Assembly (NCBI GenBank): GCA_028868515.1
Contig: JAGWUI010000001.1
Coordinates: 1 to 64,000, forward strand
Reading direction: 5' to 3'
Source of the DNA: Gammaproteobacteria bacterium
Lineage (GTDB): Bacteria; Pseudomonadota; Gammaproteobacteria; Pseudomonadales; Moraxellaceae
DNA: 64,000 nt
In this document: one piece after another, positions 1 through 64,000 of the stretch
Layout of the letters: each line of letters opens with the position of its first letter
Numbering within the stretch: the stretch's first letter is position 1
Position numbers and translations under genes: made by a program
The notes under the pieces: model-generated
The model's database searches: none
Seen by the model: the letters and a program-made list of their open reading frames with translations, nothing else
What the model was told of the DNA's origin: nothing

Positions 1-711
1 GGGGCTGTACTAGATCAGGTTAAATTTGACACCAAAATCGTAGTGTTTTGAACTGCTGTTTTGGTGTCCCATAATTAAATCTAAACTCACATTCTTTCAA
101 AAACAAGGGAAATGATTCTTTCGGAATTCCATTATATTTTCTCAATACTCTTTTCGCCTGATTCCAGAAGTTTTCTATCCCATTAATGTGATTTTTACCT
201 TCTGAGAATAGCAAAGAATGATTGATTCTTTCATGGTAAAAGCCACTGACATCTAATGCATTATAGCTACGATAATAATCCGTATAGACGATACTATCTG
301 GAGCTATTTTATTAATAATTACAGGTAGTAATGTAGCTGATTTAGTATCAGAGACAACCTTGGTGTAGACCTTACCACCTCGCTTTAAAATACCAAATAC
401 TGCAACTTTACCAGCAGCACCACGACCACGTTTTCCTTTACGGACACCACCAAAATAACTCTCATCTAGTTCGACCTGTCCATCGAATATTTCAGTGGCT
501 TCTTGCTCTAAATAATAGGTGATAACTTGCCTGATTTTGGTATAAAACAAGGCAGCTGAATTAGGGTGAATATCAAGTAAATCGGCAGCAGAACGAGCAG
601 TTACTTCGAGTACAAAAAACTCAAGTAACCGCATCTGCACTTTTTTATTTAACTTACAATTAGATATCTTCATTTTTCTAGACTAACATAGTGCTAATCT
701 AGTACAGCCCC
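1..711 (-). mobile_element. IS1595-family insertion sequence, complete
   Basis: The element is bounded by 18-base terminal inverted repeats. The left end at 1-18 reads GGGGCTGTACTAGATCAG and the right end at 694-711 is its complement with one mismatch. One DDE transposase fills the interior. IS1595 elements usually make 8-bp target duplications; the right flank is TTAAGTTT at 712-719, but the left flank lies outside the window, so the duplication cannot be confirmed. The window starts exactly at the element's tip. Confidence 0.88.
20..673 (-). CDS. IS1595-family transposase
   Basis: A 217-residue transposase of the IS1595 (ISXO2-like) type, which catalyses cut-and-paste movement of the element at 1-711. 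The N-terminal third has a helix-turn-helix-like stretch (SAADLLDIHPNSAALFY). The catalytic core shows DESYFGG (first acidic residue), a basic KRGRG segment, YTDYYRSY (second Asp) and HINGIENFWNQAKR, where the family's Asn/Glu-type third catalytic position falls. The ATG at 671-673 lies just inside the right terminal repeat. The frame is open and full length, so the element may be active. It belongs to the same family as the transposase at 7601 but is clearly divergent from it, so the two are separate insertions rather than copies of one IS. Confidence 0.92.
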   Translation of the reverse strand: MKISNCKLNKKVQMRLLEFFVLEVTARSAADLLDIHPNSAALFYTKIRQVITYYLEQEATEIFDGQVELDESYFGGVRKGKRGRGAAGKVAVFGILKRGGKVYTKVVSDTKSATLLPVIINKIAPDSIVYTDYYRSYNALDVSGFYHERINHSLLFSEGKNHINGIENFWNQAKRVLRKYNGIPKESFPLFLKECEFRFNYGTPKQQFKTLRFWCQI

Positions 712-726
712 TTAAGTTTTCTTATG

Positions 727-764
727 ATTTTGATTAGCATGATTGTGATGATGCTAATCAAAAT
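727..764. repeat. 14-bp perfect inverted repeat upstream of glycosyltransferase 1
   Basis: Positions 727-740 (ATTTTGATTAGCAT) and 751-764 are exact reverse complements separated by 10 bases. There is no U-run suited to a terminator. It lies about 130 bp upstream of the gene at 893, so an operator-like or hairpin role is possible. Its core, TTAGCAT facing ATGCTAA, recurs at 31889-31909. Confidence 0.55.
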
Positions 765-892
765 TGACTTGATGATGTTCCTTTAGATTTAGAAATTTTT
801 TGATAATAGTTTGTATAATAGACGATCAGGATGATCTCTATTTAAAACGGTTTGTGTAAGTCGTTTTATTTTATTTGTTGGATATAACTTGC

Positions 893-2713
893 ATGGCTTC
901 TTCACAACGCAAACCGAAAAAATTAGCAACAGCTCGGCCCACAACTATTAATTTTCAAGCGCCAAAACTAACAACTCAAACGCATAAAATAGATGCGATC
1001 ACTGCAAATGGATATTTGCAACAAGCGATGCAATTGCTGGGAAATCATCAAGCCGCTGAAGCTTATCGCCTTGCCAATTTATGTGTGTTAGGAGTAGATC
1101 GTCAACAAGAATCGATTAGAACGAATGCCAAATGGATTGGTGCAGTGGCGCTGATGCAGTTGGGTCGGGCAACAGAAGCATTGGTATTATTAAAAGAAAT
1201 TGAAAAAGTCATTCCGAATGATGTTGCAAATTTAGGCAACATTGGCGCTGCATTATTGCAAACGCAACAATATTTAGACGCTGCAAAATATTTTCAGAAA
1301 GTATTAAGTCTGCAACCTCAGCATGCCGACGCTTATCATGGTCTAGGACATGCTTACTATTATCAGGGCTTATGTGATGACGCATATCGTGCCTATGCAA
1401 AAGCGTTTGAAATAGATCCGCGTTCATTTAAAGCGCTTGAAGGCATGATGTTTATGCAGTATTACCAATATCCTTTGGATATGGATGCGCATTTTGAAAA
1501 CGTTAAAAAATGTGCTCAGTTTTTCTCAGATATGATCAAAATAACAACGCGTCATGATCATTCATTTGAACCTGATAAAACCCTGCGTATCGGTTTTGTG
1601 TCAGGAGATTTAAATACTCACCCCGTAGCATTCTTTTTAGAAAGTACCTTACGTCAGATCAAGAGTGGATTAGTGTCAACCTATCCGTTGACGTTAATTG
1701 CTTATCACAATAGTCATAAACAAGATGAATATTCTCAGCGTTTAAAACCACTTTTTGATGTATGGCATCAAGTTGATGTGCTGAATGATGAGCAACTTGT
1801 TCAACAAATTCAAGATGATCAAATTGATATTCTCATCGATTTATCAGGTCATACACATGGTAATCGTTTATCTGTTTTTGCACGAAAACCTGCGCCTGTA
1901 CAACTGAGTTGGCTCGGGTATTGGGGATCAACAGGTCTGTCCAGTATAGATTATGTTTTGGCCGATCCGATTTCTATTCCAGCAGATGAAGAAAAATGGT
2001 TCGTTGAGAAGATCTGGAAATTACCACATTTAAGATATTGTTTTTCGATCTCTTCAGATGCGCAAGAAATTAGCCCATTACCTTGTCTTGAGCTAGGATA
2101 CGTAACATTTGCCAGCTATCAGACCTTACCGAAGATTAATGATGGTGTAATGCTTTGTTGGTTGAAAATCTTATCCGCTTGTCCAACAGCACGGCTTCGT
2201 ATCCAATCAAAGGATTTTTCCAAGCCTGATGTGAAAGCTAGATTTACTCAACGATTAAATGCATTAGGAATCGATATTCTTCGTATTGATTTGGTCGGTG
2301 AAATGAGCCGCGCTGATTATCTTGCATCGTATGCAGACGTCGATATCGTACTTGATACTTTTCCCTACACAGGGGGAACAACAACGGTTGAAGCATTATG
2401 GATGGGAGTTCCGACACTGACATTGGCAACAGTAGGTATGTTAGGGCGGCAAGGTGAGGCCATCATGATGAATGCAGAGTTGTCAGATTGGGTTGTCCAT
2501 CATGAAGATGAATATGTGCAGGAAGCAATTAATTGGGGTAATGCTCATACATCTAAACTTCGAGAGCTGGCTGAACTGCGTAAAACAATGAGGGAGAAAG
2601 TCAGACGCAGTCCAGTGTTTAATGATGAGCAATTTGCACAGGATTTTGTAAATGCACTGTTTGCAATTTGGCAAAAGAAATGTGAGGAAGTGATTGTGAT
2701 ATCAATAACTTAG
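893..2713 (+). CDS. TPR-containing O-GlcNAc transferase (SPINDLY/OGT-like) family glycosyltransferase
   Basis: About 606 residues from the ATG at 893; an in-frame TTG at 875 would add six residues, and neither start has a good ribosome-binding site. Residues about 35-190 form TPR-like helical repeats. The C-terminal part matches the GT41 catalytic region: SGDLNTHPVAFF carries the His seen at the OGT active-site entrance, GHTHGNRL and RKPAPVQLSWLGY follow, LPKI holds the nucleotide-contact Lys, and FPYTGGTTTVEALWMG is the UDP-binding loop. Family members transfer a sugar from a UDP-sugar to Ser/Thr of cytoplasmic proteins; the donor and target here cannot be read from sequence. No signal peptide. 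A paralogue lies at 33731. It is convergent with the gene at 2716, the stop codons being two bases apart. Confidence 0.85.
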   Translation: MASSQRKPKKLATARPTTINFQAPKLTTQTHKIDAITANGYLQQAMQLLGNHQAAEAYRLANLCVLGVDRQQESIRTNAKWIGAVALMQLGRATEALVLLKEIEKVIPNDVANLGNIGAALLQTQQYLDAAKYFQKVLSLQPQHADAYHGLGHAYYYQGLCDDAYRAYAKAFEIDPRSFKALEGMMFMQYYQYPLDMDAHFENVKKCAQFFSDMIKITTRHDHSFEPDKTLRIGFVSGDLNTHPVAFFLESTLRQIKSGLVSTYPLTLIAYHNSHKQDEYSQRLKPLFDVWHQVDVLNDEQLVQQIQDDQIDILIDLSGHTHGNRLSVFARKPAPVQLSWLGYWGSTGLSSIDYVLADPISIPADEEKWFVEKIWKLPHLRYCFSISSDAQEISPLPCLELGYVTFASYQTLPKINDGVMLCWLKILSACPTARLRIQSKDFSKPDVKARFTQRLNALGIDILRIDLVGEMSRADYLASYADVDIVLDTFPYTGGTTTVEALWMGVPTLTLATVGMLGRQGEAIMMNAELSDWVVHHEDEYVQEAINWGNAHTSKLRELAELRKTMREKVRRSPVFNDEQFAQDFVNALFAIWQKKCEEVIVISIT

Positions 2714-2715
2714 TT

Positions 2716-3069
2716 TTATTTCTTTGGGCTATTCTTTGGATTAATAAGCGCAAAGTTTGGTACACGATCTGACCAATCAAAGTTATAAACTTCTTCTAAT
2801 GCTGCCTCATAACTTATACCGCCACGACTTGTGATGGTATATCCTGCGCCTGGGATTTGACTAGATTTACTGACTGCAAGTGCAACTAATGGCGGAAGTT
2901 CATAGATCTGGCAATACTGATGAATGACACTGAGTAAATAAGACGCAGCGCGTGGATGTAATCCAATCGCGCCACAAAGCTCGCTATAACTAATTTTTGT
3001 CCGACGTCGGGCTGTTCGAATTAAGATCGGCCATGCTGCTTGCGCGCGTACAATATGATTGACAGCCAT
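2716..3069 (-). CDS. hypothetical protein with HTH-like segment
   Basis: A 117-residue soluble, basic protein. Residues about 10-55 (arginine-rich RTARRRTK, then ISYSELCGAIGLHPRAASYLL) resemble a helix-turn-helix or winged-helix unit, so DNA binding is possible, but I do not recognise a named family. It contains no Cys clusters, membrane segments or catalytic motifs. It is a single gene convergent with the glycosyltransferase at 893. The ATG at 3067-3069 has only a weak Shine-Dalgarno. The good coding character on the strand opposite a real gene end supports a real but uncharacterised gene. Confidence 0.6.
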   Translation of the reverse strand: MAVNHIVRAQAAWPILIRTARRRTKISYSELCGAIGLHPRAASYLLSVIHQYCQIYELPPLVALAVSKSSQIPGAGYTITSRGGISYEAALEEVYNFDWSDRVPNFALINPKNSPKK

Positions 3070-3220
3070 ATGTATTACTCAACAGGAAGTCTACATGCAA
3101 TAAATTTTGACTTTATCCATTTTACATCTGAATCAATTCGATGGTTATCCTAGATTTTATCTAGGCAATCGTATAGTGATATCAAAATTTTTATAAGGAA
3201 GTTGGTGTTTGCAAACTATA

Positions 3221-3607
3221 CTAAGTTAAATTTCTTTGTTCTTCTTCGATCATATCTTCAACACAGCTTAATGTTGCTGATGCTTTTGAAAAAAATATAC
3301 AGTAGTAAATCATGTTTAGAGGGAAGAATAATAAAACAATCCAAAACATAAAAATAAAAGCGGTTGATAGTTCAACGTTCTGACGGATTTTAGATAAGCC
3401 ATCAAGCCCGCTGATGATACCCACAATGTACAATCCGTAGCATAAATCCATGTACTCTTTTAGCCCTGCTAACATGATGAATGCTATTAAGCTAAAAGTA
3501 ATTATTCCTATCAATAACGCTATTTTGCCTAATTGAATATCTCGGCGCATTTGGACAAGTGTTTTATTGTCGATTGTTTGCGTAGTTGAATCATGCGTGG
3601 ATTGCAT
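3221..3607 (-). CDS. hypothetical membrane protein
   Basis: The reading frame opens at 3658, but the ATG at 3605-3607 has an AGGGA ribosome-binding site six bases upstream and gives a 128-residue protein starting MQSTHDS. It shows a short polar N-terminus and about four hydrophobic segments: around IALLIGIITFSLIAFIML, the YGLYIVGIISGL stretch, and FIFMFWIVLLFFPLNMIYYCIFF, which may span twice. The C-terminal tail is acidic (EDMIEEEQ). No family is recognised and no partner is evident. It sits 55 bp downstream of the transglycosylase on the same strand and could be co-transcribed with it. Confidence 0.6.
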   Translation of the reverse strand: MQSTHDSTTQTIDNKTLVQMRRDIQLGKIALLIGIITFSLIAFIMLAGLKEYMDLCYGLYIVGIISGLDGLSKIRQNVELSTAFIFMFWIVLLFFPLNMIYYCIFFSKASATLSCVEDMIEEEQRNLT

Positions 3608-3662
3608 AATTTCCCTATTTCTAATAGTTATTACTCTGGTATTCAATCTGAATACCAAATTT

Positions 3663-4517
3663 TTAATTTGTTGAATGTGTTAATGCATCAAAAGCACTGA
3701 TATTTCTATCACCAGTTGGTGCATAGGTTGCGCTGGCTGAACCATCAGCGTTGGTATAGGTAATCACTGGGCGACGTGATGATACTGCTCGCGCACCAAG
3801 CTCTCGATCGTTATCAATACGACCACCAGTGATTTTGATGCTATTGTGATATAGATTATTGAATCGGCTCATGACACGTCTGACGTAATCTTGGGTTTCC
3901 CTAAATGGTGGGATCCCATGATATTTATCAACATTTCCTTCGCCAGCGTTATATGCAGCAATCGCAAGCTCATGGTTGTTATTATAGCGTTTCATCAGAA
4001 AGTTTAAGTATTGAACGCCGCCATTGATATTTTGTGCAGGATCATAAGAGTCGTTGACGAAGAAACGACGCGCAGTTGCAGGCATGAGCTGCATCAGCCC
4101 CTGAGCACCCACGGGGGAGCGTGCAGACGGATTAAAACCTGATTCAGTATGCATAATGGCCTTGATCAAACCTTGTTCAACGCCATAGTTATTTGCAGCA
4201 TGAGTGATCAAGTCATCGTAAGCATTACGATTTTTGCTGTAACTTGGTAAGACAGACGATTCGCTACCACCCCAGTTATGATAAGCATGGACGTTGGTAT
4301 CGGCATACCAAGTAACCTTGGCTTGAGTTGCATACTCTCCAAATGTACCTTCTTGTTTTTTATTACCACAAGGAACACTGGTCAAAAGTACATCATTATC
4401 TTTATTTTTACAGGTATAGAGATTGGCTGCTTGTGCATTTTGCATAAACAAAACGAAGCTAACAGGCAACAGCGCACTGCTGAATGCGATTCGAAGAAAC
4501 TGGTTAAACTTAGGCAT
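3663..4517 (-). CDS. secreted lytic transglycosylase with DUF4124-like N-terminal region
   Basis: A 284-residue exported protein. Residues 1-30 are a signal peptide ending in AQA before ANLYTC. Residues about 31-60 carry a small Cys-pair module (YTCKNKD...VPCGNK) like the DUF4124 domain. Residues about 100-220 form an SLT (goose-lysozyme-fold) domain: the catalytic Glu is in HTESGFNP at about residue 125, then GAQGLMQLMPATA, AIAAYNAGEGNV and ETQDYVRRV follow. It cleaves the MurNAc-GlcNAc bond of peptidoglycan in the periplasm with formation of 1,6-anhydro ends. The C-terminal 60 residues are low in motif content. There is no lipobox, so it is probably soluble in the periplasm. Confidence 0.9.
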   Translation of the reverse strand: MPKFNQFLRIAFSSALLPVSFVLFMQNAQAANLYTCKNKDNDVLLTSVPCGNKKQEGTFGEYATQAKVTWYADTNVHAYHNWGGSESSVLPSYSKNRNAYDDLITHAANNYGVEQGLIKAIMHTESGFNPSARSPVGAQGLMQLMPATARRFFVNDSYDPAQNINGGVQYLNFLMKRYNNNHELAIAAYNAGEGNVDKYHGIPPFRETQDYVRRVMSRFNNLYHNSIKITGGRIDNDRELGARAVSSRRPVITYTNADGSASATYAPTGDRNISAFDALTHSTN

Positions 4518-4678
4518 ATTCAGTGACCTAAATGTACAGTTTGATTAAATGAATTTTTTATAATTAAACCAATATCCATACCATTCCATGTTTATTAAAT
4601 CTTGAGGAAATATCTTCCTTCACATGATTTTATCAGTTTTTCGCAATAAGTGTGTAAATCTCACGATGAGTCGTTTGG

Positions 4679-5746
4679 TCAATCAATAATGTGGCGAGTA
4701 GGTCGCATGGATAGGCGTGTAAATAATTCATAGCCAATCGTCCCAGCAGAGCGAGCGACTCCATCCACATCTAAACCATTTCCCCATAAAACAACTTCGG
4801 TATCTAATGGTGGAATGCTTGCTAAGTCTGTTAAATCAACCGTGAGCATATCCATGCTGACCCGCCCGACTATTGGTACAAGCTGTCCAGCAATACTTAG
4901 CCGACCATTTTGAATCACGCGAGGGTAGCCATCTCCATAACCCATTGCGATGACGCCTAGCTGTGTTGGGCGCTGAGTTTTATACAGAGAGCCATAACCA
5001 ATCGAAACATTGGCAGGAAGTTCATAGGTGGCGATCAGATGCGTCGTCAAGGTCATGACGGGTTTTAAACTTAATTCTGCGGCGCTTTGATTGGCATAAG
5101 GAGAACTGCCATACAGCATGATTCCAGGTCGAACCCAATCAAATTGTAGATCTTTCCATTGAATCAATGCCGCAGAATTACAAAGAGATGCCTGAATGGG
5201 TTCAAGTTGTTTTTTAAGGTTGAGAAAGGTGTCAATTTGCTGTTGATTGAGTGGATGATCGGATTCGTCAGCATTTGCAAAGTGCATCGTCAGAACAAGG
5301 TTATAACCAGCGGTGCGTAATTTTGATGCGGCTGAGATGGCTTCTTCTGGCATGAAGCCAAGACGATTCATACCTGTATTAATTTTTAACCAGACAGTCG
5401 TGTTAGGAATAATATGGTCGAGTGCCCATTGTAATTGGCGATCTTGGTGAATGACGCATTGTGCGTGAATGTGATCCGCTTCGATCCATTCAGCTAAGCT
5501 AAAGACCCCTTCAATTAATACAATAGGTTGAGTGTTTCCAAGCGCACGAATATCGAGTGCTTCTTTAAAAAAAGCCACACCAAGTGCATCTGCATTTTGT
5601 AACGCATTCAATGCAAAGGCTAATCCATGCCCATATGCATCGGCTTTGACCATTGCCAAAACTTGACTATGTGGTGCGTGTTCTCGTACGCGCTGAAGAT
5701 TGTGAGTTAACGCTTGGGTGCTTAAATAAACGCGGGCTTCCCGCAT
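4679..5746 (-). CDS. alr: alanine racemase
   Basis: A 355-residue fold-type III PLP enzyme of usual family length that interconverts L- and D-alanine for peptidoglycan synthesis. The PLP lysine is K34 in AMVKADAYGHG. KINTGMNRLGF and the motif RPGIMLYG follow in the barrel, and the catalytic Tyr lies in the GYGSLY segment of the C-terminal beta domain, followed by VGRVSMDMLTVDL. It lies downstream of dnaB on the same strand, a pairing common in gammaproteobacteria. The 115-bp gap between them contains a degenerate palindromic repeat, so co-transcription is uncertain. The ATG at 5744-5746 is used; the upstream AGGAA fits a ribosome-binding site. Confidence 0.95.
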   Translation of the reverse strand: MREARVYLSTQALTHNLQRVREHAPHSQVLAMVKADAYGHGLAFALNALQNADALGVAFFKEALDIRALGNTQPIVLIEGVFSLAEWIEADHIHAQCVIHQDRQLQWALDHIIPNTTVWLKINTGMNRLGFMPEEAISAASKLRTAGYNLVLTMHFANADESDHPLNQQQIDTFLNLKKQLEPIQASLCNSAALIQWKDLQFDWVRPGIMLYGSSPYANQSAAELSLKPVMTLTTHLIATYELPANVSIGYGSLYKTQRPTQLGVIAMGYGDGYPRVIQNGRLSIAGQLVPIVGRVSMDMLTVDLTDLASIPPLDTEVVLWGNGLDVDGVARSAGTIGYELFTRLSMRPTRHIID

Positions 5747-5773
5747 AAGAATTTCCTATAACTGTTTGGATAT

Positions 5774-5845
5774 TGCCCCACATTTCGACAGACTCAATGT
5801 CCTTTATATAGAAATAGCTCGTTGAGCCAAACCATGCGGGGAGTT
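5774..5845. repeat. degenerate copy of palindromic intergenic repeat family A
   Basis: Between alr and dnaB the sequence CCCCACATTTCGACAGACTC is followed about 30 bases later by GCTCGTTGAGCC and GCGGGG. It resembles the TTTCGACAGGCTCA / TGAGCTTGTCGAAA element seen at 36963, 44101 and 54793, but is more diverged. Confidence 0.5.
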
Positions 5846-5861
5846 GTTAAGGTGTTAAATA

Positions 5862-7355
5862 TTACTCATCATCTTCAGGACGATAAAATTCTGGTGATAA
5901 ATTGGTAAATCGTGTGAATTGACCTTGGAACGCTAAACGTACCGTACCGATTGGACCATTACGCTGCTTACCGATAATGATTTCTGCTGTCCCCATTTCT
6001 TTCGACTCTTTGTTATACACTTCGTCGCGATAAATAAACATAATTAAGTCAGCATCCTGCTCAATCGCACCAGACTCACGAAGGTCAGACATAATTGGAC
6101 GTTTATTCGGGCGATTTTCCAGAGAGCGGTTAAGCTGAGAGAGAGCAATCACAGGGCAATTCATTTCTTTCGCCAGCGCTTTTAAGCTACGCGAAATTTC
6201 AGAAATCTCACCAACGCGGTTATCGCCCATGCCAGGCACTTTCATCAACTGCAAATAGTCGATCATGATCACGCCAAGTGAGCCATTGTGCATTTTTGCA
6301 ATACGGCGCGCGCGCGCGCGGACTTCGTTCGGAGGTAACGCAGAGCTATCATCAATATATAGATGCTTGTCTTGAAGCTGCCCCATCGTACTGGTGAGCC
6401 TGATCCAATCACCTTCTTCCAGACGACCAGAACGCAGTCGACCTTGATCAATTGAACCAAAAGAAGAGAGCAGACGCACAGCAATCGAATCAGCAGGCAT
6501 TTCCATTGAAAAGACAAGCGCTGGTAAATTACTGCCAAAAAGCACACTTTCAACCAGATTCATGGCAAATGTTGTTTTACCCATACTTGGACGGGCAGCG
6601 ACAATAATCAAATCGCCTTTTTGCATCCCTAGCGTTTTATTATCTAATTCAATAAAACCTGTGGTTAATCCAGTGATTGCGCTATCACTACCTTGTAGTT
6701 CCTCAACGGTATTAAGGACACTCTTGAGTACGTTATTGATGGCTTTGGGACCGCTTTCGGCTGTGCGATTATTATGTTGTTCGCTAATTGCAAATACTTT
6801 GCTTTCTACCGAATCCAAGATTTCGCTGACTGGTTGTCCTTTTGCATCATAGGCTGTGTGGAGTACATCATTGCCCACGGCGATGAGATCTCGAAGCACG
6901 GCATGTTCACGGACTTTTTCAGCATAAGCGGGCAGATTAAATAAACTGGCAGGGCTTTCTGCGAGAAGCTGCATCAAATAGGCTTCGCCGCCGCTATCTT
7001 CAAGCAGATGCTGACCACCGAGCCAGTCGCTCACCATAACTGCATCGTAAGGCATATTTGCCGCGGCTAAGTGACCGATGGCTTTGTAAATTAAACGATG
7101 ACGGATCGCATAAAATGAATTTTCAGTAATAATTTCACTGACTTGCTCCCATGATTCGCTGATGGTCATGAGTGCTGCTAAAACAGCTTGTTCCATTTGC
7201 AAGCTATGTGGCGGAACGCGCAGTTCGCGTGTTGCATCTGGGCTGATTTCAGTTGCATTTTTTTTATTGTTTTTTCGAGGAAGTTTTGCACTGTTCTCAT
7301 TCGCGGCATTAGGTAGTGTTGCAACACGACCAAGCGAAGCTGAGGATTCTGACAT
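5862..7355 (-). CDS. dnaB: replicative DNA helicase
   Basis: The ring helicase of the replisome unwinds DNA ahead of the fork, moving 5'-3' on the lagging strand. The ATG at 7353-7355 (MSESSAS) has an AGG seven bases upstream and gives 497 residues; an in-frame TTG at 7361 would add two. An N-terminal unstructured basic stretch (residues 20-40) precedes the DnaB N domain (about 45-150). The RecA-type core begins near residue 225 with Walker A (ARPSMGKTT, about 253-262) and Walker B (MIDYLQLM), followed by SQLNRSLENR and the DLRESGAIEQDAD region. No intein is present. The insertion sequence at 7554 lies 200 bp upstream, separating the gene from rplI. Confidence 0.97.
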   Translation of the reverse strand: MSESSASLGRVATLPNAANENSAKLPRKNNKKNATEISPDATRELRVPPHSLQMEQAVLAALMTISESWEQVSEIITENSFYAIRHRLIYKAIGHLAAANMPYDAVMVSDWLGGQHLLEDSGGEAYLMQLLAESPASLFNLPAYAEKVREHAVLRDLIAVGNDVLHTAYDAKGQPVSEILDSVESKVFAISEQHNNRTAESGPKAINNVLKSVLNTVEELQGSDSAITGLTTGFIELDNKTLGMQKGDLIIVAARPSMGKTTFAMNLVESVLFGSNLPALVFSMEMPADSIAVRLLSSFGSIDQGRLRSGRLEEGDWIRLTSTMGQLQDKHLYIDDSSALPPNEVRARARRIAKMHNGSLGVIMIDYLQLMKVPGMGDNRVGEISEISRSLKALAKEMNCPVIALSQLNRSLENRPNKRPIMSDLRESGAIEQDADLIMFIYRDEVYNKESKEMGTAEIIIGKQRNGPIGTVRLAFQGQFTRFTNLSPEFYRPEDDE

Positions 7356-7545
7356 GTTCAAACCTGTACTATAAATAAAAAATTAAAGCTAAATATTCGT
7401 GAAACTCATGGTACTAGTTTGACTACAAACCAACTCATGAATGGTCGTTAAGAATACTATTAATTGCTCTGAGATAGCAGTGGGGAATTGATAATAATTG
7501 TCTGATTGATGGCTTTTGATGCTATTTATGAAATAGCGAGAATTA

Positions 7546-7553
7546 TTATTTTT
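7546..7553. repeat. target-site duplication, left copy
   Basis: TTATTTTT directly precedes the left end of the insertion sequence and is repeated exactly at 8292-8299 directly after the right end. Eight bases is the duplication length expected for IS1595-family transposition. Confidence 0.85.
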
Positions 7554-8291
7554 GGGTCTTAGGAAGTTAAGCACGATTTAAGGTGTGGTAACTTACTAAG
7601 ATGCAAACAAAAAATAGGTACTATCGCCGTTCAAGAATCACAGAAGCTAAATTTAGACAGCTTGTTCGCTGTTTTGCTCTCGATTTTACGGCATCTAGCA
7701 CAGCAGAATTGATCGGAGTTTCGGTCCGATCAACGAACTCTATCTTTCTAAAAATACGTCATCGTATCGCTGAGCACTGTGAACTTGAATCGCCTTTACA
7801 GGGTGCGGTTGAGGTCGATGAATCTTACTTTGGTGCTCACAGGGTTCGAGGCAAACGTGGTCGTGGAGCTTATGGCAAAACAATCGTTTTTGGTTTGTTA
7901 AAACGACAAGGTAAAGTCTACACAGAAATTGTTCCTGATTGCTCCAAAACCACGCTACAAGGCATTATTCGCGGTCATGTTGACCTTGGTACTGTCATTC
8001 ATTCCGACGGTTGGCGTGGTTATGAAGGTTTAGTTGATATTGGCTATGATAAGCATTTTAGGGTGAATCATGGTGCGAATGAGTTTGCCAATGGTGACCG
8101 CCACATCAACGGCATTGAATCTTTCTGGAGTTATGCAAAAAGACGATTAGCGAAGTTTAATGGTGTCGCGAAACATACGTTCTATTTGCACTTGAAAGAA
8201 ACAGAGTATCGTTTCAATCATCGTCGTGATAACGTGTATCTTGGGCTGCTTAAACTTCTCAGAAATAATCCGCTTTAGCTTCCTAAGACCC
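7554..8291 (+). mobile_element. IS1595-family insertion sequence, complete with 8-bp target duplication
   Basis: A 738-bp element. The left end at 7554 begins GGGTCTTAGGAAGTTAAGC and the right end, read inward from 8291, begins GGGTCTTAGGAAGCTAAAGC, so the first 13 bases match exactly. It is flanked by TTATTTTT on both sides. It contains one intact transposase. It landed in AT-rich DNA between the terminator of the rpsF-rpsR-rplI operon and dnaB, so it interrupts an otherwise conserved gene neighbourhood without breaking a gene. Confidence 0.93.
7601..8278 (+). CDS. IS1595-family transposase
   Basis: A 225-residue DDE-type transposase for the element at 7554-8291. The N-terminal region includes an HTH-like stretch (SSTAELIGVSVRSTNSIF). 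The catalytic core has VEVDESYFGAHRVRGKRGRG, VIHSDGWRGYEGL and HINGIESFWSYAKRRLAKFNG, the same order of motifs as in the transposase at 20. The ORF is complete, starts with ATG at 7601 and stops 13 bases before the right terminal repeat tip. The intact frame and exact target duplication suggest a recent insertion. Confidence 0.93.
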   Translation: MQTKNRYYRRSRITEAKFRQLVRCFALDFTASSTAELIGVSVRSTNSIFLKIRHRIAEHCELESPLQGAVEVDESYFGAHRVRGKRGRGAYGKTIVFGLLKRQGKVYTEIVPDCSKTTLQGIIRGHVDLGTVIHSDGWRGYEGLVDIGYDKHFRVNHGANEFANGDRHINGIESFWSYAKRRLAKFNGVAKHTFYLHLKETEYRFNHRRDNVYLGLLKLLRNNPL

Positions 8292-8299
8292 TTATTTTT
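8292..8299. repeat. target-site duplication, right copy
   Basis: TTATTTTT follows the right end of the insertion sequence and is identical to 7546-7553. Confidence 0.85.
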
Positions 8300-8373
8300 T
8301 TAGTCAAAGATATTTTGTATGAGGAGGTTTGTTTGATTAAGCGAAAATTTTTAATCATTGTTTTGTATTTATT

Positions 8374-8404
8374 AAATAAAAAAGGCACGCTTTCGCGTAC
8401 CTTC
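8374..8404 (-). terminator. rho-independent terminator of the rpsF-rpsR-rplI operon
   Basis: Read on the minus strand, AAGGTACGC, loop GAAA-type, GCGTGCCTT and a run of six T form a GC-rich hairpin with one mismatch and a U-tract, 20 bases beyond the rplI stop codon. Confidence 0.85.
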
Positions 8405-8424
8405 TTTGATTCATCGCTTAGAGC

Positions 8425-8871
8425 TTATTCAGCAATGATGGTAACCAATACTTCAGCAGTTACATCATGGTGAACTTGAATCGCAACATGGAACTCGCCA
8501 GTATGACGGAGTGCGCCATTTGGTAGGCGTACTTCTGATTTTTCAACTGGAGTGCCAGAAGCAGTCAGTGCATCAGAAATATCACGTGTACCAACTGAAC
8601 CGAACAGTTTGCCTTCATCACCAGCTTTAGAGGTGATAACGACGTTCAATTCGTTCAATTTAGCTGCACGAGCTTGCGCTTGTGCCAAGTTCTCAGCTTC
8701 TACACGCTCAAGTTCAGCACGGCGTGCTTCAAATGATGCAGTATTTGCTTCAGTTGCAGAAACAGCTTTGCCCTGAGGGATCAGAAAGTTACGACCGTAG
8801 CCAGACTTTACAGAAACCTTGTCACCGAGTTGACCCAAATTAGCGATGCGTTGCAGTAGAATAACGTCCAC
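8425..8871 (-). CDS. rplI: 50S ribosomal protein L9
   Basis: A 148-residue protein of standard length that binds domain V of 23S rRNA and stretches out from the large subunit. It begins [19 protein letters not shown] and has the conserved N-domain segment [16 protein letters not shown], a long central helix rich in Ala/Glu (residues about 45-75) and a C-terminal domain with [12 protein letters not shown]. It is the last gene of the rpsF-rpsR-rplI operon, 11 bases after rpsR, with a Shine-Dalgarno AAGGAG before its ATG. Confidence 0.98.
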
Positions 8872-8882
8872 AATTCATCTCC

Positions 8883-9110
8883 TTATTGATGGTTATCGGT
8901 ATACGGAATCAATGACAAATAGCGAGCTTGCTTGATTGCAAGTGCCAATTGGCGTTGATAACGAGCTTTAGTACCAGTGATGCGGCTAGGAACGATCTTG
9001 CCGTTCTCAGTCACATACTGCTTCAGTGTTTCTACATCTTTGTAATCGATGTATTTCGTGTTCTCTGCTGTGAAGCGGCAGAACTTACGACGACGATAAA
9101 AACGTGCCAT
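8883..9110 (-). CDS. rpsR: 30S ribosomal protein S18
   Basis: A 75-residue basic protein of the 30S platform that pairs with S6. It begins [13 protein letters not shown], and [34 protein letters not shown] is the conserved S18 core. It is 13 bases downstream of rpsF and is preceded by GGAGCA as ribosome-binding site. The single Cys near the N-terminus (RRKFCRF) is normal for the zinc-independent form. Confidence 0.98.
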
Positions 9111-9123
9111 TGTCGATTGCTCC

Positions 9124-9516
9124 TTATGCTTCGTCAGCGATCATGTCAGATGAGGACACATCATCGTTACGCTGTGCTTTACGCGCGCGTTTTTCTTCAG
9201 CACTCTTAGCGAGTAGTGATTCTTCGGTGATGGCTTCATCGCGACGGATGATGAGGTTACGGATGATGGCATCGTTATAGCGGAACAGCTCTTCGAGTTC
9301 ATCAAGAGTTGTTTGGCCACATTCGACGTTCATCAAAATGTAGTGTGCTTTGTGAATCTTGTTGATTGGGTAGGCGAGTTGACGACGACCCCAGTCTTCA
9401 AGGCGATGGACTTGGCCACCCGCTTCTTTGATCTGAGTCAGGTAACGCTCGACCATGCCAACAACTTGATCGCTTTGGTCTGGATGAACCAGCAATACGA
9501 TTTCGTAGTGACGCAT
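9124..9516 (-). CDS. rpsF: 30S ribosomal protein S6
   Basis: The reading frame opens further upstream, but the start at 9514-9516 ([15 protein letters not shown]) has an AAGGAG site at ideal distance and matches the family's N-terminus, giving 130 residues. The ferredoxin-like fold segments are [24 protein letters not shown] and MNVECG, and the C-terminal tail is acidic and polar ([10 protein letters not shown]), as in Glu-tailed S6 proteins. First gene of the operon with rpsR and rplI. Confidence 0.97.
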
Positions 9517-9545
9517 GTATAGCTCCTTACGGTTTGGACAGCCCC
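9517..9545 (-). promoter_or_regulatory. possible S6:S18 autoregulatory leader at the rpsF ribosome-binding site
   Basis: The minus-strand leader just before rpsF reads GGGGCTGTCC, then AAACCGTAAGGAGC. An ACCG segment next to the Shine-Dalgarno is the feature bound by the S6:S18 complex in the known rpsF leader motif. The fold was not computed, so this is only a resemblance. Confidence 0.35.
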
Positions 9546-9638
9546 TATCTAATCTATAAGACGATAGAAGCAAGGAGGCACGCAAAAAATATGATCATGA
9601 AACAATAAATTATGCGTGATCGCAAAAGCGAAGCGCGG

Positions 9639-9667
9639 ATTATACGAGGTTATGTCGATTTAGACAA
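9639..9667 (-). promoter_or_regulatory. sigma-70 promoter of rpsF-rpsR-rplI
   Basis: On the minus strand TTGTCT (9667-9662) and TATAAT (9644-9639) are separated by exactly 17 bases. This places the transcript start about 110-120 bases upstream of rpsF. It is the best match to a housekeeping promoter in this region. Confidence 0.75.
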
Positions 9668-9689
9668 GATTTTTAGGTGTTTACAGATG

Positions 9690-10355
9690 TCAATCAGGTT
9701 TTTTTTGCATGACATGTATACCCAAAATTTGGTCGTACCATGTGGGTAAAGCCCCTTGTGCAAACGCAAGTCCAAATGGCGCAAATAAACCAAATAGAAG
9801 TAATGTGATGCCGATAATTTTAAGTAGAAAAATCATTAACAAATATGATCCTTCAGGTTCAATTAAAGAAAAATCCTGAAGGTGAATAGGCGTTATGACT
9901 GGATTAACAGCTAGCCAAATGAATAGGCAAATCAATAATAATGGTAGACCTAAGCATCGACTGACTAGACTATGTAGCCATAATTTCAGTACATCAAATG
10001 CTTGATTCTTTGTATGTGTAGGCTGTGTTGTTTTATAAATACCATTGATCATTTGCCCTAGACTTTGCCCGCGACTGATACAGAGTAAAAAATCACTGAC
10101 AAAGAACAGCGCAATAAAACTCATGGATGTTGAAAAGTTTGAGCAAAGAATAACGAGAAAAGCTCGTGCATCAATGGAGGCTTGTAAATGTAAAGCTGTC
10201 CAAACGGCAGTCAAAAATAACCACGCCCAAACCGTACTATCCATAAAGTGGTCAATCAGACCTGATCGTATCCGCTGATGTCGACTTGCTGGGCGTGGCT
10301 GAGTATTCGATGAATCAGGTAATCGAGGTGGTTGCTTCATCGATGCTTGATTCAT
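9690..10355 (-). CDS. RDD-family membrane protein
   Basis: A 221-residue protein with a polar, proline-rich N-terminus and about four to five hydrophobic segments. The RDD signature is modified: RIRSGLIDHFMDS gives the Arg and Asp positions of the first helix, and RGQSLGQMINGIY is the typical RDD second motif (usually KGQTLGKxxxGI). The last segment before the C-terminus is FAPFGLAFAQGALPTWYDQILGIHV, with the family-typical tail motif (LHDxLxGTxV) altered. RDD proteins are small inner-membrane proteins, some linked to ion transport. The start lies 3 bases after the stop of the CNNM gene, so the two form an operon. Confidence 0.75.
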   Translation of the reverse strand: MNQASMKQPPRLPDSSNTQPRPASRHQRIRSGLIDHFMDSTVWAWLFLTAVWTALHLQASIDARAFLVILCSNFSTSMSFIALFFVSDFLLCISRGQSLGQMINGIYKTTQPTHTKNQAFDVLKLWLHSLVSRCLGLPLLLICLFIWLAVNPVITPIHLQDFSLIEPEGSYLLMIFLLKIIGITLLLFGLFAPFGLAFAQGALPTWYDQILGIHVMQKKPD

Positions 10356-10358
10356 GAA

Positions 10359-11663
10359 TTAATCTTGGTCGTCCACTTCTTCGCGATGGATATGTGTCGC
10401 AAGAACTTTATCGATACGCTTACCATCCATATCCACGATTTCAAACAGCCAGCCAGCCCATTCAATTTTATCAGCAGTTTTAGGAATACGTCCCAATTGC
10501 ATCATGATTAGACCTGAAAGCGTGTTGTATAAACCACGTTCTTCTTCGGGTAAGTTTTTAATTCTTAAGCGATCTTTTAAGTCGTGACTTGAAATTAAGC
10601 CGTCAAGCAACCATGAGCCATCATCGCGTTGAATCGCATAGGCATCTTCTTCATCATCAGTTTGGAATTCGCCAGTAATGGCTTCAATCAGATCTTTCAG
10701 AGTCACAATCCCTTGAATGTCGCCATATTCATCAACAACGAGCGCCATTTCTGTTTGTGAATTACGAAGTAGATTCAATAGCTCCATACCGTTAAGCGAT
10801 TCGGGTACATATAAAGGCGGCTCCATGAGCGCTTCTAAATTCAGCGGCTCACCTTTGAGTGCTTGTGTCAGAACGTTTTTTGCTTTGACGATACCCATGA
10901 CGTCATTGACGCTTTCGCGACATACTGGAAATAGCGAAAACTCACTACGTTCAATGATTTCCAGTACTTTTTCAATACTGTCTTCGACAGATAACCAAGT
11001 GACATCAAGACGCGGGACCATCAGACTCGCGATTTTTCGATCATCAAGTCGAAATACGTTGCGAACCATTTGATGTTCTTGCTCATCAATCAATCCACTC
11101 TGTGAACCTTCGACCAAGATTGCATGAATCTCATCTGAGGTCATCTTGGGGCCTTGAGTGTTTTTGACGCCGATTAATCGCAGGACAAAATATGTTGAAC
11201 CAGATAAAAAGCGAACGATTGGCAGCATAACCGCAGTCAGCCAGAGCACTGGACGAGAGACTATTCTTGCAATGGCTTCAGGTGCAATTTGTCCTAATCG
11301 TTTAGGTCCAAGCTCACCGATTACGATATTGACATAAGTCACGATGGCGACAATAAAAATTGTTGCAAGCGTATGAGCTGCGACAGGGTGAATTCCTAGA
11401 TTGAGCAGGAATGTCGCAACAGGTTCGGATAGAGCAGATTCTCCCAAAATACCACTGAGAATTGTGATGGTTGAAATCCCGATTTGCATGGTAGACATGA
11501 AGTCGGCAGGATTTTCAGCCAATTGTGCTGCGGCAATCGAACCGCGATCACCATCATCAATTCTTTTTTGCAGACGTGCTTTACGTGTACTTACGAGTGC
11601 CATTTCTGACATTGCAAACACACCATTTAAGACGATTAACAGAAATAAAATCAGAATCGTCAT
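10359..11663 (-). CDS. CNNM/CorC-family membrane protein (DUF21-CBS-CorC_HlyC)
   Basis: A 434-residue inner-membrane protein. Residues 1-190 are a DUF21 transmembrane module with the conserved GEL-G-PKRLGQIAPE segment. Residues about 205-330 hold a CBS pair (MVPRLDVTWLSVEDS..., MEPPLYVPESLNG...VDEYGDIQGIVTLKDL). Residues about 340-425 form a CorC_HlyC domain (DGSWLLDGLISSHDLKDRL, GYNTLSGL-type motif and TADKIEWAGWLFEIVDMDG). Relatives act in Mg2+/Co2+ efflux or, for E. coli YtfL (PaeA), polyamine export. The substrate is not decidable here. First gene of an operon with the RDD gene at 9690. Confidence 0.9.
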   Translation of the reverse strand: MTILILFLLIVLNGVFAMSEMALVSTRKARLQKRIDDGDRGSIAAAQLAENPADFMSTMQIGISTITILSGILGESALSEPVATFLLNLGIHPVAAHTLATIFIVAIVTYVNIVIGELGPKRLGQIAPEAIARIVSRPVLWLTAVMLPIVRFLSGSTYFVLRLIGVKNTQGPKMTSDEIHAILVEGSQSGLIDEQEHQMVRNVFRLDDRKIASLMVPRLDVTWLSVEDSIEKVLEIIERSEFSLFPVCRESVNDVMGIVKAKNVLTQALKGEPLNLEALMEPPLYVPESLNGMELLNLLRNSQTEMALVVDEYGDIQGIVTLKDLIEAITGEFQTDDEEDAYAIQRDDGSWLLDGLISSHDLKDRLRIKNLPEEERGLYNTLSGLIMMQLGRIPKTADKIEWAGWLFEIVDMDGKRIDKVLATHIHREEVDDQD

Positions 11664-11778
11664 ACGACCGCCATCATTTTGTATTTATCCTTCGCTATAA
11701 AATATACGTGCTACAAAGCAATATACATTAACCCTGTATTTTGCACGAACAATCATCTCATTTGTGTGACAAAAGAGA

Positions 11779-12609
11779 TTATGTTTTTGGTTTTTCAAGT
11801 TGTATTGGTTCAGCATCAACGACAATTGTTTTTGCAAGACGATCGTGAAGTGTGCAATTATTTTTAGTAAATAAAAAAACAAAATCAATCATAAGCAGAA
11901 GAAAATTAGTTATCAAATAGCCGAGATATTTAAATAGAATCGAACGAATAACAACGCTTCTCATCAATGGGGCTTTTTGACCAGTGCTCATGTCAACAAT
12001 TCTAATTTTGAATAGCATTTTTCCAATTGTTTGACCGTGTGAGGCAACTAATCCTAATTGGATAACCGTGACTAATATGACTGCAATCAATGTATATAAA
12101 AAAACCTGTGCAGGAATCAGGCTTGTTAAAACAGTCCACATATGATCTGCATCGCCTGTTTTGCTCTCATTTATGAATGTTTGTAGTTGGGAATAGCCCA
12201 TACTTTGAATTTTATGAATAGCAGCTAGAGGCATACTCATATTAAAAACGATTTCAGTCACAATGAGTAAAATCATGAAATCAACAAGTGATGCCCATAT
12301 TCGTTTACTAACGTCCGCAATTATTGCGCCATTTGCTAATCTTTCATTAGTCTTGAGTTTATCACTAAGCACTGTAATGGAGGCAGATGTTTTAAATGGT
12401 GCAATCGTTGAGGATGCTGCTGAATTGGATGGATTGTAGACCATCTTTCCACCTGTGAGTTGCCCAAGTGGTAGCCATGTTTCCATGCCTTCGTGCCATG
12501 CTAGATCTGTCAAAACGATTTGAGTATTGGCGAGCATCGCATTAACTTGTTCAAGTGTGTAAGGACCAGCCTGTTCGTTATTACGAGCTAGGTAGATTTG
12601 CATATTCAT
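11779..12609 (-). CDS. GYF_2-RDD domain membrane protein
   Basis: A 276-residue protein. Residues 1-55 are a GYF_2 module (IYLARNNEQAGPYTLEQVNAML, then AWHEGMETWLPL), a putative peptide-binding domain. Residues about 100-265 are an RDD domain with four hydrophobic segments: ISKRIWASLVDFMIL carries the Arg/Asp motif and SHGQTIGKMLFKIRIVD the second motif, ending CTLHDRLAKTIVVDA. This is the canonical domain order for RDD proteins fused to GYF. The ATG at 12607-12609 has AGGCG upstream. It is not in an operon with ppsA because a terminator lies between them. Function unknown beyond inner-membrane location. Confidence 0.8.
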   Translation of the reverse strand: MNMQIYLARNNEQAGPYTLEQVNAMLANTQIVLTDLAWHEGMETWLPLGQLTGGKMVYNPSNSAASSTIAPFKTSASITVLSDKLKTNERLANGAIIADVSKRIWASLVDFMILLIVTEIVFNMSMPLAAIHKIQSMGYSQLQTFINESKTGDADHMWTVLTSLIPAQVFLYTLIAVILVTVIQLGLVASHGQTIGKMLFKIRIVDMSTGQKAPLMRSVVIRSILFKYLGYLITNFLLLMIDFVFLFTKNNCTLHDRLAKTIVVDAEPIQLEKPKT

Positions 12610-12682
12610 TTGCGCCTAGTTTTAAGTCTGCATTAATTACAAAAACATTATTCTACGATGATTCGTGTGATCTGTAATGAAC

Positions 12683-12709
12683 AAAAAGCCCGTATGTACG
12701 AGCTTTTTG
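12683..12709 (-). terminator. bidirectional rho-independent terminator downstream of ppsA
   Basis: AAAAAGC, a C/A mismatch, then CGTA-TG-TACG and GCTTTTT form an 11-bp stem with A and T runs on either side. It lies 28 bases beyond the ppsA stop on the minus strand, and separates ppsA from the GYF_2-RDD gene. Confidence 0.85.
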
Positions 12710-12736
12710 TAAGGGTTTCTTTAATCAATCAAAAGC

Positions 12737-15124
12737 TTATTTCTTTAAACCTGTTTGATTTTGTGCCAAGAAGAACCAAGTATCGAGTACTGAGTCAGGA
12801 TTTAATGATACAGAGTCGATACCTTGTTCCATGAGCCATAATGCCAAATCTGGGTGATCTGATGGGCCTTGACCACAGATTCCAATATATTTTCCAGCTT
12901 TACGACATGCTGAGATTGCCATGGATAATAATGCTTTAACAGCATCGTCACGCTCATCAAAGAGATGCGATACGATACCAGAGTCACGATCCAAGCCAAG
13001 TGTTAGCTGAGTCAAGTCATTTGAACCAATTGAGAAACCATCGAAATGTTCCAAAAATTGTTCAGCGAGCAGAGCGTTGGTCGGCAATTCGCACATCATG
13101 ATGACGCGCAAGCCATTTTCACCACGACGTAAACCATTTTGTGCAAGTAGTTCGATGACGCGTGCTGCTTCACCCACAGTCCGCACGAATGGAATCATGA
13201 TTTCGACGTTGGTTAAGCCCATTTCTTCGCGTACTTTTCTGAGAGCACGACATTCGAGCTCGAAACAGTCGCGGAAGTTATCAGAGACATAACGACTTGC
13301 GCCACGGAAACCGAGCATTGGATTTTCTTCTTCAGGCTCGTATAGTTTTCCACCGATCAAGTTCGCATATTCATTCGATTTAAAATCTGACATCCGCACA
13401 ATAACAGGTTTATTGGCAAACGAAACTGCTAGAGTAGAAATGCCTTCCACTAGTTTTTCGACAAAGAAATCAACTGGTGTTGCGTAGCCAGCAGTACGTG
13501 CAAGCACAGCTGCGCGTGTTTCGCGTGGGAGGCTATCGATATTAATCAATGCTTTTGGATGCACGCCAATCATACGGTTAATGATGAATTCTAAACGTGC
13601 TAATCCAACACCTTGATTTGGAATTTGTGCAAAATCAAATGCACGATCAGGATTACCCACATTCATCATAATTTTGAATGATAACGGTGGCATTGAGTCG
13701 ATAGAGTTCTTTTGAACTTCGAAATCTAAAGCACCTTCATAGATATAACCTGTATCGCCTTCGGCACATGATGCAGTGACTTCGCTACCATCCACCAATA
13801 CTTCAGTCGCGTTACCGCAGCCAACAATCGCAGGCACGCCAAGTTCACGGGCAATAATCGCAGCATGACATGTGCGACCACCGCGATTGGTAATAATCGC
13901 AGACGCGCGCTTCATGACAGGTTCCCAATCTGGATCGGTCATGTCCGATACTAGAACATCACCGTTTTGCAGTGTATCCATTTCTTTGATTGAGTTGATG
14001 ATACGTACCTTACCAGATCCAATGCGTTGACCGATTGAGCGGCCTTCACACAAAACTGTGCCTTTTTGCTTGAGCAAATAACGCTCCATCGTGCCGACAT
14101 TTTGACGACTCTTGACTGTTTCTGGGCGAGCTTGGACGATGTAAATTTTTCCATCGTCGCCATCTTTTGCCCACTCGATGTCCATTGGCGATTGATAATG
14201 TTTTTCAATAATCAGGGCTTGTTTTGCAAGTTCCAGTAGCTCTTGATCATTTAAAGAAAACTTGAGACGGTCAGATTTGTCGACATCAACGACAACTGTA
14301 GAATGTCCTGTGACACCACTGTCGCCATAGATCATTTTTTGATGCTTGCTGCCTAAATTACGGCGCACGATCGCATGTTTACCTTGCTCAAGTAATGGCT
14401 TGGAGACGTAGAACTCATCAGGATTGACCGCACCTTGTACCACAGTCTCACCTAAGCCATAAGCAGCAGTGATAAAGACTACATCGCGGAAACCAGACTC
14501 CGTATCAAGTGTAAACATCACGCCAGCTGCACCAGTTTCACTGCGAACCATGCGTTGAATGCCCGCAGAGAGTGCAACACCTTGATGCGCGTAACCTTGA
14601 TGAACGCGATAAGCAATTGCGCGATCATTAAATAGGGAAGCAAAAACTTCTTTAATGGCGACGAGTACGTTATCAATGCCACGAATATTGAGGAAGGTTT
14701 CTTGCTGTCCTGCAAAAGATGCATCAGGAAGATCTTCTGCGGTCGCGCTTGAGCGAACTGCAACTGCAATATTAGGATTTCCAGCAGAGAGTTCTGTGAA
14801 CGCATTGCGCACATCCTGCTCTAATTCAGGAGTCAGTGGTGTCTCGATGATCCATTGACGGATTTGAGCACCTGTTTTAATTAATGCTTGTACATTGTCG
14901 ACGTTGAGATCATTTAGTGCAGCTTGGATGCGTGCATTTAGACCACTTTGTTCTAAAAAATCACGGAATGCTTGCGCAGTTGTTGCAAACCCACCTGGAA
15001 CACTAACACCAGCACCAGAAAGATGGCTGATCATTTCACCTAAGGACGCATTTTTGCCGCCAACTCGGTCAATATCATGTTTGCCAAGTTTGGCGAGGTT
15101 TACTACACGTGCTTCCAAGATCAT
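12737..15124 (-). CDS. ppsA: phosphoenolpyruvate synthase
   Basis: Makes PEP from pyruvate and ATP (releasing AMP and phosphate) for gluconeogenesis. From the ATG at 15124 it is 795 residues, close to the usual 792; an in-frame TTG at 15133 would add three. A GGGAG sits only two bases before the ATG, which is unusually close. Residues about 15-340 are the ATP-grasp domain ([35 protein letters not shown]). The swivelling phosphohistidine is H420 in [15 protein letters not shown]. The C-terminal PEP-binding barrel has [20 protein letters not shown] and the catalytic-Cys segment [12 protein letters not shown]. Monocistronic, with a terminator after it and a long non-coding region before it. No ppsR regulator gene is seen next to it. 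Confidence 0.97.
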
Positions 15125-15658
15125 AACTCCCAAGTTAGTTTTAGCAGATGATGCTGCTAGTGAGAAATTCGCTCATGTTTCGATGCGAATAACGGGGTGG
15201 TTCAAAAACGATATTTGTCTATAAAGCCAAGCTATTTTAATAAGATCATACTTATATGCTGTTATCGATCTCCGATAGCGCATACCTTTAACCCAATAAA
15301 TAGATTTTATACAGGTTTTTTATGATTTCACGCTTTTTGTATGCGACAAAAAATTAGGCTCTACTATAAGGCCAATAACGTTGCATGACAAACGTATCAA
15401 GGTATCGATTTGAGTATTGTTGTGTGAATTATGAACAAGCGAAATATTGTTTGACAATTCGAGCTTTGAATCGACTTTAAATACGCAAAATAAAGTGGTG
15501 AACAATCGATGATCACTTTGTCTGAACAAGTGTCTCGAAATAGATTTATTTTCAATAAAAAAACGAATCGTAAATTGTTTGACAAAAATTAAGGAAATTT
15601 ACGGTTTCTGAAGAATGTAAAAACGTATGTCCGTCAGTAATAACAAGGGTTTGGCGTG

Positions 15659-15693
15659 TTGTCCACAAAAATTGTGGATGGATCTGTGGACAA
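15659..15693. promoter_or_regulatory. three DnaA-box-like 9-mers
   Basis: TTGTCCACA (15659), TGTGGATGG (15673) and TGTGGACAA (15685) lie within 35 bases. The outer two are inverted copies of each other and each differs from TTATCCACA by one base; the middle one differs by two. Confidence 0.6.
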
Positions 15694-15869
15694 CTACAGG
15701 CTTGACAGTGTTAAACGCCGCATTTGTAAGGCGAATGAACAAATTGATCAATATTTAATCAATGAAAATTATTTAATAAATACATATGTTTATTTATTGC
15801 AAGTGCTTCGCTTTTAACCAAACTATAGAAAATTAGTTATTTGTTCATGAAAAAGACAATCGCATGGAT

Positions 15870-15878
15870 TGTGGATAA
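15870..15878 (-). promoter_or_regulatory. consensus DnaA box
   Basis: TGTGGATAA is the exact complement of the high-affinity DnaA box TTATCCACA, on the far side of the AT-rich segment from the three imperfect boxes. Confidence 0.65.
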
Positions 15879-16089
15879 GTTTTATGCACTTTTTTTACCT
15901 AGAAGTGTGTTGTAAATCACACAATTGGTGGTTGTATATTTTTTATTCATATCTAGATGCTGTTTTCGTCTAAATGGGATTAATTTCACGATTAGTTGTA
16001 AAAAATGACTTCAAATTGCATTTCGGGTTGGCATTTTTGAGCCTAATCGGCTAGGCTTTCACCCTCATTTATATAGCCACTCACTCACT

Positions 16090-16707
16090 ATGCCAGACCA
16101 GCTTATTCAAGGTAATGCAGGGACTCTACAAGTTCGTCCGTTATGGCAGGAGTCAGATGCGATTGCTGTGATTTGTCATCCGCATCCTTTGATGGGGGGG
16201 ACTATGGATAATAAAGTGGTGACGACTCTTGCGCGTTTTTTTCGCAATCAAGGAGTTTCTGTTATTCAGTTTAACTTTCGTGGAGTGGGCGGAAGTACTG
16301 GAGTCTATGCAGATGGTGTGGGTGAAGTTGATGATTTCTTTAGCGTGCTGAACTGGGCAGCAGGTGAAAGCACAGCAAGGCGATTATATGTCGCGGGATT
16401 TTCATTTGGTGGTTATATTGCCGCCGCTGGATGTGACCGTTTGCTCAAAGAAAATCCACATCATTTTGAGTTTGAGAAATTATATCTGGTTGCACCTGCT
16501 GTAGAAAACTTCCCAATGGCGACATTGAGCTTACCTTCAGATACATGTGTGATTGTTGGCGCAGAAGATGAGGTTGTTTCGCCACAAAAAATAATTGATT
16601 GGGCGAATGAGCGTCAGTTTGATTTAGCGATTATTCCAGAGTGTGGCCATTTTTTTCATGGGCATTTACCTGAAATTGGATCGCAGTTGGAGCATCGATT
16701 TCCATGA
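16090..16707 (+). CDS. alpha/beta hydrolase (COG2945-type)
   Basis: A 205-residue cytoplasmic hydrolase. CHPHPLMGGTMDNKVV near residue 30 and FNFRGVGGSTG near 62 are typical of the small COG2945 family. The nucleophile Ser is in GFSFGGY at about residue 105, the acid is probably in VGAEDEVVSP, and the His lies in CGHFFHGHL near the C-terminus. The substrate is unknown; relatives are described only as esterase-like. Its last four bases overlap the start of zapE (ATGA), so the two are translationally coupled. Confidence 0.85.
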   Translation: MPDQLIQGNAGTLQVRPLWQESDAIAVICHPHPLMGGTMDNKVVTTLARFFRNQGVSVIQFNFRGVGGSTGVYADGVGEVDDFFSVLNWAAGESTARRLYVAGFSFGGYIAAAGCDRLLKENPHHFEFEKLYLVAPAVENFPMATLSLPSDTCVIVGAEDEVVSPQKIIDWANERQFDLAIIPECGHFFHGHLPEIGSQLEHRFP

Positions 16708-17825
16708 GTATGAATACACCTATTTTAGATACAGGCACGGATGAACGGACGCCAGCGCAACGCTATGCGGATGCATTAAGTAGCGGTACATTTATTCAGG
16801 ATGATGAACAAGGTAATGCGGTATATGCACTGGATCAACTGTACCAGCAGTTAGTGATTCGCCGCCAACAATCAAAAGGATTTCATTTACGCCGTGTTGG
16901 CGTACCTAAAGGTGTGTATCTATGGGGCGGCGTTGGACGTGGCAAAACATGGTTAATGGATCAGTTCTATGATTCTGTACCGTTTCGTCGCAAGATGCGG
17001 ATGCATTTTCATCATTTTATGCAACGGGTTCATCGTGAGCTGAATGCGTTAAAAGGCCAAAGTGATCCATTAGAAAAAGTTGCAGATTTGATTTACAAAG
17101 AAGCTGTGCTGATTTGTTTTGATGAGTTTTTTGTTAGTAATGTCATTGATGCAATGATTTTGGGTGATTTATTTGCCATGTTGTTTAAACGCGGCATTAC
17201 TTTAGTTGCGACATCCAATATTGCGCCAGATGGCTTGTATAAAAATGGCATTCATCGTGATCGTTTCTTGCCCGCAATTGCTGCATTGCAAGCGCATTGC
17301 ACTGTTTTGAATGTCGATTCTGGTGTGGATTATCGTTTGCGTGTTTTGAAGCAGGCTAATCTTTATCGTTCACCACTGACTGATGAATCCATGAACTGGT
17401 TAGCAGTGCGATTTTCTGCGTTAACCAAGCATCATTTGGTTTCTCAGGAAGACATTATCATTAATGATCGTACGATTGAGGTCGAAGGTCGTACAGACGA
17501 TTTGTTATGGTGTTGTTTTGATGAATTGTGCATGAAGCCGCGTAGCGCAGCGGATTTTATTGAAATTGCAAAGTTATATAACACGGTTTTGCTGGGTCGC
17601 GTCCCTTTATTAAATGATCAAATCGCAGATGCAACTAGGCGGCTGATTTATTTGGTTGATGAGTTTTATGATCGTCGCGTGAAGCTGGTGATCACAGCTC
17701 AACAATCGATTTTAGAACTCTATCAAGGTGAAAAATTAGCATTTGAGATCGAACGTACTCGTTCACGATTACTTGAAATGCAATCTGACGATTATTTATC
17801 TGAGGCGCATCGTCAGTCTGATTAA
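16704..17825 (+). CDS. zapE: cell division protein ZapE (AFG1-like ATPase)
   Basis: A 373-residue AFG1/ZapE-type P-loop ATPase, close to the E. coli length of 375. Walker A is GGVGRGKTWLMDQFYD (about residues 72-87), followed by RMHFHHFMQRVH, Walker B LICFDEFFVSN, and the sensor region VATSNIAPDGLYKNGIHRDRFLPAI. ZapE associates with FtsZ at the constricting septum in E. coli, and the mitochondrial relative AFG1 helps protein quality control. It starts inside the stop codon of the upstream hydrolase gene. Confidence 0.93.
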   Translation: MSMNTPILDTGTDERTPAQRYADALSSGTFIQDDEQGNAVYALDQLYQQLVIRRQQSKGFHLRRVGVPKGVYLWGGVGRGKTWLMDQFYDSVPFRRKMRMHFHHFMQRVHRELNALKGQSDPLEKVADLIYKEAVLICFDEFFVSNVIDAMILGDLFAMLFKRGITLVATSNIAPDGLYKNGIHRDRFLPAIAALQAHCTVLNVDSGVDYRLRVLKQANLYRSPLTDESMNWLAVRFSALTKHHLVSQEDIIINDRTIEVEGRTDDLLWCCFDELCMKPRSAADFIEIAKLYNTVLLGRVPLLNDQIADATRRLIYLVDEFYDRRVKLVITAQQSILELYQGEKLAFEIERTRSRLLEMQSDDYLSEAHRQSD

Positions 17826-17864
17826 TCGCTTAGGATCTATCAAATATTACAGGGAGCGTAATTC

Positions 17865-18281
17865 GTGAAACAAATCCTAATTTTGCAGCCTGTTGCAGCT
17901 TTAGCATTATTCACGTTGCTTGTTCTGTTACTGATGCCGTATCAACGAGTCAAGGCTTTTCGAGCAAAACAAGTCACAGAAGATGACTTTAAGTTTGGTG
18001 AATCAGCGCGCGTGCCAACAGTTGTCAGTATTCCTAATCGCAACTATATGAACCTCTTAGAGTTGCCGATTTTATTTTATGCTGCAAATATTATTCTATT
18101 TATCACTGGCAAAGCAGATACGATTTTTCTATACATGGCTTGGACTTATGTTGGATTACGCATTTGTCACAGTGCTGTACATCTAACTTATAATCGCGTT
18201 TTGCATCGTATGTTTATTTTTGGTATGAGTAATGGTGTACTTGCGGTGATGTGGCTTCGAATTGTGCCACTGCTTGTTTGA
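17865..18281 (+). CDS. MAPEG-family membrane protein
   Basis: A 138-residue protein with four hydrophobic helices, matching the membrane-associated eicosanoid/glutathione metabolism family. Key features are RVKAFRAKQV after helix 1, the polar loop SIPNRNYMNLLELPILFYAANI (the NxxE-P motif of the family) and AWTYVGLRICHSAVHLTYN near helix 3. It starts with GTG at 17865, preceded by AGGGAG. Bacterial members have no firm function. It lies 39 bases downstream of zapE and may be the last gene of that operon. Confidence 0.85.
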   Translation: MKQILILQPVAALALFTLLVLLLMPYQRVKAFRAKQVTEDDFKFGESARVPTVVSIPNRNYMNLLELPILFYAANIILFITGKADTIFLYMAWTYVGLRICHSAVHLTYNRVLHRMFIFGMSNGVLAVMWLRIVPLLV

Positions 18282-18760
18282 TAATTGCCTTATAAAACTC
18301 TGCAACAAACTCTGAATCATGTAGATCAATTTATAAATGCAACAAATTGGTGAATATCAAATGGCGTTGCACTTTAGTAATGCATGATGATTTTGCGATG
18401 AGTTGTATACTTGTTTTAGAGAAAATGATGTTAATTACATTTTAAGATTCTGTTTATTATAAATATATTTTAATTCGTGCTTTTATCCTTCTAAATTTTT
18501 GAGCTTTATCGATGCACTTTATTGTGTTGTATTGTATTGGTGCATCACGCAATGTGGTTTGTATTTTTTGCGCTTGATTTAGCAATTCTATGCACATTTT
18601 TGGTATTTATTGATTATTTGCATGTGTTTAACGAGTTTAATAAAAACATTATTTAACAATAATTTAAATTAATTTATTTTCATTTTTATCTTCGACTGAT
18701 GCTCCAAATGAGGGCGTATTGTTAAATCCATTCATCAAATCAGCAGCATGTCTGTTTAGT

Positions 18761-18776
18761 TGGCATGAATATTGAA
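18761..18776 (+). promoter_or_regulatory. candidate sigma-54 promoter for nirB
   Basis: TGGCATGAATATTGAA keeps the -24 GG and the ten-base spacing, but the -12 GC is GA. It would give a leader of about 115 bases. NtrC/sigma-54 control of nitrite assimilation is common in gammaproteobacteria. Confidence 0.4.
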
Positions 18777-18855
18777 TGTATTTATATCGCAATATGATAC
18801 TTTTTTGGTTGACGCGGTTCGGGAGTTAGATTCCCAGCGCAGTTTAAGAATTTAT

Positions 18856-18879
18856 CCGATTTTAATTTAAATCGGTTTT
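18856..18879 (+). terminator. attenuator-like hairpin in the nirB leader
   Basis: CCGATTT, six-base loop, AAATCGG and TTTT end 20 bases before the nirB ATG. Upstream, GGGA-N7-TCCC inside GCG/CGC arms (18814-18840) forms a second hairpin. A terminator placed between promoter and gene implies read-through control. Confidence 0.5.
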
Positions 18880-18899
18880 GAAGCAGTACGGAGCTCAAT

Positions 18900-21464
18900 A
18901 TGAAAATCGTCGTCGTCGGTCATGGCATGGTTGGACATCGTTTTGTTGAAGTTTTGGCACGCGATGCAGCGACAGCAAATCTGGGTACGCCGATTGATGT
19001 CACTGTGCTCTGTGAAGAAAACTTGCCTGCGTATGATCGTGTGCAACTCACTTCTTATTTTTCAGGAAAAACGGCAGAAGATTTGTCTTTGGTCAGTCCA
19101 AATTTCTTTGAAGACAATGGTTTCAAACTGCATTTAGGCAAAGGCGCGGCTGAAATTGATCGCGCAGCTAAAACCGTGACAACAACAACTGGTGAAACAC
19201 TGCCTTATGACAAATTAATCTTGGCAACGGGTTCTTATCCATTTGTTCCACCATTACCGGGTAAAGATCGTGAAGACTGCTTGGTTTATCGCACAATCGA
19301 TGACCTTGAAGCGATGAAAGTCAGCGCAACACGTTCAAAAGTGGGTGTAGTGGTTGGCGGTGGTTTGCTCGGACTTGAAGCAGCGAAGGCACTACGTGAT
19401 TTAGGTTTAGAAACACATGTGGTTGAGTTTGCACCGCGTTTGATGGCAGTACAGATCGATGATGGTGCAGGCAAAGTCTTGCGCAAAAAAATTGAAGCAC
19501 TGGGCGTAGGTATTCATTTAGGCAAAAACACCACTGAAATCGTTGATGGTGAAAACGGTCGTCATCGCATGAACTTTGCCGATGGTTCTCATCTTGAAAC
19601 CGACATGATTTTGTTCTCTGCAGGGATTCGTCCACGTGATGATTTGGCGCGTAAATTTGGTTTAGATGTTGGTCCTCGTGGCGGGATTGTCATTAACAAT
19701 GAATGTCTGACCAATGATCCAGATGTTTATGCGATTGGTGAGTGTGCACTTTGGGAAGGTCGTATTTACGGTCTGGTTGCTCCTGGTTATCAAATGGCAG
19801 AAACCGCAGCGCATTCCATCATTCAACATGAGAAGAAAAAAGAGTTTTTGGGCGCAGACATGTCAACCAAGCTCAAATTGATGGGTGTGGATGTGGCATC
19901 GATTGGTGATGCGCATGCGACAACTGCTGGTGCGCAAAGCTTTGTTTATGTTGATGAACCTAATGAAATTTATAAAAAATTAGTTGTATCTGCTGATGGC
20001 AAGAAATTGCATGGTGCGGTGTTGATCGGTGATGTGGAAGCTTATGGTGGCTTACTACAACTCATGTTGAATGACATGGATTTGCCAGATAACGCGCAAG
20101 CATTGATTTTGCCAAGCTTTGATGGTTCAGCAAAACCAGCTTTAGGTGCAGATGCATTGCCAATGAGCGCAACGATTTGTTCGTGTAATAACGTGAGCAA
20201 AGGCGAAATTTGTGATGCCGTTGCGCGTGGTTGCATGGATTATGACAGCATCAAAGATGGTACTAAAGCTGCGACTTCTTGTGGTGGTTGTTCGGCACTG
20301 GTCAAACAAGTGATGAATGCTGAACTTGAAAAAATGGGTGTCGAAGTTAAAAAAGACATCTGTGAACACTTTGCGTATTCACGTCAAGAGCTGTTCCACA
20401 TTTGCCAAGTTGAAAAAATCAAATCATTTGATGAGTTGCTCGAAAAACATGGCAATGGTCAACATGATGGCTGTGATATCTGTAAACCAACTGCGGCAAG
20501 TATTTTAGCATCGCTATGGAATGAGCATGTGCTGAAAAAACCACTCGCAGGCCTGCAAGATACCAATGATTACTACATGGCTAACTTGCAAAAAGACGGC
20601 ACATATTCTGTCGTACCGCGTATGCCAGGCGGTGAAGTCACTCCAGAGGGTTTGATTGCAGTTGGTGCTGTTGCCAAAAAATACAACCTTTACACTAAGA
20701 TCACTGGTGGTCAACGTGTGGATCTTTTTGGTGCACGTCTGGAGCAATTGCCATTGATTTGGAAAGAGCTGATTGATGCTGGTTTTGAGTCTGGCCATGC
20801 TTATGGCAAATCATTGCGCACCGTAAAATCTTGTGTGGGTTCAACATGGTGCAGATACGGTATGTTGGATTCAGTTGGGTTTGCGATCGAGTTAGAAAAT
20901 CGCTATCGCGGTTTGCGTTCACCACACAAAATCAAATTTGCAGTGTCAGGTTGTACACGTGAGTGTGCAGAAGCACAAGGTAAAGACGTTGGTGTGATTG
21001 CGACCGAAAAAGGCTGGAATCTCTATGTCTGTGGTAATGGTGGTATGAAACCTCGTCATGCAGAATTGCTTGCTTCTGATTTGGACAGTGAAACATTGAT
21101 CAAGTATGTCGATCGTTTCTTGATGTTCTATGTCAAAACAGCGGATCGCCTACAACGCACCAGCGTGTGGCGTGACAATATGGAAGGCGGTCTAGACTAT
21201 CTTAAAGATGTCATTATCAATGACTCTCTGGGTCTTGCGGCAGAGCTTGAATCACAAATGCAATATGTTGTTGATACCTACCAATGCGAATGGAAAACAG
21301 CGATCAATGATCCAGAAATCATGAAACGCTTTAAACCTTTCGTTAACTCTAACCAAGCCGATGACAACATCGTGTTTGTGGAAGAACGTGGACAAATTCG
21401 CCCTGCGACACCAAACGAAAAAGCAGGACGGATAAATGTGGTTGAAGTTGTTGGGATGGCGTAA
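18900..21464 (+). CDS. nirB: assimilatory nitrite reductase [NAD(P)H], large subunit
   Basis: Reduces nitrite to ammonium with six electrons from NAD(P)H in the cytoplasm; 854 residues, typical of NirB/NasB. The N-terminus is an FAD-binding fold (VVVGHGMVGHRF) and a second nucleotide fold (VVGGGLLGLEAAKAL, about residue 150). Residues about 420-520 hold BFD-type [2Fe-2S] modules (CSCNNVSKGEICDAV, TSCGGCS, and further Cys in GCDICKP). The sirohaem/[4Fe-4S] cysteines are in SCVGSTWC (about 645-651) and SGCTREC (685, 689). Start ATG at 18900 has GGAG six bases upstream. Followed after 122 bases, which include a terminator-like hairpin, by nirD. Confidence 0.97.
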   Translation: MKIVVVGHGMVGHRFVEVLARDAATANLGTPIDVTVLCEENLPAYDRVQLTSYFSGKTAEDLSLVSPNFFEDNGFKLHLGKGAAEIDRAAKTVTTTTGETLPYDKLILATGSYPFVPPLPGKDREDCLVYRTIDDLEAMKVSATRSKVGVVVGGGLLGLEAAKALRDLGLETHVVEFAPRLMAVQIDDGAGKVLRKKIEALGVGIHLGKNTTEIVDGENGRHRMNFADGSHLETDMILFSAGIRPRDDLARKFGLDVGPRGGIVINNECLTNDPDVYAIGECALWEGRIYGLVAPGYQMAETAAHSIIQHEKKKEFLGADMSTKLKLMGVDVASIGDAHATTAGAQSFVYVDEPNEIYKKLVVSADGKKLHGAVLIGDVEAYGGLLQLMLNDMDLPDNAQALILPSFDGSAKPALGADALPMSATICSCNNVSKGEICDAVARGCMDYDSIKDGTKAATSCGGCSALVKQVMNAELEKMGVEVKKDICEHFAYSRQELFHICQVEKIKSFDELLEKHGNGQHDGCDICKPTAASILASLWNEHVLKKPLAGLQDTNDYYMANLQKDGTYSVVPRMPGGEVTPEGLIAVGAVAKKYNLYTKITGGQRVDLFGARLEQLPLIWKELIDAGFESGHAYGKSLRTVKSCVGSTWCRYGMLDSVGFAIELENRYRGLRSPHKIKFAVSGCTRECAEAQGKDVGVIATEKGWNLYVCGNGGMKPRHAELLASDLDSETLIKYVDRFLMFYVKTADRLQRTSVWRDNMEGGLDYLKDVIINDSLGLAAELESQMQYVVDTYQCEWKTAINDPEIMKRFKPFVNSNQADDNIVFVEERGQIRPATPNEKAGRINVVEVVGMA

Positions 21465-21510
21465 AAAGTGTTTGTGCTCATTAATCATGAGCAAAATGGT
21501 TTTGTGTGTT

Positions 21511-21542
21511 ACTTCCTATTTTGACCGAATAGGAAGTCTTTT
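21511..21542 (+). terminator. terminator-like hairpin between nirB and nirD
   Basis: ACTTCCTATT, loop TTGACCG, AATAGGAAGT and CTTTTT make a perfect 10-bp stem with a U-tract, inside the nirB-nirD gap. A second small hairpin, GCTCAT-N5-ATGAGC, lies just upstream at 21476-21492. Confidence 0.75.
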
Positions 21543-21586
21543 TAAGATTAACGTTTTAAGTATATAAAATATTGGAGATTATCATC

Positions 21587-21907
21587 ATGTTAGAAAAAAT
21601 TTGTACGCTAACTGATCTTGTCCCGAACATTGGCGTTCCAGCATTGGTTAATGGTGAACAAGTTGCATTGTTTCGTTTAAAAGATGGCAATGTTTATGCA
21701 GTTTCAAATTTTGATCCATTTAGTCAAGCCAATGTCATTGCACGTGGTATTACAGGTAATCTAAAAGGTTTAGATGTCGTCGCTTCACCAATTTATAAAC
21801 AACACTTTGATTTGAAAACAGGGCAGTGTGTAGAAGATGATAGCGTTTCAATCAAAACTTACTCTGTCAAACTTGATGGTAATGATGTATTGATTGCTCT
21901 GAATTAA
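21587..21907 (+). CDS. nirD: nitrite reductase small subunit, Rieske-like
   Basis: A 106-residue Rieske-fold subunit of the NirBD enzyme. The ATG at 21587 (MLEKICTLTDLVPNIG) with GGAG nine bases upstream is preferred over the in-frame TTG at 21572. The fold-specific segments are GVPALVNGEQVALFRL, VYAVSNFDPFSQANVIARGI and SPIYKQHFDLKTGQCVED. The Cys-x-His pairs that bind the 2Fe-2S cluster in true Rieske proteins are absent, as is normal for NirD. It follows nirB but is separated by a hairpin terminator, so the two subunits may not be made in equal amounts. Confidence 0.93.
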   Translation: MLEKICTLTDLVPNIGVPALVNGEQVALFRLKDGNVYAVSNFDPFSQANVIARGITGNLKGLDVVASPIYKQHFDLKTGQCVEDDSVSIKTYSVKLDGNDVLIALN

Positions 21908-21971
21908 TAATGAACTGTAGAGTGATTTATTTCTCCACAAATGTCTGAAAAGTAATACTTAATTAAGACTG

Positions 21972-22012
21972 TAACAGATGTGTTAATCTCACATCTGTCT
22001 CGAATTTTTTTG
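21972..22012 (+). terminator. rho-independent terminator after nirD
   Basis: ACAGATGTG, loop TTAATCT, CACATCTGT form a 9-bp perfect stem, followed after TCGAA by seven T. It closes the nirBD transcript, or attenuates read-through into the transporter at 22053. Confidence 0.8.
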
Positions 22013-22052
22013 TTTAATTTAGCTTTTTATTTATATATGGCGGAGAGTTATC

Positions 22053-23513
22053 TTGGCTAATCGTATCGCGATATTCAATGTCTCCATTCCTCGGATACGG
22101 ATTTTGCATTTTACTTGGTTGGCATTTTTCATCACTTTCATCTTGTGGTTTGCCTATGCGCCATTAATGCCAATGCTCAAGACTACTTTTAACTTGAGTG
22201 AAAATGATATCAAAGCGCTGTTGTTATTAAATGTCGCCATCACCATTCCTGCACGAATTTTGATTGGTGTATTGGTTGACAAATATGGCCCGCGCATCAC
22301 TTATAGTGTTCTGCTCGCATTCTGTGGCGTACTCTGTTTGGGTTTTGCAGCCGCCACCAGCTTTGGAATGCTCGCGTTGATGCGTTTCTTGCTGGGTTTC
22401 TCTGGTGCAGGTTTTGTGATCGGTGTCCGTTTGGTCAGTGAATGGTTTCCTGCCCGTGAAGTGGGTGCTGCAGAAGGTATTTATGCTGGCTGGGGTAACT
22501 TTGGTGCGGCGATTGCCAGTATGGCGATGCCTGTGCTGGCATTGAGTTTTGGTGGTGACAATGGTTGGCGTTATGCAATCGCCCTCACAGGGATTATCGC
22601 GATCGCCTACAGCGCCATCTTTTACCGTAAAGTACGTGACACACCCGAAGGCTCTACTTATTTCCGTCCAGCAAAAACTGGCGGACTAGAAGTGACCAGC
22701 AAAGCCGACTTTGTTTTGTATTGCCTCATGACCTTACCGTTGTACTTGGCGCTGGTGTTATTGACTTGGCGTTTAGGTGAGTTCGGTTTGTTATCAACAG
22801 CGACCAGCCTAATCGCTTATGCAGTGATTGTTGCCTTGGTCGTTTATCAATACGCTAAACTCTGGCAAGTGAATAAACACCTTTATACAGGTGAACATCC
22901 ACCTGCACCTGCGTACAAATTCAAACAAGTCGCGATTATCAATTTTACCTATTTAGCCTGTTTTGGTTCCGAACTGGCGGTCGTGTCAATGTTGCCTTTG
23001 TTCTTTATCAATACGTTCAAGATCAGCCCTGTTTATGCGGGCATCACTGCAGGCAGCTTTGCAATTATGAATCTCTTTGCGCGTCCAGGTGGTGGATGGC
23101 TCTCTGACCGCATTGGTCGTCGTAAGGTGTTAACGATGATGCTTACAGCGCAAACAGTCGGCTACCTGCTGTTGTCACGAGTTGATAGTAGTTGGTCTGT
23201 GGGGATGGCGATTGCTTTGACTATTATCACTTCCATCTTTGTTCAGGCCGCTTGCGGTGGTGTTGATTCGGTCATGCCACTGATTCAACGGCGCATGACG
23301 GGTCAAATCGCTGGTCTTACAGGTGCTTATGGCAATGTTGGTGGCGTGATTTTCCTTACCGTATTGAGTTTCGTTAGCCCGATGGTTTTCTTTCTTGTGA
23401 TTGCAGCTGTCTCTGCCGCCGCGGTATTGGTGACTTGTATGCTTGATGAGCCTAAAGGCCATATGGTTGAAGTCGATGAAAAAGGCAATGTTCAGCTAAT
23501 TGCTATGGACTAG
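22053..23513 (+). CDS. NarK/NasA-type nitrate/nitrite transporter 1
   Basis: A 486-residue major facilitator with about 12 membrane helices. The nitrate-signature motifs of the NNP family are present twice: GIYAGWGNFGAAIAS (about 140-155) and GLTGAYGNVGGVIFL (about 425-440). RGARPGGGWLSDRIGRRK-type MFS loop motifs are seen as ARPGGGWLSDRIGRRK. It uses TTG as start (22053) with GGAG seven bases upstream; the aligned start MAN of transporter 2 supports this. It probably imports nitrate and/or nitrite for NirBD. It is a close tandem paralogue of the next gene and is followed by a strong hairpin at 23521. Confidence 0.92.
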   Translation: MANRIAIFNVSIPRIRILHFTWLAFFITFILWFAYAPLMPMLKTTFNLSENDIKALLLLNVAITIPARILIGVLVDKYGPRITYSVLLAFCGVLCLGFAAATSFGMLALMRFLLGFSGAGFVIGVRLVSEWFPAREVGAAEGIYAGWGNFGAAIASMAMPVLALSFGGDNGWRYAIALTGIIAIAYSAIFYRKVRDTPEGSTYFRPAKTGGLEVTSKADFVLYCLMTLPLYLALVLLTWRLGEFGLLSTATSLIAYAVIVALVVYQYAKLWQVNKHLYTGEHPPAPAYKFKQVAIINFTYLACFGSELAVVSMLPLFFINTFKISPVYAGITAGSFAIMNLFARPGGGWLSDRIGRRKVLTMMLTAQTVGYLLLSRVDSSWSVGMAIALTIITSIFVQAACGGVDSVMPLIQRRMTGQIAGLTGAYGNVGGVIFLTVLSFVSPMVFFLVIAAVSAAAVLVTCMLDEPKGHMVEVDEKGNVQLIAMD

Positions 23514-23520
23514 CTTTTTT

Positions 23521-23556
23521 AAGACTTACGCATCGCTTAAGCAATGCGTAAGTCTT
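23521..23556. terminator. bidirectional hairpin terminator after transporter 1
   Basis: AAGACTTACGCAT (23521-23533) and its exact complement (23544-23556) form a 13-bp stem. T-rich runs follow on the plus strand (23571-23577) and precede it (23514-23520). Confidence 0.75.
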
Positions 23557-23840
23557 AGCTTGCTACACCTTTTTTTGTTTTAATCTCTGCAATGCCAAGC
23601 CATCCACTTCATAAAATCACATCAAATGCACCAAAATAGTTCGCCACGATAAAACTCCTATTAATACTGACTTATATCAATTTGGCAAAGTCAGGAGTTG
23701 ATTAAAATGCTTTGATATCATTCATTACAGATTTGAACACAGATGTATGCCTGGAAGAAAATAGTATTTATTTAGGAAAATATATAAATTTCAGTTATAT
23801 AACAGATAATCATTTGTCTATTTTGAGTAATTCATATTTT

Positions 23841-23856
23841 TGGCACGGTTAATGCT
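23841..23856 (+). promoter_or_regulatory. sigma-54 promoter for nitrate transporter 2
   Basis: TGGCACGGTTAATGCT carries the invariant -24 GG and -12 GC exactly ten bases apart, with TGGCAC intact. It predicts a transcript start near 23868 and a leader of about 180 bases before the GTG at 24051. Confidence 0.75.
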
Positions 23857-23885
23857 TTATTAAATATGTGAGTGAAGTCGACGGT

Positions 23886-23993
23886 ATCCAAAGGCGGATC
23901 GAAGGCTTGTAAAGATTCAGTTTGGTTAAGCATAAATTTAGTTTAGGTGGACAAAGGCGTCCATACCAGAGAATATCGGTATGGGCGCTTTTT
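23886..23993 (+). promoter_or_regulatory. ANTAR-type dual-hexaloop antitermination leader
   Basis: Hairpin P1 is ATCC-AAAGGC-GGAT (23886-23899). Hairpin P2 is TGGAC-AAAGGC-GTCCA (23948-23963). Both loops are the same hexamer with A at position 1 and G at position 4, the rule for RNA targets of ANTAR-domain proteins such as NasR, NasT and EutV. The 3' arm of P2 (23959-23963) is also part of the 5' arm of the terminator stem, so P2 and terminator exclude each other. P1 has only four base pairs. The ANTAR protein gene is not in this window. Confidence 0.75.
23957..23993 (+). terminator. leader terminator controlled by the ANTAR element
   Basis: GCGTCCATACC (23957-23967) pairs with GGTATGGGCGC (23978-23988), 11 bp with one G-U pair, followed by TTTTT. 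It lies 58 bases before the start of transporter 2, so transcription must read through it. Confidence 0.85.
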
Positions 23994-24050
23994 ATTTACT
24001 TTGAATTATTTTTATTTCGACATATTTAATTAATTTGAAGGGGTTTTCTC

Positions 24051-25523
24051 GTGGCTAATCAAATTCCTCTATTTAAATTGAGCGTTCCTCGGATCAAAAT
24101 TCTTCATCATTCGTGGATTGCCTTTTTTATTACTTTTTTAATCTGGTTTGCATCAGCACCTTTAATGCCTGCTCTGAAAACATATTTTGGAATGACGGCT
24201 CCACAAGTTAAAGCACTACTGATGCTGAACGTTGCATTAACTATTCCTGCTCGTGTTTTGGTTGGTGTCTTGGTTGATAAGATTGGCCCTCGTAAGTCTT
24301 ATACAGGTATTTTATTTGTTGGCGGCGTATTATGTTTGGCATTTGCAGCCGCGCAAAACTATCAACAATTAGCCATATTACGTTTTCTCCTTGGTTTTAT
24401 TGGTGCTGGATTTGTTGTGGGGATTCGTCTCATTGCAGAATGGTTCCCAGCTCGGGAAGTTGGATTTGCTGAAGGGATTTACGGCGGTTGGGGAAACCTA
24501 GGCGCTGCAATTGTGTCGATGACGATGCCATTCATTGCATTTAATGTGGTTGGTGGAGCTGATGGCTGGCGTGCTGCGATTGCAACAACAGGTGTTCTTG
24601 CACTTGTATATAGCTTCATCTTTTATCGTAGTGTTCGTGATACGCCAGAAGGCTCAACTTATTTCCGTCCGATGAAATCGGGTGGTTTGGAAGTGACGAC
24701 TAAAGGTGATTTTGTATTCTATGTATTCATGACTGCACCGTTATATCTGGTTCTGGCATTCATGGCATGGCGTTTATCACCTGCTGGATTGAAATTATTG
24801 TCTGATAGCCAAACATTGCTTGCTTATCTTGCAATCGCTGCGCTCACTATTTATCAATATGCAAAAATTTGGCAAGTAAACAAGCATTTGTTTGATGCAA
24901 ATGCACCAGTTGCTCCACGTTATGAATTCAAACAAGTTGCTGTATTGAACTTGGCGTATATGGCGTGTTTTGGATCTGAACTTGCTGTGATCTCAATGCT
25001 GCCACAATTCTTTATTGATCATTTTGGTGCATCGCAAACGGTTGCTGGTTTTAGCGCAGGTTGTTTCGCTGTGATGAATATCTTTGCTCGTCCAGGCGGT
25101 GGATATTTGTCTGATGCTGCGGGTCGTCGTAAGATTCTGTTGTTGTGCTTGCTAGGTCAAACAATTGGTTACGGATTGATGTCACAAATGGGTAATGCAG
25201 GTTGGACTTTACCATTAGCACTTGGTTTGGTCATCGCAACATCAGTATTTGTTCAAGGTGCATGTGGCGCGGTGTATTCGATTATTCCTTTGATTCAACG
25301 TCGTATGACTGGTCAAATCGCAGGAATGACAGGTGCGTATGGTAATGTCGGTGGTGTATTGTTTCTAACCGCATTCTCAATGCTGTCTCCAACTGGTTTC
25401 TTCTATCTGGTTGCGGCGATTGGTGGTCTGGCATTCGTTGGAGCACTTTTCATCACTGAGCCTCGTGGCCATATGATTGAAGTCCATCCAGATGGTCGTG
25501 TTGAGCGGATTGCTGTGGAATAA
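24051..25523 (+). CDS. NarK/NasA-type nitrate/nitrite transporter 2
   Basis: A 490-residue, 12-helix major facilitator of the NNP family, clearly homologous along its whole length to the gene at 22053 (same start MAN-IPLF/AIFN, same central loop DTPEGSTYFRP, same NS motifs GIYGGWGNLGAAI and GMTGAYGNVGGVLFL). The start is GTG at 24051, preceded by a GGGG tract. Base composition differs little between the copies, suggesting an old duplication. It is expressed from its own sigma-54 promoter through an antitermination leader, so its control differs from that of transporter 1. Likely to import nitrate or nitrite. Confidence 0.92.
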   Translation: MANQIPLFKLSVPRIKILHHSWIAFFITFLIWFASAPLMPALKTYFGMTAPQVKALLMLNVALTIPARVLVGVLVDKIGPRKSYTGILFVGGVLCLAFAAAQNYQQLAILRFLLGFIGAGFVVGIRLIAEWFPAREVGFAEGIYGGWGNLGAAIVSMTMPFIAFNVVGGADGWRAAIATTGVLALVYSFIFYRSVRDTPEGSTYFRPMKSGGLEVTTKGDFVFYVFMTAPLYLVLAFMAWRLSPAGLKLLSDSQTLLAYLAIAALTIYQYAKIWQVNKHLFDANAPVAPRYEFKQVAVLNLAYMACFGSELAVISMLPQFFIDHFGASQTVAGFSAGCFAVMNIFARPGGGYLSDAAGRRKILLLCLLGQTIGYGLMSQMGNAGWTLPLALGLVIATSVFVQGACGAVYSIIPLIQRRMTGQIAGMTGAYGNVGGVLFLTAFSMLSPTGFFYLVAAIGGLAFVGALFITEPRGHMIEVHPDGRVERIAVE

Positions 25524-25580
25524 AATTGTCTTTTAATAAAATCACCTTTGAGTCGTGATGATTCAAAGGTAAGTAAACAA

Positions 25581-25616
25581 CCAAAACCAAGATAGAAATT
25601 CTGTCTTGGTTTTTGG
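25581..25616 (+). terminator. rho-independent terminator after transporter 2
   Basis: CCAAAACCAAGA (25581-25592) and TCTTGGTTTTTGG (25604-25616) pair over 12 bases with one bulged T. A second inverted pair, ACCTTTGA / TCAAAGGT, lies just upstream. Confidence 0.75.
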
Positions 25617-25671
25617 ACTATCAGGTTGTTATTAAAAATTTAATTACATATTAGTTTAGAGTATTATTTTC

Positions 25672-27459
25672 ATGCCACTTCAAGTTACTGCTGCGCAATC
25701 AAGTGATAAAGGCATTAAGGACATTAATGACGATGCATTGATCATGCATTTGCCTGAAGGCGTTGGGCGTAAATCGCAGATTATGATTGCCGCAATTGCG
25801 GATGGTGTAAGTACTGCGGAAGAAGGTGGGCGTGCCGCAGTGATTTCAACTCGGTCATTCTGTAGTGACTTCTTGGCGACAGATTTAAACTGGTCGATTA
25901 AGACTGCGGGATTCAGGGTTGTTTCTGCGATTAACCGATGGCTGCATGGTCAGGGTCAACATTACAATCATCGTTATAGTACGCATCTGACCACTTTTAG
26001 TGCGATGGTGGTTTCTGCTTCGACGGCACATCTTTTTCATGTGGGCGATTCTCGTATCTGGCGATATCGTAAGCCACAAAGAGTTGGGCAAGTTGCCTTA
26101 GAATGTTTAACGAAAGACCATACGATTGAGATGGGAAGCTCGTCGCAATTAATTCGGGCTTTGGGCATGGATTGGCGTGTCGATGTGGACTATAGCCAAG
26201 TCGATGTGCAAGTCGGTGATTATTTTCTCTTGACGACAGATGGTGTACATGGGGTACTTTCCGAAAGTGAGCTGTCGAATCTGATTCAATCATTCTCTGA
26301 AATTAATGTCGATCCAAATGATGAAAATGCTCCGACACAGAATCCTATCGAGCTTTGCGTTAATGCCATTATGGAAGCTGCAAAGCAAGCAAATAGTCAG
26401 GATAACTTGTCATGTCAGTTAATCCAGATCAATCAGTTATCACTGGCTGAAGACAAGCCGCCACAGCTTGAAAGTTTTTTACCATTACTCCCTGATATTT
26501 TGCTTTCAGGGCAACAAGTTGATGGCTTTGAAATCGTTTCGGAGTTGCATGCTAATAGTCGCAGTAAGATTTATCGCGCGACTCAGTTAAGTGATCAACG
26601 ACAAGTCATCTTAAAAACGCCTGCCGCTCAATTCACTGATGATGTTGAGGCGTTGCACGCGTTTATGCAGGAGGAGTGGATTGGTCAGCGGATCACGCAT
26701 CCTGATATTGTGGTAACTTTATCACCTGAGCAACCACGTCAATTTATGTATTTAGTTCAGGAGTATCTGACAGGGCAGACGCTTCGTCAGTGGCGCAAGC
26801 AGCATCCAGATGCACCAGTGGAAACTGTGATTCAGTTTGTGCGTCCAGCAGTACGCGCTTTACGTGCGCTACATCGCAGAGAAACACTTCATCAAGATGT
26901 CAAACCTGATAATTTCATCGTCTTGCATGATTCATTGGAGGAGTTGCCTAATCATATTCCGAGTCATGCTCAGTTAAAGCTCATCGACTTTGGAAGTGCA
27001 CAGGTGGGAAGTGTGACTGATCATCGGACGCGTCCCGGTGCGATGGAGTACGCCGCACCTGAATACGCACTTGGTTTACAAACTTCTGCAAAATCAGATC
27101 AATTTGCTTTGGCTATGACGTTTTATGAATTACTCACTGGAAAAATGCCGTATGGTGAGGAATACGTCTACGCCAAGAAACCTGCTGACTTTGCCAAGTT
27201 AGCGTACATTCCTGCAACGACTTATAACCCACATGTGCCGATCTGGATGGATGCCGCGCTGATGCGAGCTTGTAGTTTGGATGCGGATAAGCGTTATGAC
27301 GATTTAGGAGAGTGGCAGGCTGATTTAGAGCGTCCGAATTATGAACTTACCCGTCCGAAAATGCCGCTGATTGAGAAGCATCCTGTAAGGTTTTGGCAGG
27401 TTGTAGCGGCGATATTGTTGATTGGGAATATTGCTTGGTTGGTGGCTTGGTTTAAGTAG
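25672..27459 (+). CDS. PP2C-type phosphatase / Ser-Thr protein kinase fusion, membrane-anchored
   Basis: A 595-residue bifunctional protein. Residues about 1-255 are a PP2C (PPM) phosphatase with metal-binding Asp in DIND/IADGVST (D44), HVGDSR, LLTTDGVHG (D190) and QDNLSCQ (D244). Residues about 285-550 are a protein kinase: catalytic Lys in VILKTP (K315), HQDVKPDN (D409; the usual HRD Arg is Gln) and LIDFGSA (D439), then SDQFALAMTFYELLTGKMPY. The glycine-rich loop is weak (SELHANSRSKIYRA). A single C-terminal hydrophobic helix (about 572-592) anchors it with both domains in the cytoplasm. Such fusions sit beside nitrate-assimilation genes in several proteobacteria, but their target is not established. 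Confidence 0.9.
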   Translation: MPLQVTAAQSSDKGIKDINDDALIMHLPEGVGRKSQIMIAAIADGVSTAEEGGRAAVISTRSFCSDFLATDLNWSIKTAGFRVVSAINRWLHGQGQHYNHRYSTHLTTFSAMVVSASTAHLFHVGDSRIWRYRKPQRVGQVALECLTKDHTIEMGSSSQLIRALGMDWRVDVDYSQVDVQVGDYFLLTTDGVHGVLSESELSNLIQSFSEINVDPNDENAPTQNPIELCVNAIMEAAKQANSQDNLSCQLIQINQLSLAEDKPPQLESFLPLLPDILLSGQQVDGFEIVSELHANSRSKIYRATQLSDQRQVILKTPAAQFTDDVEALHAFMQEEWIGQRITHPDIVVTLSPEQPRQFMYLVQEYLTGQTLRQWRKQHPDAPVETVIQFVRPAVRALRALHRRETLHQDVKPDNFIVLHDSLEELPNHIPSHAQLKLIDFGSAQVGSVTDHRTRPGAMEYAAPEYALGLQTSAKSDQFALAMTFYELLTGKMPYGEEYVYAKKPADFAKLAYIPATTYNPHVPIWMDAALMRACSLDADKRYDDLGEWQADLERPNYELTRPKMPLIEKHPVRFWQVVAAILLIGNIAWLVAWFK

Positions 27460-27486
27460 TTATTTTAGTAGGTAGCCTCTCGCGTA

Positions 27487-27506
27487 GGATGGGCTTAAGC
27501 CCATCC
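27487..27506. repeat. palindromic intergenic repeat, family B
   Basis: GGATGGGCTTAAGCCCATCC is a perfect 20-bp palindrome flanked by GTA and CTA, and may act as a terminator for the kinase gene. It resembles the element before thiE (57727-57802). Confidence 0.6.
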
Positions 27507-27543
27507 CTAAATATACAGAATTAACGAAATTAAGTTATTACAG

Positions 27544-27846
27544 TTAATATACTGCATCAACCGCACCACAAGCATATTCATGCATCCATGAAGGACCTGT
27601 AACCAGCTTGTTATCATCTTCTTCAAAACAAAGGCTTGGGACAAGTTCTTTTTCATTGAATTTCATAATGCTGCTGCCATCAATATCGCAACACACTGCA
27701 AATGTAACATCAGCAACAATTTTCTGTGAAAGCTTAACATCTACAATATGTGTCTCAACGGCTCTTTTTATACTCAAAATCATTTGATTAAGAAAGGCTG
27801 ATTGAAAGTCGTCATAAATATCATCGTCTATAATTGTTTTAGTCAA
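27544..27846 (-). CDS. hypothetical protein
   Basis: A 100-residue acidic protein with no signal peptide or membrane segment and no family I recognise. It contains four Cys (VCCDIDG, LCFEED, YACGAV) that do not form a standard metal motif. The proposed start is TTG at 27846 with AGGAG nine bases upstream; a nearby ATG is out of frame. It is a lone gene between the nitrate cluster and the solute-binding protein. The coding case rests on the ribosome-binding site and frame length only. Confidence 0.45.
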   Translation of the reverse strand: MTKTIIDDDIYDDFQSAFLNQMILSIKRAVETHIVDVKLSQKIVADVTFAVCCDIDGSSIMKFNEKELVPSLCFEEDDNKLVTGPSWMHEYACGAVDAVY

Positions 27847-27995
27847 AACATAACACTCCTAAAATTATTAATTAATCTTAAGTATCATTACTGATCCATA
27901 AGATAACTGTCCGATAATACACTCAAAATGTTTTTAAATTTCAACAATCCAGCATACGAAATTTATTCATATGCTGGAACAACTCTCATCTCAAC

Positions 27996-29267
27996 TCACT
28001 CATCCGTCAAACTACATTCATAGTTCGTTGGATCAAACTGACAACGAATTTTCTTGAGGAAAGTCATCATACGTTTATCGTAATAGCCCTCTTTAGTCAT
28101 TTGAATACGTGATTCACGCATGAGTTTGACGTACCCTGGTTTATCAGAAGGATTTACATCCATCCAATATTTAGGATCGATTGATTGTTCGGTTTCATCA
28201 ATGAATTGATAAGCAAGTGGTGTCTGTGTCGCAGCAAATTCACGAACCAATTGACCGACACCATCAGGGAATTTGCCACGATGCATCATCATAACACCCG
28301 TGATTTGAACCACAGGGAAGCGAATAATTGCACCCTTCACTGTACCATCAGGCGCAGTCATCCCTTTATACAATTCAAACGGTTTAAAGATTAGCGCTGG
28401 GCCAGCCATGATATCGACCTGACCATTGTTGAACTTCCCTGAAACAGTTGTTAAATCAACAGAAACGGGTTGTGCGCCAATTTGTTGCACCATTTTTGCC
28501 TGTGACTTGTCATAGTCCAACACAGCAATTTTCTTACCCGCAGCTTTAGCGAGCGAATTAATCTTACGATCGTTGACCATGATATAAGCAGCGCCCATCG
28601 GGATCATGGCGACTGTCTCATAATCATCATTGATCATATATTTTGCAGCTTCAGGTTTAGCAAGTAGTGAAATTGCTGCACTAAGCTGCTTATATGAAGG
28701 AATCGCACCAATCGCATCAAGACTGCCAACAAACTTGTTGTATTCTTTTGCGCGTAAATTACTCATGGCGACGCCGTCACACTGATGAACCTTAAAGTCA
28801 TCAGAGGCAATTTTTTCATTAGTATAAATACGGAATTTTACATCTGTCGCGGCTTTACGTTTAAGCGCTTGAGACGCCATTTCGATGTGCATATCGAGTG
28901 GGGAGGTCAGGCTGATTTTTAGATCAATGCCCATATTTTTCGCAATTTGAGTGTATTTCGGCAGCTCTTTCATTGTATTCATGGCGAAATCAAAGCCTTT
29001 GCCATGAGCGCCTTCTGGTGAAAATACACATAAAGTGACTTTAGATGGAATTTTGTCCCATGTTTTAGGGTTATCCATGAGTTTTTTTGCATGAGCAAAA
29101 ATCTCAGAGTATTTTTCTAATTCATCAACATTTGGACCATTTGGCCCCAGTGGTTTGGATGGATCTGGCTCAGCTGCAAAAGTCGCCATTGATGGAGCAA
29201 CCGTTGCAAAAAGCATCGACGCACTTAAAAAGCTAGAAAGTAACTTATGTTTCATTAAGTTTTTCAT
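27996..29267 (-). CDS. secreted putative solute-binding protein (DUF6091-like)
   Basis: The frame opens at 29381, but the ATG at 29265-29267 (MKNLMKHKLLSS) has AAGGAA six bases upstream and gives 423 residues. A signal peptide of about 32 residues ends near ATFAA before EPDPSKP. The mature part looks like a two-lobed periplasmic binding protein: KVTLCVFSPEGAHGKGFDFA, YKQLSAAISLLAKPEAAKYM, GKKIAVLDYDKSQAKMVQQIGAQPV and GQVDIMAGPALIFKPFE fit a TRAP/ABC-type ligand-binding fold. Moraxellaceae genomes carry several such proteins annotated only as putative solute-binding protein. No permease gene is adjacent, so the transport partner and ligand are unknown. Confidence 0.75.
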   Translation of the reverse strand: MKNLMKHKLLSSFLSASMLFATVAPSMATFAAEPDPSKPLGPNGPNVDELEKYSEIFAHAKKLMDNPKTWDKIPSKVTLCVFSPEGAHGKGFDFAMNTMKELPKYTQIAKNMGIDLKISLTSPLDMHIEMASQALKRKAATDVKFRIYTNEKIASDDFKVHQCDGVAMSNLRAKEYNKFVGSLDAIGAIPSYKQLSAAISLLAKPEAAKYMINDDYETVAMIPMGAAYIMVNDRKINSLAKAAGKKIAVLDYDKSQAKMVQQIGAQPVSVDLTTVSGKFNNGQVDIMAGPALIFKPFELYKGMTAPDGTVKGAIIRFPVVQITGVMMMHRGKFPDGVGQLVREFAATQTPLAYQFIDETEQSIDPKYWMDVNPSDKPGYVKLMRESRIQMTKEGYYDKRMMTFLKKIRCQFDPTNYECSLTDE

Positions 29268-29431
29268 CACAATTTCCTTGTTAATATTTTCCAGATAATC
29301 CATTTCGCAGTGAGTTCTTGGTGTCACGTACACATATTGAATTGAGTCTAATCCGTGTTTAAGCACGATGATATGACCCAAAAATTGTATTCATGAAGTA
29401 TTACGGTCAAGTTTATTGTCGAGCCGCATAT

Positions 29432-29463
29432 AAAGAAACCGCTAAAAGAGTAGCGGTTTCTTT
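29432..29463. terminator. bidirectional terminator after the cysI-DUF934 operon
   Basis: AAAGAAACCGCTA (29432-29444) pairs perfectly with TAGCGGTTTCTTT (29451-29463) around a six-base loop. On the minus strand it lies 14 bases past the DUF934 stop. Confidence 0.85.
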
Positions 29464-29476
29464 AAACAATTTAAAA

Positions 29477-29962
29477 TTAACGACCTGCTTGATAGTGCGT
29501 TTGTGGCTGGGCAGTAGACGCTTGATAACCCGCAGTGAAATCGTTCAAACCGCCTTTTGCTTCACCTAAGTCTTTGCCTTGTTTCAAAATAAAGCTGTTG
29601 AAACCTACGCGCTTTAAATAAAACAACACATCTTTAAACACATCGCCAGTCGCGCGAAGTTCACCTTGGTAGCCTAAACGACGCAACAAAGTTGCAAATG
29701 AATAGCCGCGACCATCTGCAAAAGCAGGGAAGCGGATTTCAATTAAATCAAGTTGAGCTAACGGCAATTGATGAGTTTCTGGTGAATCGACTTCGGTTAA
29801 AACCAAGCCTTTTTTACCAGTAATTTCACATAAACGATTGACTTGTGCCAGTGTCACAATCACGTCGCCTGCTGGAATAACGCCATCTTCACCAATACGT
29901 TGAAAGGTGTCCAGATAGGTGTCGCCAGTGGTTGTTAATACAGTGTTGGTATTATTTGGCAT
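29477..29962 (-). CDS. DUF934 family protein, partner of the nitrite/sulfite reductase
   Basis: A 161-residue soluble protein starting at the ATG 29960-29962 (MPNNTNTVL), with AAGGA eight bases upstream; the in-frame GTG at 29968 is less well placed. The DUF934 core is DVIVTLAQVNRL, LDLIEIRFPAFADGRGYSFATLLRRLGYQGELRATGDVFKDVLFYLKRVGFNSF. The family is nearly always encoded next to CysI-type reductases and is thought to assist sulfite reduction; the biochemistry is not settled. The first 11 bases overlap the end of the upstream reductase gene, so the two are co-translated. A terminator follows directly. Confidence 0.88.
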   Translation of the reverse strand: MPNNTNTVLTTTGDTYLDTFQRIGEDGVIPAGDVIVTLAQVNRLCEITGKKGLVLTEVDSPETHQLPLAQLDLIEIRFPAFADGRGYSFATLLRRLGYQGELRATGDVFKDVLFYLKRVGFNSFILKQGKDLGEAKGGLNDFTAGYQASTAQPQTHYQAGR

Positions 29963-31784
29963 ACACACGTTCCTTAAATGGTGCTAACCCGATACGACGA
30001 TAGGTTTCGATAAATTGTTCATTTTCAGATAAACGAAGATCTAAATAGGTATTCAAGATTTCTTCGACGACATCAGCCATTTCATCTGCACCAAAAGAAG
30101 GTCCAAGAATGTCACCAATGCTGGAATCATGTCCTGAATTACCACCAAGCGATACTTGGTAGAACTCATCACCTTTTTTATCCACGCCCAAGATACCGAT
30201 ATGACCGACGTGATGATGACCACATGCGTTCATGCAACCTGAAATATTTAGGTCAAGATGACCAATATCATAAACAGTATCAAGGTCTTGGTAACGACGT
30301 GCAATTGCTTCAGCAATTGGAATTGATTTCGCATTTGCCAATGAACAATAGTCACCACCTGGGCAGCAAACGATGTCAGTGACAAAACCAATGTGTGCAC
30401 GTGCTAAGTTATGCTTGGTTAATACTTCCCACAATTCAAACAATTTGGACTGTTCAACGTCAGCCAAAACAACGTTTTGCAAATGTGTGGTACGCAGTTC
30501 GCCAAAGCTATATTGATCAGCTAAGTCAGCAATTAAATCCAGCTCTTCAGAAGTTACATCACCAGGTGCAATACCCGCACGTTTCAGTGAAATCGTGACG
30601 ATGCGATAACCAGAAGTTTTGTTTGGATGCGTGTTGATACGATACCAGTTGGCAAACGTACTGTTGCTTTTCAACAAATCAGTGAAATCTAAGTCTGGCA
30701 GAGATTTATATGCTGGAAGCGTGAAGTTCTTTTCCATGTTTGCATATAAATCAGCTGGAACTTTCAAGCTGTCTTTGATTTGGTTGAACTCTGCTTCGGT
30801 TTTCTGTGCAAATACAGCAGGAGTGAGTGCTTTTACCAAAATCTTGATACGCGCTTTGTATTTGTTATCACGGCGACCATGCAGGTTGTAAACGCGCAAG
30901 GCGGCTTCTAGATAAGCAATCAAATCTTCGCGCGGCAAAAACTCACGAATGATTGAGCCGATGATTGGCGTACGGCCTAGACCGCCACCAGCCATGATTT
31001 TATAGCCCCACTCAGAAGGTTCTTCTTGCAGTGCTTTTTCAACAAGATCAACATTTAAGAATGAGTTGATGACATCGTGATAAGCTTCTTGGGCTGCTTC
31101 TTTTGCTTCATCATCCAGTGATGTATCTGCTTGGGATGTTGCAAATTCAGCTTTAGCCGCTTCCACACGCGCTTTATAGGCAACAATTTCTTGTTCAACA
31201 TGTGTTTTCTTAACTAAGTAAACACCGATGTCATGGAATGCCGTTGCTGCACGATCAATTTCCTCAAGTGCGCTTACTGCAATTTTGAACTTACGTGGCA
31301 AAAATGCGAACTCAGGATGGAAAGTTGACCACTGACGAATGATTTCACACGTTGGACGTGGATCAGTCACTTCGCCACGAATACGACCCGCAAATTGGTC
31401 GGTTGTGGTATTACGAATACAGTTACCGCTGGTTTGGATCGCATGCATTTGTACCGTTGCAAGTTCAGCTAAAATATCTGGCACTTGCTCAAGCGCAGGC
31501 CAGTTAAGCTGAATGTTTTGACGTGTTGAAACGTGCGCATAGCCGCGATCATATTGGCTACTGATCGATGCAATCTTGCGGAATTGCTTAGTATTCATGA
31601 GACCATATGGTACTGCGATACGAAGCATTGGCGCATAACGTTGCACATATAAGCCATTTTGTAGGCGTAATGGGCGAAATTCGTCTTCGCTTAATGTACC
31701 ATTGAGGAAACGTTGGGTTTGGTCGCGGAACTGGGCGACACGTTCGTCGACCATTGCTTGGTCAAATTCGGTGTAGACGTACAT
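29952..31784 (-). CDS. cysI: sirohaem-dependent nitrite/sulfite reductase (CysI-type)
   Basis: A 610-residue haemoprotein with two copies of the nitrite/sulfite reductase half-domain. The sirohaem-binding Arg motifs are GYAHVSTRQNIQLNW and TSGNCIRNTTTDQ. The Cys ligands of the [4Fe-4S]-sirohaem centre are in CCPGGDYC (about 466-473) and SGCMNAC (about 518-522). A charged insertion around residues 205-240 is unusual in its Glu/Ala richness. In this family the likely substrate is sulfite (to sulfide for cysteine), paired with DUF934; nitrite as substrate cannot be excluded, particularly near nirBD. First gene of a two-gene operon. Confidence 0.88.
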   Translation of the reverse strand: MYVYTEFDQAMVDERVAQFRDQTQRFLNGTLSEDEFRPLRLQNGLYVQRYAPMLRIAVPYGLMNTKQFRKIASISSQYDRGYAHVSTRQNIQLNWPALEQVPDILAELATVQMHAIQTSGNCIRNTTTDQFAGRIRGEVTDPRPTCEIIRQWSTFHPEFAFLPRKFKIAVSALEEIDRAATAFHDIGVYLVKKTHVEQEIVAYKARVEAAKAEFATSQADTSLDDEAKEAAQEAYHDVINSFLNVDLVEKALQEEPSEWGYKIMAGGGLGRTPIIGSIIREFLPREDLIAYLEAALRVYNLHGRRDNKYKARIKILVKALTPAVFAQKTEAEFNQIKDSLKVPADLYANMEKNFTLPAYKSLPDLDFTDLLKSNSTFANWYRINTHPNKTSGYRIVTISLKRAGIAPGDVTSEELDLIADLADQYSFGELRTTHLQNVVLADVEQSKLFELWEVLTKHNLARAHIGFVTDIVCCPGGDYCSLANAKSIPIAEAIARRYQDLDTVYDIGHLDLNISGCMNACGHHHVGHIGILGVDKKGDEFYQVSLGGNSGHDSSIGDILGPSFGADEMADVVEEILNTYLDLRLSENEQFIETYRRIGLAPFKERVYAK

Positions 31785-31888
31785 GGCTGTCTTGGTTTGG
31801 CTCGTAGGTCAAAATGATGCGCAAATGTAACATTTTCAGGTTTATCTATAAAACGTTTTTTGTCGATAATCGATATAGTAATCTCTGA

Positions 31889-31909
31889 TTAGCATCATGA
31901 TGATGCTAA
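31889..31909. promoter_or_regulatory. 21-bp perfect palindrome upstream of cysI (operator candidate)
   Basis: Ten-base arms, TTAGCATCAT and its exact complement, flank a single central G. It lies 105 bases upstream of the cysI ATG. There is no U-run, so a protein-binding site is more likely than a terminator. Confidence 0.55.
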
Positions 31910-32038
31910 AGCGCTTAAAAAATAGCTTTATATTGTTTGATAATTAATCTTTATTGTCATTGTTCCCAAAAAATTATTTTTCTTACATCACCTCTAGGTT
32001 TTGGCTTAAAACATCTGGTCGGATGAGTAAATTTAATA

Positions 32039-32058
32039 TTGACAATGATTGTTGTCAA
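32039..32058. promoter_or_regulatory. operator-like inverted repeat upstream of the SDR gene
   Basis: TTGACAA-TGATTG-TTGTCAA is a 20-bp dyad overlapping a TTGACA -35-like hexamer, about 80 bases before the SDR ATG. This is the size and symmetry of a TetR-type operator. No regulator gene is adjacent. Confidence 0.5.
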
Positions 32059-32137
32059 ATATAGCATCCAATGCGAATCAACAAATTTATTTACCCAACT
32101 TACAACAGTTCTAATAAAGCCAAAATCGAGAAATGAT

Positions 32138-32968
32138 ATGAAGACGTTTGAAAATAAAGTTGCAGCAATTACGGGCGCTGGTTCTGGCATGGGGCAGCAG
32201 TTGGCTATTTTATTGGCTAAAGCTGGGTGCCATGTTGCGATTAGCGATATTAATCGAGCGGGTCTAGAACAAACGGTTGAATTGCTGAGACACTTTAATG
32301 TCCTCGTGACAGCTGATGTGGTGAATACAGCAGAGCAGGCTGAAGTTTATGCGTGGGCTGATAAGGTTAAAAAAGATCATGGAAAGGTGAATCTGATTTT
32401 TAATAATGCAGGTATTGCCATGAGTAATACCGTAGAAGGCCATGAAATTCATGATTATGAGCGAATGATGGCAGTGAACTTTTGGGGTGTAATTTATGGA
32501 ACGAAGGCATTTTTACCTTATCTCAAAGAAAGCGGTGATGGGCATATCATTAATACATCCAGTATTTTTGGTTTAACCGCTCAACCAACGCAGAGCGCAT
32601 ATAACGCCAGTAAGTTTGCAGTCCGTGGTTTTACGGAATCATTACGCCAAGAGTTAGATTTGAGCAATTATGGAGTCAGCGCGACTTGCGTACATCCTGG
32701 TGGCATTAAAACCAATATTGCTCATACGGCGGAGATGAGTGAAAACGTCGCAAGTTTGGGCATGAATCTCAAAAAATCAAAAGCATCTGCGGATAAGATT
32801 ATGCGTATTCCCGCTGTCAAAGCGGCGCAAATTATTTTGGATGGTGTAAAAGCGAATAAGCGTCGTGTGTTGATTGGGCCTGAGGCGTATGGTGTGGATT
32901 GGTTGCAACGTTTATTACCGACAGGCTATCAACGTTTATTTGTTATGGGAAGCAAGATGTCTTTCTAA
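32138..32968 (+). CDS. short-chain dehydrogenase/reductase
   Basis: The frame opens at 32039, but the ATG at 32138 (MKTFENKVAAITGAGSGMG) begins the domain properly and gives 276 residues. Classical SDR features: cofactor loop TGAGSGMG, NNAGIA, the catalytic Ser in INTSSIFG and the YNASK motif with Tyr and Lys. The acidic residue after beta-2 (AISDINRAG) suggests preference for NAD(H). The C-terminal 60 residues (RVLIGPEAYGVDWLQRLLPTGYQRLF) resemble SDRs found in lipid or hydrocarbon metabolism of Acinetobacter, but the substrate is unknown. Single gene; a dyad operator candidate lies upstream. Confidence 0.88.
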   Translation: MKTFENKVAAITGAGSGMGQQLAILLAKAGCHVAISDINRAGLEQTVELLRHFNVLVTADVVNTAEQAEVYAWADKVKKDHGKVNLIFNNAGIAMSNTVEGHEIHDYERMMAVNFWGVIYGTKAFLPYLKESGDGHIINTSSIFGLTAQPTQSAYNASKFAVRGFTESLRQELDLSNYGVSATCVHPGGIKTNIAHTAEMSENVASLGMNLKKSKASADKIMRIPAVKAAQIILDGVKANKRRVLIGPEAYGVDWLQRLLPTGYQRLFVMGSKMSF

Positions 32969-33129
32969 AAAAAGATCCATCGCATTGACATAATCACTGA
33001 TGCACTACAATTCACTCGATTCATGATGGCTCATTTGGTTGTAGACTACTGACGTTACTGCAATTTATAAGAATTGTCTTAAATTAACTGATTTTTAATG
33101 CTTTTTTAGATTATGTAGGAGATTGTGTC

Positions 33130-33519
33130 ATGCGTAATTTCGGGATTTTAACTACGGTATTAGTTGCGACTTTGGCACTTGAAGGATGTGCTGGTGGAAT
33201 GAACGACATGGCGAATAATGGCTACGGAAATTATCCAACACAATCGCCATACAACAATTATCAACAACAGAGTCAGTACCAACAACAGCAAAGCCAGTAT
33301 CAACAGCAAGGACAATACGCGCAGCAAGGGCAAAATTCTCAATCAGAATTACCAATTGGTGCAATTCTTGGTGCCGCTGCTGGTGGTGCTTTAGGAAACA
33401 AAGTTGGTAAAGGTGATGGTAAAATTGCTGCGACTGTTGTAGGTGCTGCCGTTGGTGGCTATGTGGGTAATATGATTCAACAAGGCCAACAGCAACCTGT
33501 AAATCCAAATGGACGTTAA
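33130..33519 (+). CDS. glycine-zipper outer-membrane lipoprotein, Gln-rich
   Basis: A 129-residue protein with a lipoprotein signal peptide (LEGC lipobox at residues 17-20). Residues about 30-72 are a low-complexity Gln/Tyr/Ser stretch with repeated QYQQQ units. Residues about 75-115 form a glycine-zipper 2TM domain (GAILGAAAGGALGNKVGKGDGKIAATVVGAAVGGYVGN written as two GxxxG-rich helices). Relatives include the rickettsial 17-kDa antigen and SlyB-type proteins that support envelope integrity. AGGAG lies 8 bases before the ATG. Single gene. The repetitive segment makes length variation between strains likely. Confidence 0.85.
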   Translation: MRNFGILTTVLVATLALEGCAGGMNDMANNGYGNYPTQSPYNNYQQQSQYQQQQSQYQQQGQYAQQGQNSQSELPIGAILGAAAGGALGNKVGKGDGKIAATVVGAAVGGYVGNMIQQGQQQPVNPNGR

Positions 33520-33555
33520 TGAACTCAATTGGAGTTCCATTTGAATCATTGTGCG

Positions 33556-33618
33556 AGACATAGCGAGTCGTAAATTTGGTTTGGCGATTGAATTTTACTT
33601 ACTCGCTATTTTATGTCT
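33556..33618 (+). repeat. imperfect long hairpin downstream of the lipoprotein gene
   Basis: AGACATAGCGAGT (33556-33568) faces ACTCGCTA (33601-33608) and ATGTCT (33613-33618), which complete the complement apart from a 4-base TTTT bulge. Role unclear; could be a terminator or small repeat. Confidence 0.4.
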
Positions 33619-33730
33619 ACAAAGTTCAACACGCCCTCGATTTAATGAATTATTGTCCTCACTGGCAAAGCCATCATCAAGATGATAGAGTCGCCAAGAC
33701 GGATCAATATAGATATCATTAGTATTTACC

Positions 33731-35650
33731 ATGACTTCTTCTAAGTATTCAAATCAAAACAAAATTTCTTTTTCTACGTCTACTAAAATGTCTGTACAGT
33801 TGAATTTTAATCAGTCTGCATCTCAACCCACGACTACAACTAATACCAATACTCCCTCTAACTCTGCATCGACTTATTTACAACAAGCGCAGAATGCATT
33901 TAATGCAGGTCAATGGCAGGAGACATGTCGTATTGCTCAACAGTGTATTGCTGTTGCTCAGAATGATGTGATGCACACTATCCGTGCAAAGAATCTGTAT
34001 GCAGCGGCACTGATGAGACTTGGACAACTAGAACAAGCACTGATGTTATGGCAAGAAATTAGTCGTGTGATTCCAAATGATCCAGGAATGCTTGCAAATA
34101 TTGGTTTGGTCTTGCTCAAACTTCGTCGAGAAAGGGACGCAATAGGATATTTTCAGCGTTCAGTTCAGATTACACCTTCATATAATTCGTATGTAAATCT
34201 AGGATTTGCTTGTAATCTTTGCGGGGAAATCACACTGGCAAAAGAAAGTTATCAAAAAGCGATTGCCCTTGATTCGAAGTCTATTCAAACAAGAATTAAT
34301 TTGGCAGAAATTTTTAGAGCCGAAGCGCGTTTTGAAGAAGCGAAGCAATTATTTGAAGAAGGATTATTCATTGATCCCAAAAATATATTATTGCTAACGG
34401 GCATGATTAATTTGCAGCAATTTAGTTATCCACTGGATATTGAAAGCCAAAAACAGTATTTACGCCGTTATGAGCAGCGATTATTAGAAGATTTTTTCCC
34501 GAATGTAAACTCTCAGACGAAGCCAACGTTTCATCAACCGTTACGTGTTGGATTTATTTCTGCTGATTTATGGAAACATCCAGTAGGATTTTTTTTGGAA
34601 AGCGTATTAGAACAGGTTGGTGTTGATCCGAAGCTCGCTGAGCATTTGGTTCTTATTGCTTATCATAATACGAGTAAGCAAGATGAATATACGACGCGCC
34701 TTAAAGCACATTTTGATGCATGGTATCAAGTCGATACATGGAGTGATGTACAGTTAATAGAACAGATTAAACAAGATCACGTTGATATTTTGATTGATTT
34801 ATCAGGTCATACCACAGGTAATCGTTTACCAGTTTTTGCAAGAAAACCAGCACCATTACAACTCAGTTGGTTGGGTTATTTTGCCTCAACAGGATTGTCG
34901 AGCATTGATTATGTTTTGGCTGATCCGATTTGTATTCCGGCGTCCGAAGAATTCGCTTTTGTTGAAAAAATTTGGCGATTACCTCATCTGCGTTATTGTT
35001 TCTCAATCCCAGAAGATGCGCCAGAAGTCAGCACACCTCCTTGCTTGCAGCATCAGCAAATCGTGATTGGGTGCTATCAAATGCTTCCCAAAATTAATCA
35101 AAGAGTGCTGCAATGTTGGGCACAGGTATTATCAGCGAGTCCTAATGCGCGTCTTCGCATTCAAGTTAAAGAATTTGCTCAGGTGGAAGCAAAAAAAATA
35201 TTTCAGTCACGTTTGATCAATGCAGGTATTAATCTTGAGCGAGTTGATTTAGTCGGTGCAATGGATCGCAAAGATTATTTAGCATCATATTCTGAAGTCG
35301 ATTTCATCTTAGATACTTTTCCGTATACAGGTGGAACAACAACTGTAGAAGCCTTATGGATGGGTGTGCCGACCTTAACACTCGCTTTACCAAGTATGTT
35401 GGGACGGCAAGGGGAAGCATTATTAAAGAACGCAGGTTTAGCTGATTGGGTCACACATAGTGAAGAAGAATATGTGCGAAAGGCGATTGATTGGGCAAAT
35501 GCAGGTCACAAGCAGCGCCAAGAACTAGCGCGATTACGCTCAATCATGCGTGAACAAGTACGGTTGACGCCATTATTTAATGCCACACAGTTTGCACAAG
35601 ACTTTGTGCATGCACTTGATGCGATGTGGAATGAACGGTGTGCAAATTGA
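33731..35650 (+). CDS. TPR-containing O-GlcNAc transferase (SPINDLY/OGT-like) family glycosyltransferase, second copy
   Basis: A 639-residue paralogue of the gene at 893. Residues 1-55 are a Ser/Thr/Asn-rich, probably disordered tail. Residues about 55-225 hold TPR-like repeats, one more than in copy 1 (NIGLVLLKLRRERDAIGYFQRS, NLGFACNLCGEITLAKESYQKA, NLAEIFRAEARFEEAKQLFEEG). The catalytic region has SADLWKHPVGFFLES with the entrance His, GHTTGNRLPVFARKPAP, LPKI and FPYTGGTTTVEALWMG. The last 370 residues align closely with copy 1; the N-termini differ. Start ATG 33731 lacks a clear ribosome-binding site, as in copy 1. Donor sugar and targets are unknown. Confidence 0.85.
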   Translation: MTSSKYSNQNKISFSTSTKMSVQLNFNQSASQPTTTTNTNTPSNSASTYLQQAQNAFNAGQWQETCRIAQQCIAVAQNDVMHTIRAKNLYAAALMRLGQLEQALMLWQEISRVIPNDPGMLANIGLVLLKLRRERDAIGYFQRSVQITPSYNSYVNLGFACNLCGEITLAKESYQKAIALDSKSIQTRINLAEIFRAEARFEEAKQLFEEGLFIDPKNILLLTGMINLQQFSYPLDIESQKQYLRRYEQRLLEDFFPNVNSQTKPTFHQPLRVGFISADLWKHPVGFFLESVLEQVGVDPKLAEHLVLIAYHNTSKQDEYTTRLKAHFDAWYQVDTWSDVQLIEQIKQDHVDILIDLSGHTTGNRLPVFARKPAPLQLSWLGYFASTGLSSIDYVLADPICIPASEEFAFVEKIWRLPHLRYCFSIPEDAPEVSTPPCLQHQQIVIGCYQMLPKINQRVLQCWAQVLSASPNARLRIQVKEFAQVEAKKIFQSRLINAGINLERVDLVGAMDRKDYLASYSEVDFILDTFPYTGGTTTVEALWMGVPTLTLALPSMLGRQGEALLKNAGLADWVTHSEEEYVRKAIDWANAGHKQRQELARLRSIMREQVRLTPLFNATQFAQDFVHALDAMWNERCAN

Positions 35651-35716
35651 TATTGCCATTTCTGGGCAGATGGAAAATTTTAGTTTTTAAAAGATTTATA
35701 GCCATAAGGAATTACA

Positions 35717-36946
35717 ATGCTGGCAAATAAAGCAACACAGGGCGCGAGTTACGCAATCTTCGTCCTGACGATGATGAATTTATTGAATTACCTTGATCGT
35801 TATGTGCCAAGTGTTGTGAAGGATTTGTTTAAGCATGATTTGAAGTTAACTGACTTTGAAACAAGCTTGCCCATTACAGGTTTTGTTTTGGTGTATATGA
35901 TTTCAAGCGTTATTTTTGGTGCGCTTGCAGATCGCTTTCCGCGTAAATATCTGATCGCCGCTGGTGTCGTGGTCTGGTCAGTTGCCACAGCATTGGCTGC
36001 TTTTGCGACAGGCTTCTGGACATTTATGCTTGCCCGAGCGTTAGTGGGTGTAGGCGAGGCAGCCTATGCGACACTTGCCCCAGCATTGCTGAGTGATTTT
36101 TTCCCACCTGAACGCCGTAATCGAATTTTGACCATTTTTTATGTGGCGATTCCTGTTGGATCCGCGATGGGCTTCATTTTGGGCGGTATGTTCGGGCAAA
36201 TGTACGGCTGGCGTGCAGCATTTTTGATTTGTGGTTTGCCAGGAATTTTAATGGCGCTACTTGCGTTATGGATTCGTGATCCTGGTCGTGGTCATTATGA
36301 TCATGATGCCGACGTTGCTCCGCCGAAGTGGAGCGAAGCGATTGGTTTATTACTTCGTAATCGTGAATATATGCTCGTTGCTGCGGGTTATACCGTGGTG
36401 ACGTTTGCGGCTGGGGCACTGGCTGATTGGTTTCCGACTTTTTTACAGCGTCATCGTGGGATGTCGATTGAGGCTTCAGGACATTATGTTGGAATGTCTG
36501 CTGTGGTTGGTGGATTACTGGGAACGATTGTTGGTGGTTATTTGGCAGATTATTTAAGAAAACATACTAGACAGCCGTATATGGCGTTGTCTGGTTGGTC
36601 GATGTTGCTTGCGACAGTTTTTGGTTTGTTTGCATTAACTTTGCACGATGCAATGTTAGCGGTCGTGATGTTATTTTTCGCTCAGTTTTTCCTGTGGTTT
36701 TATAACGGTCCAGTCAATGCAATGCTCGCCAATTGTGTGCCGAGTAGTCTGCGTGTTCGTGCGTTTGCGTTTACGATTTTGTTGATTCACTTATTGGGTG
36801 ATGCGATTAGTCCATCGATTGTGGGACTCGCTTCAGACTATATTGGATTGCAACTTGCGATTCAGCTTGTGCCATTGATGATGGGTGTTGGTGCGTTTAT
36901 TTGGTTGTATACGTGGCGAGTGTTGCCTGAGCGTGAAAATGAATAA
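35717..36946 (+). CDS. MFS transporter, spinster-like
   Basis: A 409-residue permease with about 12 membrane helices. NYLDRYVPSVVKDLFKHDL is the Spinster-type first-helix motif, ADRFPRKYLIAAGV is the MFS loop 2-3 motif and LVGVGEAAYATLAPALLSDFFPPERRNR the loop 4-5 region. The second half repeats the pattern weakly (GGYLADYLRKHTRQPYM). Bacterial members export or import organic anions or lipids; the substrate cannot be told. An AAGGAA site precedes the ATG. It lies 66 bases after the glycosyltransferase and could be co-transcribed, though no functional link is evident. Confidence 0.88.
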   Translation: MLANKATQGASYAIFVLTMMNLLNYLDRYVPSVVKDLFKHDLKLTDFETSLPITGFVLVYMISSVIFGALADRFPRKYLIAAGVVVWSVATALAAFATGFWTFMLARALVGVGEAAYATLAPALLSDFFPPERRNRILTIFYVAIPVGSAMGFILGGMFGQMYGWRAAFLICGLPGILMALLALWIRDPGRGHYDHDADVAPPKWSEAIGLLLRNREYMLVAAGYTVVTFAAGALADWFPTFLQRHRGMSIEASGHYVGMSAVVGGLLGTIVGGYLADYLRKHTRQPYMALSGWSMLLATVFGLFALTLHDAMLAVVMLFFAQFFLWFYNGPVNAMLANCVPSSLRVRAFAFTILLIHLLGDAISPSIVGLASDYIGLQLAIQLVPLMMGVGAFIWLYTWRVLPERENE

Positions 36947-36962
36947 ATATAACCAATAAAAT

Positions 36963-37012
36963 AGCTCACTGAGCTTGTGGTTACTGAGCCTGTCGAAGTA
37001 TCGAAGTGTGCA
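36963..37012. repeat. palindromic intergenic repeat, family A
   Basis: AGCTCACTGAGCTTGTGG followed by TTACTGAGCCTGTCGAAGTA contains two copies of the CTGAGCNTGT core that recurs at 44101-44156 and 54793-54875. Confidence 0.6.
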
Positions 37013-37172
37013 TTACAGGAGATTTCACTTTGGCAAGCTCTTTGAACTATGATAGCTAAAAGACTTTAAAACACTATTTTTATGAAACTGTAATATTATT
37101 TCAATAACTTACAGCAATCGTCAACAGATCGTAAAGATCCCCTTAGACTCTTCACTTAAGAAAGGAACAAAC

Positions 37173-37544
37173 ATGTTAGCTCAAGCTATTGCAGCATCAT
37201 CCGCGATTGTCGAAGGTCAACTTTTTAGTACTAAAATTGATGATGATTCAGTTATTGTGACTCGCGTTAATAATGAATTGAAAGCTTATTCTGCCAAATG
37301 TCCTCACCTTGGCTTACCACTCAGTCGTGGTAAAGTTGAAAGCGGTACACTGACATGTATGTTTCACGGTGCTGAATTTGATCTTGCAACTGGCGACAAT
37401 GTGAAATGGGTGGACTCATTCCTTGGTTTGCCTTTGCCTAAATTCACACATGACGTGCTAGCTCTGGGAAAAAAACCATGTGGTCTAAAGCATTACAATG
37501 TCACTGAACAAGATGGGCAAGTTTATTTGAGTGAGCAAGCGTAA
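37173..37544 (+). CDS. Rieske [2Fe-2S] domain protein
   Basis: A 123-residue soluble ferredoxin-like protein. Cluster ligands are in KCPHLGLPL (Cys-x-His) and CMFHGAEFD (Cys-x2-His), followed by TG and the proline-containing loop FLGLPLPKFTHD. The size suits a Rieske ferredoxin of an oxygenase or an electron-transfer component. AAGGAA precedes the ATG. No oxygenase subunit is adjacent; the next genes are an aldehyde dehydrogenase and a COG3687 hydrolase on the same strand. The partner is unknown. Confidence 0.85.
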   Translation: MLAQAIAASSAIVEGQLFSTKIDDDSVIVTRVNNELKAYSAKCPHLGLPLSRGKVESGTLTCMFHGAEFDLATGDNVKWVDSFLGLPLPKFTHDVLALGKKPCGLKHYNVTEQDGQVYLSEQA

Positions 37545-37664
37545 TAACGTAGGTCATGTAAAACTTATTGGAATTTCCATTCAAATCACAACGTTTCATG
37601 ACTTACGAATACATTGGATATGGGCTAGGATATTGCCCATATTCATTGATATAAAACAACGATC

Positions 37665-39104
37665 ATGACGATTTTTACTTTTCCGAAACAATATCCTCTT
37701 TATTTAGCCAATCGCCCAGTCACATCGAGTGAATGGCTCGATGTCACCGATAAATTCACTCTTAAGACTGTGACTCAAGTTGCGCTTGCTGATGGTGCGA
37801 TTATTGAGCAGGCAATTGCAGCTGCGGTCAAAGCTGAAAAGCCTATGGCACAGCTTAAAACCTATCAAAGACAAGCCATTTTGCTTCATTGTGTGAAGCG
37901 TTTTACCGAACGATTTGATGAGTTAGTGGAAGTGTTGATTGTTGAAGGTGGTAAATCACTGACTTCGGCAAAAGGTGAAGTACTGCGTCTGATTAGTACT
38001 TTCCAACTTGCTGCTGATGCTGTGACACAATTGGACAAAGGTTCTGTCATGCCATTAGATGTCACTGCGACCGCAGGCGCATATCGCGGAATGACTCAGC
38101 GTGTTCCAGTGGGTGCGGTATCGCTGATTAGTCCATTTAATTTTCCATTGAACCTAACCGCCCATAAAATTGCGCCTGCAATTGCAGCGGGTTGTCCGTT
38201 TGTATTGAAACCTGCCAGTTTGACACCTGTGAGTGCACTGATTATGGCTGAGGTTTTGGCAGAGACTGATTTGCCGATCGGGGCGTTTTCGATATTGCCT
38301 TGTCATCGCGAAGGTGCAGATTTGTTCGTGACTGATGATCGGTTCAAATTACTTAGCTTTACTGGTTCTGATCAAGTGGGCTGGGATATGAAGGCGCGAG
38401 CAGGGCGCAAAAAGGTCGTATTAGAGCTTGGTGGTAATGCTGCTGTGATTGTGGAGCCAGATACAGATATTGATGCGGCATTGGATCGTTTGGTGACTGG
38501 TGCATTTATTCAGTCGGGTCAGGTTTGCATCAGTGTGCAGCGTATTTTGGCGCATCAAGATATTTATGATGAACTTAAAGCGAAATTCGTGGCACGTGTT
38601 AGCAAATTAAAAGCCGCCGATCCACATCTCGCGGATACGGTCATTGGTCCAATGATCAAGGAAAAAGAAGCACTACGCTTGAAAGGTTGGATTGATGATG
38701 CGATTCATCAAGGCGCAACTTTGCTTGCTGGCGGTCATTTAAATGGCGTGATGCTCGAGGCGACGGTGCTGGAAAATGTACCCGATGTATCTGATGTTTA
38801 TCAAAATGAAGCCTTTGGTCCAGTCGTCATTTTAGAAAGATATACGACTTTTGAAGAAGCTATTGAATTAGTGAACCAGAGTCGTTTCGGCTTACAAGCA
38901 GGTGTCTACACACAAAATCTTACTAAAATGCTGAAAGCATGGGATGAGCTGCATGTAGGCGGCGTGATCATTAATGATGTGCCAACCTTCCGCGTTGATA
39001 ACATGCCATATGGTGGCGTGAAAGACAGTGGATTGGGGCGAGAAGGCATTCGTTATGCGATTGCAGATATGTGTGAAGAGCGAGTATTAGTCATTAAACA
39101 GTAA
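37665..39104 (+). CDS. NAD(P)-dependent aldehyde dehydrogenase
   Basis: A 479-residue ALDH-superfamily enzyme oxidising an aldehyde to an acid. Features: SPFNFPLNLTAHKIAPAIAAGCPFVLKPAS (with the catalytic-site Asn and cofactor Lys, seen around residues 155-185), the FTGSDQVG loop, the general base Glu in LELGGNAAVIV, the catalytic Cys in SGQVCISVQR at about residue 290, and NEAFGPVVIL. The closest kinds appear to be the lactaldehyde / phosphonoacetaldehyde group by the GSDQVGWDMKARAG region. The physiological substrate is not known. The start ATG 37665 has no strong Shine-Dalgarno. A terminator follows at 39128. Confidence 0.9.
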   Translation: MTIFTFPKQYPLYLANRPVTSSEWLDVTDKFTLKTVTQVALADGAIIEQAIAAAVKAEKPMAQLKTYQRQAILLHCVKRFTERFDELVEVLIVEGGKSLTSAKGEVLRLISTFQLAADAVTQLDKGSVMPLDVTATAGAYRGMTQRVPVGAVSLISPFNFPLNLTAHKIAPAIAAGCPFVLKPASLTPVSALIMAEVLAETDLPIGAFSILPCHREGADLFVTDDRFKLLSFTGSDQVGWDMKARAGRKKVVLELGGNAAVIVEPDTDIDAALDRLVTGAFIQSGQVCISVQRILAHQDIYDELKAKFVARVSKLKAADPHLADTVIGPMIKEKEALRLKGWIDDAIHQGATLLAGGHLNGVMLEATVLENVPDVSDVYQNEAFGPVVILERYTTFEEAIELVNQSRFGLQAGVYTQNLTKMLKAWDELHVGGVIINDVPTFRVDNMPYGGVKDSGLGREGIRYAIADMCEERVLVIKQ

Positions 39105-39127
39105 TTGTATTCGCACTATGATTTAAG

Positions 39128-39157
39128 AAACCACTTGAAATAAAGTGGTTTTTTTAT
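39128..39157 (+). terminator. rho-independent terminator after the aldehyde dehydrogenase
   Basis: AAACCACTT (39128-39136) and AAGTGGTTT (39143-39151) form a 9-bp stem followed by a run of T. Confidence 0.85.
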
Positions 39158-39404
39158 ATCACTGATTAATGAGTAGAGTTTTTTTGCGAGATTGACATCA
39201 AAAGACAGATTTTGGCATGCAATGACTCATCAGAATGGTATTTAATAGCTGAGATTTCAGTTTTTGACCTTGTGAGTCGATGTCATTTTATGCTGTTGAC
39301 GTAGTCGCTAGATGGCATATATTGGATGATATAAAGTAATTCAGATAGAAGCATCACATAGAAGCATTGGTCAGATTTATTCAGTTTTTAGTAGGAGTGT
39401 CATA

Positions 39405-40352
39405 ATGGGCATTTTATCAATAAGCAAATTTACTGGGAAACCTCGCAGAGCTTCTCATACGGTAGATAGCCTGATTCCACGTAAAGTAAAATTTGATTGG
39501 ATGAACACACCACTTGAATGGATTCCTGGACAGCCATTTGCAAGTCACTTTATCAATGAAATCAATACAATTCTGCCTGCTGGTGAGTTCTGGTTCTGCC
39601 GTTTATATAATAAAGCACTTCCGTTTGTCACTGATGAGAAGCTACGCGAAGATGTGCAGATGTTTATTCGCCAAGAAGCGATGCACGCGCGTGCCCATGG
39701 TAGTGCGATCAATGAATATTTAAAGACTCATAATGTTGAAACTGATCGAAATATGAAGATCATGGACTTGTTGTTTGATCAGTTATTGGCAGATGCGCCA
39801 CTAGGTCTGACAGTTCCTAAACTCTTAGAAAAACGTTGGTTAGTCTTACGTCTAGGTTTAGTTGCAACGATTGAGCATATGACTTGTGTGCTCGGTAATT
39901 ATGTATTGGAAAATAAAGCTTGGGATAAAGTCGGCGCTGATCCCGTGTTACTCGATTTATTACGCTGGCATGGTGCGGAAGAAGTTGAGCATCGAAGCGT
40001 TGCATTTGATTTGTACAAGCATTTAGGTGGGGATTATCTGTCTCGTTACTACTTATCATTAGTTGCTGTGCCTGCTATTCTTGGTCTTTGGGTCGATGGT
40101 GCTGCGAATTTTATGGGTCAAGATCCTCAATTTTCAGCCAAAAAACCAAGCGTATTTAAACCATGGATATGGTTACAATGGGCAAAAGAAAGCAAGACAG
40201 GTCATTTACCACATCCGCTTTGGCTGATTGCTCAGCAAGCTTCATATTTTAGCCCTTGGTATAATCCTGAAAAAGAAGGTTCTACAGAGGAAGCTTTGGC
40301 GTATCTCAATTCATCGCCAGCAGCAAAACGCGCGCAAGAAATGGCAGCTTAG
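39405..40352 (+). CDS. metal-dependent hydrolase (COG3687 / PF10118)
   Basis: A 315-residue protein of the predicted metal-dependent hydrolase family. IPRKVKFDWMNTPLEWIPGQPFASHFINEIN is the typical N-terminus. Metal-ligand candidates are the Glu/His residues in IRQEAMHARAH, ATIEHMTCVLG and WHGAEEVEHRSVAFD, a pattern reminiscent of ferritin-like di-iron carboxylate proteins. The family often occurs with lipid-degradation genes and its reaction is uncertain. GGAG lies eight bases before the ATG. A terminator follows, so it is probably monocistronic. Confidence 0.85.
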   Translation: MGILSISKFTGKPRRASHTVDSLIPRKVKFDWMNTPLEWIPGQPFASHFINEINTILPAGEFWFCRLYNKALPFVTDEKLREDVQMFIRQEAMHARAHGSAINEYLKTHNVETDRNMKIMDLLFDQLLADAPLGLTVPKLLEKRWLVLRLGLVATIEHMTCVLGNYVLENKAWDKVGADPVLLDLLRWHGAEEVEHRSVAFDLYKHLGGDYLSRYYLSLVAVPAILGLWVDGAANFMGQDPQFSAKKPSVFKPWIWLQWAKESKTGHLPHPLWLIAQQASYFSPWYNPEKEGSTEEALAYLNSSPAAKRAQEMAA

Positions 40353-40382
40353 TCGTAAGTTTTATTTGCTCTAAGATGTTAT

Positions 40383-40423
40383 AAAAACACTCATAGTTTC
40401 TCGGATCCTATGAGTGTTTTTTT
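40383..40423 (+). terminator. rho-independent terminator after the COG3687 gene
   Basis: AAAAACACTCATAG and CTATGAGTGTTTTT form a 14-bp perfect stem around an 11-base loop, followed by further T. Confidence 0.88.
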
Positions 40424-40576
40424 ATTTAATACAATTTTTATCTCAAAAGTGACTTAGAATCACTCTTTAGCAAAAAGTGAAGTGAAAAACACATTTACAA
40501 GAAAGCGCTGTGTTTTACCCAAATGGATGTTGCTCTATAAATTTAGATATGGATAAGCAATAAAGGATTATCAGAA

Positions 40577-41842
40577 ATGGAATTTTTGAAACTCATTCGT
40601 CAGTTACAAGGCAAGACCGAATATGTCGTTCACGGGACTTGTACACCTGAATTTGAGCCACTGATTCAAGCATTGCGCAAGACAATTCCACCAGAAACCA
40701 AGGGTGGCTCGGCAATCGCAGTTTATTTCCGTGGCGAAAAGGTTGCAGATTTATGGATGGGTTTACAGCAAGGGGCGACACTTTGGAAAGAAGACACCTT
40801 GAGTTTGTCCTATTCGACAGGCAAAGGTATATTGGCAACATTGGTTCATATATTAGTCAGTAAGGGATTACTTGAATATGATCGCCCTGTTTATGAATAT
40901 TGGCCTGAATTTGTTGGTCATGGCAAAGAAAAAATTACACTAAGGCATCTATTGTCTCATGCGTCGGGCTTGCATGATATTCGTCATATTATTCAATCTG
41001 CTCATGTGATGCTGGATTGGGATGCAATGCTGAAAGCCTATCAACAAGCAATTCCCCGTTTTGAACCTGATACAGATACGGCATATCAAGCATTAAGTTA
41101 TGGCTGGCTTGTCGGTGGCGTGATTGAGAAAGTCATGAAAGAGCCTTTAGCGGTGACGTTAGAGCGCGAACTGGTGCATCCTCTTGGAATTGATGGTGAA
41201 GCCTATTTTGGTGTGCCCGCGTCTGAATTGGGGCGTGTAGCACGTCCTTATCGCCAATCGCCGCCAATCAGCGTACGTCCGTTAAGTGATCCAAAACCTC
41301 GTCCAAGTCAGGCTGCTTATCCTTTAACGACTATGCAAAAAGTTATGAAGATGATTGGACATGATCCGCTTGAATCGCGAGATGCTTTGAGTCCTTATCG
41401 AATGGGCAAGTTTGATTTATTTTCTTCAGAGGCTCTACAGGCATCAATGCCTGCCGTCAATGGTGTCTTTACCGCGCGGGCTTTAGCAAAAATCTATGCC
41501 ATGCTTGCGGCAGGTGGTGAATTTGACGGTCATCGTTATATCACAGGCCCCGTTTATCGTGAGCTTTCAAAAATCCAAAGTCGTCGTCGTGATCGTGTGA
41601 TGCCCATATCGATGCACTGGCGTTTGGGGTATCATCGCATTATTACGCTTGGGAAGCGTGCACCAAATGGCTTTGGTCATATGGGCTACAATGGTTCTGG
41701 TGCATGGTGTGATCCAGTACGGCAACTCAGTTTTGCGTTCATCACTTCGGTGAACATGGATTCAATGGCTGGTGATCCACGGTTGTGGTGGTTGAGTCAG
41801 CGAGTTTTGCAAATCGCGGATCATATCATTAGTGAAAAATAG
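40577..41842 (+). CDS. serine hydrolase of the class C beta-lactamase/esterase family
   Basis: A 421-residue protein of the beta-lactamase-related serine hydrolase (EstB-type) family. The SxxK nucleophile motif is STGKG (about residues 77-81), the Tyr motif is LSYGWLVGG (Y-x-W rather than Y-x-N), and the third motif is HMGYNGSGAW near residue 375 in place of KTG. No signal peptide is evident, so it is probably cytoplasmic and acts on esters rather than beta-lactams. Start ATG with AAAGGA upstream. It neighbours other ester- and lipid-related genes. No evidence of drug resistance function. Confidence 0.87.
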   Translation: MEFLKLIRQLQGKTEYVVHGTCTPEFEPLIQALRKTIPPETKGGSAIAVYFRGEKVADLWMGLQQGATLWKEDTLSLSYSTGKGILATLVHILVSKGLLEYDRPVYEYWPEFVGHGKEKITLRHLLSHASGLHDIRHIIQSAHVMLDWDAMLKAYQQAIPRFEPDTDTAYQALSYGWLVGGVIEKVMKEPLAVTLERELVHPLGIDGEAYFGVPASELGRVARPYRQSPPISVRPLSDPKPRPSQAAYPLTTMQKVMKMIGHDPLESRDALSPYRMGKFDLFSSEALQASMPAVNGVFTARALAKIYAMLAAGGEFDGHRYITGPVYRELSKIQSRRRDRVMPISMHWRLGYHRIITLGKRAPNGFGHMGYNGSGAWCDPVRQLSFAFITSVNMDSMAGDPRLWWLSQRVLQIADHIISEK

Positions 41843-41916
41843 TTTTTAAAAATAGGTATTTGGAATAGAAATACTCATTTTTGATTCTTTGTCTGTTTTA
41901 TTGATTGGAAGTCGGC

Positions 41917-44001
41917 ATGTATCAAGTTTTAGCACGTAAATATCGCCCTCGCAATTTTGCTGAATTGGTTGGGCAGACGCATGTATCTCGTGCGTTGGGC
42001 AGTGCGCTTGAGCGTGGACGGCTTCATCATGCTTATCTATTCACAGGCACACGCGGTGTAGGTAAAACAACAATCGCTCGAATTCTATCGAAATGCCTGA
42101 ATTGTGAAACTGGAATCACTGCAACACCTTGCGGAGTTTGTGGAACTTGCCGAGCGATTGATGAAGGTCGATTTATTGATTTAATCGAGATCGATGCGGC
42201 ATCACGGACAAAAGTCGAAGACACTCGAGAGTTATTGGATAATGTACCTTATGCACCCACACAAGGTCGCTACAAGGTTTATCTGATTGACGAAGTGCAT
42301 ATGCTGTCTACGCATAGTTTTAACGCGTTGCTGAAAACTTTGGAAGAACCGCCAGAGCATGTGAAGTTTTTGCTGGCTACAACTGATCCACAAAAGTTAC
42401 CTGTAACGGTTTTATCACGCTGTTTGCAGTTCACATTGCGTCCATTACCACGCCAAGAAATCCATGATCATTTAGCAGAAGTTCTTAAAAAAGAAAGTAT
42501 TACATTTGATGATGCAGCCTTGTGGCTGCTTGCGGAATCTGCACAAGGCTCACTTCGCGATGCAATGTCACTAACTGACCAAGCGATTGCTTATGGTCAA
42601 GGCAGTGTTCAAGGTGAAGACGTACAAGCGATGTTGGGTTTGTTAGATCGCAGTCAAGTTGCCAATTTGTTGTTAGCGATTCATCAACGTGATAGTCAGC
42701 TTGTTGCAAAGATTCTGTTTGACTTGTCTCAACAAGCAGTTGATGTCAGTGCTGTTCTAGATCAAATGATTACGTTGTTACACCAAGTTGCTTTAGCGCA
42801 ATTATTGCCGCAGCAAGCAGATATTGGTACGCCGACAGAAGTTGAAATTCTGAAGAAAATGGCGTCGAATTTTGATCGTCAAGACGTGCAGTTATATTAT
42901 CAAATTGCATTACAAGGACGTGCTGATTTGAAACTTGCTGTCACTGCGCAGCAAGGATTCGAAATGTGTGTACTTAGGCTCTTAGCATTTCGTCCTCTTG
43001 GGTTACATGAAACTAATTCCAATTATTCTGCAATTCAGCATTCGACGCCTGAATTAGAATTTAATATTAAAAATCAAAGTCAAGAAACTCAATCACCAGA
43101 GACTCAGTCTAAAAAAAACTCTGAATCCTTGATCGAGGCTGAAAGCGTTACTGAAACTATTTCAGCTCCAATTGTTGATGAACCTATAATCGATGTGCCG
43201 CAAGAAGAGATTTTGTCATCAGTAGAAGATGAAATTCTGCCGAGTGATTTTTCTAACAATGAAGCAGAATTAGAGGATGAACCTGTGTATGTGCAGGCTG
43301 CTGAAATCATTGCCGAAGAAGCCGAACCATTAGCGGCAGAAGATGCTTCGTTAGATGATCGTGATGAAGAAGAGATCAATCATCATCAAGATATGTTTGC
43401 ACTCGAATCCACTCAAACTGAGTCTGTTGAATCTGAACAGATTACAGCACCACAGTCTGTTGTAGAAGAAGAGCCTGTTTTAGAAACAGTTGCTGTAGAA
43501 GCAAAGGAAAAAAACGTAGCTGAAGTGCGTAGTACCAATATTAGTTATGGCAATGATTCAACAAAAACACCTTTTGAGATTTTAGCGCATCCTTATGCCG
43601 AATTATCAGGCGATTGGACTGCGGAAAAGTGGGAATATTGGCTGCGTGAACGCGCTCAAGCAGGCGTGTTGTCGGGTGGCGAACTAAGTTTGGGTCAACA
43701 TGGATTAATGCGTGGTGAAATCGGTGGCAAGGTTGAATTTGTGATTGCTGCTGAGCATCGTGTGCTGACTTCACAGATGTTAGATGGTCTACTTGCAGCG
43801 TTAAAAGCGGATTGGCCAAAAACTCAACTTGAGATTGTTCATGCCACACCGATTGAAATTACACCAGTCAAGCGTAAAGAAGCGCGAATCGTACAGGCGG
43901 AAGTAAGAGCGCGTGAATTACTGGTGAGTGATCCTGCAATTGAACCACTGATGAAGTTGTTTGATGCTGAGGTTGTGGAGTTGGAGATGAAAGAGGCGTA
44001 G
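41917..44001 (+). CDS. dnaX: DNA polymerase III subunits tau and gamma
   Basis: The clamp-loader ATPase; the full-length tau form is 694 residues from the ATG at 41917 (MYQVLARKYRPRNF) with GGAA seven bases upstream. Residues 1-220 are the AAA+ domain: Walker A GTRGVGKTT, zinc-binding Cys (CLNCETG...CGVCGTC), Walker B LIDEVHML and SRC motif VLSRCLQF. Domain III ends near residue 370. Residues about 385-560 are an acidic, low-complexity linker and residues about 565-694 the polymerase-binding tau C-terminus (WEYWLRERAQAGVLSGG). A slippery heptamer at 43113-43119 could yield gamma. No recR or ybaB follows; the next gene is convergent. Confidence 0.95.
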   Translation: MYQVLARKYRPRNFAELVGQTHVSRALGSALERGRLHHAYLFTGTRGVGKTTIARILSKCLNCETGITATPCGVCGTCRAIDEGRFIDLIEIDAASRTKVEDTRELLDNVPYAPTQGRYKVYLIDEVHMLSTHSFNALLKTLEEPPEHVKFLLATTDPQKLPVTVLSRCLQFTLRPLPRQEIHDHLAEVLKKESITFDDAALWLLAESAQGSLRDAMSLTDQAIAYGQGSVQGEDVQAMLGLLDRSQVANLLLAIHQRDSQLVAKILFDLSQQAVDVSAVLDQMITLLHQVALAQLLPQQADIGTPTEVEILKKMASNFDRQDVQLYYQIALQGRADLKLAVTAQQGFEMCVLRLLAFRPLGLHETNSNYSAIQHSTPELEFNIKNQSQETQSPETQSKKNSESLIEAESVTETISAPIVDEPIIDVPQEEILSSVEDEILPSDFSNNEAELEDEPVYVQAAEIIAEEAEPLAAEDASLDDRDEEEINHHQDMFALESTQTESVESEQITAPQSVVEEEPVLETVAVEAKEKNVAEVRSTNISYGNDSTKTPFEILAHPYAELSGDWTAEKWEYWLRERAQAGVLSGGELSLGQHGLMRGEIGGKVEFVIAAEHRVLTSQMLDGLLAALKADWPKTQLEIVHATPIEITPVKRKEARIVQAEVRARELLVSDPAIEPLMKLFDAEVVELEMKEA
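43111..43124 (+). promoter_or_regulatory. candidate -1 frameshift (or slippage) site producing DnaX gamma
   Basis: A run of eight A at 43111-43118 followed by C gives the in-frame heptamer A-AAA-AAC at 43113-43119. After a -1 shift the next codons are CTC and TGA (43122-43124), so the product stops at about residue 402, just after domain III. This is the arrangement that makes gamma in E. coli, where the heptamer is A-AAA-AAG. No strong upstream Shine-Dalgarno stimulator and only a weak downstream hairpin are visible. Confidence 0.55.
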
Positions 44002-44100
44002 TCTTTGCAGTTGTTCTTTAAGTAAGCTAGTTATTTTCTCATTTAATTAACAATTTAGTAATATTTGTTCGGACTTTACCAGAAACTTGTTTAGTGTATT

Positions 44101-44156
44101 CCGCACGTTTCGACAGGCTCAACGAGCTATGCAGTTCACTGAGCTTGTCGAAATGT
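44101..44156. repeat. palindromic intergenic repeat, family A (complete copy)
   Basis: The left arm ACGTTTCGACAGGCTCAACG and the right arm, ending TGAGCTTGTCGAAATGT, match as inverted repeats at about 19 of 24 positions around ATGC. It lies between the convergent dnaX and thioesterase genes and may double as a terminator. Confidence 0.7.
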
Positions 44157-44213
44157 TCATAAATATGATTGAAAATTGATCCTTTATGGATTCTATTACC
44201 ATTTAGTTTATTC

Positions 44214-44657
44214 TTACTCTCTAACCAACATCAACAACGCCAACTTCTCGCGCAAATCCGCAGGGATTGCTACAGGTTTACGTGTTTCACGATCTACAAA
44301 TACATGAACAAATTGACCTTGTGCTGTGGTGGCTTCTGCACCTTCTTTAAATACGCCAATTTCATAATAAACTGATGAATGTCCCAGATGAGCAACGCGC
44401 AATCCGCCATCTAGACGATCAGGAAAGGCAATCGGTGAAAAATAACTACAACCAGAATCGACAACCAAACCGATGACATTGCCGTTATGGATATCAAGTC
44501 CGCCAATTTCAATCAGATAACGATTCACAATGGTATCGAAGTAGCTGTAATACATCACATTATTGACATGTCCATAAATGTCATTATCAGCCCAACGGGT
44601 CGTAATATCGGTGTACCAGACGTAATCAGCGCGAGTATTTGGAGATGGACGTGTCAT
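44214..44657 (-). CDS. acyl-CoA thioesterase (hot-dog, 4HBT type)
   Basis: A 147-residue single hot-dog domain. TRWADNDIYGHVNNVMYYSYFDT holds the catalytic Asp of the 4-hydroxybenzoyl-CoA/YbgC-type thioesterases, and VDSGCSYFSPIAFPDRLDGGLRVAHLGHSSVYYEIGVF is the rest of the core. It hydrolyses an acyl-CoA to the acid and CoA; the acyl group is unknown. It overlaps the preceding alcohol dehydrogenase gene by four bases, indicating an operon. The C-terminus is RKPVAIPADLREKLALL, common in this subfamily. Confidence 0.9.
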   Translation of the reverse strand: MTRPSPNTRADYVWYTDITTRWADNDIYGHVNNVMYYSYFDTIVNRYLIEIGGLDIHNGNVIGLVVDSGCSYFSPIAFPDRLDGGLRVAHLGHSSVYYEIGVFKEGAEATTAQGQFVHVFVDRETRKPVAIPADLREKLALLMLVRE

Positions 44658-45844
44658 GAGTAAGCTGCCTGATAGATTGCCAGCGCATCTGATTCTGTCA
44701 TTGCGCGTGGATTATTCATAAGCAATCGTGTTTGTTTCATTGCATCGATTGCAAGTTGTTGTAAGTGATCATCGCAGATCGTATGAAACTCACCATGATG
44801 ATCTTTAAATCGAATTTCATTTAATTTTTTAGGTAAACCACTATCTGCGATATGCTTTTCTAAACGAGCAATCAACTTGTTTGCAAGCTCAATTGAACTT
44901 CCTGAAGCATTAGGCTCAAGAGTTTGATAGAGTTTAGCATACATATCTGTTGCATGTAACAGATTGAAGCGCATGACATCAACTAAAACTAATGAATTGG
45001 ATAGTCCATGCGGAATATGGAAATGACCGCCCAATGGATAAGCCAGCGCATGTACGGCAGCAACTGGTGAGTTTGCGAAGGCTTGTCCAGCCATCATTGC
45101 ACCAAGTAGCATATTTTCACGAGCGACTAGATTTTTTCCATCATGGATTGCAGTTTGTAGATTTTGATCTAATAAACGCAAGGCTTCGCATGCAAGCATG
45201 TCGGAATAAGGGTTTTTCTTAATTGCGCTGGTATAGGATTCAATTGCATGAACCATTGCGTCAATCCCAGTGGCAGCAGTCACTTGAGGAGGCAGCCCAA
45301 TTGTTAGTTCAGCATCTAATATTGCTGCATCTGCGAGTAATGTGGGTGACACAACGCCCATCTTTGTGGTTTCGCCTGTCGTGACAATTGCTACAGCTGT
45401 GACTTCTGAGCCTGTACCTGCGGTTGTAGGCACTTGAATAAGTGGTAATCTGTTACCTGTAACGTTGTTGACGCCGTAAATTTCAGTAATATGCTGAGTT
45501 TGTGCAGGATTAGCGAGTAGTGCAATGAGTTTTGCAACATCCATCGAGCTGCCGCCGCCATAACCGACCACACCATCAATTCCAGATTGTTTAGCGGAGT
45601 TTGTTGCGGATAAAACGATGTTTTCTGGAGGGTCAGCTTGAACATCAGAGTAGATCGTGAGCTTTAAACCTTTTTTCTCGATACTTTGAATCGCATCGAG
45701 ATGAAGCTGAAATTGAACAATACCTGGATCAGTCACAAATAAAACATGCGTCATGCCTAAATTTGCGCAAATGTCACCGAGTTGATGGCGACTACCTGCA
45801 GCACAAACGATTTGACGAACCGTATCGAAGCTAAACCCTTGCAT
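44654..45844 (-). CDS. iron-containing alcohol dehydrogenase
   Basis: A 396-residue group III alcohol dehydrogenase. The N-terminal half binds NAD(P) (VGYGGGSSMDVAKLIALLA, about residues 95-113) and TAGTGSEVTAVAIVT follows. The Fe-binding His cluster is in AMVHAIESYTSAIKK and HALAYPLGGHFHIPHGLSN (about residue 270), with the Asp in ILDAELT. It interconverts an alcohol and an aldehyde or ketone; the substrate is unspecified. Translationally coupled to the thioesterase, so the two may act in one acyl or alcohol pathway. Start ATG at 45842-45844. Confidence 0.92.
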   Translation of the reverse strand: MQGFSFDTVRQIVCAAGSRHQLGDICANLGMTHVLFVTDPGIVQFQLHLDAIQSIEKKGLKLTIYSDVQADPPENIVLSATNSAKQSGIDGVVGYGGGSSMDVAKLIALLANPAQTQHITEIYGVNNVTGNRLPLIQVPTTAGTGSEVTAVAIVTTGETTKMGVVSPTLLADAAILDAELTIGLPPQVTAATGIDAMVHAIESYTSAIKKNPYSDMLACEALRLLDQNLQTAIHDGKNLVARENMLLGAMMAGQAFANSPVAAVHALAYPLGGHFHIPHGLSNSLVLVDVMRFNLLHATDMYAKLYQTLEPNASGSSIELANKLIARLEKHIADSGLPKKLNEIRFKDHHGEFHTICDDHLQQLAIDAMKQTRLLMNNPRAMTESDALAIYQAAYS

Positions 45845-46161
45845 GTGGCTAATCCTTATGGCTTATCGCGCTGACTATTATCATAATAAATAACCATTTA
45901 TTTGTTGGAGAAAGGTTATTCAATTAAGTAAGCTGACACAAATAATACTGTAATAACGCATTGATGACTATGGCATTTTTGAAATTGTATTTGTAGTTTT
46001 ATACAAGTGTATTTTATTGATTATTTCATGTAGGCTGAATCGAGAATTTTTGTTGAATTGCAATCAAAATAAATAGTCTGTGACCATTTATAAATGAAGC
46101 TTTATTTGTAATTGGTTATAATGGCTAGTCAGCTATTTCTGTGAAAATACAAGGAGGTTAT
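45845..46161. other. 317-bp intergenic region
   Basis: AT-rich divergent promoter region between the alcohol dehydrogenase and the EcsC gene. No gene, repeat or clear promoter consensus is seen. Confidence 0.5.
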
Positions 46162-46980
46162 ATGAACCAAGATGAAGTAAACCAACTAACAAAAGCAATC
46201 GGCATCCTTGAAAACCCAAATTTTGCTATCAAGGCTGCGGGTTTTGTAGGAATGCCTGTAGAGAAAGTCATAGGATTATTGCCAAATAGTGTGCAAGAGA
46301 AAATAAGCGTAGTAGCACAGAAAGCAATTTTAGGCGCACTCAAGGTTTCTTTAAAAACCATGAATACTACTTACGTAAGTATAGATTCTGCACCGCCAGA
46401 GGCTTCGAATTGGTGGCATACCACAACTGTAGCAGCGTCTGGTGGTGTCGCGGGATTTTTCGGGATAGGGGCAGTTGCCGCAGAGATTCCAATCTCAACC
46501 ACTATTATGATGAGATCAATTGCTGATGTGGCACGGTCAGAGGGTGCTAATCTTAATGAGATTGAAACATTGCTTGAATGTGTGCAAATTTTTGCATTAG
46601 GAGGAATATCAACAAATGATGACGCAGCAGAAATAGGCTATTTTGTAGCTCGAGAAGCGTTAGCAAAAGCTATTACTGATGCTGCTGCTCATATTGCGAA
46701 ACATGGTGTTACTCAAGAAGGAGCACCTGCAATTGTGCGACTTATTAACCTAATCGCAGAGCGGTACTCATTGCAAATATCTGAAAAGACCGCAGCTACG
46801 GTAGTGCCATTGATTGGTGCAGCTGGAGGTGCATTAATAAATACACTATTCATAACTCATTTCCAAGATGTGGCTAAGGCGCATTTCTTAATTCGCCGCC
46901 TTGAAAAACTTCATGGACAAGAGTTAGTCAAAATTAAATATGCAGAAATTAGAGGCACATTACGTATAGCAAAAAGCTAA
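46162..46980 (+). CDS. EcsC-family protein
   Basis: The ATG at 46162 is preceded by a perfect AAGGAGG five bases upstream, giving 272 residues; the GTG at 46141 is rejected. The EcsC-like core includes GGVAGFFGIGAVAAEIPISTTIMMRSIADVARSEG, AREALAKAITDAAAHIAKHG and VPLIGAAGGALINTLFITHFQDVAKAHFLIRRLEK, with Gly/Ala-rich hydrophobic stretches at about 95-115 and 225-245 that may insert in membrane. The family is named from a B. subtilis ABC-transporter operon, but the biochemical role is unknown. Monocistronic. Confidence 0.85.
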   Translation: MNQDEVNQLTKAIGILENPNFAIKAAGFVGMPVEKVIGLLPNSVQEKISVVAQKAILGALKVSLKTMNTTYVSIDSAPPEASNWWHTTTVAASGGVAGFFGIGAVAAEIPISTTIMMRSIADVARSEGANLNEIETLLECVQIFALGGISTNDDAAEIGYFVAREALAKAITDAAAHIAKHGVTQEGAPAIVRLINLIAERYSLQISEKTAATVVPLIGAAGGALINTLFITHFQDVAKAHFLIRRLEKLHGQELVKIKYAEIRGTLRIAKS

Positions 46981-47039
46981 TAAGTCGTATAACGGCGTGT
47001 CTTCGATGCGCCATTCAACCACGTATAACAAATTCTCAA

Positions 47040-47969
47040 TCACTTCGCTGGCCTCAATGTAATCATTAACACACCAACAATATTCAACGCACAACCAATC
47101 CATTGAATCCACGATAATGATTCACCGAGAAGTGCAACCGCAAGCACAACAGTGATAATCGGCCCGCCAGCGCTGAGCATTGCAGCTTGAGCAGGACCGA
47201 CACGCGCGATGCCTTGCATCAGAAAGGTTGCTGGTAAAACAGTCGAGAAAATTCCCAATGCTACGCCGAAGCCAATAATACTTGGCGCAAGCTGAGTGAT
47301 ATGGGCAATCGGTGCAGGTTGCACAATCAAATAATGAATTATAGATGCGATACAAGCGACACTCATCGCCAATCCTGTAAACCGCCAACTACCAAAACGT
47401 CGAATTAGCGTCGGCGTCATGACCAAATACAACGCATAAGCAAATGCGCTGGCGAACACAAACAAACTCCCAGCCCATACGCCATTTGAATGGGTTTGTG
47501 CACCTTCACCGAGCATCACTGTCAACGTACCACCATAACTCAAAATAATTGCCATGATGACGCGCGTATGAATTGTGCGTTTGTACAACACAGCCATCAT
47601 CAGTACGGTCAGTGTTGGATAGAGAAACAGAATGATTCGCTCAAGTGACGCGGAAATGAATGTCAGTCCGATAAAATCCAGAATACTCGCAAGGTAATAG
47701 CCGATTAATCCAGCGATGAGCAATATTCCCCAATCTTTCGCGTTTGGTTTGCCTGCAGTTCTTGGTGCGAAATAAGCAATCAGCAAAAAAAAGGGCAGTG
47801 CACTGACCATGCGCAGTGCAAGTAAGGTTGGCGCGCTTAATGACGCATCGAGACCATAGGCTTTTTTGATGAAGATCGCTTTGATTGCAAACAAAAATGC
47901 AGACATCAGTACGCAGATTGAACCAAATAGAACGTGAGAACGATGCTGAGTAATTGCGGAAGAAGACAT
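47040..47969 (-). CDS. EamA/DMT-superfamily transporter
   Basis: A ten-helix drug/metabolite permease made of two EamA repeats: first IFIKKAYGLDASLSAPTLLALRMVSALPFFLLIAYF..., second SLFVFASAFAYALYLVMTPTLIRRFGS...GPAQAAMLSAGGPIITVVLAVALLGESLSWIQWIGCALNIVGVLMI, which carries the family-typical LGE motif. The ATG at 47969 (MSSSAITQHRS) gives 309 residues. A TTG at 47996 would add nine; neither has a visible Shine-Dalgarno. Exporters of this family move amino acids or other metabolites; the substrate is unknown. Single gene, divergent from pyrD. Confidence 0.85.
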   Translation of the reverse strand: MSSSAITQHRSHVLFGSICVLMSAFLFAIKAIFIKKAYGLDASLSAPTLLALRMVSALPFFLLIAYFAPRTAGKPNAKDWGILLIAGLIGYYLASILDFIGLTFISASLERIILFLYPTLTVLMMAVLYKRTIHTRVIMAIILSYGGTLTVMLGEGAQTHSNGVWAGSLFVFASAFAYALYLVMTPTLIRRFGSWRFTGLAMSVACIASIIHYLIVQPAPIAHITQLAPSIIGFGVALGIFSTVLPATFLMQGIARVGPAQAAMLSAGGPIITVVLAVALLGESLSWIQWIGCALNIVGVLMITLRPAK

Positions 47970-48198
47970 GAACGGCGTAAAACCATATTTCAACAAGAGA
48001 TTGAAGTTTGAGCCATTTATTCATGAAGCACAATGTCAGTTTTCTTATAAAACCTAAAACTATTTTTTATAGGATAGAAAGACTTAATCCTGTACTTCAT
48101 GATCGTTGTGTTGAGAAATTAAACATAAAACACCAAATTGGTGCATAAAAATGACCGAACATGCCATTCTAAACAGTGCAACATGATGACAGTCAGCG

Positions 48199-48204
48199 TA
48201 TAAT
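48199..48204 (+). promoter_or_regulatory. -10 element of a candidate pyrD promoter
   Basis: TATAAT lies 34 bases upstream of the pyrD ATG, giving a leader of about 27 bases. The -35 position has no good hexamer, so the element may rely on an activator or extended contacts. Confidence 0.4.
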
Positions 48205-48237
48205 CGCGGTTCGCTGCCACCATATGTTTTCTTGCCT

Positions 48238-49248
48238 ATGTTATATGCGTTGACTCGCCCTGTACTTTTTGCGCTTGATCCAGAAAGTGCCCATCATGTG
48301 ACGTTAAGTTCAATTGGATGTGCTGCGCGCCTTGGCGTACTTCCAGTTTTATTCCCTAAGATTTCTCAACCTGTGCAATGCATGGGGCTGACTTTCGATA
48401 ATCCAGTTGGTCTAGCTGCGGGCTTAGATAAAAACGGCGAATATATCGATGCACTGGCAGCGCTAGGATTTGGGTCAATCGAAATCGGCACGATCACACC
48501 ACGCGCTCAAGATGGCAACCCTAAACCTCGTTTGTTCCGCTTACCACAAGCCAATGCGATTATTAATCGTATGGGATTCAATAATCACGGCGTTGATGCC
48601 TTAGTTAAGAATGTCGAGAAATCAAAATATAAAGGCATTTTAGGTATTAATATCGGTAAAAACTTTGATACACCTGTTGAGAAAGCCGCTGATGATTATT
48701 TGAAATGTTTGGACAAGGTTTACGCCCACGCATCTTATATTACAGTCAATATTTCCTCTCCAAATACACAAGGTCTGCGCTCACTACAAAGTGGTGATGC
48801 GCTAAGTGCCTTACTTGAAACACTGAAAAATCGCCAAGCGCAATTACATAGCCAGCATGGTCGCTATGTGCCACTTGTGCTGAAGGTCGCACCAGATTTA
48901 GAGCATAGCGATGTTGAATTTATTAGCCAGCAATTATTGAATTTTCAAATCGATGGTTTGATCACCACGAATACGACATTAAGTCGCGTTGGTGTAGAAA
49001 ATTTACCTTTTGGTGCTGAGACAGGTGGTTTATCTGGTCAACCTGTATTTGATCGTAGCACGGCGATCCTGAAAGAATTTGCGGCGCAATTAGATGGAAA
49101 AATTCCTTTGATTGGTGTCGGTGGAATCTGTCAGGGTTCTGATGCAAAAGCTAAAATAGACGCTGGCGCAAGTTTAGTACAAATTTATAGTGGCTTGATT
49201 TATCGTGGTCCAGACCTTATCAATGAGAGTGTGAGAGCGCTTGCATGA
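48238..49248 (+). CDS. pyrD: dihydroorotate dehydrogenase (quinone), class 2
   Basis: A 336-residue FMN enzyme on the inner membrane that oxidises dihydroorotate to orotate with quinone in pyrimidine synthesis; the length equals E. coli PyrD. The ATG at 48238 is preferred over a TTG two codons upstream. The N-terminal helices ([20 protein letters not shown]) mark class 2. [51 protein letters not shown], the catalytic Ser in [19 protein letters not shown] and [27 protein letters not shown] (FMN phosphate site) follow. The stop overlaps the cvpA start by four bases. Confidence 0.97.
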
Positions 49249-49799
49249 GTGAGTTTTCCGCCTTAGATATTATTATCACAGTGATTGTACTTTTTAGCCT
49301 GTATCGCGGCTTCAAGGCGGGTTTAGTGCAATCACTAGTCGGGTTAGTCGGATGGTTCGCGACACTCTATGTTGGTACGCATTATGCGCATGGTATGGGG
49401 TATGTGTTTGCTGGGATAGTCAAAGATCCTGTATTGCAAACCGCACTGGCTTTTTTGGTGATTGTTTTATTGATGCTGACGATTGTTTGGGGTGCGAGCC
49501 TCATTCTCAAATCACTGATTGATGCATTAGCACTTACACCTATTGAAAAGCTTGCTGGTGGTATTTTTGGTGCAGTACGTGGTGTGCTGATTGTTTTAGT
49601 TGTGATGAGTTTGATTGGCTCGTGGGCAAGTAAAGAATCATGGTGGCAACATTCAGTTTTAGCCAAAGCGTTATTGCCTTATGCGCCATTAGCCATGGTC
49701 ATGGGTCATGATCTTGCAACGACAGCATGGAGTGAGTTAAATCCTCATCATCTGACTGAAAAGCGCAAGTTAATTGGTAAAGATACAAATCAAGATTAG
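49245..49799 (+). CDS. cvpA: CvpA-family membrane protein
   Basis: A 184-residue inner-membrane protein with four hydrophobic helices ([19 protein letters not shown] begins with the family's charged first loop; [60 protein letters not shown]). CvpA is needed for colicin V production in E. coli and is linked to envelope stress, but its molecular task is unclear. It is translationally coupled to pyrD through an ATGA overlap and lies upstream of purF, the conserved cvpA-purF arrangement. Confidence 0.92.
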
Positions 49800-49893
49800 T
49801 CGTATTTAGATTCATGCGAGGCGTGGGTCGTTTATACGATGTGCGCGTCGCTTAAACGTTTTATTTTTAGTCTTAGCCATCCGCGAGGTTGTT

Positions 49894-51432
49894 ATGTGTG
49901 GAATCGTAGGCATTGCCGCTCAAACGCCAGTTAATCAAATGTTATATGATGCTTTAACGATGCTTCAGCATCGTGGGCAAGATGCTGCTGGTATTGTCAC
50001 GTTTCAGGATGGACGTTTGTTTTTGCGTAAAGAAAACGGCATGGTTCGTGACGTGTTCCATACGCGCCACATGCGTCGTTTAGTTGGTAACTTTGGCATG
50101 GGTCATGTCCGTTATCCAACCGCAGGTTCTTCGAGTGCAGCAGAAGCGCAGCCGTTCTATGTAAACTCTCCATACGGCATTACTTTGGCGCACAATGGTA
50201 ATTTGACCAACGCTGATAAAATCTCTGCGACGTTATTCCGTTCAGATTTACGCCACATCAATACCGATTCTGACTCAGAAGTTTTGCTGAATGTGTTTGC
50301 GCATGAACTGCAAGCACTTGGCCGTGAAAATCCAACAGAAAATGATATTTTTGATGCAGTGACCAAAGTGTATGGTCGTTGTGAAGGTGGTTACGCCGCA
50401 ATCGCAATGGTTACAGGTTATGGTTTACTCGGTTTCCGCGATCCGCATGGCATTCGTCCATTGATCTACGGTGAGCGCGAAGCTGAAAATGGTAAAAAAG
50501 AATACATCCTTGCGTCGGAATCTGTTGCGATTACAGCGCTAGGTTTCCGTGTTGTGCGCGATATTTTGCCAGGTGAAGCAATTTTCATTAATTCAGACAG
50601 TGAAATCTTCACCAAAGTTTGTGCAAAAAATCCAGTCTACAATCCATGTATCTTTGAATACGTGTATTTCGCGCGTCCAGATTCGACGATTGATGGGATT
50701 TCTGTCTATAAATCACGGATGCGTATGGGGGAGAAACTCGCTCATAAAATTATCCGTGAATGGGGCGAAGATCATAATATTGATGTCGTCATTCCGATTC
50801 CTGAAACGAGTCGTACTTCGGCGCTTGAACTCGCATCAATTTTGGGTGTGAAGTACCGCGAAGGGTTCATGAAGAATCGTTATATCGGTCGTACGTTCAT
50901 CATGCCAGGTCAAAGCCAGCGTAAAAAATCAGTACGCCAAAAGCTTAATCCTGTTGAATTAGAGTTTAAAGGCAAGAATGTTCTATTGGTCGATGACTCG
51001 ATTGTACGCGGCACAACCTGCCATGAAATCATTCAAATGGCGCGTGATGCGGGTGCATTGCAGGTGTATTTTGCTTCTGCTGCGCCACCAGTAAAATTCC
51101 CGAACGTTTACGGTATTGATATGCCAGCAAAAAGTGAGCTGATTGCATCAGGTCATAGCGTGGAAGAAGTTCGTCAGATCATCGGTGCAGATCGTTTGAT
51201 TTATCAAGATTTAAATGATTTGATTGATACAGCGCGTGAAGGTAATCCAAGTATTCAGCAATTTGATTGTTCTGTATTTGATGGTAACTATGTCACTGGT
51301 GGTATTGATGCGGAGTATTTAAGTAAACTTGAAAATCGCCGCAATGATCAAGCGAAGAAAGGCAAGCGCAGTAATATCGAAGTGATGGACGATACTTCTG
51401 TCGATATGACAGGTGTAAAAGAAGACGCTTAA
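49894..51432 (+). CDS. purF: amidophosphoribosyltransferase
   Basis: Makes phosphoribosylamine from PRPP and glutamine, the first step of purine synthesis; 512 residues. The N-terminal nucleophile is Cys2 ([10 protein letters not shown]), so no propeptide is present and no FeS cluster is expected. Glutaminase features include [11 protein letters not shown] and HNGNLTNA. The PRTase domain has the PRPP loop [17 protein letters not shown] (about residue 365) and the SRTSALE region. Start ATG with GAGG upstream. Follows cvpA by 94 bases and ends in a clear terminator. Confidence 0.97.
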
Positions 51433-51447
51433 TTTTCAAAGATTATT

Positions 51448-51476
51448 AAAAAACCGCTCATATTGAGCGGTTTTTT
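51448..51476 (+). terminator. rho-independent terminator after purF
   Basis: AAAAAACCGCTCA, loop TAT, TGAGCGGTTTTTT forms a strong hairpin with a U-tract 15 bases past the stop. Confidence 0.9.
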
Positions 51477-51556
51477 GTTTTATTGAAAAAAGAGCTATAA
51501 CTCAGTTACTTTTTGACTGAAAAACACTTTAGATTTTTTAATGATTATTAGCCATG

Positions 51557-51799
51557 TTAGTCATTATTAGTTGGTACGAGCAAAAGAAGAACCGAAAATG
51601 GATAGCGGTATGTAAACGCCCCAATTAGAAAATCGGTAGCGAGACTAATTGGAACAAACGTAAATATACATAACTTCCAATTGAAGGTGTTCGTACATAA
51701 ATAGTAAATAAGCCAAATACTTAGAATAGAAAATAATCCACCAAGTATTGTGACTATGAAGTGGATGCCAATAGGCATTATTGGAGATTCTTCGGGCAT
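51557..51799 (-). CDS. small hypothetical membrane protein (doubtful)
   Basis: An 80-residue frame with two or three hydrophobic segments (IHFIVTILGGLFSILSIWLIYYL, WKLCIFTFVPISLATDFLIGAF, FSVLLLLVP). The ATG at 51797-51799 lacks a ribosome-binding site and an overlapping frame of similar length exists. No family recognised. It may be a degraded gene or chance frame. Confidence 0.3.
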   Translation of the reverse strand: MPEESPIMPIGIHFIVTILGGLFSILSIWLIYYLCTNTFNWKLCIFTFVPISLATDFLIGAFTYRYPFSVLLLLVPTNND

Positions 51800-51863
51800 T
51801 CTGTGATCCGTATTCTTTAATAGTCAACGAAGACTAAAAAACTTGTATCAGATTCAAGAATGA

Positions 51864-52757
51864 TTATAAAGCTTTCACAACCTCAGCCAATGCCATTAAC
51901 TCAGTTTGTTGAGTGGTACTTTTTCGTGCCAATAGAGCTAAAGTTCTCACTGGTGGCTCAACTAAAGGCTGACAAGTCAGCATCGGATAACCTTGTAGGA
52001 AACCTGAATCTACAGCCATTTTAGGCATGAGCGTAAAACCTAATTTCGCTGAAACCATTTCCACTAAGGTGGGTAAACTCGTCGCTTCTAGATCACCTAA
52101 ATTAGCACGATCACCTAGACTACACACACTTAAAGCATGTTCGCGCAAACAGTGACCTTCTTCTAATAATAAAAGTTGATCGAGTGGAAGTTCGCTGACT
52201 TGTTGATTCGACTTTTTTGCAAGAGGATCGTCTTTATGACTGACCAATAATAATGGTTCAGTCTGTAATGAAACGACTTGTAGGTTCTCAGTTAAAAAAG
52301 GAAGTGCCAAGAGCACGATATCAAGATCGCCGTTTTCCAAATTTTGAACGAGTGTCTGGCTTTGTGCTTCATGAATTCTGACATTCAGCTTTGGATATTG
52401 CTGACGTACCGTATGCAAAAGCCTAGATAGAACAAAAGGCGCAATTGTAGGAATAACACCTAAATGTAAATCACCTGTCAAAGGTTCACCGATTTCACGA
52501 CTTAATTTAAGCAAATCTCCAGCATCAGCCAAAATAAGTCTTGCACGTTCAACAACTTGTGCACCTAGTGGAGTAAGACGAACAGTCTGACGACTACGCT
52601 CGACCAATGATCCACCCAAAACACGCTCAAGCTCAATAATCCCGCCTGACAAAGTCGATTGTGTGACAAATGATCGTTTTGCCGCTTCCGTAAAGTGTAG
52701 TGTTTCGGCAAGCGTGACCAGATAAGATAGTTGGCGTAATGAAGGTAAGGCGGACAT
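51864..52757 (-). CDS. oxyR: hydrogen peroxide-inducible LysR-type regulator OxyR
   Basis: A 297-residue LysR-family regulator. The N-terminal winged helix-turn-helix is LRQLSYLVTLAETLHFTEAAKRSFVTQSTLSGGIIELE. The peroxide-sensing cysteines are present at about residues 203 and 212 in LLLEEGHCLREHALSVC, with the same nine-residue spacing as the E. coli Cys199-Cys208 pair, so a disulfide switch is expected. It should activate peroxide-defence genes; none of the usual targets (katG, ahpC) is adjacent. It starts three bases from the stop of the upstream hydrolase gene on the same strand, so both are probably in one transcript. Confidence 0.93.
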   Translation of the reverse strand: MSALPSLRQLSYLVTLAETLHFTEAAKRSFVTQSTLSGGIIELERVLGGSLVERSRQTVRLTPLGAQVVERARLILADAGDLLKLSREIGEPLTGDLHLGVIPTIAPFVLSRLLHTVRQQYPKLNVRIHEAQSQTLVQNLENGDLDIVLLALPFLTENLQVVSLQTEPLLLVSHKDDPLAKKSNQQVSELPLDQLLLLEEGHCLREHALSVCSLGDRANLGDLEATSLPTLVEMVSAKLGFTLMPKMAVDSGFLQGYPMLTCQPLVEPPVRTLALLARKSTTQQTELMALAEVVKAL

Positions 52758-52759
52758 TT

Positions 52760-53701
52760 TTATGCCTTAGCTGCTTTTTTCATATTTTGGGTAAAAAGCT
52801 TCACTAAAAGTGGTGTGTAGGATTCAGGAATATCATGAGCCATGCCACTGATCAGATGGAAAGTAGAGCCTTTAATTGCTTTTGCAGCAGCACGACCATG
52901 AGCTGGTGGAAGTAAGCGATCTAAACTTCCATGTAATACGACAGTTGGCGCTGTAATTTTTGCATTCTCAGCAGTGAGTGAACCTGTGCTAAGTACGCCT
53001 AAATATTGACGCATCACGCCAGCAGGAGAGTAGCTACGACGGAACAATGTTCGTGCAAACTCTAATTGGCTTTCAACACTACTTTGATTTGGTGTACCAA
53101 TGGCATTAAATAGACGCAAAGAGTGTTTGAGCAAATCTTCTTCGTTTTGTGAAGCTGGACGCCCTGTGAGCGCATTAAATTGTTTTGGAAATGGCGGTGG
53201 TAGAAATGCGCGGTTATTACTTGTAAATAAAAGCCCAAGCGACGCGACTTTTTCTGGATAGCGAGCTGCAAGAATTTGAGAAATCATCCCACCCATTGAT
53301 GCGCCAATAACATGTGCTTTTTCAATGCCAAGAGCATCTAAAATGCCTTTCGTGTCATTTGCTAGATCATAGAGATTATAAAGCGCACCTTCGGTTTTTA
53401 AACCTAATGTAAAACGTGCCATAAGTTTGGCTTCGTTCATACGCGGTGATTTCACGCGCATCTTACTAGATAGACCGATATCTCGATTATCAAAACGAAT
53501 GACGCGATAACCTGCGTCGATTAAACCTTTACAAAACCAATCGCGCCAAAGCAACATTTGTGCGCCCAAGCCCATGACGAGCAAAACGACAGGTGCGTCT
53601 TCTTTACCACCGACTTCAACATGAAAATCTAACTCACCGACTTTAACAGTTGTTTGTTGCATAAAGTCAGCATAAGGAGAAGGCGTGAAAAGTGCGCTCA
53701 T
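52760..53701 (-). CDS. alpha/beta hydrolase
   Basis: A 313-residue alpha/beta-fold hydrolase. The oxyanion region is VMGLGAQMLLW, RFDNRDIGLS marks strand 4-5, the nucleophile Ser is in GASMGGMISQ (about residue 135), the acid is in HGSLDRLLPP and the His in ISGMAHDIPESY. The pattern resembles the TesB/haloperoxidase-like hydrolases common in Acinetobacter. No signal peptide. It lies directly upstream of oxyR with a gap of two bases; a redox-related role is possible but not shown. Confidence 0.87.
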   Translation of the reverse strand: MSALFTPSPYADFMQQTTVKVGELDFHVEVGGKEDAPVVLLVMGLGAQMLLWRDWFCKGLIDAGYRVIRFDNRDIGLSSKMRVKSPRMNEAKLMARFTLGLKTEGALYNLYDLANDTKGILDALGIEKAHVIGASMGGMISQILAARYPEKVASLGLLFTSNNRAFLPPPFPKQFNALTGRPASQNEEDLLKHSLRLFNAIGTPNQSSVESQLEFARTLFRRSYSPAGVMRQYLGVLSTGSLTAENAKITAPTVVLHGSLDRLLPPAHGRAAAKAIKGSTFHLISGMAHDIPESYTPLLVKLFTQNMKKAAKA

Positions 53702-53884
53702 AGAAAAATTCCAAGGGTCAGGATTTGAATCTAATATCGGCTAATCCGATTAAAAGCGGAGTGGTCAATGGTTTTAGACTAGCACAAACGATATGACAAT
53801 GTATATTGTCATAAATTCCATTTTAGGAGAAAAAAAGGTCAATGATAGGTACAGTCAAACGAAATATTACAGCTTTCAAATTTA

Positions 53885-54748
53885 TTATTTTAATAGTTGA
53901 CTCAATTTTTCTAATGATTCTGAATTTGCTGCATTTTTAATTGTGGATAAATCTAAAGCAATGCCGCCAAGTAATCGGTACAAGTCACCATATTCAGGTT
54001 TCCAATTCTGAAACGCATTCAATTGTGTTTCGACAGTTGATACATCTCCACGGGCAATCGGCCCTGTTAACGCTTGAGCTGTATCGAGTTCTATAATATT
54101 TTTAATCGTCCCATGAGCAATTGGATCAATGATTTGCAAGGCTTGCTCGCGTGTCAAACCCGCTTTGACGTAGCTTTGGATGCTGAGTTCAAGTAAAGCA
54201 GTCAGATAATTACTCGCTACAACACTGGCTGCATGGTAGAAGGTTTTATTACTACTTTGGATCTGTAAAGTTTGACCTCCAATTCTCTGAAAGGCTTGCT
54301 CTAAAATGACCAGCGCATCTACGTCACCTTCAGTGCCACAAAATGTTCCAATGAAATTAGTGATACATAAACTAGGATCAGCAAAACTTTTAATGGGATG
54401 AATGCTGGCGATTAGAGCTCCAGCGGTTTTTGCTTTTTCGAGTATTGAAGCGGGAAGTGCGCCACTACAATGAAAAACGATATTTCCTGCTTGAAGCACA
54501 TTTGATTCAACTAACAGTTCACAGCATTCTGCAATAGAAGAATCTGCTGTACCAATAAGAAAAATATCCGCAGGACGAAGTTCATTGAACGAGTGGATGG
54601 GATTACCTAGACCAATAAACTTGCAAGCGTTTTGTGCGCTATCGTACGAGCGATTGCAAACATCTTGAATTTGGAAAACGCCATGTTTAAACCAAAGATG
54701 CGCTAAGGTTTTTCCGACATTACCGCATCCAATGATGTTGAGTTTCAA
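53885..54748 (-). CDS. Rossmann-fold/DUF2520 protein
   Basis: The frame runs to 54790 but has no ATG. The TTG at 54748 makes the protein begin (M)KLNIIGCGNVGKTLAHLW, as usual for this family, with GGGAAA upstream; 287 residues. The N-terminal NAD(P)-binding fold (GCGNVG) is followed by DIFLIGTADSSIAECCELL and HCSGALPASIL, and residues about 140-285 form a helical DUF2520 domain (ASVVASNYLTALLELSIQSYVKAGLTREQALQIIDPI). Relatives are annotated as putative reductases without a known substrate. A TTG-only start is unusual. A family A repeat abuts its 5' end. Confidence 0.8.
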   Translation of the reverse strand: MKLNIIGCGNVGKTLAHLWFKHGVFQIQDVCNRSYDSAQNACKFIGLGNPIHSFNELRPADIFLIGTADSSIAECCELLVESNVLQAGNIVFHCSGALPASILEKAKTAGALIASIHPIKSFADPSLCITNFIGTFCGTEGDVDALVILEQAFQRIGGQTLQIQSSNKTFYHAASVVASNYLTALLELSIQSYVKAGLTREQALQIIDPIAHGTIKNIIELDTAQALTGPIARGDVSTVETQLNAFQNWKPEYGDLYRLLGGIALDLSTIKNAANSESLEKLSQLLK

Positions 54749-54792
54749 GGCAATTTTCCCACCATATTTCTTTGATTCGAAAAACAGCAATC

Positions 54793-54875
54793 AAGTTCAC
54801 TGAGCTTGTCATCGTTAACATCTCAACATGCTTTCTTTCAGATCCCGCACATTTCGACTGGCTCAATGAGCTAAG
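54793..54875. repeat. palindromic intergenic repeat, family A
   Basis: AAGTTCACTGAGCTTGTC (54793-54810) and CGCACATTTCGACTGGCTCA (from 54846) are inverted copies of the same unit, separated by about 35 bases. The orientation of the two halves is opposite to that at 44101. Confidence 0.65.
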
Positions 54876-54880
54876 TTAGC

Positions 54881-57124
54881 TCAAACTGGAAAGTGTCTAA
54901 TTTCCCACGCACGATGAATCTGATTACGTTTGAAATCAAAGCCAATGGTCAAATGAGTAATTTCTTTAATTTCAAACATTTCTGGCAGTAACTCATCTAG
55001 CTCAAACTTACGGAAGTTGTTTGAGAAGTAAAGCACACCATCACTTTGTAAACGATTCATGGCTCGTTTAATCAATGACATGTGATCGCGTTGAATGTCG
55101 AAAGTACCAAAAAATTTCTTTGAGTTTGAAAATGTTGGAGGATCGATAAAGATCAGATCATACATTTCACTGCCTTCTTTGAGCCACTCAAACACTTCGG
55201 TCGCAAAGAATTGATGTTGCTGATCAGGATGGTCAACCGTAAGACCATTGAGTGCAAAGTTATTTTTACCCCAATCGAGATAGGTATTAGATAAGTCCAC
55301 GCTGGTTGTGCTTGCAGCGCCGCCCAAAGCTGCATGAACGCTCGCTGTACAGGTATAAGCATACAAATTCAGGAAGTGTTTACCGCGTGCTTCTTGAGCG
55401 ATTTTTAGACGGATAGGGCGGTGGTCAAGGAATAATCCTGTGTCGAGATAATCGGTGAAATTGACATAAAGACGCGCGCGACCTTCCTGAACAATCGAAC
55501 GTTTGCCTGTATCACTTTTCTTTTCATATTGGTCATTGCCTTTTTGACGTGCGCGAGTTTTGATATAAACCTGCTCACGCGTCATCCCTAACACTTGGCG
55601 AATAGCTGCTAATGCAAGGTTAAAGCGCATTTTTGCTTTTTCTGGATCAATAGTCTTGGGTGGTGCATATTCTTGGACGTGAACCTGATCGCCGTAAAGA
55701 TCGATTGCCAAATTAAAATCAGGTAAATCCGCATCATAAATGCGTAAATTGGTCACGCCTTCACGAATCGCTTGTTTCTTGAAATTACTGATATTTTTGA
55801 TCAGGCGATTGATGAAATCTTTTGAACCTGCATTTTCTTCGGTAAATTCAATCGTCGGTGTTTGCCATGCTTGCAAGAATGACGGTTTGTTGGAAGTTGC
55901 AGCAATCTCACCGATGCGAATGTAAATCGGCAATTTACCATTCATCAAGCGGGTATTGCTGATGTGATTGAGTTGTAAGACATCCGCTTGCTCAATCTGT
56001 GAGGCAATGATGGCAGCATGTTGATTTGGTGCAAACTTTTGCAAGAGATAACCTAAACCTTGATACAGCGCACGATTGCTAACTTTATCACCCAAGCGTT
56101 CGCCATACGGAGGATTGGTAATCACTAACGCTTTATCTTCACGTTCGCGTAATTCAAAATCAGGCCAATCTGCGAGTGTACGTTCTTCAAGCTTAACAAA
56201 AGGTAGGCAACGCTCTAAACCTGCAGCAATGAGGTTGGTGCGCGTCGCTTTCACCGCTTCCCAGTCGGCATCAAATGCAAACACAATGAGTGGGTATTCA
56301 TCAGAATTGATCAGATGGTCTAATGCTGCTTCGAAGCGATCTTGGGCTTCAAGTTTGAGTTTTTGCCAAATTGAACCATCATGTCCAGACCAACCTGTAA
56401 AGCCAAAACGACGATTCAGACCAGGTGCACGATCTGTAGACATGAGCAATGCTTCAATCACAAATGTTCCAGAACCACACATTGGGTCAATCAATGTGTT
56501 GTATTTATTGGAATGCCAATTAGCCAGACGCAGAATGGCAGCAGCGAGGTTTTCTTTTAGAGGGGCATCAGTCATCGCATGACGATAACCACGGCGGTGC
56601 AAGCTATCGCCAGATAAATCTAGGCTAAATGTATGCTGACGAACTCCAGCCAGAACAGTTAGGGTAATTTCTGCGTTTTGCGTATCAATACTTGGACGAC
56701 GACCATGACTATCCATAAAGCTATCCACCACCGCGTCTTTGACGCGTAATGTGGCGAATTGGCTGTTCATTTTTACATCACGTTCAGATTGAATACGAAC
56801 AACGAAAGTGCTTTGTGGGCTAAAAACCAATGACCAGTCAAAATCACGTGCAGCTTCAAAAAGTTCTTCAGCGACATCGCGCACATCCTGACGTTCTACC
56901 TCAACCGTAAATAGTGGCAATAAGACACGCGAGGCAAGACGTGACCAGAGACAAATCCGATAAGCCGTCTCTAATGTGCCTTCAATAATGACACGCCCTT
57001 GCTGGAATGGTGGTTGGTGATCAACGACTGTTGCGCCGAGTTCTGTCACTTCTTCCGCAAGCAGCCGCTCCAAACCATCGGCGCAGGTAATGTGATAGAT
57101 ATTACGGCGGGCAAGAGCAGTCAT
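54881..57124 (-). CDS. rlmL: fused 23S rRNA (guanine-N2)/(guanine-N7) methyltransferase RlmKL
   Basis: A 747-residue bifunctional methyltransferase that in E. coli makes m2G2445 and m7G2069 in 23S rRNA. Residues about 45-165 form a THUMP domain. The first methyltransferase (about 170-400) has PMCGSGTFVIEALL for SAM binding and the catalytic motif NPPYGERLG. The second (about 500-747) has LNLYAYTCTASVHAALGGA and IFIDPPTFSNSKK. The length and fused order equal the gammaproteobacterial form. Two clusters of basic residues precede the second module (TRARQKGNDQYEKK). Monocistronic. Confidence 0.95.
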   Translation of the reverse strand: MTALARRNIYHITCADGLERLLAEEVTELGATVVDHQPPFQQGRVIIEGTLETAYRICLWSRLASRVLLPLFTVEVERQDVRDVAEELFEAARDFDWSLVFSPQSTFVVRIQSERDVKMNSQFATLRVKDAVVDSFMDSHGRRPSIDTQNAEITLTVLAGVRQHTFSLDLSGDSLHRRGYRHAMTDAPLKENLAAAILRLANWHSNKYNTLIDPMCGSGTFVIEALLMSTDRAPGLNRRFGFTGWSGHDGSIWQKLKLEAQDRFEAALDHLINSDEYPLIVFAFDADWEAVKATRTNLIAAGLERCLPFVKLEERTLADWPDFELREREDKALVITNPPYGERLGDKVSNRALYQGLGYLLQKFAPNQHAAIIASQIEQADVLQLNHISNTRLMNGKLPIYIRIGEIAATSNKPSFLQAWQTPTIEFTEENAGSKDFINRLIKNISNFKKQAIREGVTNLRIYDADLPDFNLAIDLYGDQVHVQEYAPPKTIDPEKAKMRFNLALAAIRQVLGMTREQVYIKTRARQKGNDQYEKKSDTGKRSIVQEGRARLYVNFTDYLDTGLFLDHRPIRLKIAQEARGKHFLNLYAYTCTASVHAALGGAASTTSVDLSNTYLDWGKNNFALNGLTVDHPDQQHQFFATEVFEWLKEGSEMYDLIFIDPPTFSNSKKFFGTFDIQRDHMSLIKRAMNRLQSDGVLYFSNNFRKFELDELLPEMFEIKEITHLTIGFDFKRNQIHRAWEIRHFPV

Positions 57125-57337
57125 CTGTGTTCCTAAAATAAAAAGCCAAAATAAAAACTAAAATACAAAAAAGACAAAGAACAAGGTGTGTAGTTTACCT
57201 GATTTTAAACTTATTCTTGAGGTAGAATGCTGCTTGATGCAAGTTAATACATCATTGTTAATCATGAAATGTTCACAATGCTGTGATGAGTTTTTGATGT
57301 GCTAATAAACTTATTGGATCAATTTAAGGATATCGAA

Positions 57338-57703
57338 ATGAATGATCTACAGAGTCAAACCACAGGTAAAGCCGTGATGCCAATTAAAAATTATGAACAA
57401 TTTTATCAGTTTTATTTGACCGAGCATTCTAATGCGACCAGTCGTCGTCTGCATTTTGCTGGAAGTACTTTGGGGTTGATTGGTCTCGGTTATGCCATCA
57501 AAAAAGGTAAAGTACGTTATGCGTTGATGGGTATTGCAGCGGGTTATGCTTGCGCTTGGACTGGGCATTTCATTTTTGAAAAAAATAAGCCTGCATCATT
57601 TAAACAGCCTATCTATAGCTTCATTTCAGACTTCCGTATGTTTAGCGATATTTTGCGTGGTCGTATTAGCTTGAAAGGCAAAAAGTTTGATCGGATTTCT
57701 TAA
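57338..57703 (+). CDS. DUF962 / Mpo1-like membrane protein
   Basis: The ATG at 57338 with AAGGA eight bases upstream gives 121 residues; the GTG at 57299 is rejected. The DUF962 motif EHSNATSRRLHFAGSTLG contains the conserved His and Asn, and GHFIFEKNKPASFKQPIYSFISDFRM is the second conserved block with the family's His. Yeast Mpo1 is an Fe-dependent dioxygenase acting on 2-hydroxy fatty acids. Whether bacterial members do the same is not established. Two short hydrophobic segments suggest membrane association. Confidence 0.85.
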   Translation: MNDLQSQTTGKAVMPIKNYEQFYQFYLTEHSNATSRRLHFAGSTLGLIGLGYAIKKGKVRYALMGIAAGYACAWTGHFIFEKNKPASFKQPIYSFISDFRMFSDILRGRISLKGKKFDRIS

Positions 57704-57726
57704 GGTTTAAGTCATATTAAGAACAA

Positions 57727-57802
57727 GGGTGGGTTTAGAACCCACCCCTACAAAATTCAATCACAGTTCAATTGTAGGGGCAGGTTCCAAACCTGTCCTG
57801 CC
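57727..57802. repeat. composite palindromic intergenic repeat, family B
   Basis: GGGTGGGTT-TAG-AACCCACCC (57727-57747) is followed by CAGGTT-CCA-AACCTG (57781-57795), and the outer CCCCTACAA and TTGTAGGGG also pair. It runs to within 20 bases of the thiE start and reads as an open frame that falsely extends thiE. Confidence 0.75.
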
Positions 57803-57821
57803 ACTATTCAAGAAGCCAACC

Positions 57822-58469
57822 GTGACCACACCATCACCATTACAAGGTCTCTATCTCATTACCAATGATGATGCACTATCCGATTTATTGCCTAAATTAG
57901 AAGTCGCATTTCAAACTGGCATAGCTTTATTGCAATATCGTCGCAAAAAAACACCAATACATTTGCAAGAACAAGAAGCTCAAGAAATTCAGCTGTTAAG
58001 CAATCATTACAAGGTTTCTTTAGTGATTAATGACAATCTTGATTTGGCTGAACGTTTACAATGCGGCGTGCATTTAGGGCAGGGTGATGGTTCGTTAGTT
58101 GAGGCTAGAGAACGTCTAGGTCGTAATGCCATTATTGGACGGACTTGTCACAACTCGCTTGAGTTGGCACTTAAAGCTCAAAAAGAAGGCGCAAGTTATC
58201 TTGCTTTCGGTGCGGTTTTTCCCTCTGCTACAAAGCCAAATGCACAGCAAGTATCTCTTGAAACACTTGCGAAAGCTAAAGCGATGTTTGAATTACCTAT
58301 TTGTGCGATTGGTGGTTTGACTGCTGAAAATATCGCTCCTGTTAAATCAGCAGGCGTAGATTTATATGCAGTCGTCAGTGATATTTTAGATTTACCAGTT
58401 TCACAGATTCAAAATCGCATTGCATTATGGAATCAGACGATTAACGCTCATAAATCATTTAACTTTTGA
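57822..58469 (+). CDS. thiE: thiamine-phosphate synthase
   Basis: Joins HMP-PP and thiazole phosphate to make thiamine phosphate. The upstream in-frame extension from 57729 translates a repeat, so the GTG at 57822 (MTTPSPLQGLYLITND) is taken as start; 215 residues, matching the usual 211-220. The TIM-barrel motifs are IALLQYRRKK (usual family motif has LR-K), LVINDNLDLAERL with the Mg-binding Asp, VHLGQGD, GRTCHNSLELALKA, GASYLAFGAVFPSATKPNA (FPT-TK variant) and CAIGGLTAENI. The ribosome-binding site is weak. It is not with other thi genes. Confidence 0.9.
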   Translation: MTTPSPLQGLYLITNDDALSDLLPKLEVAFQTGIALLQYRRKKTPIHLQEQEAQEIQLLSNHYKVSLVINDNLDLAERLQCGVHLGQGDGSLVEARERLGRNAIIGRTCHNSLELALKAQKEGASYLAFGAVFPSATKPNAQQVSLETLAKAKAMFELPICAIGGLTAENIAPVKSAGVDLYAVVSDILDLPVSQIQNRIALWNQTINAHKSFNF

Positions 58470-58566
58470 TGGCTTATTGAGTGAGTATTGAGTAAGTTAG
58501 CTATTGAGTCTTGAAGTTCAATAAATCGCGAGTTTAATCAAAGAACAATTAGGGCTAATTTCTGAT

Positions 58567-60696
58567 ATGAGCGCCTTTAACAAACGAGGTTTGATTTTTG
58601 CCTTTAACTGCTATCTCGCAGTGGTCATGGCGCTGTTTGTTGCTTATAGCCTTAATCTAACTAATCCTGTGTGGGCTGTGCTGACGGTTTTTATTACGAG
58701 TCAGCCGTTTGCAGGGGCGATTTGGTCTAAAGCGCTGTATCGTGTCATGGGCACGTTAATCGGTGCTGCTGCGGCATTAGTGATTATTCCAAATTTTGTA
58801 AATACTCCGATACTACTGGTCTGCGTTATTGCTAGTTGGGTTGGTTTTTGTCTCTATATCTCCTTACTAGATCGCACCCCACGCAGCTATATCATTATGC
58901 TCGCGGGATATACCGCAGCGCTCGTGGGATTGCCTGAAGTCGTTAATCCTTCAGGATTATTTGATAATGCTATTGCACGAGTCGAGGAAATTACAATTGG
59001 CGTGTTATGTGCTTCACTGACGCATAGTTTGATTTTTCCACTCAGTGTGGAAAGTGTCGTATTGGCGAAGATCAATAAAACACTTTCTGACGGAAAAAAC
59101 TGGTTAGTGTCTGCGCTAGAAGCTGAGCCTGAGATTGCGGCAAGGAGAGCAAGGCGGCGTATTGCACTGGATCTCACGGAACTGACGATTTTAGGCACTA
59201 ATTTTAAATTTGAAGTGATTGCATCACGTCAATATATCAATGCAATTCGCGCACTTGAAGAGCGTTTAATTCTTTTATTACCGATGATTTATGCAGTTGA
59301 AGATCGTCTTGAAGCATTGAGAAACTTTCAAGGTATTCCTGATGAGACGGATCAACTGGTCAAAACGATCAAGACTTGGGTTTTAGAGCACGATATTAAC
59401 AATATCGAGGTCAATAAAAACTTAATCGAACTCACGAAAGGTGTTGAGCAGCAGCAAATTACTGCGATGATGGATCGATGCAGAGCAATTGCAGTGACTC
59501 ATGCGGCTTCGACATCATGGCAAGATATTCTAGAGCTTAACCTTGTCACACGTTTAATTGATTTAATTCAATTATGGGCAGACTGTTTGGCTCTCTATTC
59601 AGTTGTTCTTGAACCGCATAAAAAACCAAGCCCGATTCTGAAAGCGATTGTGTCCATCAACCGAAATCGTCCGCTACATATCGATAAAGGACTTGCCGCT
59701 TACTCAGGATTTACGACGGTTGTTGCAACAATCGTTTGTGCTGCATTCGTTATGGCCACAGAGTGGACTCAAGGTGCATCAGCGGTCAGTTTAACTGCGG
59801 TGATGTGCTGTATTTTTGCGACCAGTGATAATCCAACGGTCATGCAGAAGAAAATGTTTATCGCAACGCTTATCGCGTTTCCTGTCTCATTACTCTATGT
59901 TTTTGGGATTTTTCCTGCGATCAATAGCTTTCCGATGTTGGCAGTGGTTTTATTTCCTTTAATTATGTTGATTGGTGTTTATTTAGCAAATCCACCAACG
60001 ATGTTCAGTGCGCTCAGTATTGGGATGATTGTGGTTCCTGGCATAGGCTTTACTTCTGTACCTCACACTGATTTTATCGCATTTTTTATGGGAAATTTGA
60101 TCGCGACGATTGGTGTTCTTATGGCACTTGTGGTGACTTTGCTGATTCGTGTGATCAGTACAGAAACCAGTATTCATCGTATTTTACGCGCTGGTTGGAA
60201 AGAGCTCTCAAATCATGCGATTGGTCCTTATCATCATTATCAAGTGACATGGGCGAGTGTGATGCTAGATCGGTTAGGTCTGCTTATTCCGCGTGTGGTG
60301 ACTGCGCCAGATTCAGAACAATCTAAAATTGATAAAGCCCTCCGAGGATTGCCGATAGGGTTTAATATTCTTGATTTGCGAGTCGCAAAGCGCGATATGC
60401 CACAATCGATTCAGGATAAAATCAATCAATTAATGCAGAAATTATCACGTTATTTTTTAAGCATGACTCATCATGGTTATCGTCAACCTAGAATAGAATT
60501 GCTTGAAGATATTGATGTCATTATTAATGATATTTTGCAAATCAGATCGCTTGCTGCGGCCGATCGTAGCTCGTTGTTTGCTGAAGATCCGCGTTTGCAT
60601 GGTCTTATTGCGAGTGTAGGTCTTAGACGAAATCTTTTTCCTCATGCGATGGCGTTTGAAGCTATCGCTTTTCCAGAAGGAAAATCTACATCATGA
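58567..60696 (+). CDS. FUSC-family efflux permease (AaeB-type)
   Basis: A 709-residue inner-membrane protein with two blocks of hydrophobic helices (about residues 10-165 and 375-535), each followed by a soluble helical region. This is the FUSC/AaeB arrangement. The first block holds NLTNPVWAVLTVFITSQPFAGAIWSKALYRVMGTLIGA, a hallmark of aromatic carboxylic acid exporters. In E. coli AaeB exports p-hydroxybenzoate together with AaeA. Here it heads a four-gene operon with DUF1656, HlyD and NodT genes, the last two supplying the periplasmic adaptor and outer-membrane channel. The substrate is inferred, not shown. The stop overlaps the next start (ATGA). Confidence 0.9.
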   Translation: MSAFNKRGLIFAFNCYLAVVMALFVAYSLNLTNPVWAVLTVFITSQPFAGAIWSKALYRVMGTLIGAAAALVIIPNFVNTPILLVCVIASWVGFCLYISLLDRTPRSYIIMLAGYTAALVGLPEVVNPSGLFDNAIARVEEITIGVLCASLTHSLIFPLSVESVVLAKINKTLSDGKNWLVSALEAEPEIAARRARRRIALDLTELTILGTNFKFEVIASRQYINAIRALEERLILLLPMIYAVEDRLEALRNFQGIPDETDQLVKTIKTWVLEHDINNIEVNKNLIELTKGVEQQQITAMMDRCRAIAVTHAASTSWQDILELNLVTRLIDLIQLWADCLALYSVVLEPHKKPSPILKAIVSINRNRPLHIDKGLAAYSGFTTVVATIVCAAFVMATEWTQGASAVSLTAVMCCIFATSDNPTVMQKKMFIATLIAFPVSLLYVFGIFPAINSFPMLAVVLFPLIMLIGVYLANPPTMFSALSIGMIVVPGIGFTSVPHTDFIAFFMGNLIATIGVLMALVVTLLIRVISTETSIHRILRAGWKELSNHAIGPYHHYQVTWASVMLDRLGLLIPRVVTAPDSEQSKIDKALRGLPIGFNILDLRVAKRDMPQSIQDKINQLMQKLSRYFLSMTHHGYRQPRIELLEDIDVIINDILQIRSLAAADRSSLFAEDPRLHGLIASVGLRRNLFPHAMAFEAIAFPEGKSTS

Positions 60697-60923
60697 TTGC
60701 TGAAGTAAATATTTTTGGCGTTTATATCAGTACAGGTCTATTTGCAGCAGCGATTGCTGGGCTGCTTCATATTATTGTTCGTCGAGTTTTACAATCAATA
60801 GGGTTTTACGGCTTTGTCGCCCATCAGAATCTTCTGGATGTATCTTTATTTATTATTCTCTGGGGTGTGATTACATTATCCATATCCACCTTTGCAGCAC
60901 CACTTTTCACGATGTTGAGTTGA
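60693..60923 (+). CDS. DUF1656 small membrane protein (AaeX-type)
   Basis: A 76-residue protein with two hydrophobic helices (TGLFAAAIAGLLHIIVRRVL and LFIILWGVITLSISTFAAPLF). The short N-terminus EVNIFGVYIS is typical of DUF1656. In E. coli the equivalent AaeX lies between regulator and efflux genes and its task is unknown. Here it overlaps the FUSC gene by four bases and precedes the HlyD gene by six, so it is clearly part of the efflux operon. Confidence 0.9.
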   Translation: MIAEVNIFGVYISTGLFAAAIAGLLHIIVRRVLQSIGFYGFVAHQNLLDVSLFIILWGVITLSISTFAAPLFTMLS

Positions 60924-60929
60924 TCATCC

Positions 60930-61871
60930 ATGAATACTAAATTGACACAATTTATTCGACTTTCCATTACGAGTTTTGTCGTGGTGATTGCTTTGGTCAT
61001 TGCGTATTTGCTTTGGTCTCATTACAAAGTCGAGCCGTGGACTCGCGATGGTCGTGTTCGTGCAAACTTGGTGCAAATTGCACCTGATGTTTCAGGTCTA
61101 GTGATTGATGTTCGCGTCAAAGATAATCAAATTGTGAAGGTAGGTGATGTGCTGTTTGTGATTGATCGTGATCGTTATCAGGTTGCTGTTGATCAAGCAA
61201 AAGCCGCGATAACAAGCGTACAAACGCAATTACAACAAGCTGAACGTGAAGTGCAGCGTAATCGCTCACTCAAGGATCTGGTATCCGCAGAGCAAAGTGA
61301 ACAGAGCCTTGCTAAACGTGATCAATTAAGTGCGAGCCTCGTTCAGGCAAAATCAGCTCTGGACGCGGCTGAATTAAATTTGAATCGTACTGAAATTAAA
61401 GCGACCGTGAATGGTCAAGTCACAAACTTTGGATTGTTGCCCGGTACTTATGCGACTGCTGGACATCCAATTATGGCGCTAATTGATCTTCAGTCGATTT
61501 ATGTCATGGGTTATTTTGAAGAAACCAAGATTGATCATATTCATGTTGGAGATGAGGTCAATGTCCATCTTATGGGCGATCATAATAAGCTGACAGGCCA
61601 TGTAGACAGTATCGCTGGAGGTATTGAAGATCGTGAATTGGGTGCGAGTTCGAATCTATTGGCGAACGTTAATCCAACGTTTAACTGGGTCAGATTAGCG
61701 CAACGTATTCCTGTTCGTGTCGTACTGGATAAAGTGCCTGCGGATACGCAGCTTGTTGTCGGTCGCACAGCAACGGTAGAAGTTCTTCCAAAAAAGGCGG
61801 ATCAAAAAACGTTAGACAAAGCGGCTAAACAGCAAGGTACTCAGCAAGCTCTTGGGCAAGGAGCTTCATAA
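60930..61871 (+). CDS. HlyD-family periplasmic adaptor (AaeA-type)
   Basis: A 313-residue membrane fusion protein. One N-terminal helix (about residues 10-30) anchors it. A split biotinyl-lipoyl domain (VEPWTRDGRVRANLVQIAPDVSGLVIDVRVKDNQIVKVGDVLF and TVNGQVTNFGLLPGTYATAGHP) flanks a coiled-coil hairpin (about 90-165, rich in Gln/Ala). The beta-barrel domain follows with MGYFEETKIDHIHVGDEVNVHLMGD. It should link the FUSC permease to the NodT channel. The WTRDGRVRA motif is characteristic of AaeA-type adaptors. The stop TAA overlaps the next ATG by one base. Confidence 0.92.
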   Translation: MNTKLTQFIRLSITSFVVVIALVIAYLLWSHYKVEPWTRDGRVRANLVQIAPDVSGLVIDVRVKDNQIVKVGDVLFVIDRDRYQVAVDQAKAAITSVQTQLQQAEREVQRNRSLKDLVSAEQSEQSLAKRDQLSASLVQAKSALDAAELNLNRTEIKATVNGQVTNFGLLPGTYATAGHPIMALIDLQSIYVMGYFEETKIDHIHVGDEVNVHLMGDHNKLTGHVDSIAGGIEDRELGASSNLLANVNPTFNWVRLAQRIPVRVVLDKVPADTQLVVGRTATVEVLPKKADQKTLDKAAKQQGTQQALGQGAS

Positions 61872-63304
61872 TGCGTCACCTTTTATTGGTTTCAGCAATT
61901 AGTGTGATAATGTCCGCTTCATTGATTTCTTGTACAACTGTGGGGCCGAATTATCATCGCCCTTCAGAGTCAGCGATCAATCAATCCAGTGCAAACGGTG
62001 TATTTTTAAGCGGAAAAGACTCTGCATTTGTGAACGATCCAGTGCCAAATGAGTGGTGGAAACTCTACCAAGATCCTGCTTTAAATGATTTGATTCAGCA
62101 GACTTTGACCGCGAATACAGACTTGCGTGTTGCACAAGCCCGATTAATCAAAGCGCAAGCAGGACTGGATTATGCCGATGCAAGCAGACGTCCAACGACA
62201 ACACTAGAAGCTTCACCACAATGGGCGCGTTATTCTGCCGAAGAACTGTTAATTCCAACGGAAGGAAAACCATTACCTAATAGTTATGTCTATGGCGTAG
62301 GTGCAGGTATTTCTTATCAGGTCGATTTGTTTGGACAAATTTCACGTTCAATTGAATCGGCAAAAGCAGACCTTGGTGCAGCGCGTGCTGCTCATGATGC
62401 AACTCGAATTACGGTCGTCGCAGAGACAACTCGTGCCTATTTAGCGGTTTGTTCAGCTGGGAGTGAGATTGAAGTTGCCAAGAAGTCGCTCGCACTACAA
62501 GCTCAGAGTACAGCGTTGACTACGCGTTTGTTTAAAGCAGGACGTGGTACTTCTTTGGATACGACTCGTTCTTCAGGGCAAGAAGATCAGATTCGTGCCA
62601 GCTTGCCACTGTTGGAAGCTGAACAACGCCTTGCGCTGTATCGTCTTGCAGTCCTCACAGGTAAACCGCCAGCAGAATTTCCAGCAGCAATTGCGAATTG
62701 TACGCATGAGCCAGAGCTGAAAAAGCCATTGCCAATTGGTGATGGGATGGCAATGCTCAAACGCCGTCCTGATGTTCGTCGTGCCGAGTTTGAATTGCAT
62801 GCAGCAACAGCAAAGATTGGCGTAGTGACGGCTGATCTGTACCCTAAAGTCACATTGGGTGCATCATTGGGCTCAGTAGGATTGGATAGTCATTTCCTGC
62901 ATGCAGATACCATGAAGTTTTCAATTGGTCCGATGATTAGCTGGCAATTTCCTGATCGTACACGCGTTAAAGCGCATATTCGTAGCGCAGAAGCTGATGA
63001 GCAAGTTGCTTATGCTCAATTTGATGGTGCAGTGTTAAATGCACTGCGCGAAACTGAAAGTGCCTTAGAAGTCTATGTGCGTGATCTTGACCGCCTTGCT
63101 TTACTTGAAAATGCGAAAGCAAAAGCGGAAAAAGCCGCGCAGGATTCAACCACACTTTTTAAAATGGGACGTCAAAGTTATTTGCCTGTGTTAGATGCTG
63201 AGCGAACATTGCTCTCGGCAGAACAAGCGATTTCTGCGATGGATGGGAAGATTGCATCCGATCAGGTGGCTGTGTTTCTAGCGTTGGGTGGTGGTTGGGA
63301 GTAA
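61871..63304 (+). CDS. NodT-family outer-membrane efflux lipoprotein
   Basis: A 477-residue TolC-like outer-membrane channel. The lipoprotein signal ends in LISC at residues about 18-21, followed by TTVGPNYHRP, the standard N-terminus of the NodT/OprM group. Two OEP domains (about 60-255 and 270-470) contain NEWWKLYQDPALNDLIQQTLTANTDLRVAQARL, LPIGDGMAMLKRRPDVRRAE and a final coiled helix RALENAKAKAEKA-like segment. It completes the tripartite pump with the HlyD and FUSC proteins. Last gene of the operon; repeats follow rather than a simple terminator. Confidence 0.93.
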   Translation: MRHLLLVSAISVIMSASLISCTTVGPNYHRPSESAINQSSANGVFLSGKDSAFVNDPVPNEWWKLYQDPALNDLIQQTLTANTDLRVAQARLIKAQAGLDYADASRRPTTTLEASPQWARYSAEELLIPTEGKPLPNSYVYGVGAGISYQVDLFGQISRSIESAKADLGAARAAHDATRITVVAETTRAYLAVCSAGSEIEVAKKSLALQAQSTALTTRLFKAGRGTSLDTTRSSGQEDQIRASLPLLEAEQRLALYRLAVLTGKPPAEFPAAIANCTHEPELKKPLPIGDGMAMLKRRPDVRRAEFELHAATAKIGVVTADLYPKVTLGASLGSVGLDSHFLHADTMKFSIGPMISWQFPDRTRVKAHIRSAEADEQVAYAQFDGAVLNALRETESALEVYVRDLDRLALLENAKAKAEKAAQDSTTLFKMGRQSYLPVLDAERTLLSAEQAISAMDGKIASDQVAVFLALGGGWE

Positions 63305-63375
63305 AAGACTTGTCTTCCCCTTAAAGGAATAGGTGTCTACATATCTTATGAGGATTATTTATCGTATGCCTGAAA

Positions 63376-63449
63376 ATCCCTCCCAACCTCCCTTTTTAAA
63401 GGGAGGAGTTTCCCCCTCTTTAGAAAAAGAGGGGTTGGGGGAGATTTGA
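63376..63449. repeat. intergenic repeat, family C, MITE-like with outer and inner inverted repeats
   Basis: The outer arms AAATCCCTCCCAACC and GGTTGGGGGAGATTT match as inverted repeats at 13 of 15 positions. Inside are CCTCCCTTTTTAAAGGGAGG and the hairpin CCCCTCTTT-N5-AAGAGGGG. A fragment with GAAAGGGAGGGAG lies at 63497-63511 and another trace near 63313. No coding potential. Confidence 0.65.
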
Positions 63450-63583
63450 AAACATATGATCAATCACAACATTTAAATTTGTGCAGATACCGTCCCCTTG
63501 AAAGGGAGGGAGAAAAACATTCAGAACTTTTTCAATTTCAACTATGAATATACCAAGCCTGTTGTGAGAGCTATTGCCAATAG

Positions 63584-64000
63584 CTACATCCCAACCGCTG
63601 TATAAAGCGCAATCCCTGCAAATGCTGCAAATACAAATGCCGCAATCCGTTGAATGACATGGAATGGGACTTTTGATTGGATGAATTTACCCAGCAGAAT
63701 TGCCAGTGCAGCGACACTCACCAAAGCCAGCCAAGAACCTAAACCCACAGCAAAAGGTGCGTGGTATTTCGCTGTTAATGCAACAGTCAGTAATTGCGAC
63801 GCATCGCCCCATTCCGCAGCAAACAAAACGGTAAACGATACTAACGCCATTTTAAAAGAAGATGTCGTTTCAACGGATTCGATGTCATCGTCTTCTTCTG
63901 TATTATTTGCTTCACGCCACAGCACAATTGCACCAATCGCAAATAGCGCGGAGACAATATACGCCACGATATGTTCTGGTAATTTATGCAATAGAGAACC
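63584..64000 (-). CDS. GDT1/TMEM165 (UPF0016) family transporter, 5' end beyond window
   Basis: The frame is open to the window edge, so the N-terminus is missing; about 138 residues are visible. They show the second half of the GDT1 fold: YIVSALFAIGAIVLW, a charged cytoplasmic loop EEDDDIESVETTSSF, the E-x-G-D signature in FAAEWGDASQLLTVALTAKY, and VGLGSWLALVSVAALAILLGKFIQSKVP. The family exports Mn2+ (and perhaps Ca2+ in eukaryotes); Vibrio MneA is a bacterial manganese exporter. The first E-x-G-D repeat should lie upstream of the window edge. It is convergent with the efflux operon. Confidence 0.85.
   Translation of the reverse strand, partial: GSLLHKLPEHIVAYIVSALFAIGAIVLWREANNTEEDDDIESVETTSSFKMALVSFTVLFAAEWGDASQLLTVALTAKYHAPFAVGLGSWLALVSVAALAILLGKFIQSKVPFHVIQRIAAFVFAAFAGIALYTAVGM

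Follow-up and report, generated by a model that had tools for sequence, protein, structure and literature searches.

A probable DARS-type DnaA-box element, duplicated and terminus-proximal, in a Moraxellaceae genome

Introduction

What is a compact cluster of DnaA boxes doing between two divergent genes, in a genome whose dnaA gene lies elsewhere? The cluster occurs between ppsA and an alpha/beta hydrolase gene in a 64-kb stretch of DNA (here called the window) from a gammaproteobacterium of the family Moraxellaceae. A sequence-only reading of the window had offered two kinds of answer, namely a replication origin displaced from dnaA or a DnaA-binding site resembling the datA or DARS loci of Escherichia coli.

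Few non-coding elements are known that set when replication starts, and DARS sites belong to that small group. In the parts of PMC5742627 drawn on here, DARS1 and DARS2 share boxes I to III at equal spacing, with box I opposed to II and III, and the core binds ADP-DnaA, leading to release of ADP; the portion of PMC8682772 cited here gives the same account for boxes I and II, where ADP-DnaA binds head to head. The E. coli sites lie between oriC and the terminus; initiation timing is moderately inhibited, again according to part of PMC5742627, when DARS2 is relocated close to the terminus. The literature searched, at the level of titles and abstracts, describes no DARS for the family Moraxellaceae, which is not a claim of absence from print, and the DARS papers found there concern E. 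coli and its nearer relatives.

Results

The locus and its boxes

The window is carried by the 282-kb contig C87 of a 94-contig draft genome (G000). Genes left of the ppsA–hydrolase gap, including ppsA, rpsF (9124-9585), rplI (8425-8871) and dnaB (5862-7361), lie on the minus strand, and those to the right (the hydrolase gene, zapE, nirB, nirD, and two narK-type genes) on the plus strand. The earlier claim that genes diverge for about 12 kb leftward and 11 kb rightward is therefore sound apart from one sizeable plus-strand gene on the left. This is an IS1595-type transposase gene (7601-8278), which sits between dnaB and rplI and opposes the direction of its neighbors. Neither a structured RNA (zero Rfam matches at the gathering threshold) nor a tRNA was found in the window.

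We recovered all four of the DnaA-box-like 9-mers first noticed, at 15659, 15673, 15685 and, as an exact match, 15870 (Table 1); the window as a whole holds 25 boxes with at most one mismatch, two of them exact. The very AT-rich run of about 90 bases described among the boxes is also real, as the G+C-poorest 90-mer of the gap starts at 15750 and contains 17 G+C, a value as low as in only 0.09% of the 90-mers of the window. GATC is present in this DNA as claimed, but without enrichment, the gap holding 5 sites against 4.1 expected from the window.

Table 1. Features of the candidate element, its flanks and the second repeat family (window coordinates unless a contig is named)
Feature	Position	Strand	Remarks
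DnaA box I of the DARS-type core	15659..15667	+	TTGTCCACA; 1 mismatch to TTATCCACA
DnaA box II	15673..15681	-	CCATCCACA; 2 mismatches; 5 bp past box I, orientation opposite to box I
DnaA box III	15685..15693	-	TTGTCCACA; 1 mismatch; 3 bp past box II
Box IV	15870..15878	-	TTATCCACA; exact DnaA box
TTGACA block	15702..15707	+	exact in 16/18 aligned copies
TAAGG block	15727..15731	+	exact in 16/18 aligned copies; AAGG in 18/18
AT-rich stretch	15735..15824	.	79% A+T
Position of the sister genus's IHF consensus	15780..15792	+	+121 from box I; degenerate here, 3 mismatches counted by eye
ppsA–hydrolase intergenic gap	15134..16089	.	divergent genes; houses the element
ppsA, phosphoenolpyruvate synthase	12737..15133	-	flanking gene
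alpha/beta hydrolase gene	16090..16707	+	flanking gene; beside copy A in 4/4 genus genomes
Second family, G000	C7:5103, C7:2174, C51:2710, C79:29613		
Second family, G001	C1:642219, 643401, 655275, 959163		
Second family, G002 and G003	G002 C163 (two), C18; G003 C88		all second-family loci: L282-L293

When all of C87 was scanned for forward-reverse-reverse triples at 121 spacing pairs (0-10 x 0-10 bp, at most two mismatches per box), a single triple was returned, that of boxes I to III in the window, with gaps of 5 and 3 bp. A cluster arisen by chance would be conceivable in intergenic DNA of this kind, where a high A+T content raises the frequency of TTATCCACA-like words, yet a lone triple in 282 kb across the 121 spacing pairs, kept in all four genomes of the genus with homologous flanks of about 150 bp, leaves accident with practically no probability.

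The element is not the origin of replication

An origin lying away from dnaA, in which the AT-rich stretch served for unwinding, would account for the box cluster, the AT-rich DNA, and the divergent genes on both sides. It would also suit a weak change in GC skew around the candidate, where single kilobases are near zero or slightly negative just to the left and positive to the right. This local change fits the switch of gene strand, and in 10-kb bins the skew is positive on either side, so that no clear skew switch coincides with the strand switch.

The dnaA gene is indeed not adjacent to the cluster, as had been stated; it lies on contig C18, and upstream of it (C18:14161-14454) seven boxes with at most one mismatch, three of them exact, fall within 294 bp. 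Six such boxes, again with three exact, occupy the same place in G001, the one complete genome of the genus (3,777,352 bp). This dnaA-linked oriC resembles the window's element in having DnaA boxes in AT-rich DNA and differs from it in the number and density of its boxes, in having no DARS-type triple, and in lying at the skew switch of the complete relative. There, in 40 samples of 20 kb each, skew is negative before dnaA (~3.674 Mb) and positive beyond it, returning to negative values at ~1.7-1.8 Mb, while the counterparts of the candidate, which we call copies A and B, lie at 1.969 Mb, or 0.90 of the half-chromosome away from oriC.

On C87 itself, cumulative skew climbs through the candidate to a maximum near 130 kb, and close to this maximum, ~106 kb from the candidate, we identified a dif-like 28-mer (C87:122152, minus strand). 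The scan, which covered sampled parts of G001, contigs C87 and C17, and a piece of C18, found a second such site in G001 (C1:1624125, minus strand). Both lie near the skew maximum. Against what we take to be the dif consensus they have 5 mismatches each, all within the first 7 bases; their right part is intact and their left arm divergent (AAGTCGTA / ATGTCGTA). The skew maximum and dif-like site in C87, together with the place at 1.969 Mb in G001, put the candidate near the terminus. As far as sequence can tell, skew, the dnaA-linked cluster and the dif-like site thus rule out a displaced oriC, to which the unenriched GATC also lends nothing, and we regard it as a vanishingly small prospect. 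A skew switch lying elsewhere, which the sequence-only reading had named as grounds for rejecting an origin, is what G001 shows. On present evidence the AT-rich stretch beside the boxes is probably not an unwinding element.

The three-box core has the geometry of E. coli DARS1 and DARS2

For comparison we used the regions of E. coli K-12 that we take to hold DARS1 (between bioD and uvrB) and DARS2 (upstream of mutH). At 256 spacing pairs and at most two mismatches per box, each yielded one triple, forward-5-reverse-3-reverse, as in the window; at none of the 256 pairs did the datA region or the dnaA-linked clusters of G000 and G001 yield any. At three mismatches per box, triples also appeared at other spacing pairs in the E. 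coli and dnaA-linked regions (3 to 9 pairs in each), but among the regions compared the 5/3 pair was still confined to DARS1 and DARS2.

The window's element shares with these sites the three-box core, with box I opposite to II and III and gaps of 5 and 3 bp, as well as a non-coding, chromosomal place outside oriC, here the ppsA/hydrolase gap. Its boxes I and III are nearer the consensus than those of the E. coli sites, while box II, with two mismatches, counts against the assignment. Further differences from E. coli are a degenerate IHF site in the window copy, different neighboring genes, the presence of related copies A and B that share flanks, and a position close to the terminus instead of mid-arm. 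In E. coli DARS2, IHF-like matches occur at +93 and +109 from box I, 3 bp apart, in keeping with the part of PMC4245941 cited here, which places IBS1-2 of DARS2 3 bp apart. DARS2, unlike DARS1, has a regulatory part in addition to the core, comprising IHF binding at a set distance and the Fis sites FBS2-3. A mid-arm place is a trait of the E. coli DARS sites and lies outside the core definition; at 0.90 of the half-chromosome in G001, and 106 kb from the dif-like site here, the site fits a DARS by anatomy and not by E. coli position.

The second of the two earlier suggestions, a datA- or DARS-like site, is consequently supported in its DARS half and disfavored in its datA half. A datA-like or passive titration site would merely bind DnaA or promote its ATP hydrolysis, lowering the pool of free active DnaA, and a 220-bp span holding four boxes, with a flank that is AT-rich and IHF-like, would be in keeping with this; anatomy alone, moreover, does not give the direction of nucleotide exchange. 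The E. coli datA locus is likewise a DnaA-box cluster with an IHF site away from oriC, according to the part of PMC5742627 consulted. Its region, however, has no forward-5-reverse-3-reverse triple even at three mismatches per box, in a comparison of layouts made through the DARS-type triple alone, and titration needs no two fixed gaps, although every class-wide match described below keeps them. We consider a titration site unlikely. By the likeness of its box layout to that of the E. coli sites, the element is probably a DARS-type DnaA-reactivating sequence and not an origin.

The 5/3 layout is invariant among matches in the family and the class

The family was searched with a pattern built of box I, the greater part of box II and a portion of box III, in which either gap could take any length from 0 to 15 bp. 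It matched 71 of 348 family genomes, with the 5/3 layout in 75 of 75 matches, and its reversed control matched none of the 348. Matches were confined to 2 of 16 genera, these being the window's own genus (4/4 genomes, two copies each) and a large sister genus (67/175 genomes, one copy each), by its size probably Acinetobacter. The conservation in relatives that the sequence-only reading had proposed as a check was accordingly found, the core being present in all four genomes of the genus.

A class-wide pattern, with box I as TTATCCACA and the gaps again free, does not match the window itself. Among 274 genomes evenly drawn from the class it matched 85, in 72 of 222 genera, and 101 of 101 matches had the 5/3 layout (reversed control, 0 of 274). 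Strict patterns had no exact match in 277 of the 348 family genomes and 189 of the 274 class genomes. Since both gaps are invariant in both sets of matches, the spacing appears to be under selection, and the sequence evidence suggests that a core of three boxes spaced at 5 and 3 bp has been retained in many genera of the class.

Fixing the gaps and allowing two mismatches brought the family count to 274 of 348 genomes (reversed control, 2), a figure that includes other inverted box pairs. In named bacterial and archaeal genomes a fixed-gap pattern matched at least 117 stretches; the 80 matches listed come mostly from beta- and gamma-proteobacteria, with a few from outside these groups that may be due to chance.

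Copies A and B and their changing neighbors

Each genome of the genus has two copies. Copy A, the one in the window, adjoins the hydrolase gene in 4/4 genomes, as judged by sequence and frames, and at the position of box IV its counterparts in the other three genomes carry an aligned TGTGG-A-type box. The surroundings of copy B were viewed in three of the four genomes. In G000 it lies on contig C17 with a flavin oxidoreductase gene on one side and a YbjN gene on the other, and G003 is alike. In G001 a distance of 659 bp separates the two copies, which lie between hydrolase and oxidoreductase; the far-side neighbor there is the flavin oxidoreductase gene, not ppsA.

In the sister genus, the element has a PP-loop gene, presumably TtcA-like, beside it at all five loci inspected and a transglycosylase-like gene at four of the five (Pfam was run on one pair). 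The window encodes a homolog of that transglycosylase at 3837-4421 (64% identity over 197 residues), 11 kb from the candidate, which hints at a shared neighborhood. An alignment of 18 copies, 8 from the genus and 10 from the sister genus, shows conservation outside the core in a TTGACA block, a TAAGG block, an AT-rich block, and the position that holds the IHF consensus in the sister genus. The first two of these (15702-15731), seen in copies from two genera, correspond to no known DARS part.

These observations bear on the possibility of a DnaA-controlled promoter region whose boxes act in cis on ppsA or on the hydrolase gene. A site between divergent genes, a TTGACA block kept in most aligned copies, and a hydrolase neighbor that is constant beside copy A are all what such a region would show. 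The core, however, stays constant while neighbors vary, on the far side of copy A in G001, at copy B, and at the sister-genus sites. Because the neighbors change, a cis effect on a neighboring gene is disfavored, and we think it quite improbable.

Sister-genus genomes also contain other inverted DnaA-box pairs with a 5-bp gap at different fixed neighborhoods, beside Usp/O-methyltransferase genes (L229, L232, L235) and beside a response-regulator-like gene (L230, L234). Within the genus, inverted TTATCCCCA-type pairs followed by TGTGGATA(A/G)-type boxes occur in near-tandem in G000 (C92:79641 and 80207, 566 bp apart), and such inverted pairs are found on C116 and C210 of G003 as well (loci overall L247, L258, L254, L256).

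The sister-genus sites were estimated to lie at 0.46-0.59 of the half-chromosome in seven single-contig genomes, which are 7 of the 25 searched for dnaA, five of the seven lengths being rounded. The positions of dnaA and the element in that genus hinted at a rule of orientation relative to the fork; G001 deviates from it, and the rule was dropped.

IHF, Fis and the DnaA machinery

In the sister genus an IHF consensus stands at +120/+121 from box I, matched with at most one mismatch in 28 of 28 distinct loci (30 loci minus 2 identical) and perfectly in 20 of them. Perfect matches at any downstream position were present in 21 of the 35 sequences scanned, against 2.6 +/- 1.5 in 40 rounds of dinucleotide shuffles, a contrast to be read with the loci being related and non-independent. 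At the homologous place in the window's genus, a match with at most one mismatch was found in 1 of 7 copies scanned. DnaA, the IHF-beta protein and Fis score above cut-offs in all four genus genomes, in each of which an Hda-like protein spans its whole model and scores below the curated cut-off.

A second family of dispersed repeats

The genus also carries a dispersed repeat of 60-80 bp in which a forward-5-reverse-3-reverse triple is followed by GTGGAAC-type repeats (Table 1). Its boxes I and II are of the TTACCCMCA type, and box III is TGTGGATAA in 11 of 12 copies. The copies number 4 in G000, 4 in G001, 3 in G002 and 1 in G003, and on the 5/3 frame the 12 deviate from their common form at 0 to 3 of 27 bases. 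The repeat is intergenic at the four loci whose frames were viewed in full, and in G001 its copies stand at 0.40, 0.40, 0.40 and 0.56 of the half-chromosome. It came to light through a looser search of the genus, at up to three mismatches, which gave 24 matches in all, with 1 in the reversed control. These repeats may be further DARS-type sites, which we offer as a lead and not as a result.

Discussion

By analogy with E. coli DARS, we hypothesize that DnaA would occupy boxes I and II in head-to-head fashion and that box III would lengthen the array. ADP-DnaA held in this array would shed its ADP, depart as apo-DnaA and then take up ATP, which would renew the potential for initiation, acting in trans, at the true oriC next to dnaA. 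Box IV and the AT-rich part, including its IHF-like position, may bend and regulate the complex. At the window copy, DnaA binding, ADP release, an effect on initiation, and any part played by IHF or Fis are thus proposed from the likeness to E. coli, and recharging of DnaA for oriC through ADP release at boxes I and II with III is the most likely role of the element.

Among DARS sites, the duplication and the terminus-proximal place would be unusual traits. Taken together with the second family, they raise the tentative and rather doubtful idea that the genus runs a distinct multi-copy layout for DnaA reactivation, made up of a duplicated, terminus-proximal DARS pair and a separate dispersed 5/3-triple repeat. 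If this were true, the DARS pair would be doubled only as replication nears completion, and the recharging of DnaA would be tied to the end of replication, as against its middle in E. coli.

More generally, because the core seems to be kept across many genera of the class, a pattern search should be enough to find candidate DARS sites, and studies of DnaA reactivation could extend beyond the enteric bacteria. A naturally duplicated, terminus-proximal DARS would offer a direct test of how chromosomal place affects the cell cycle.
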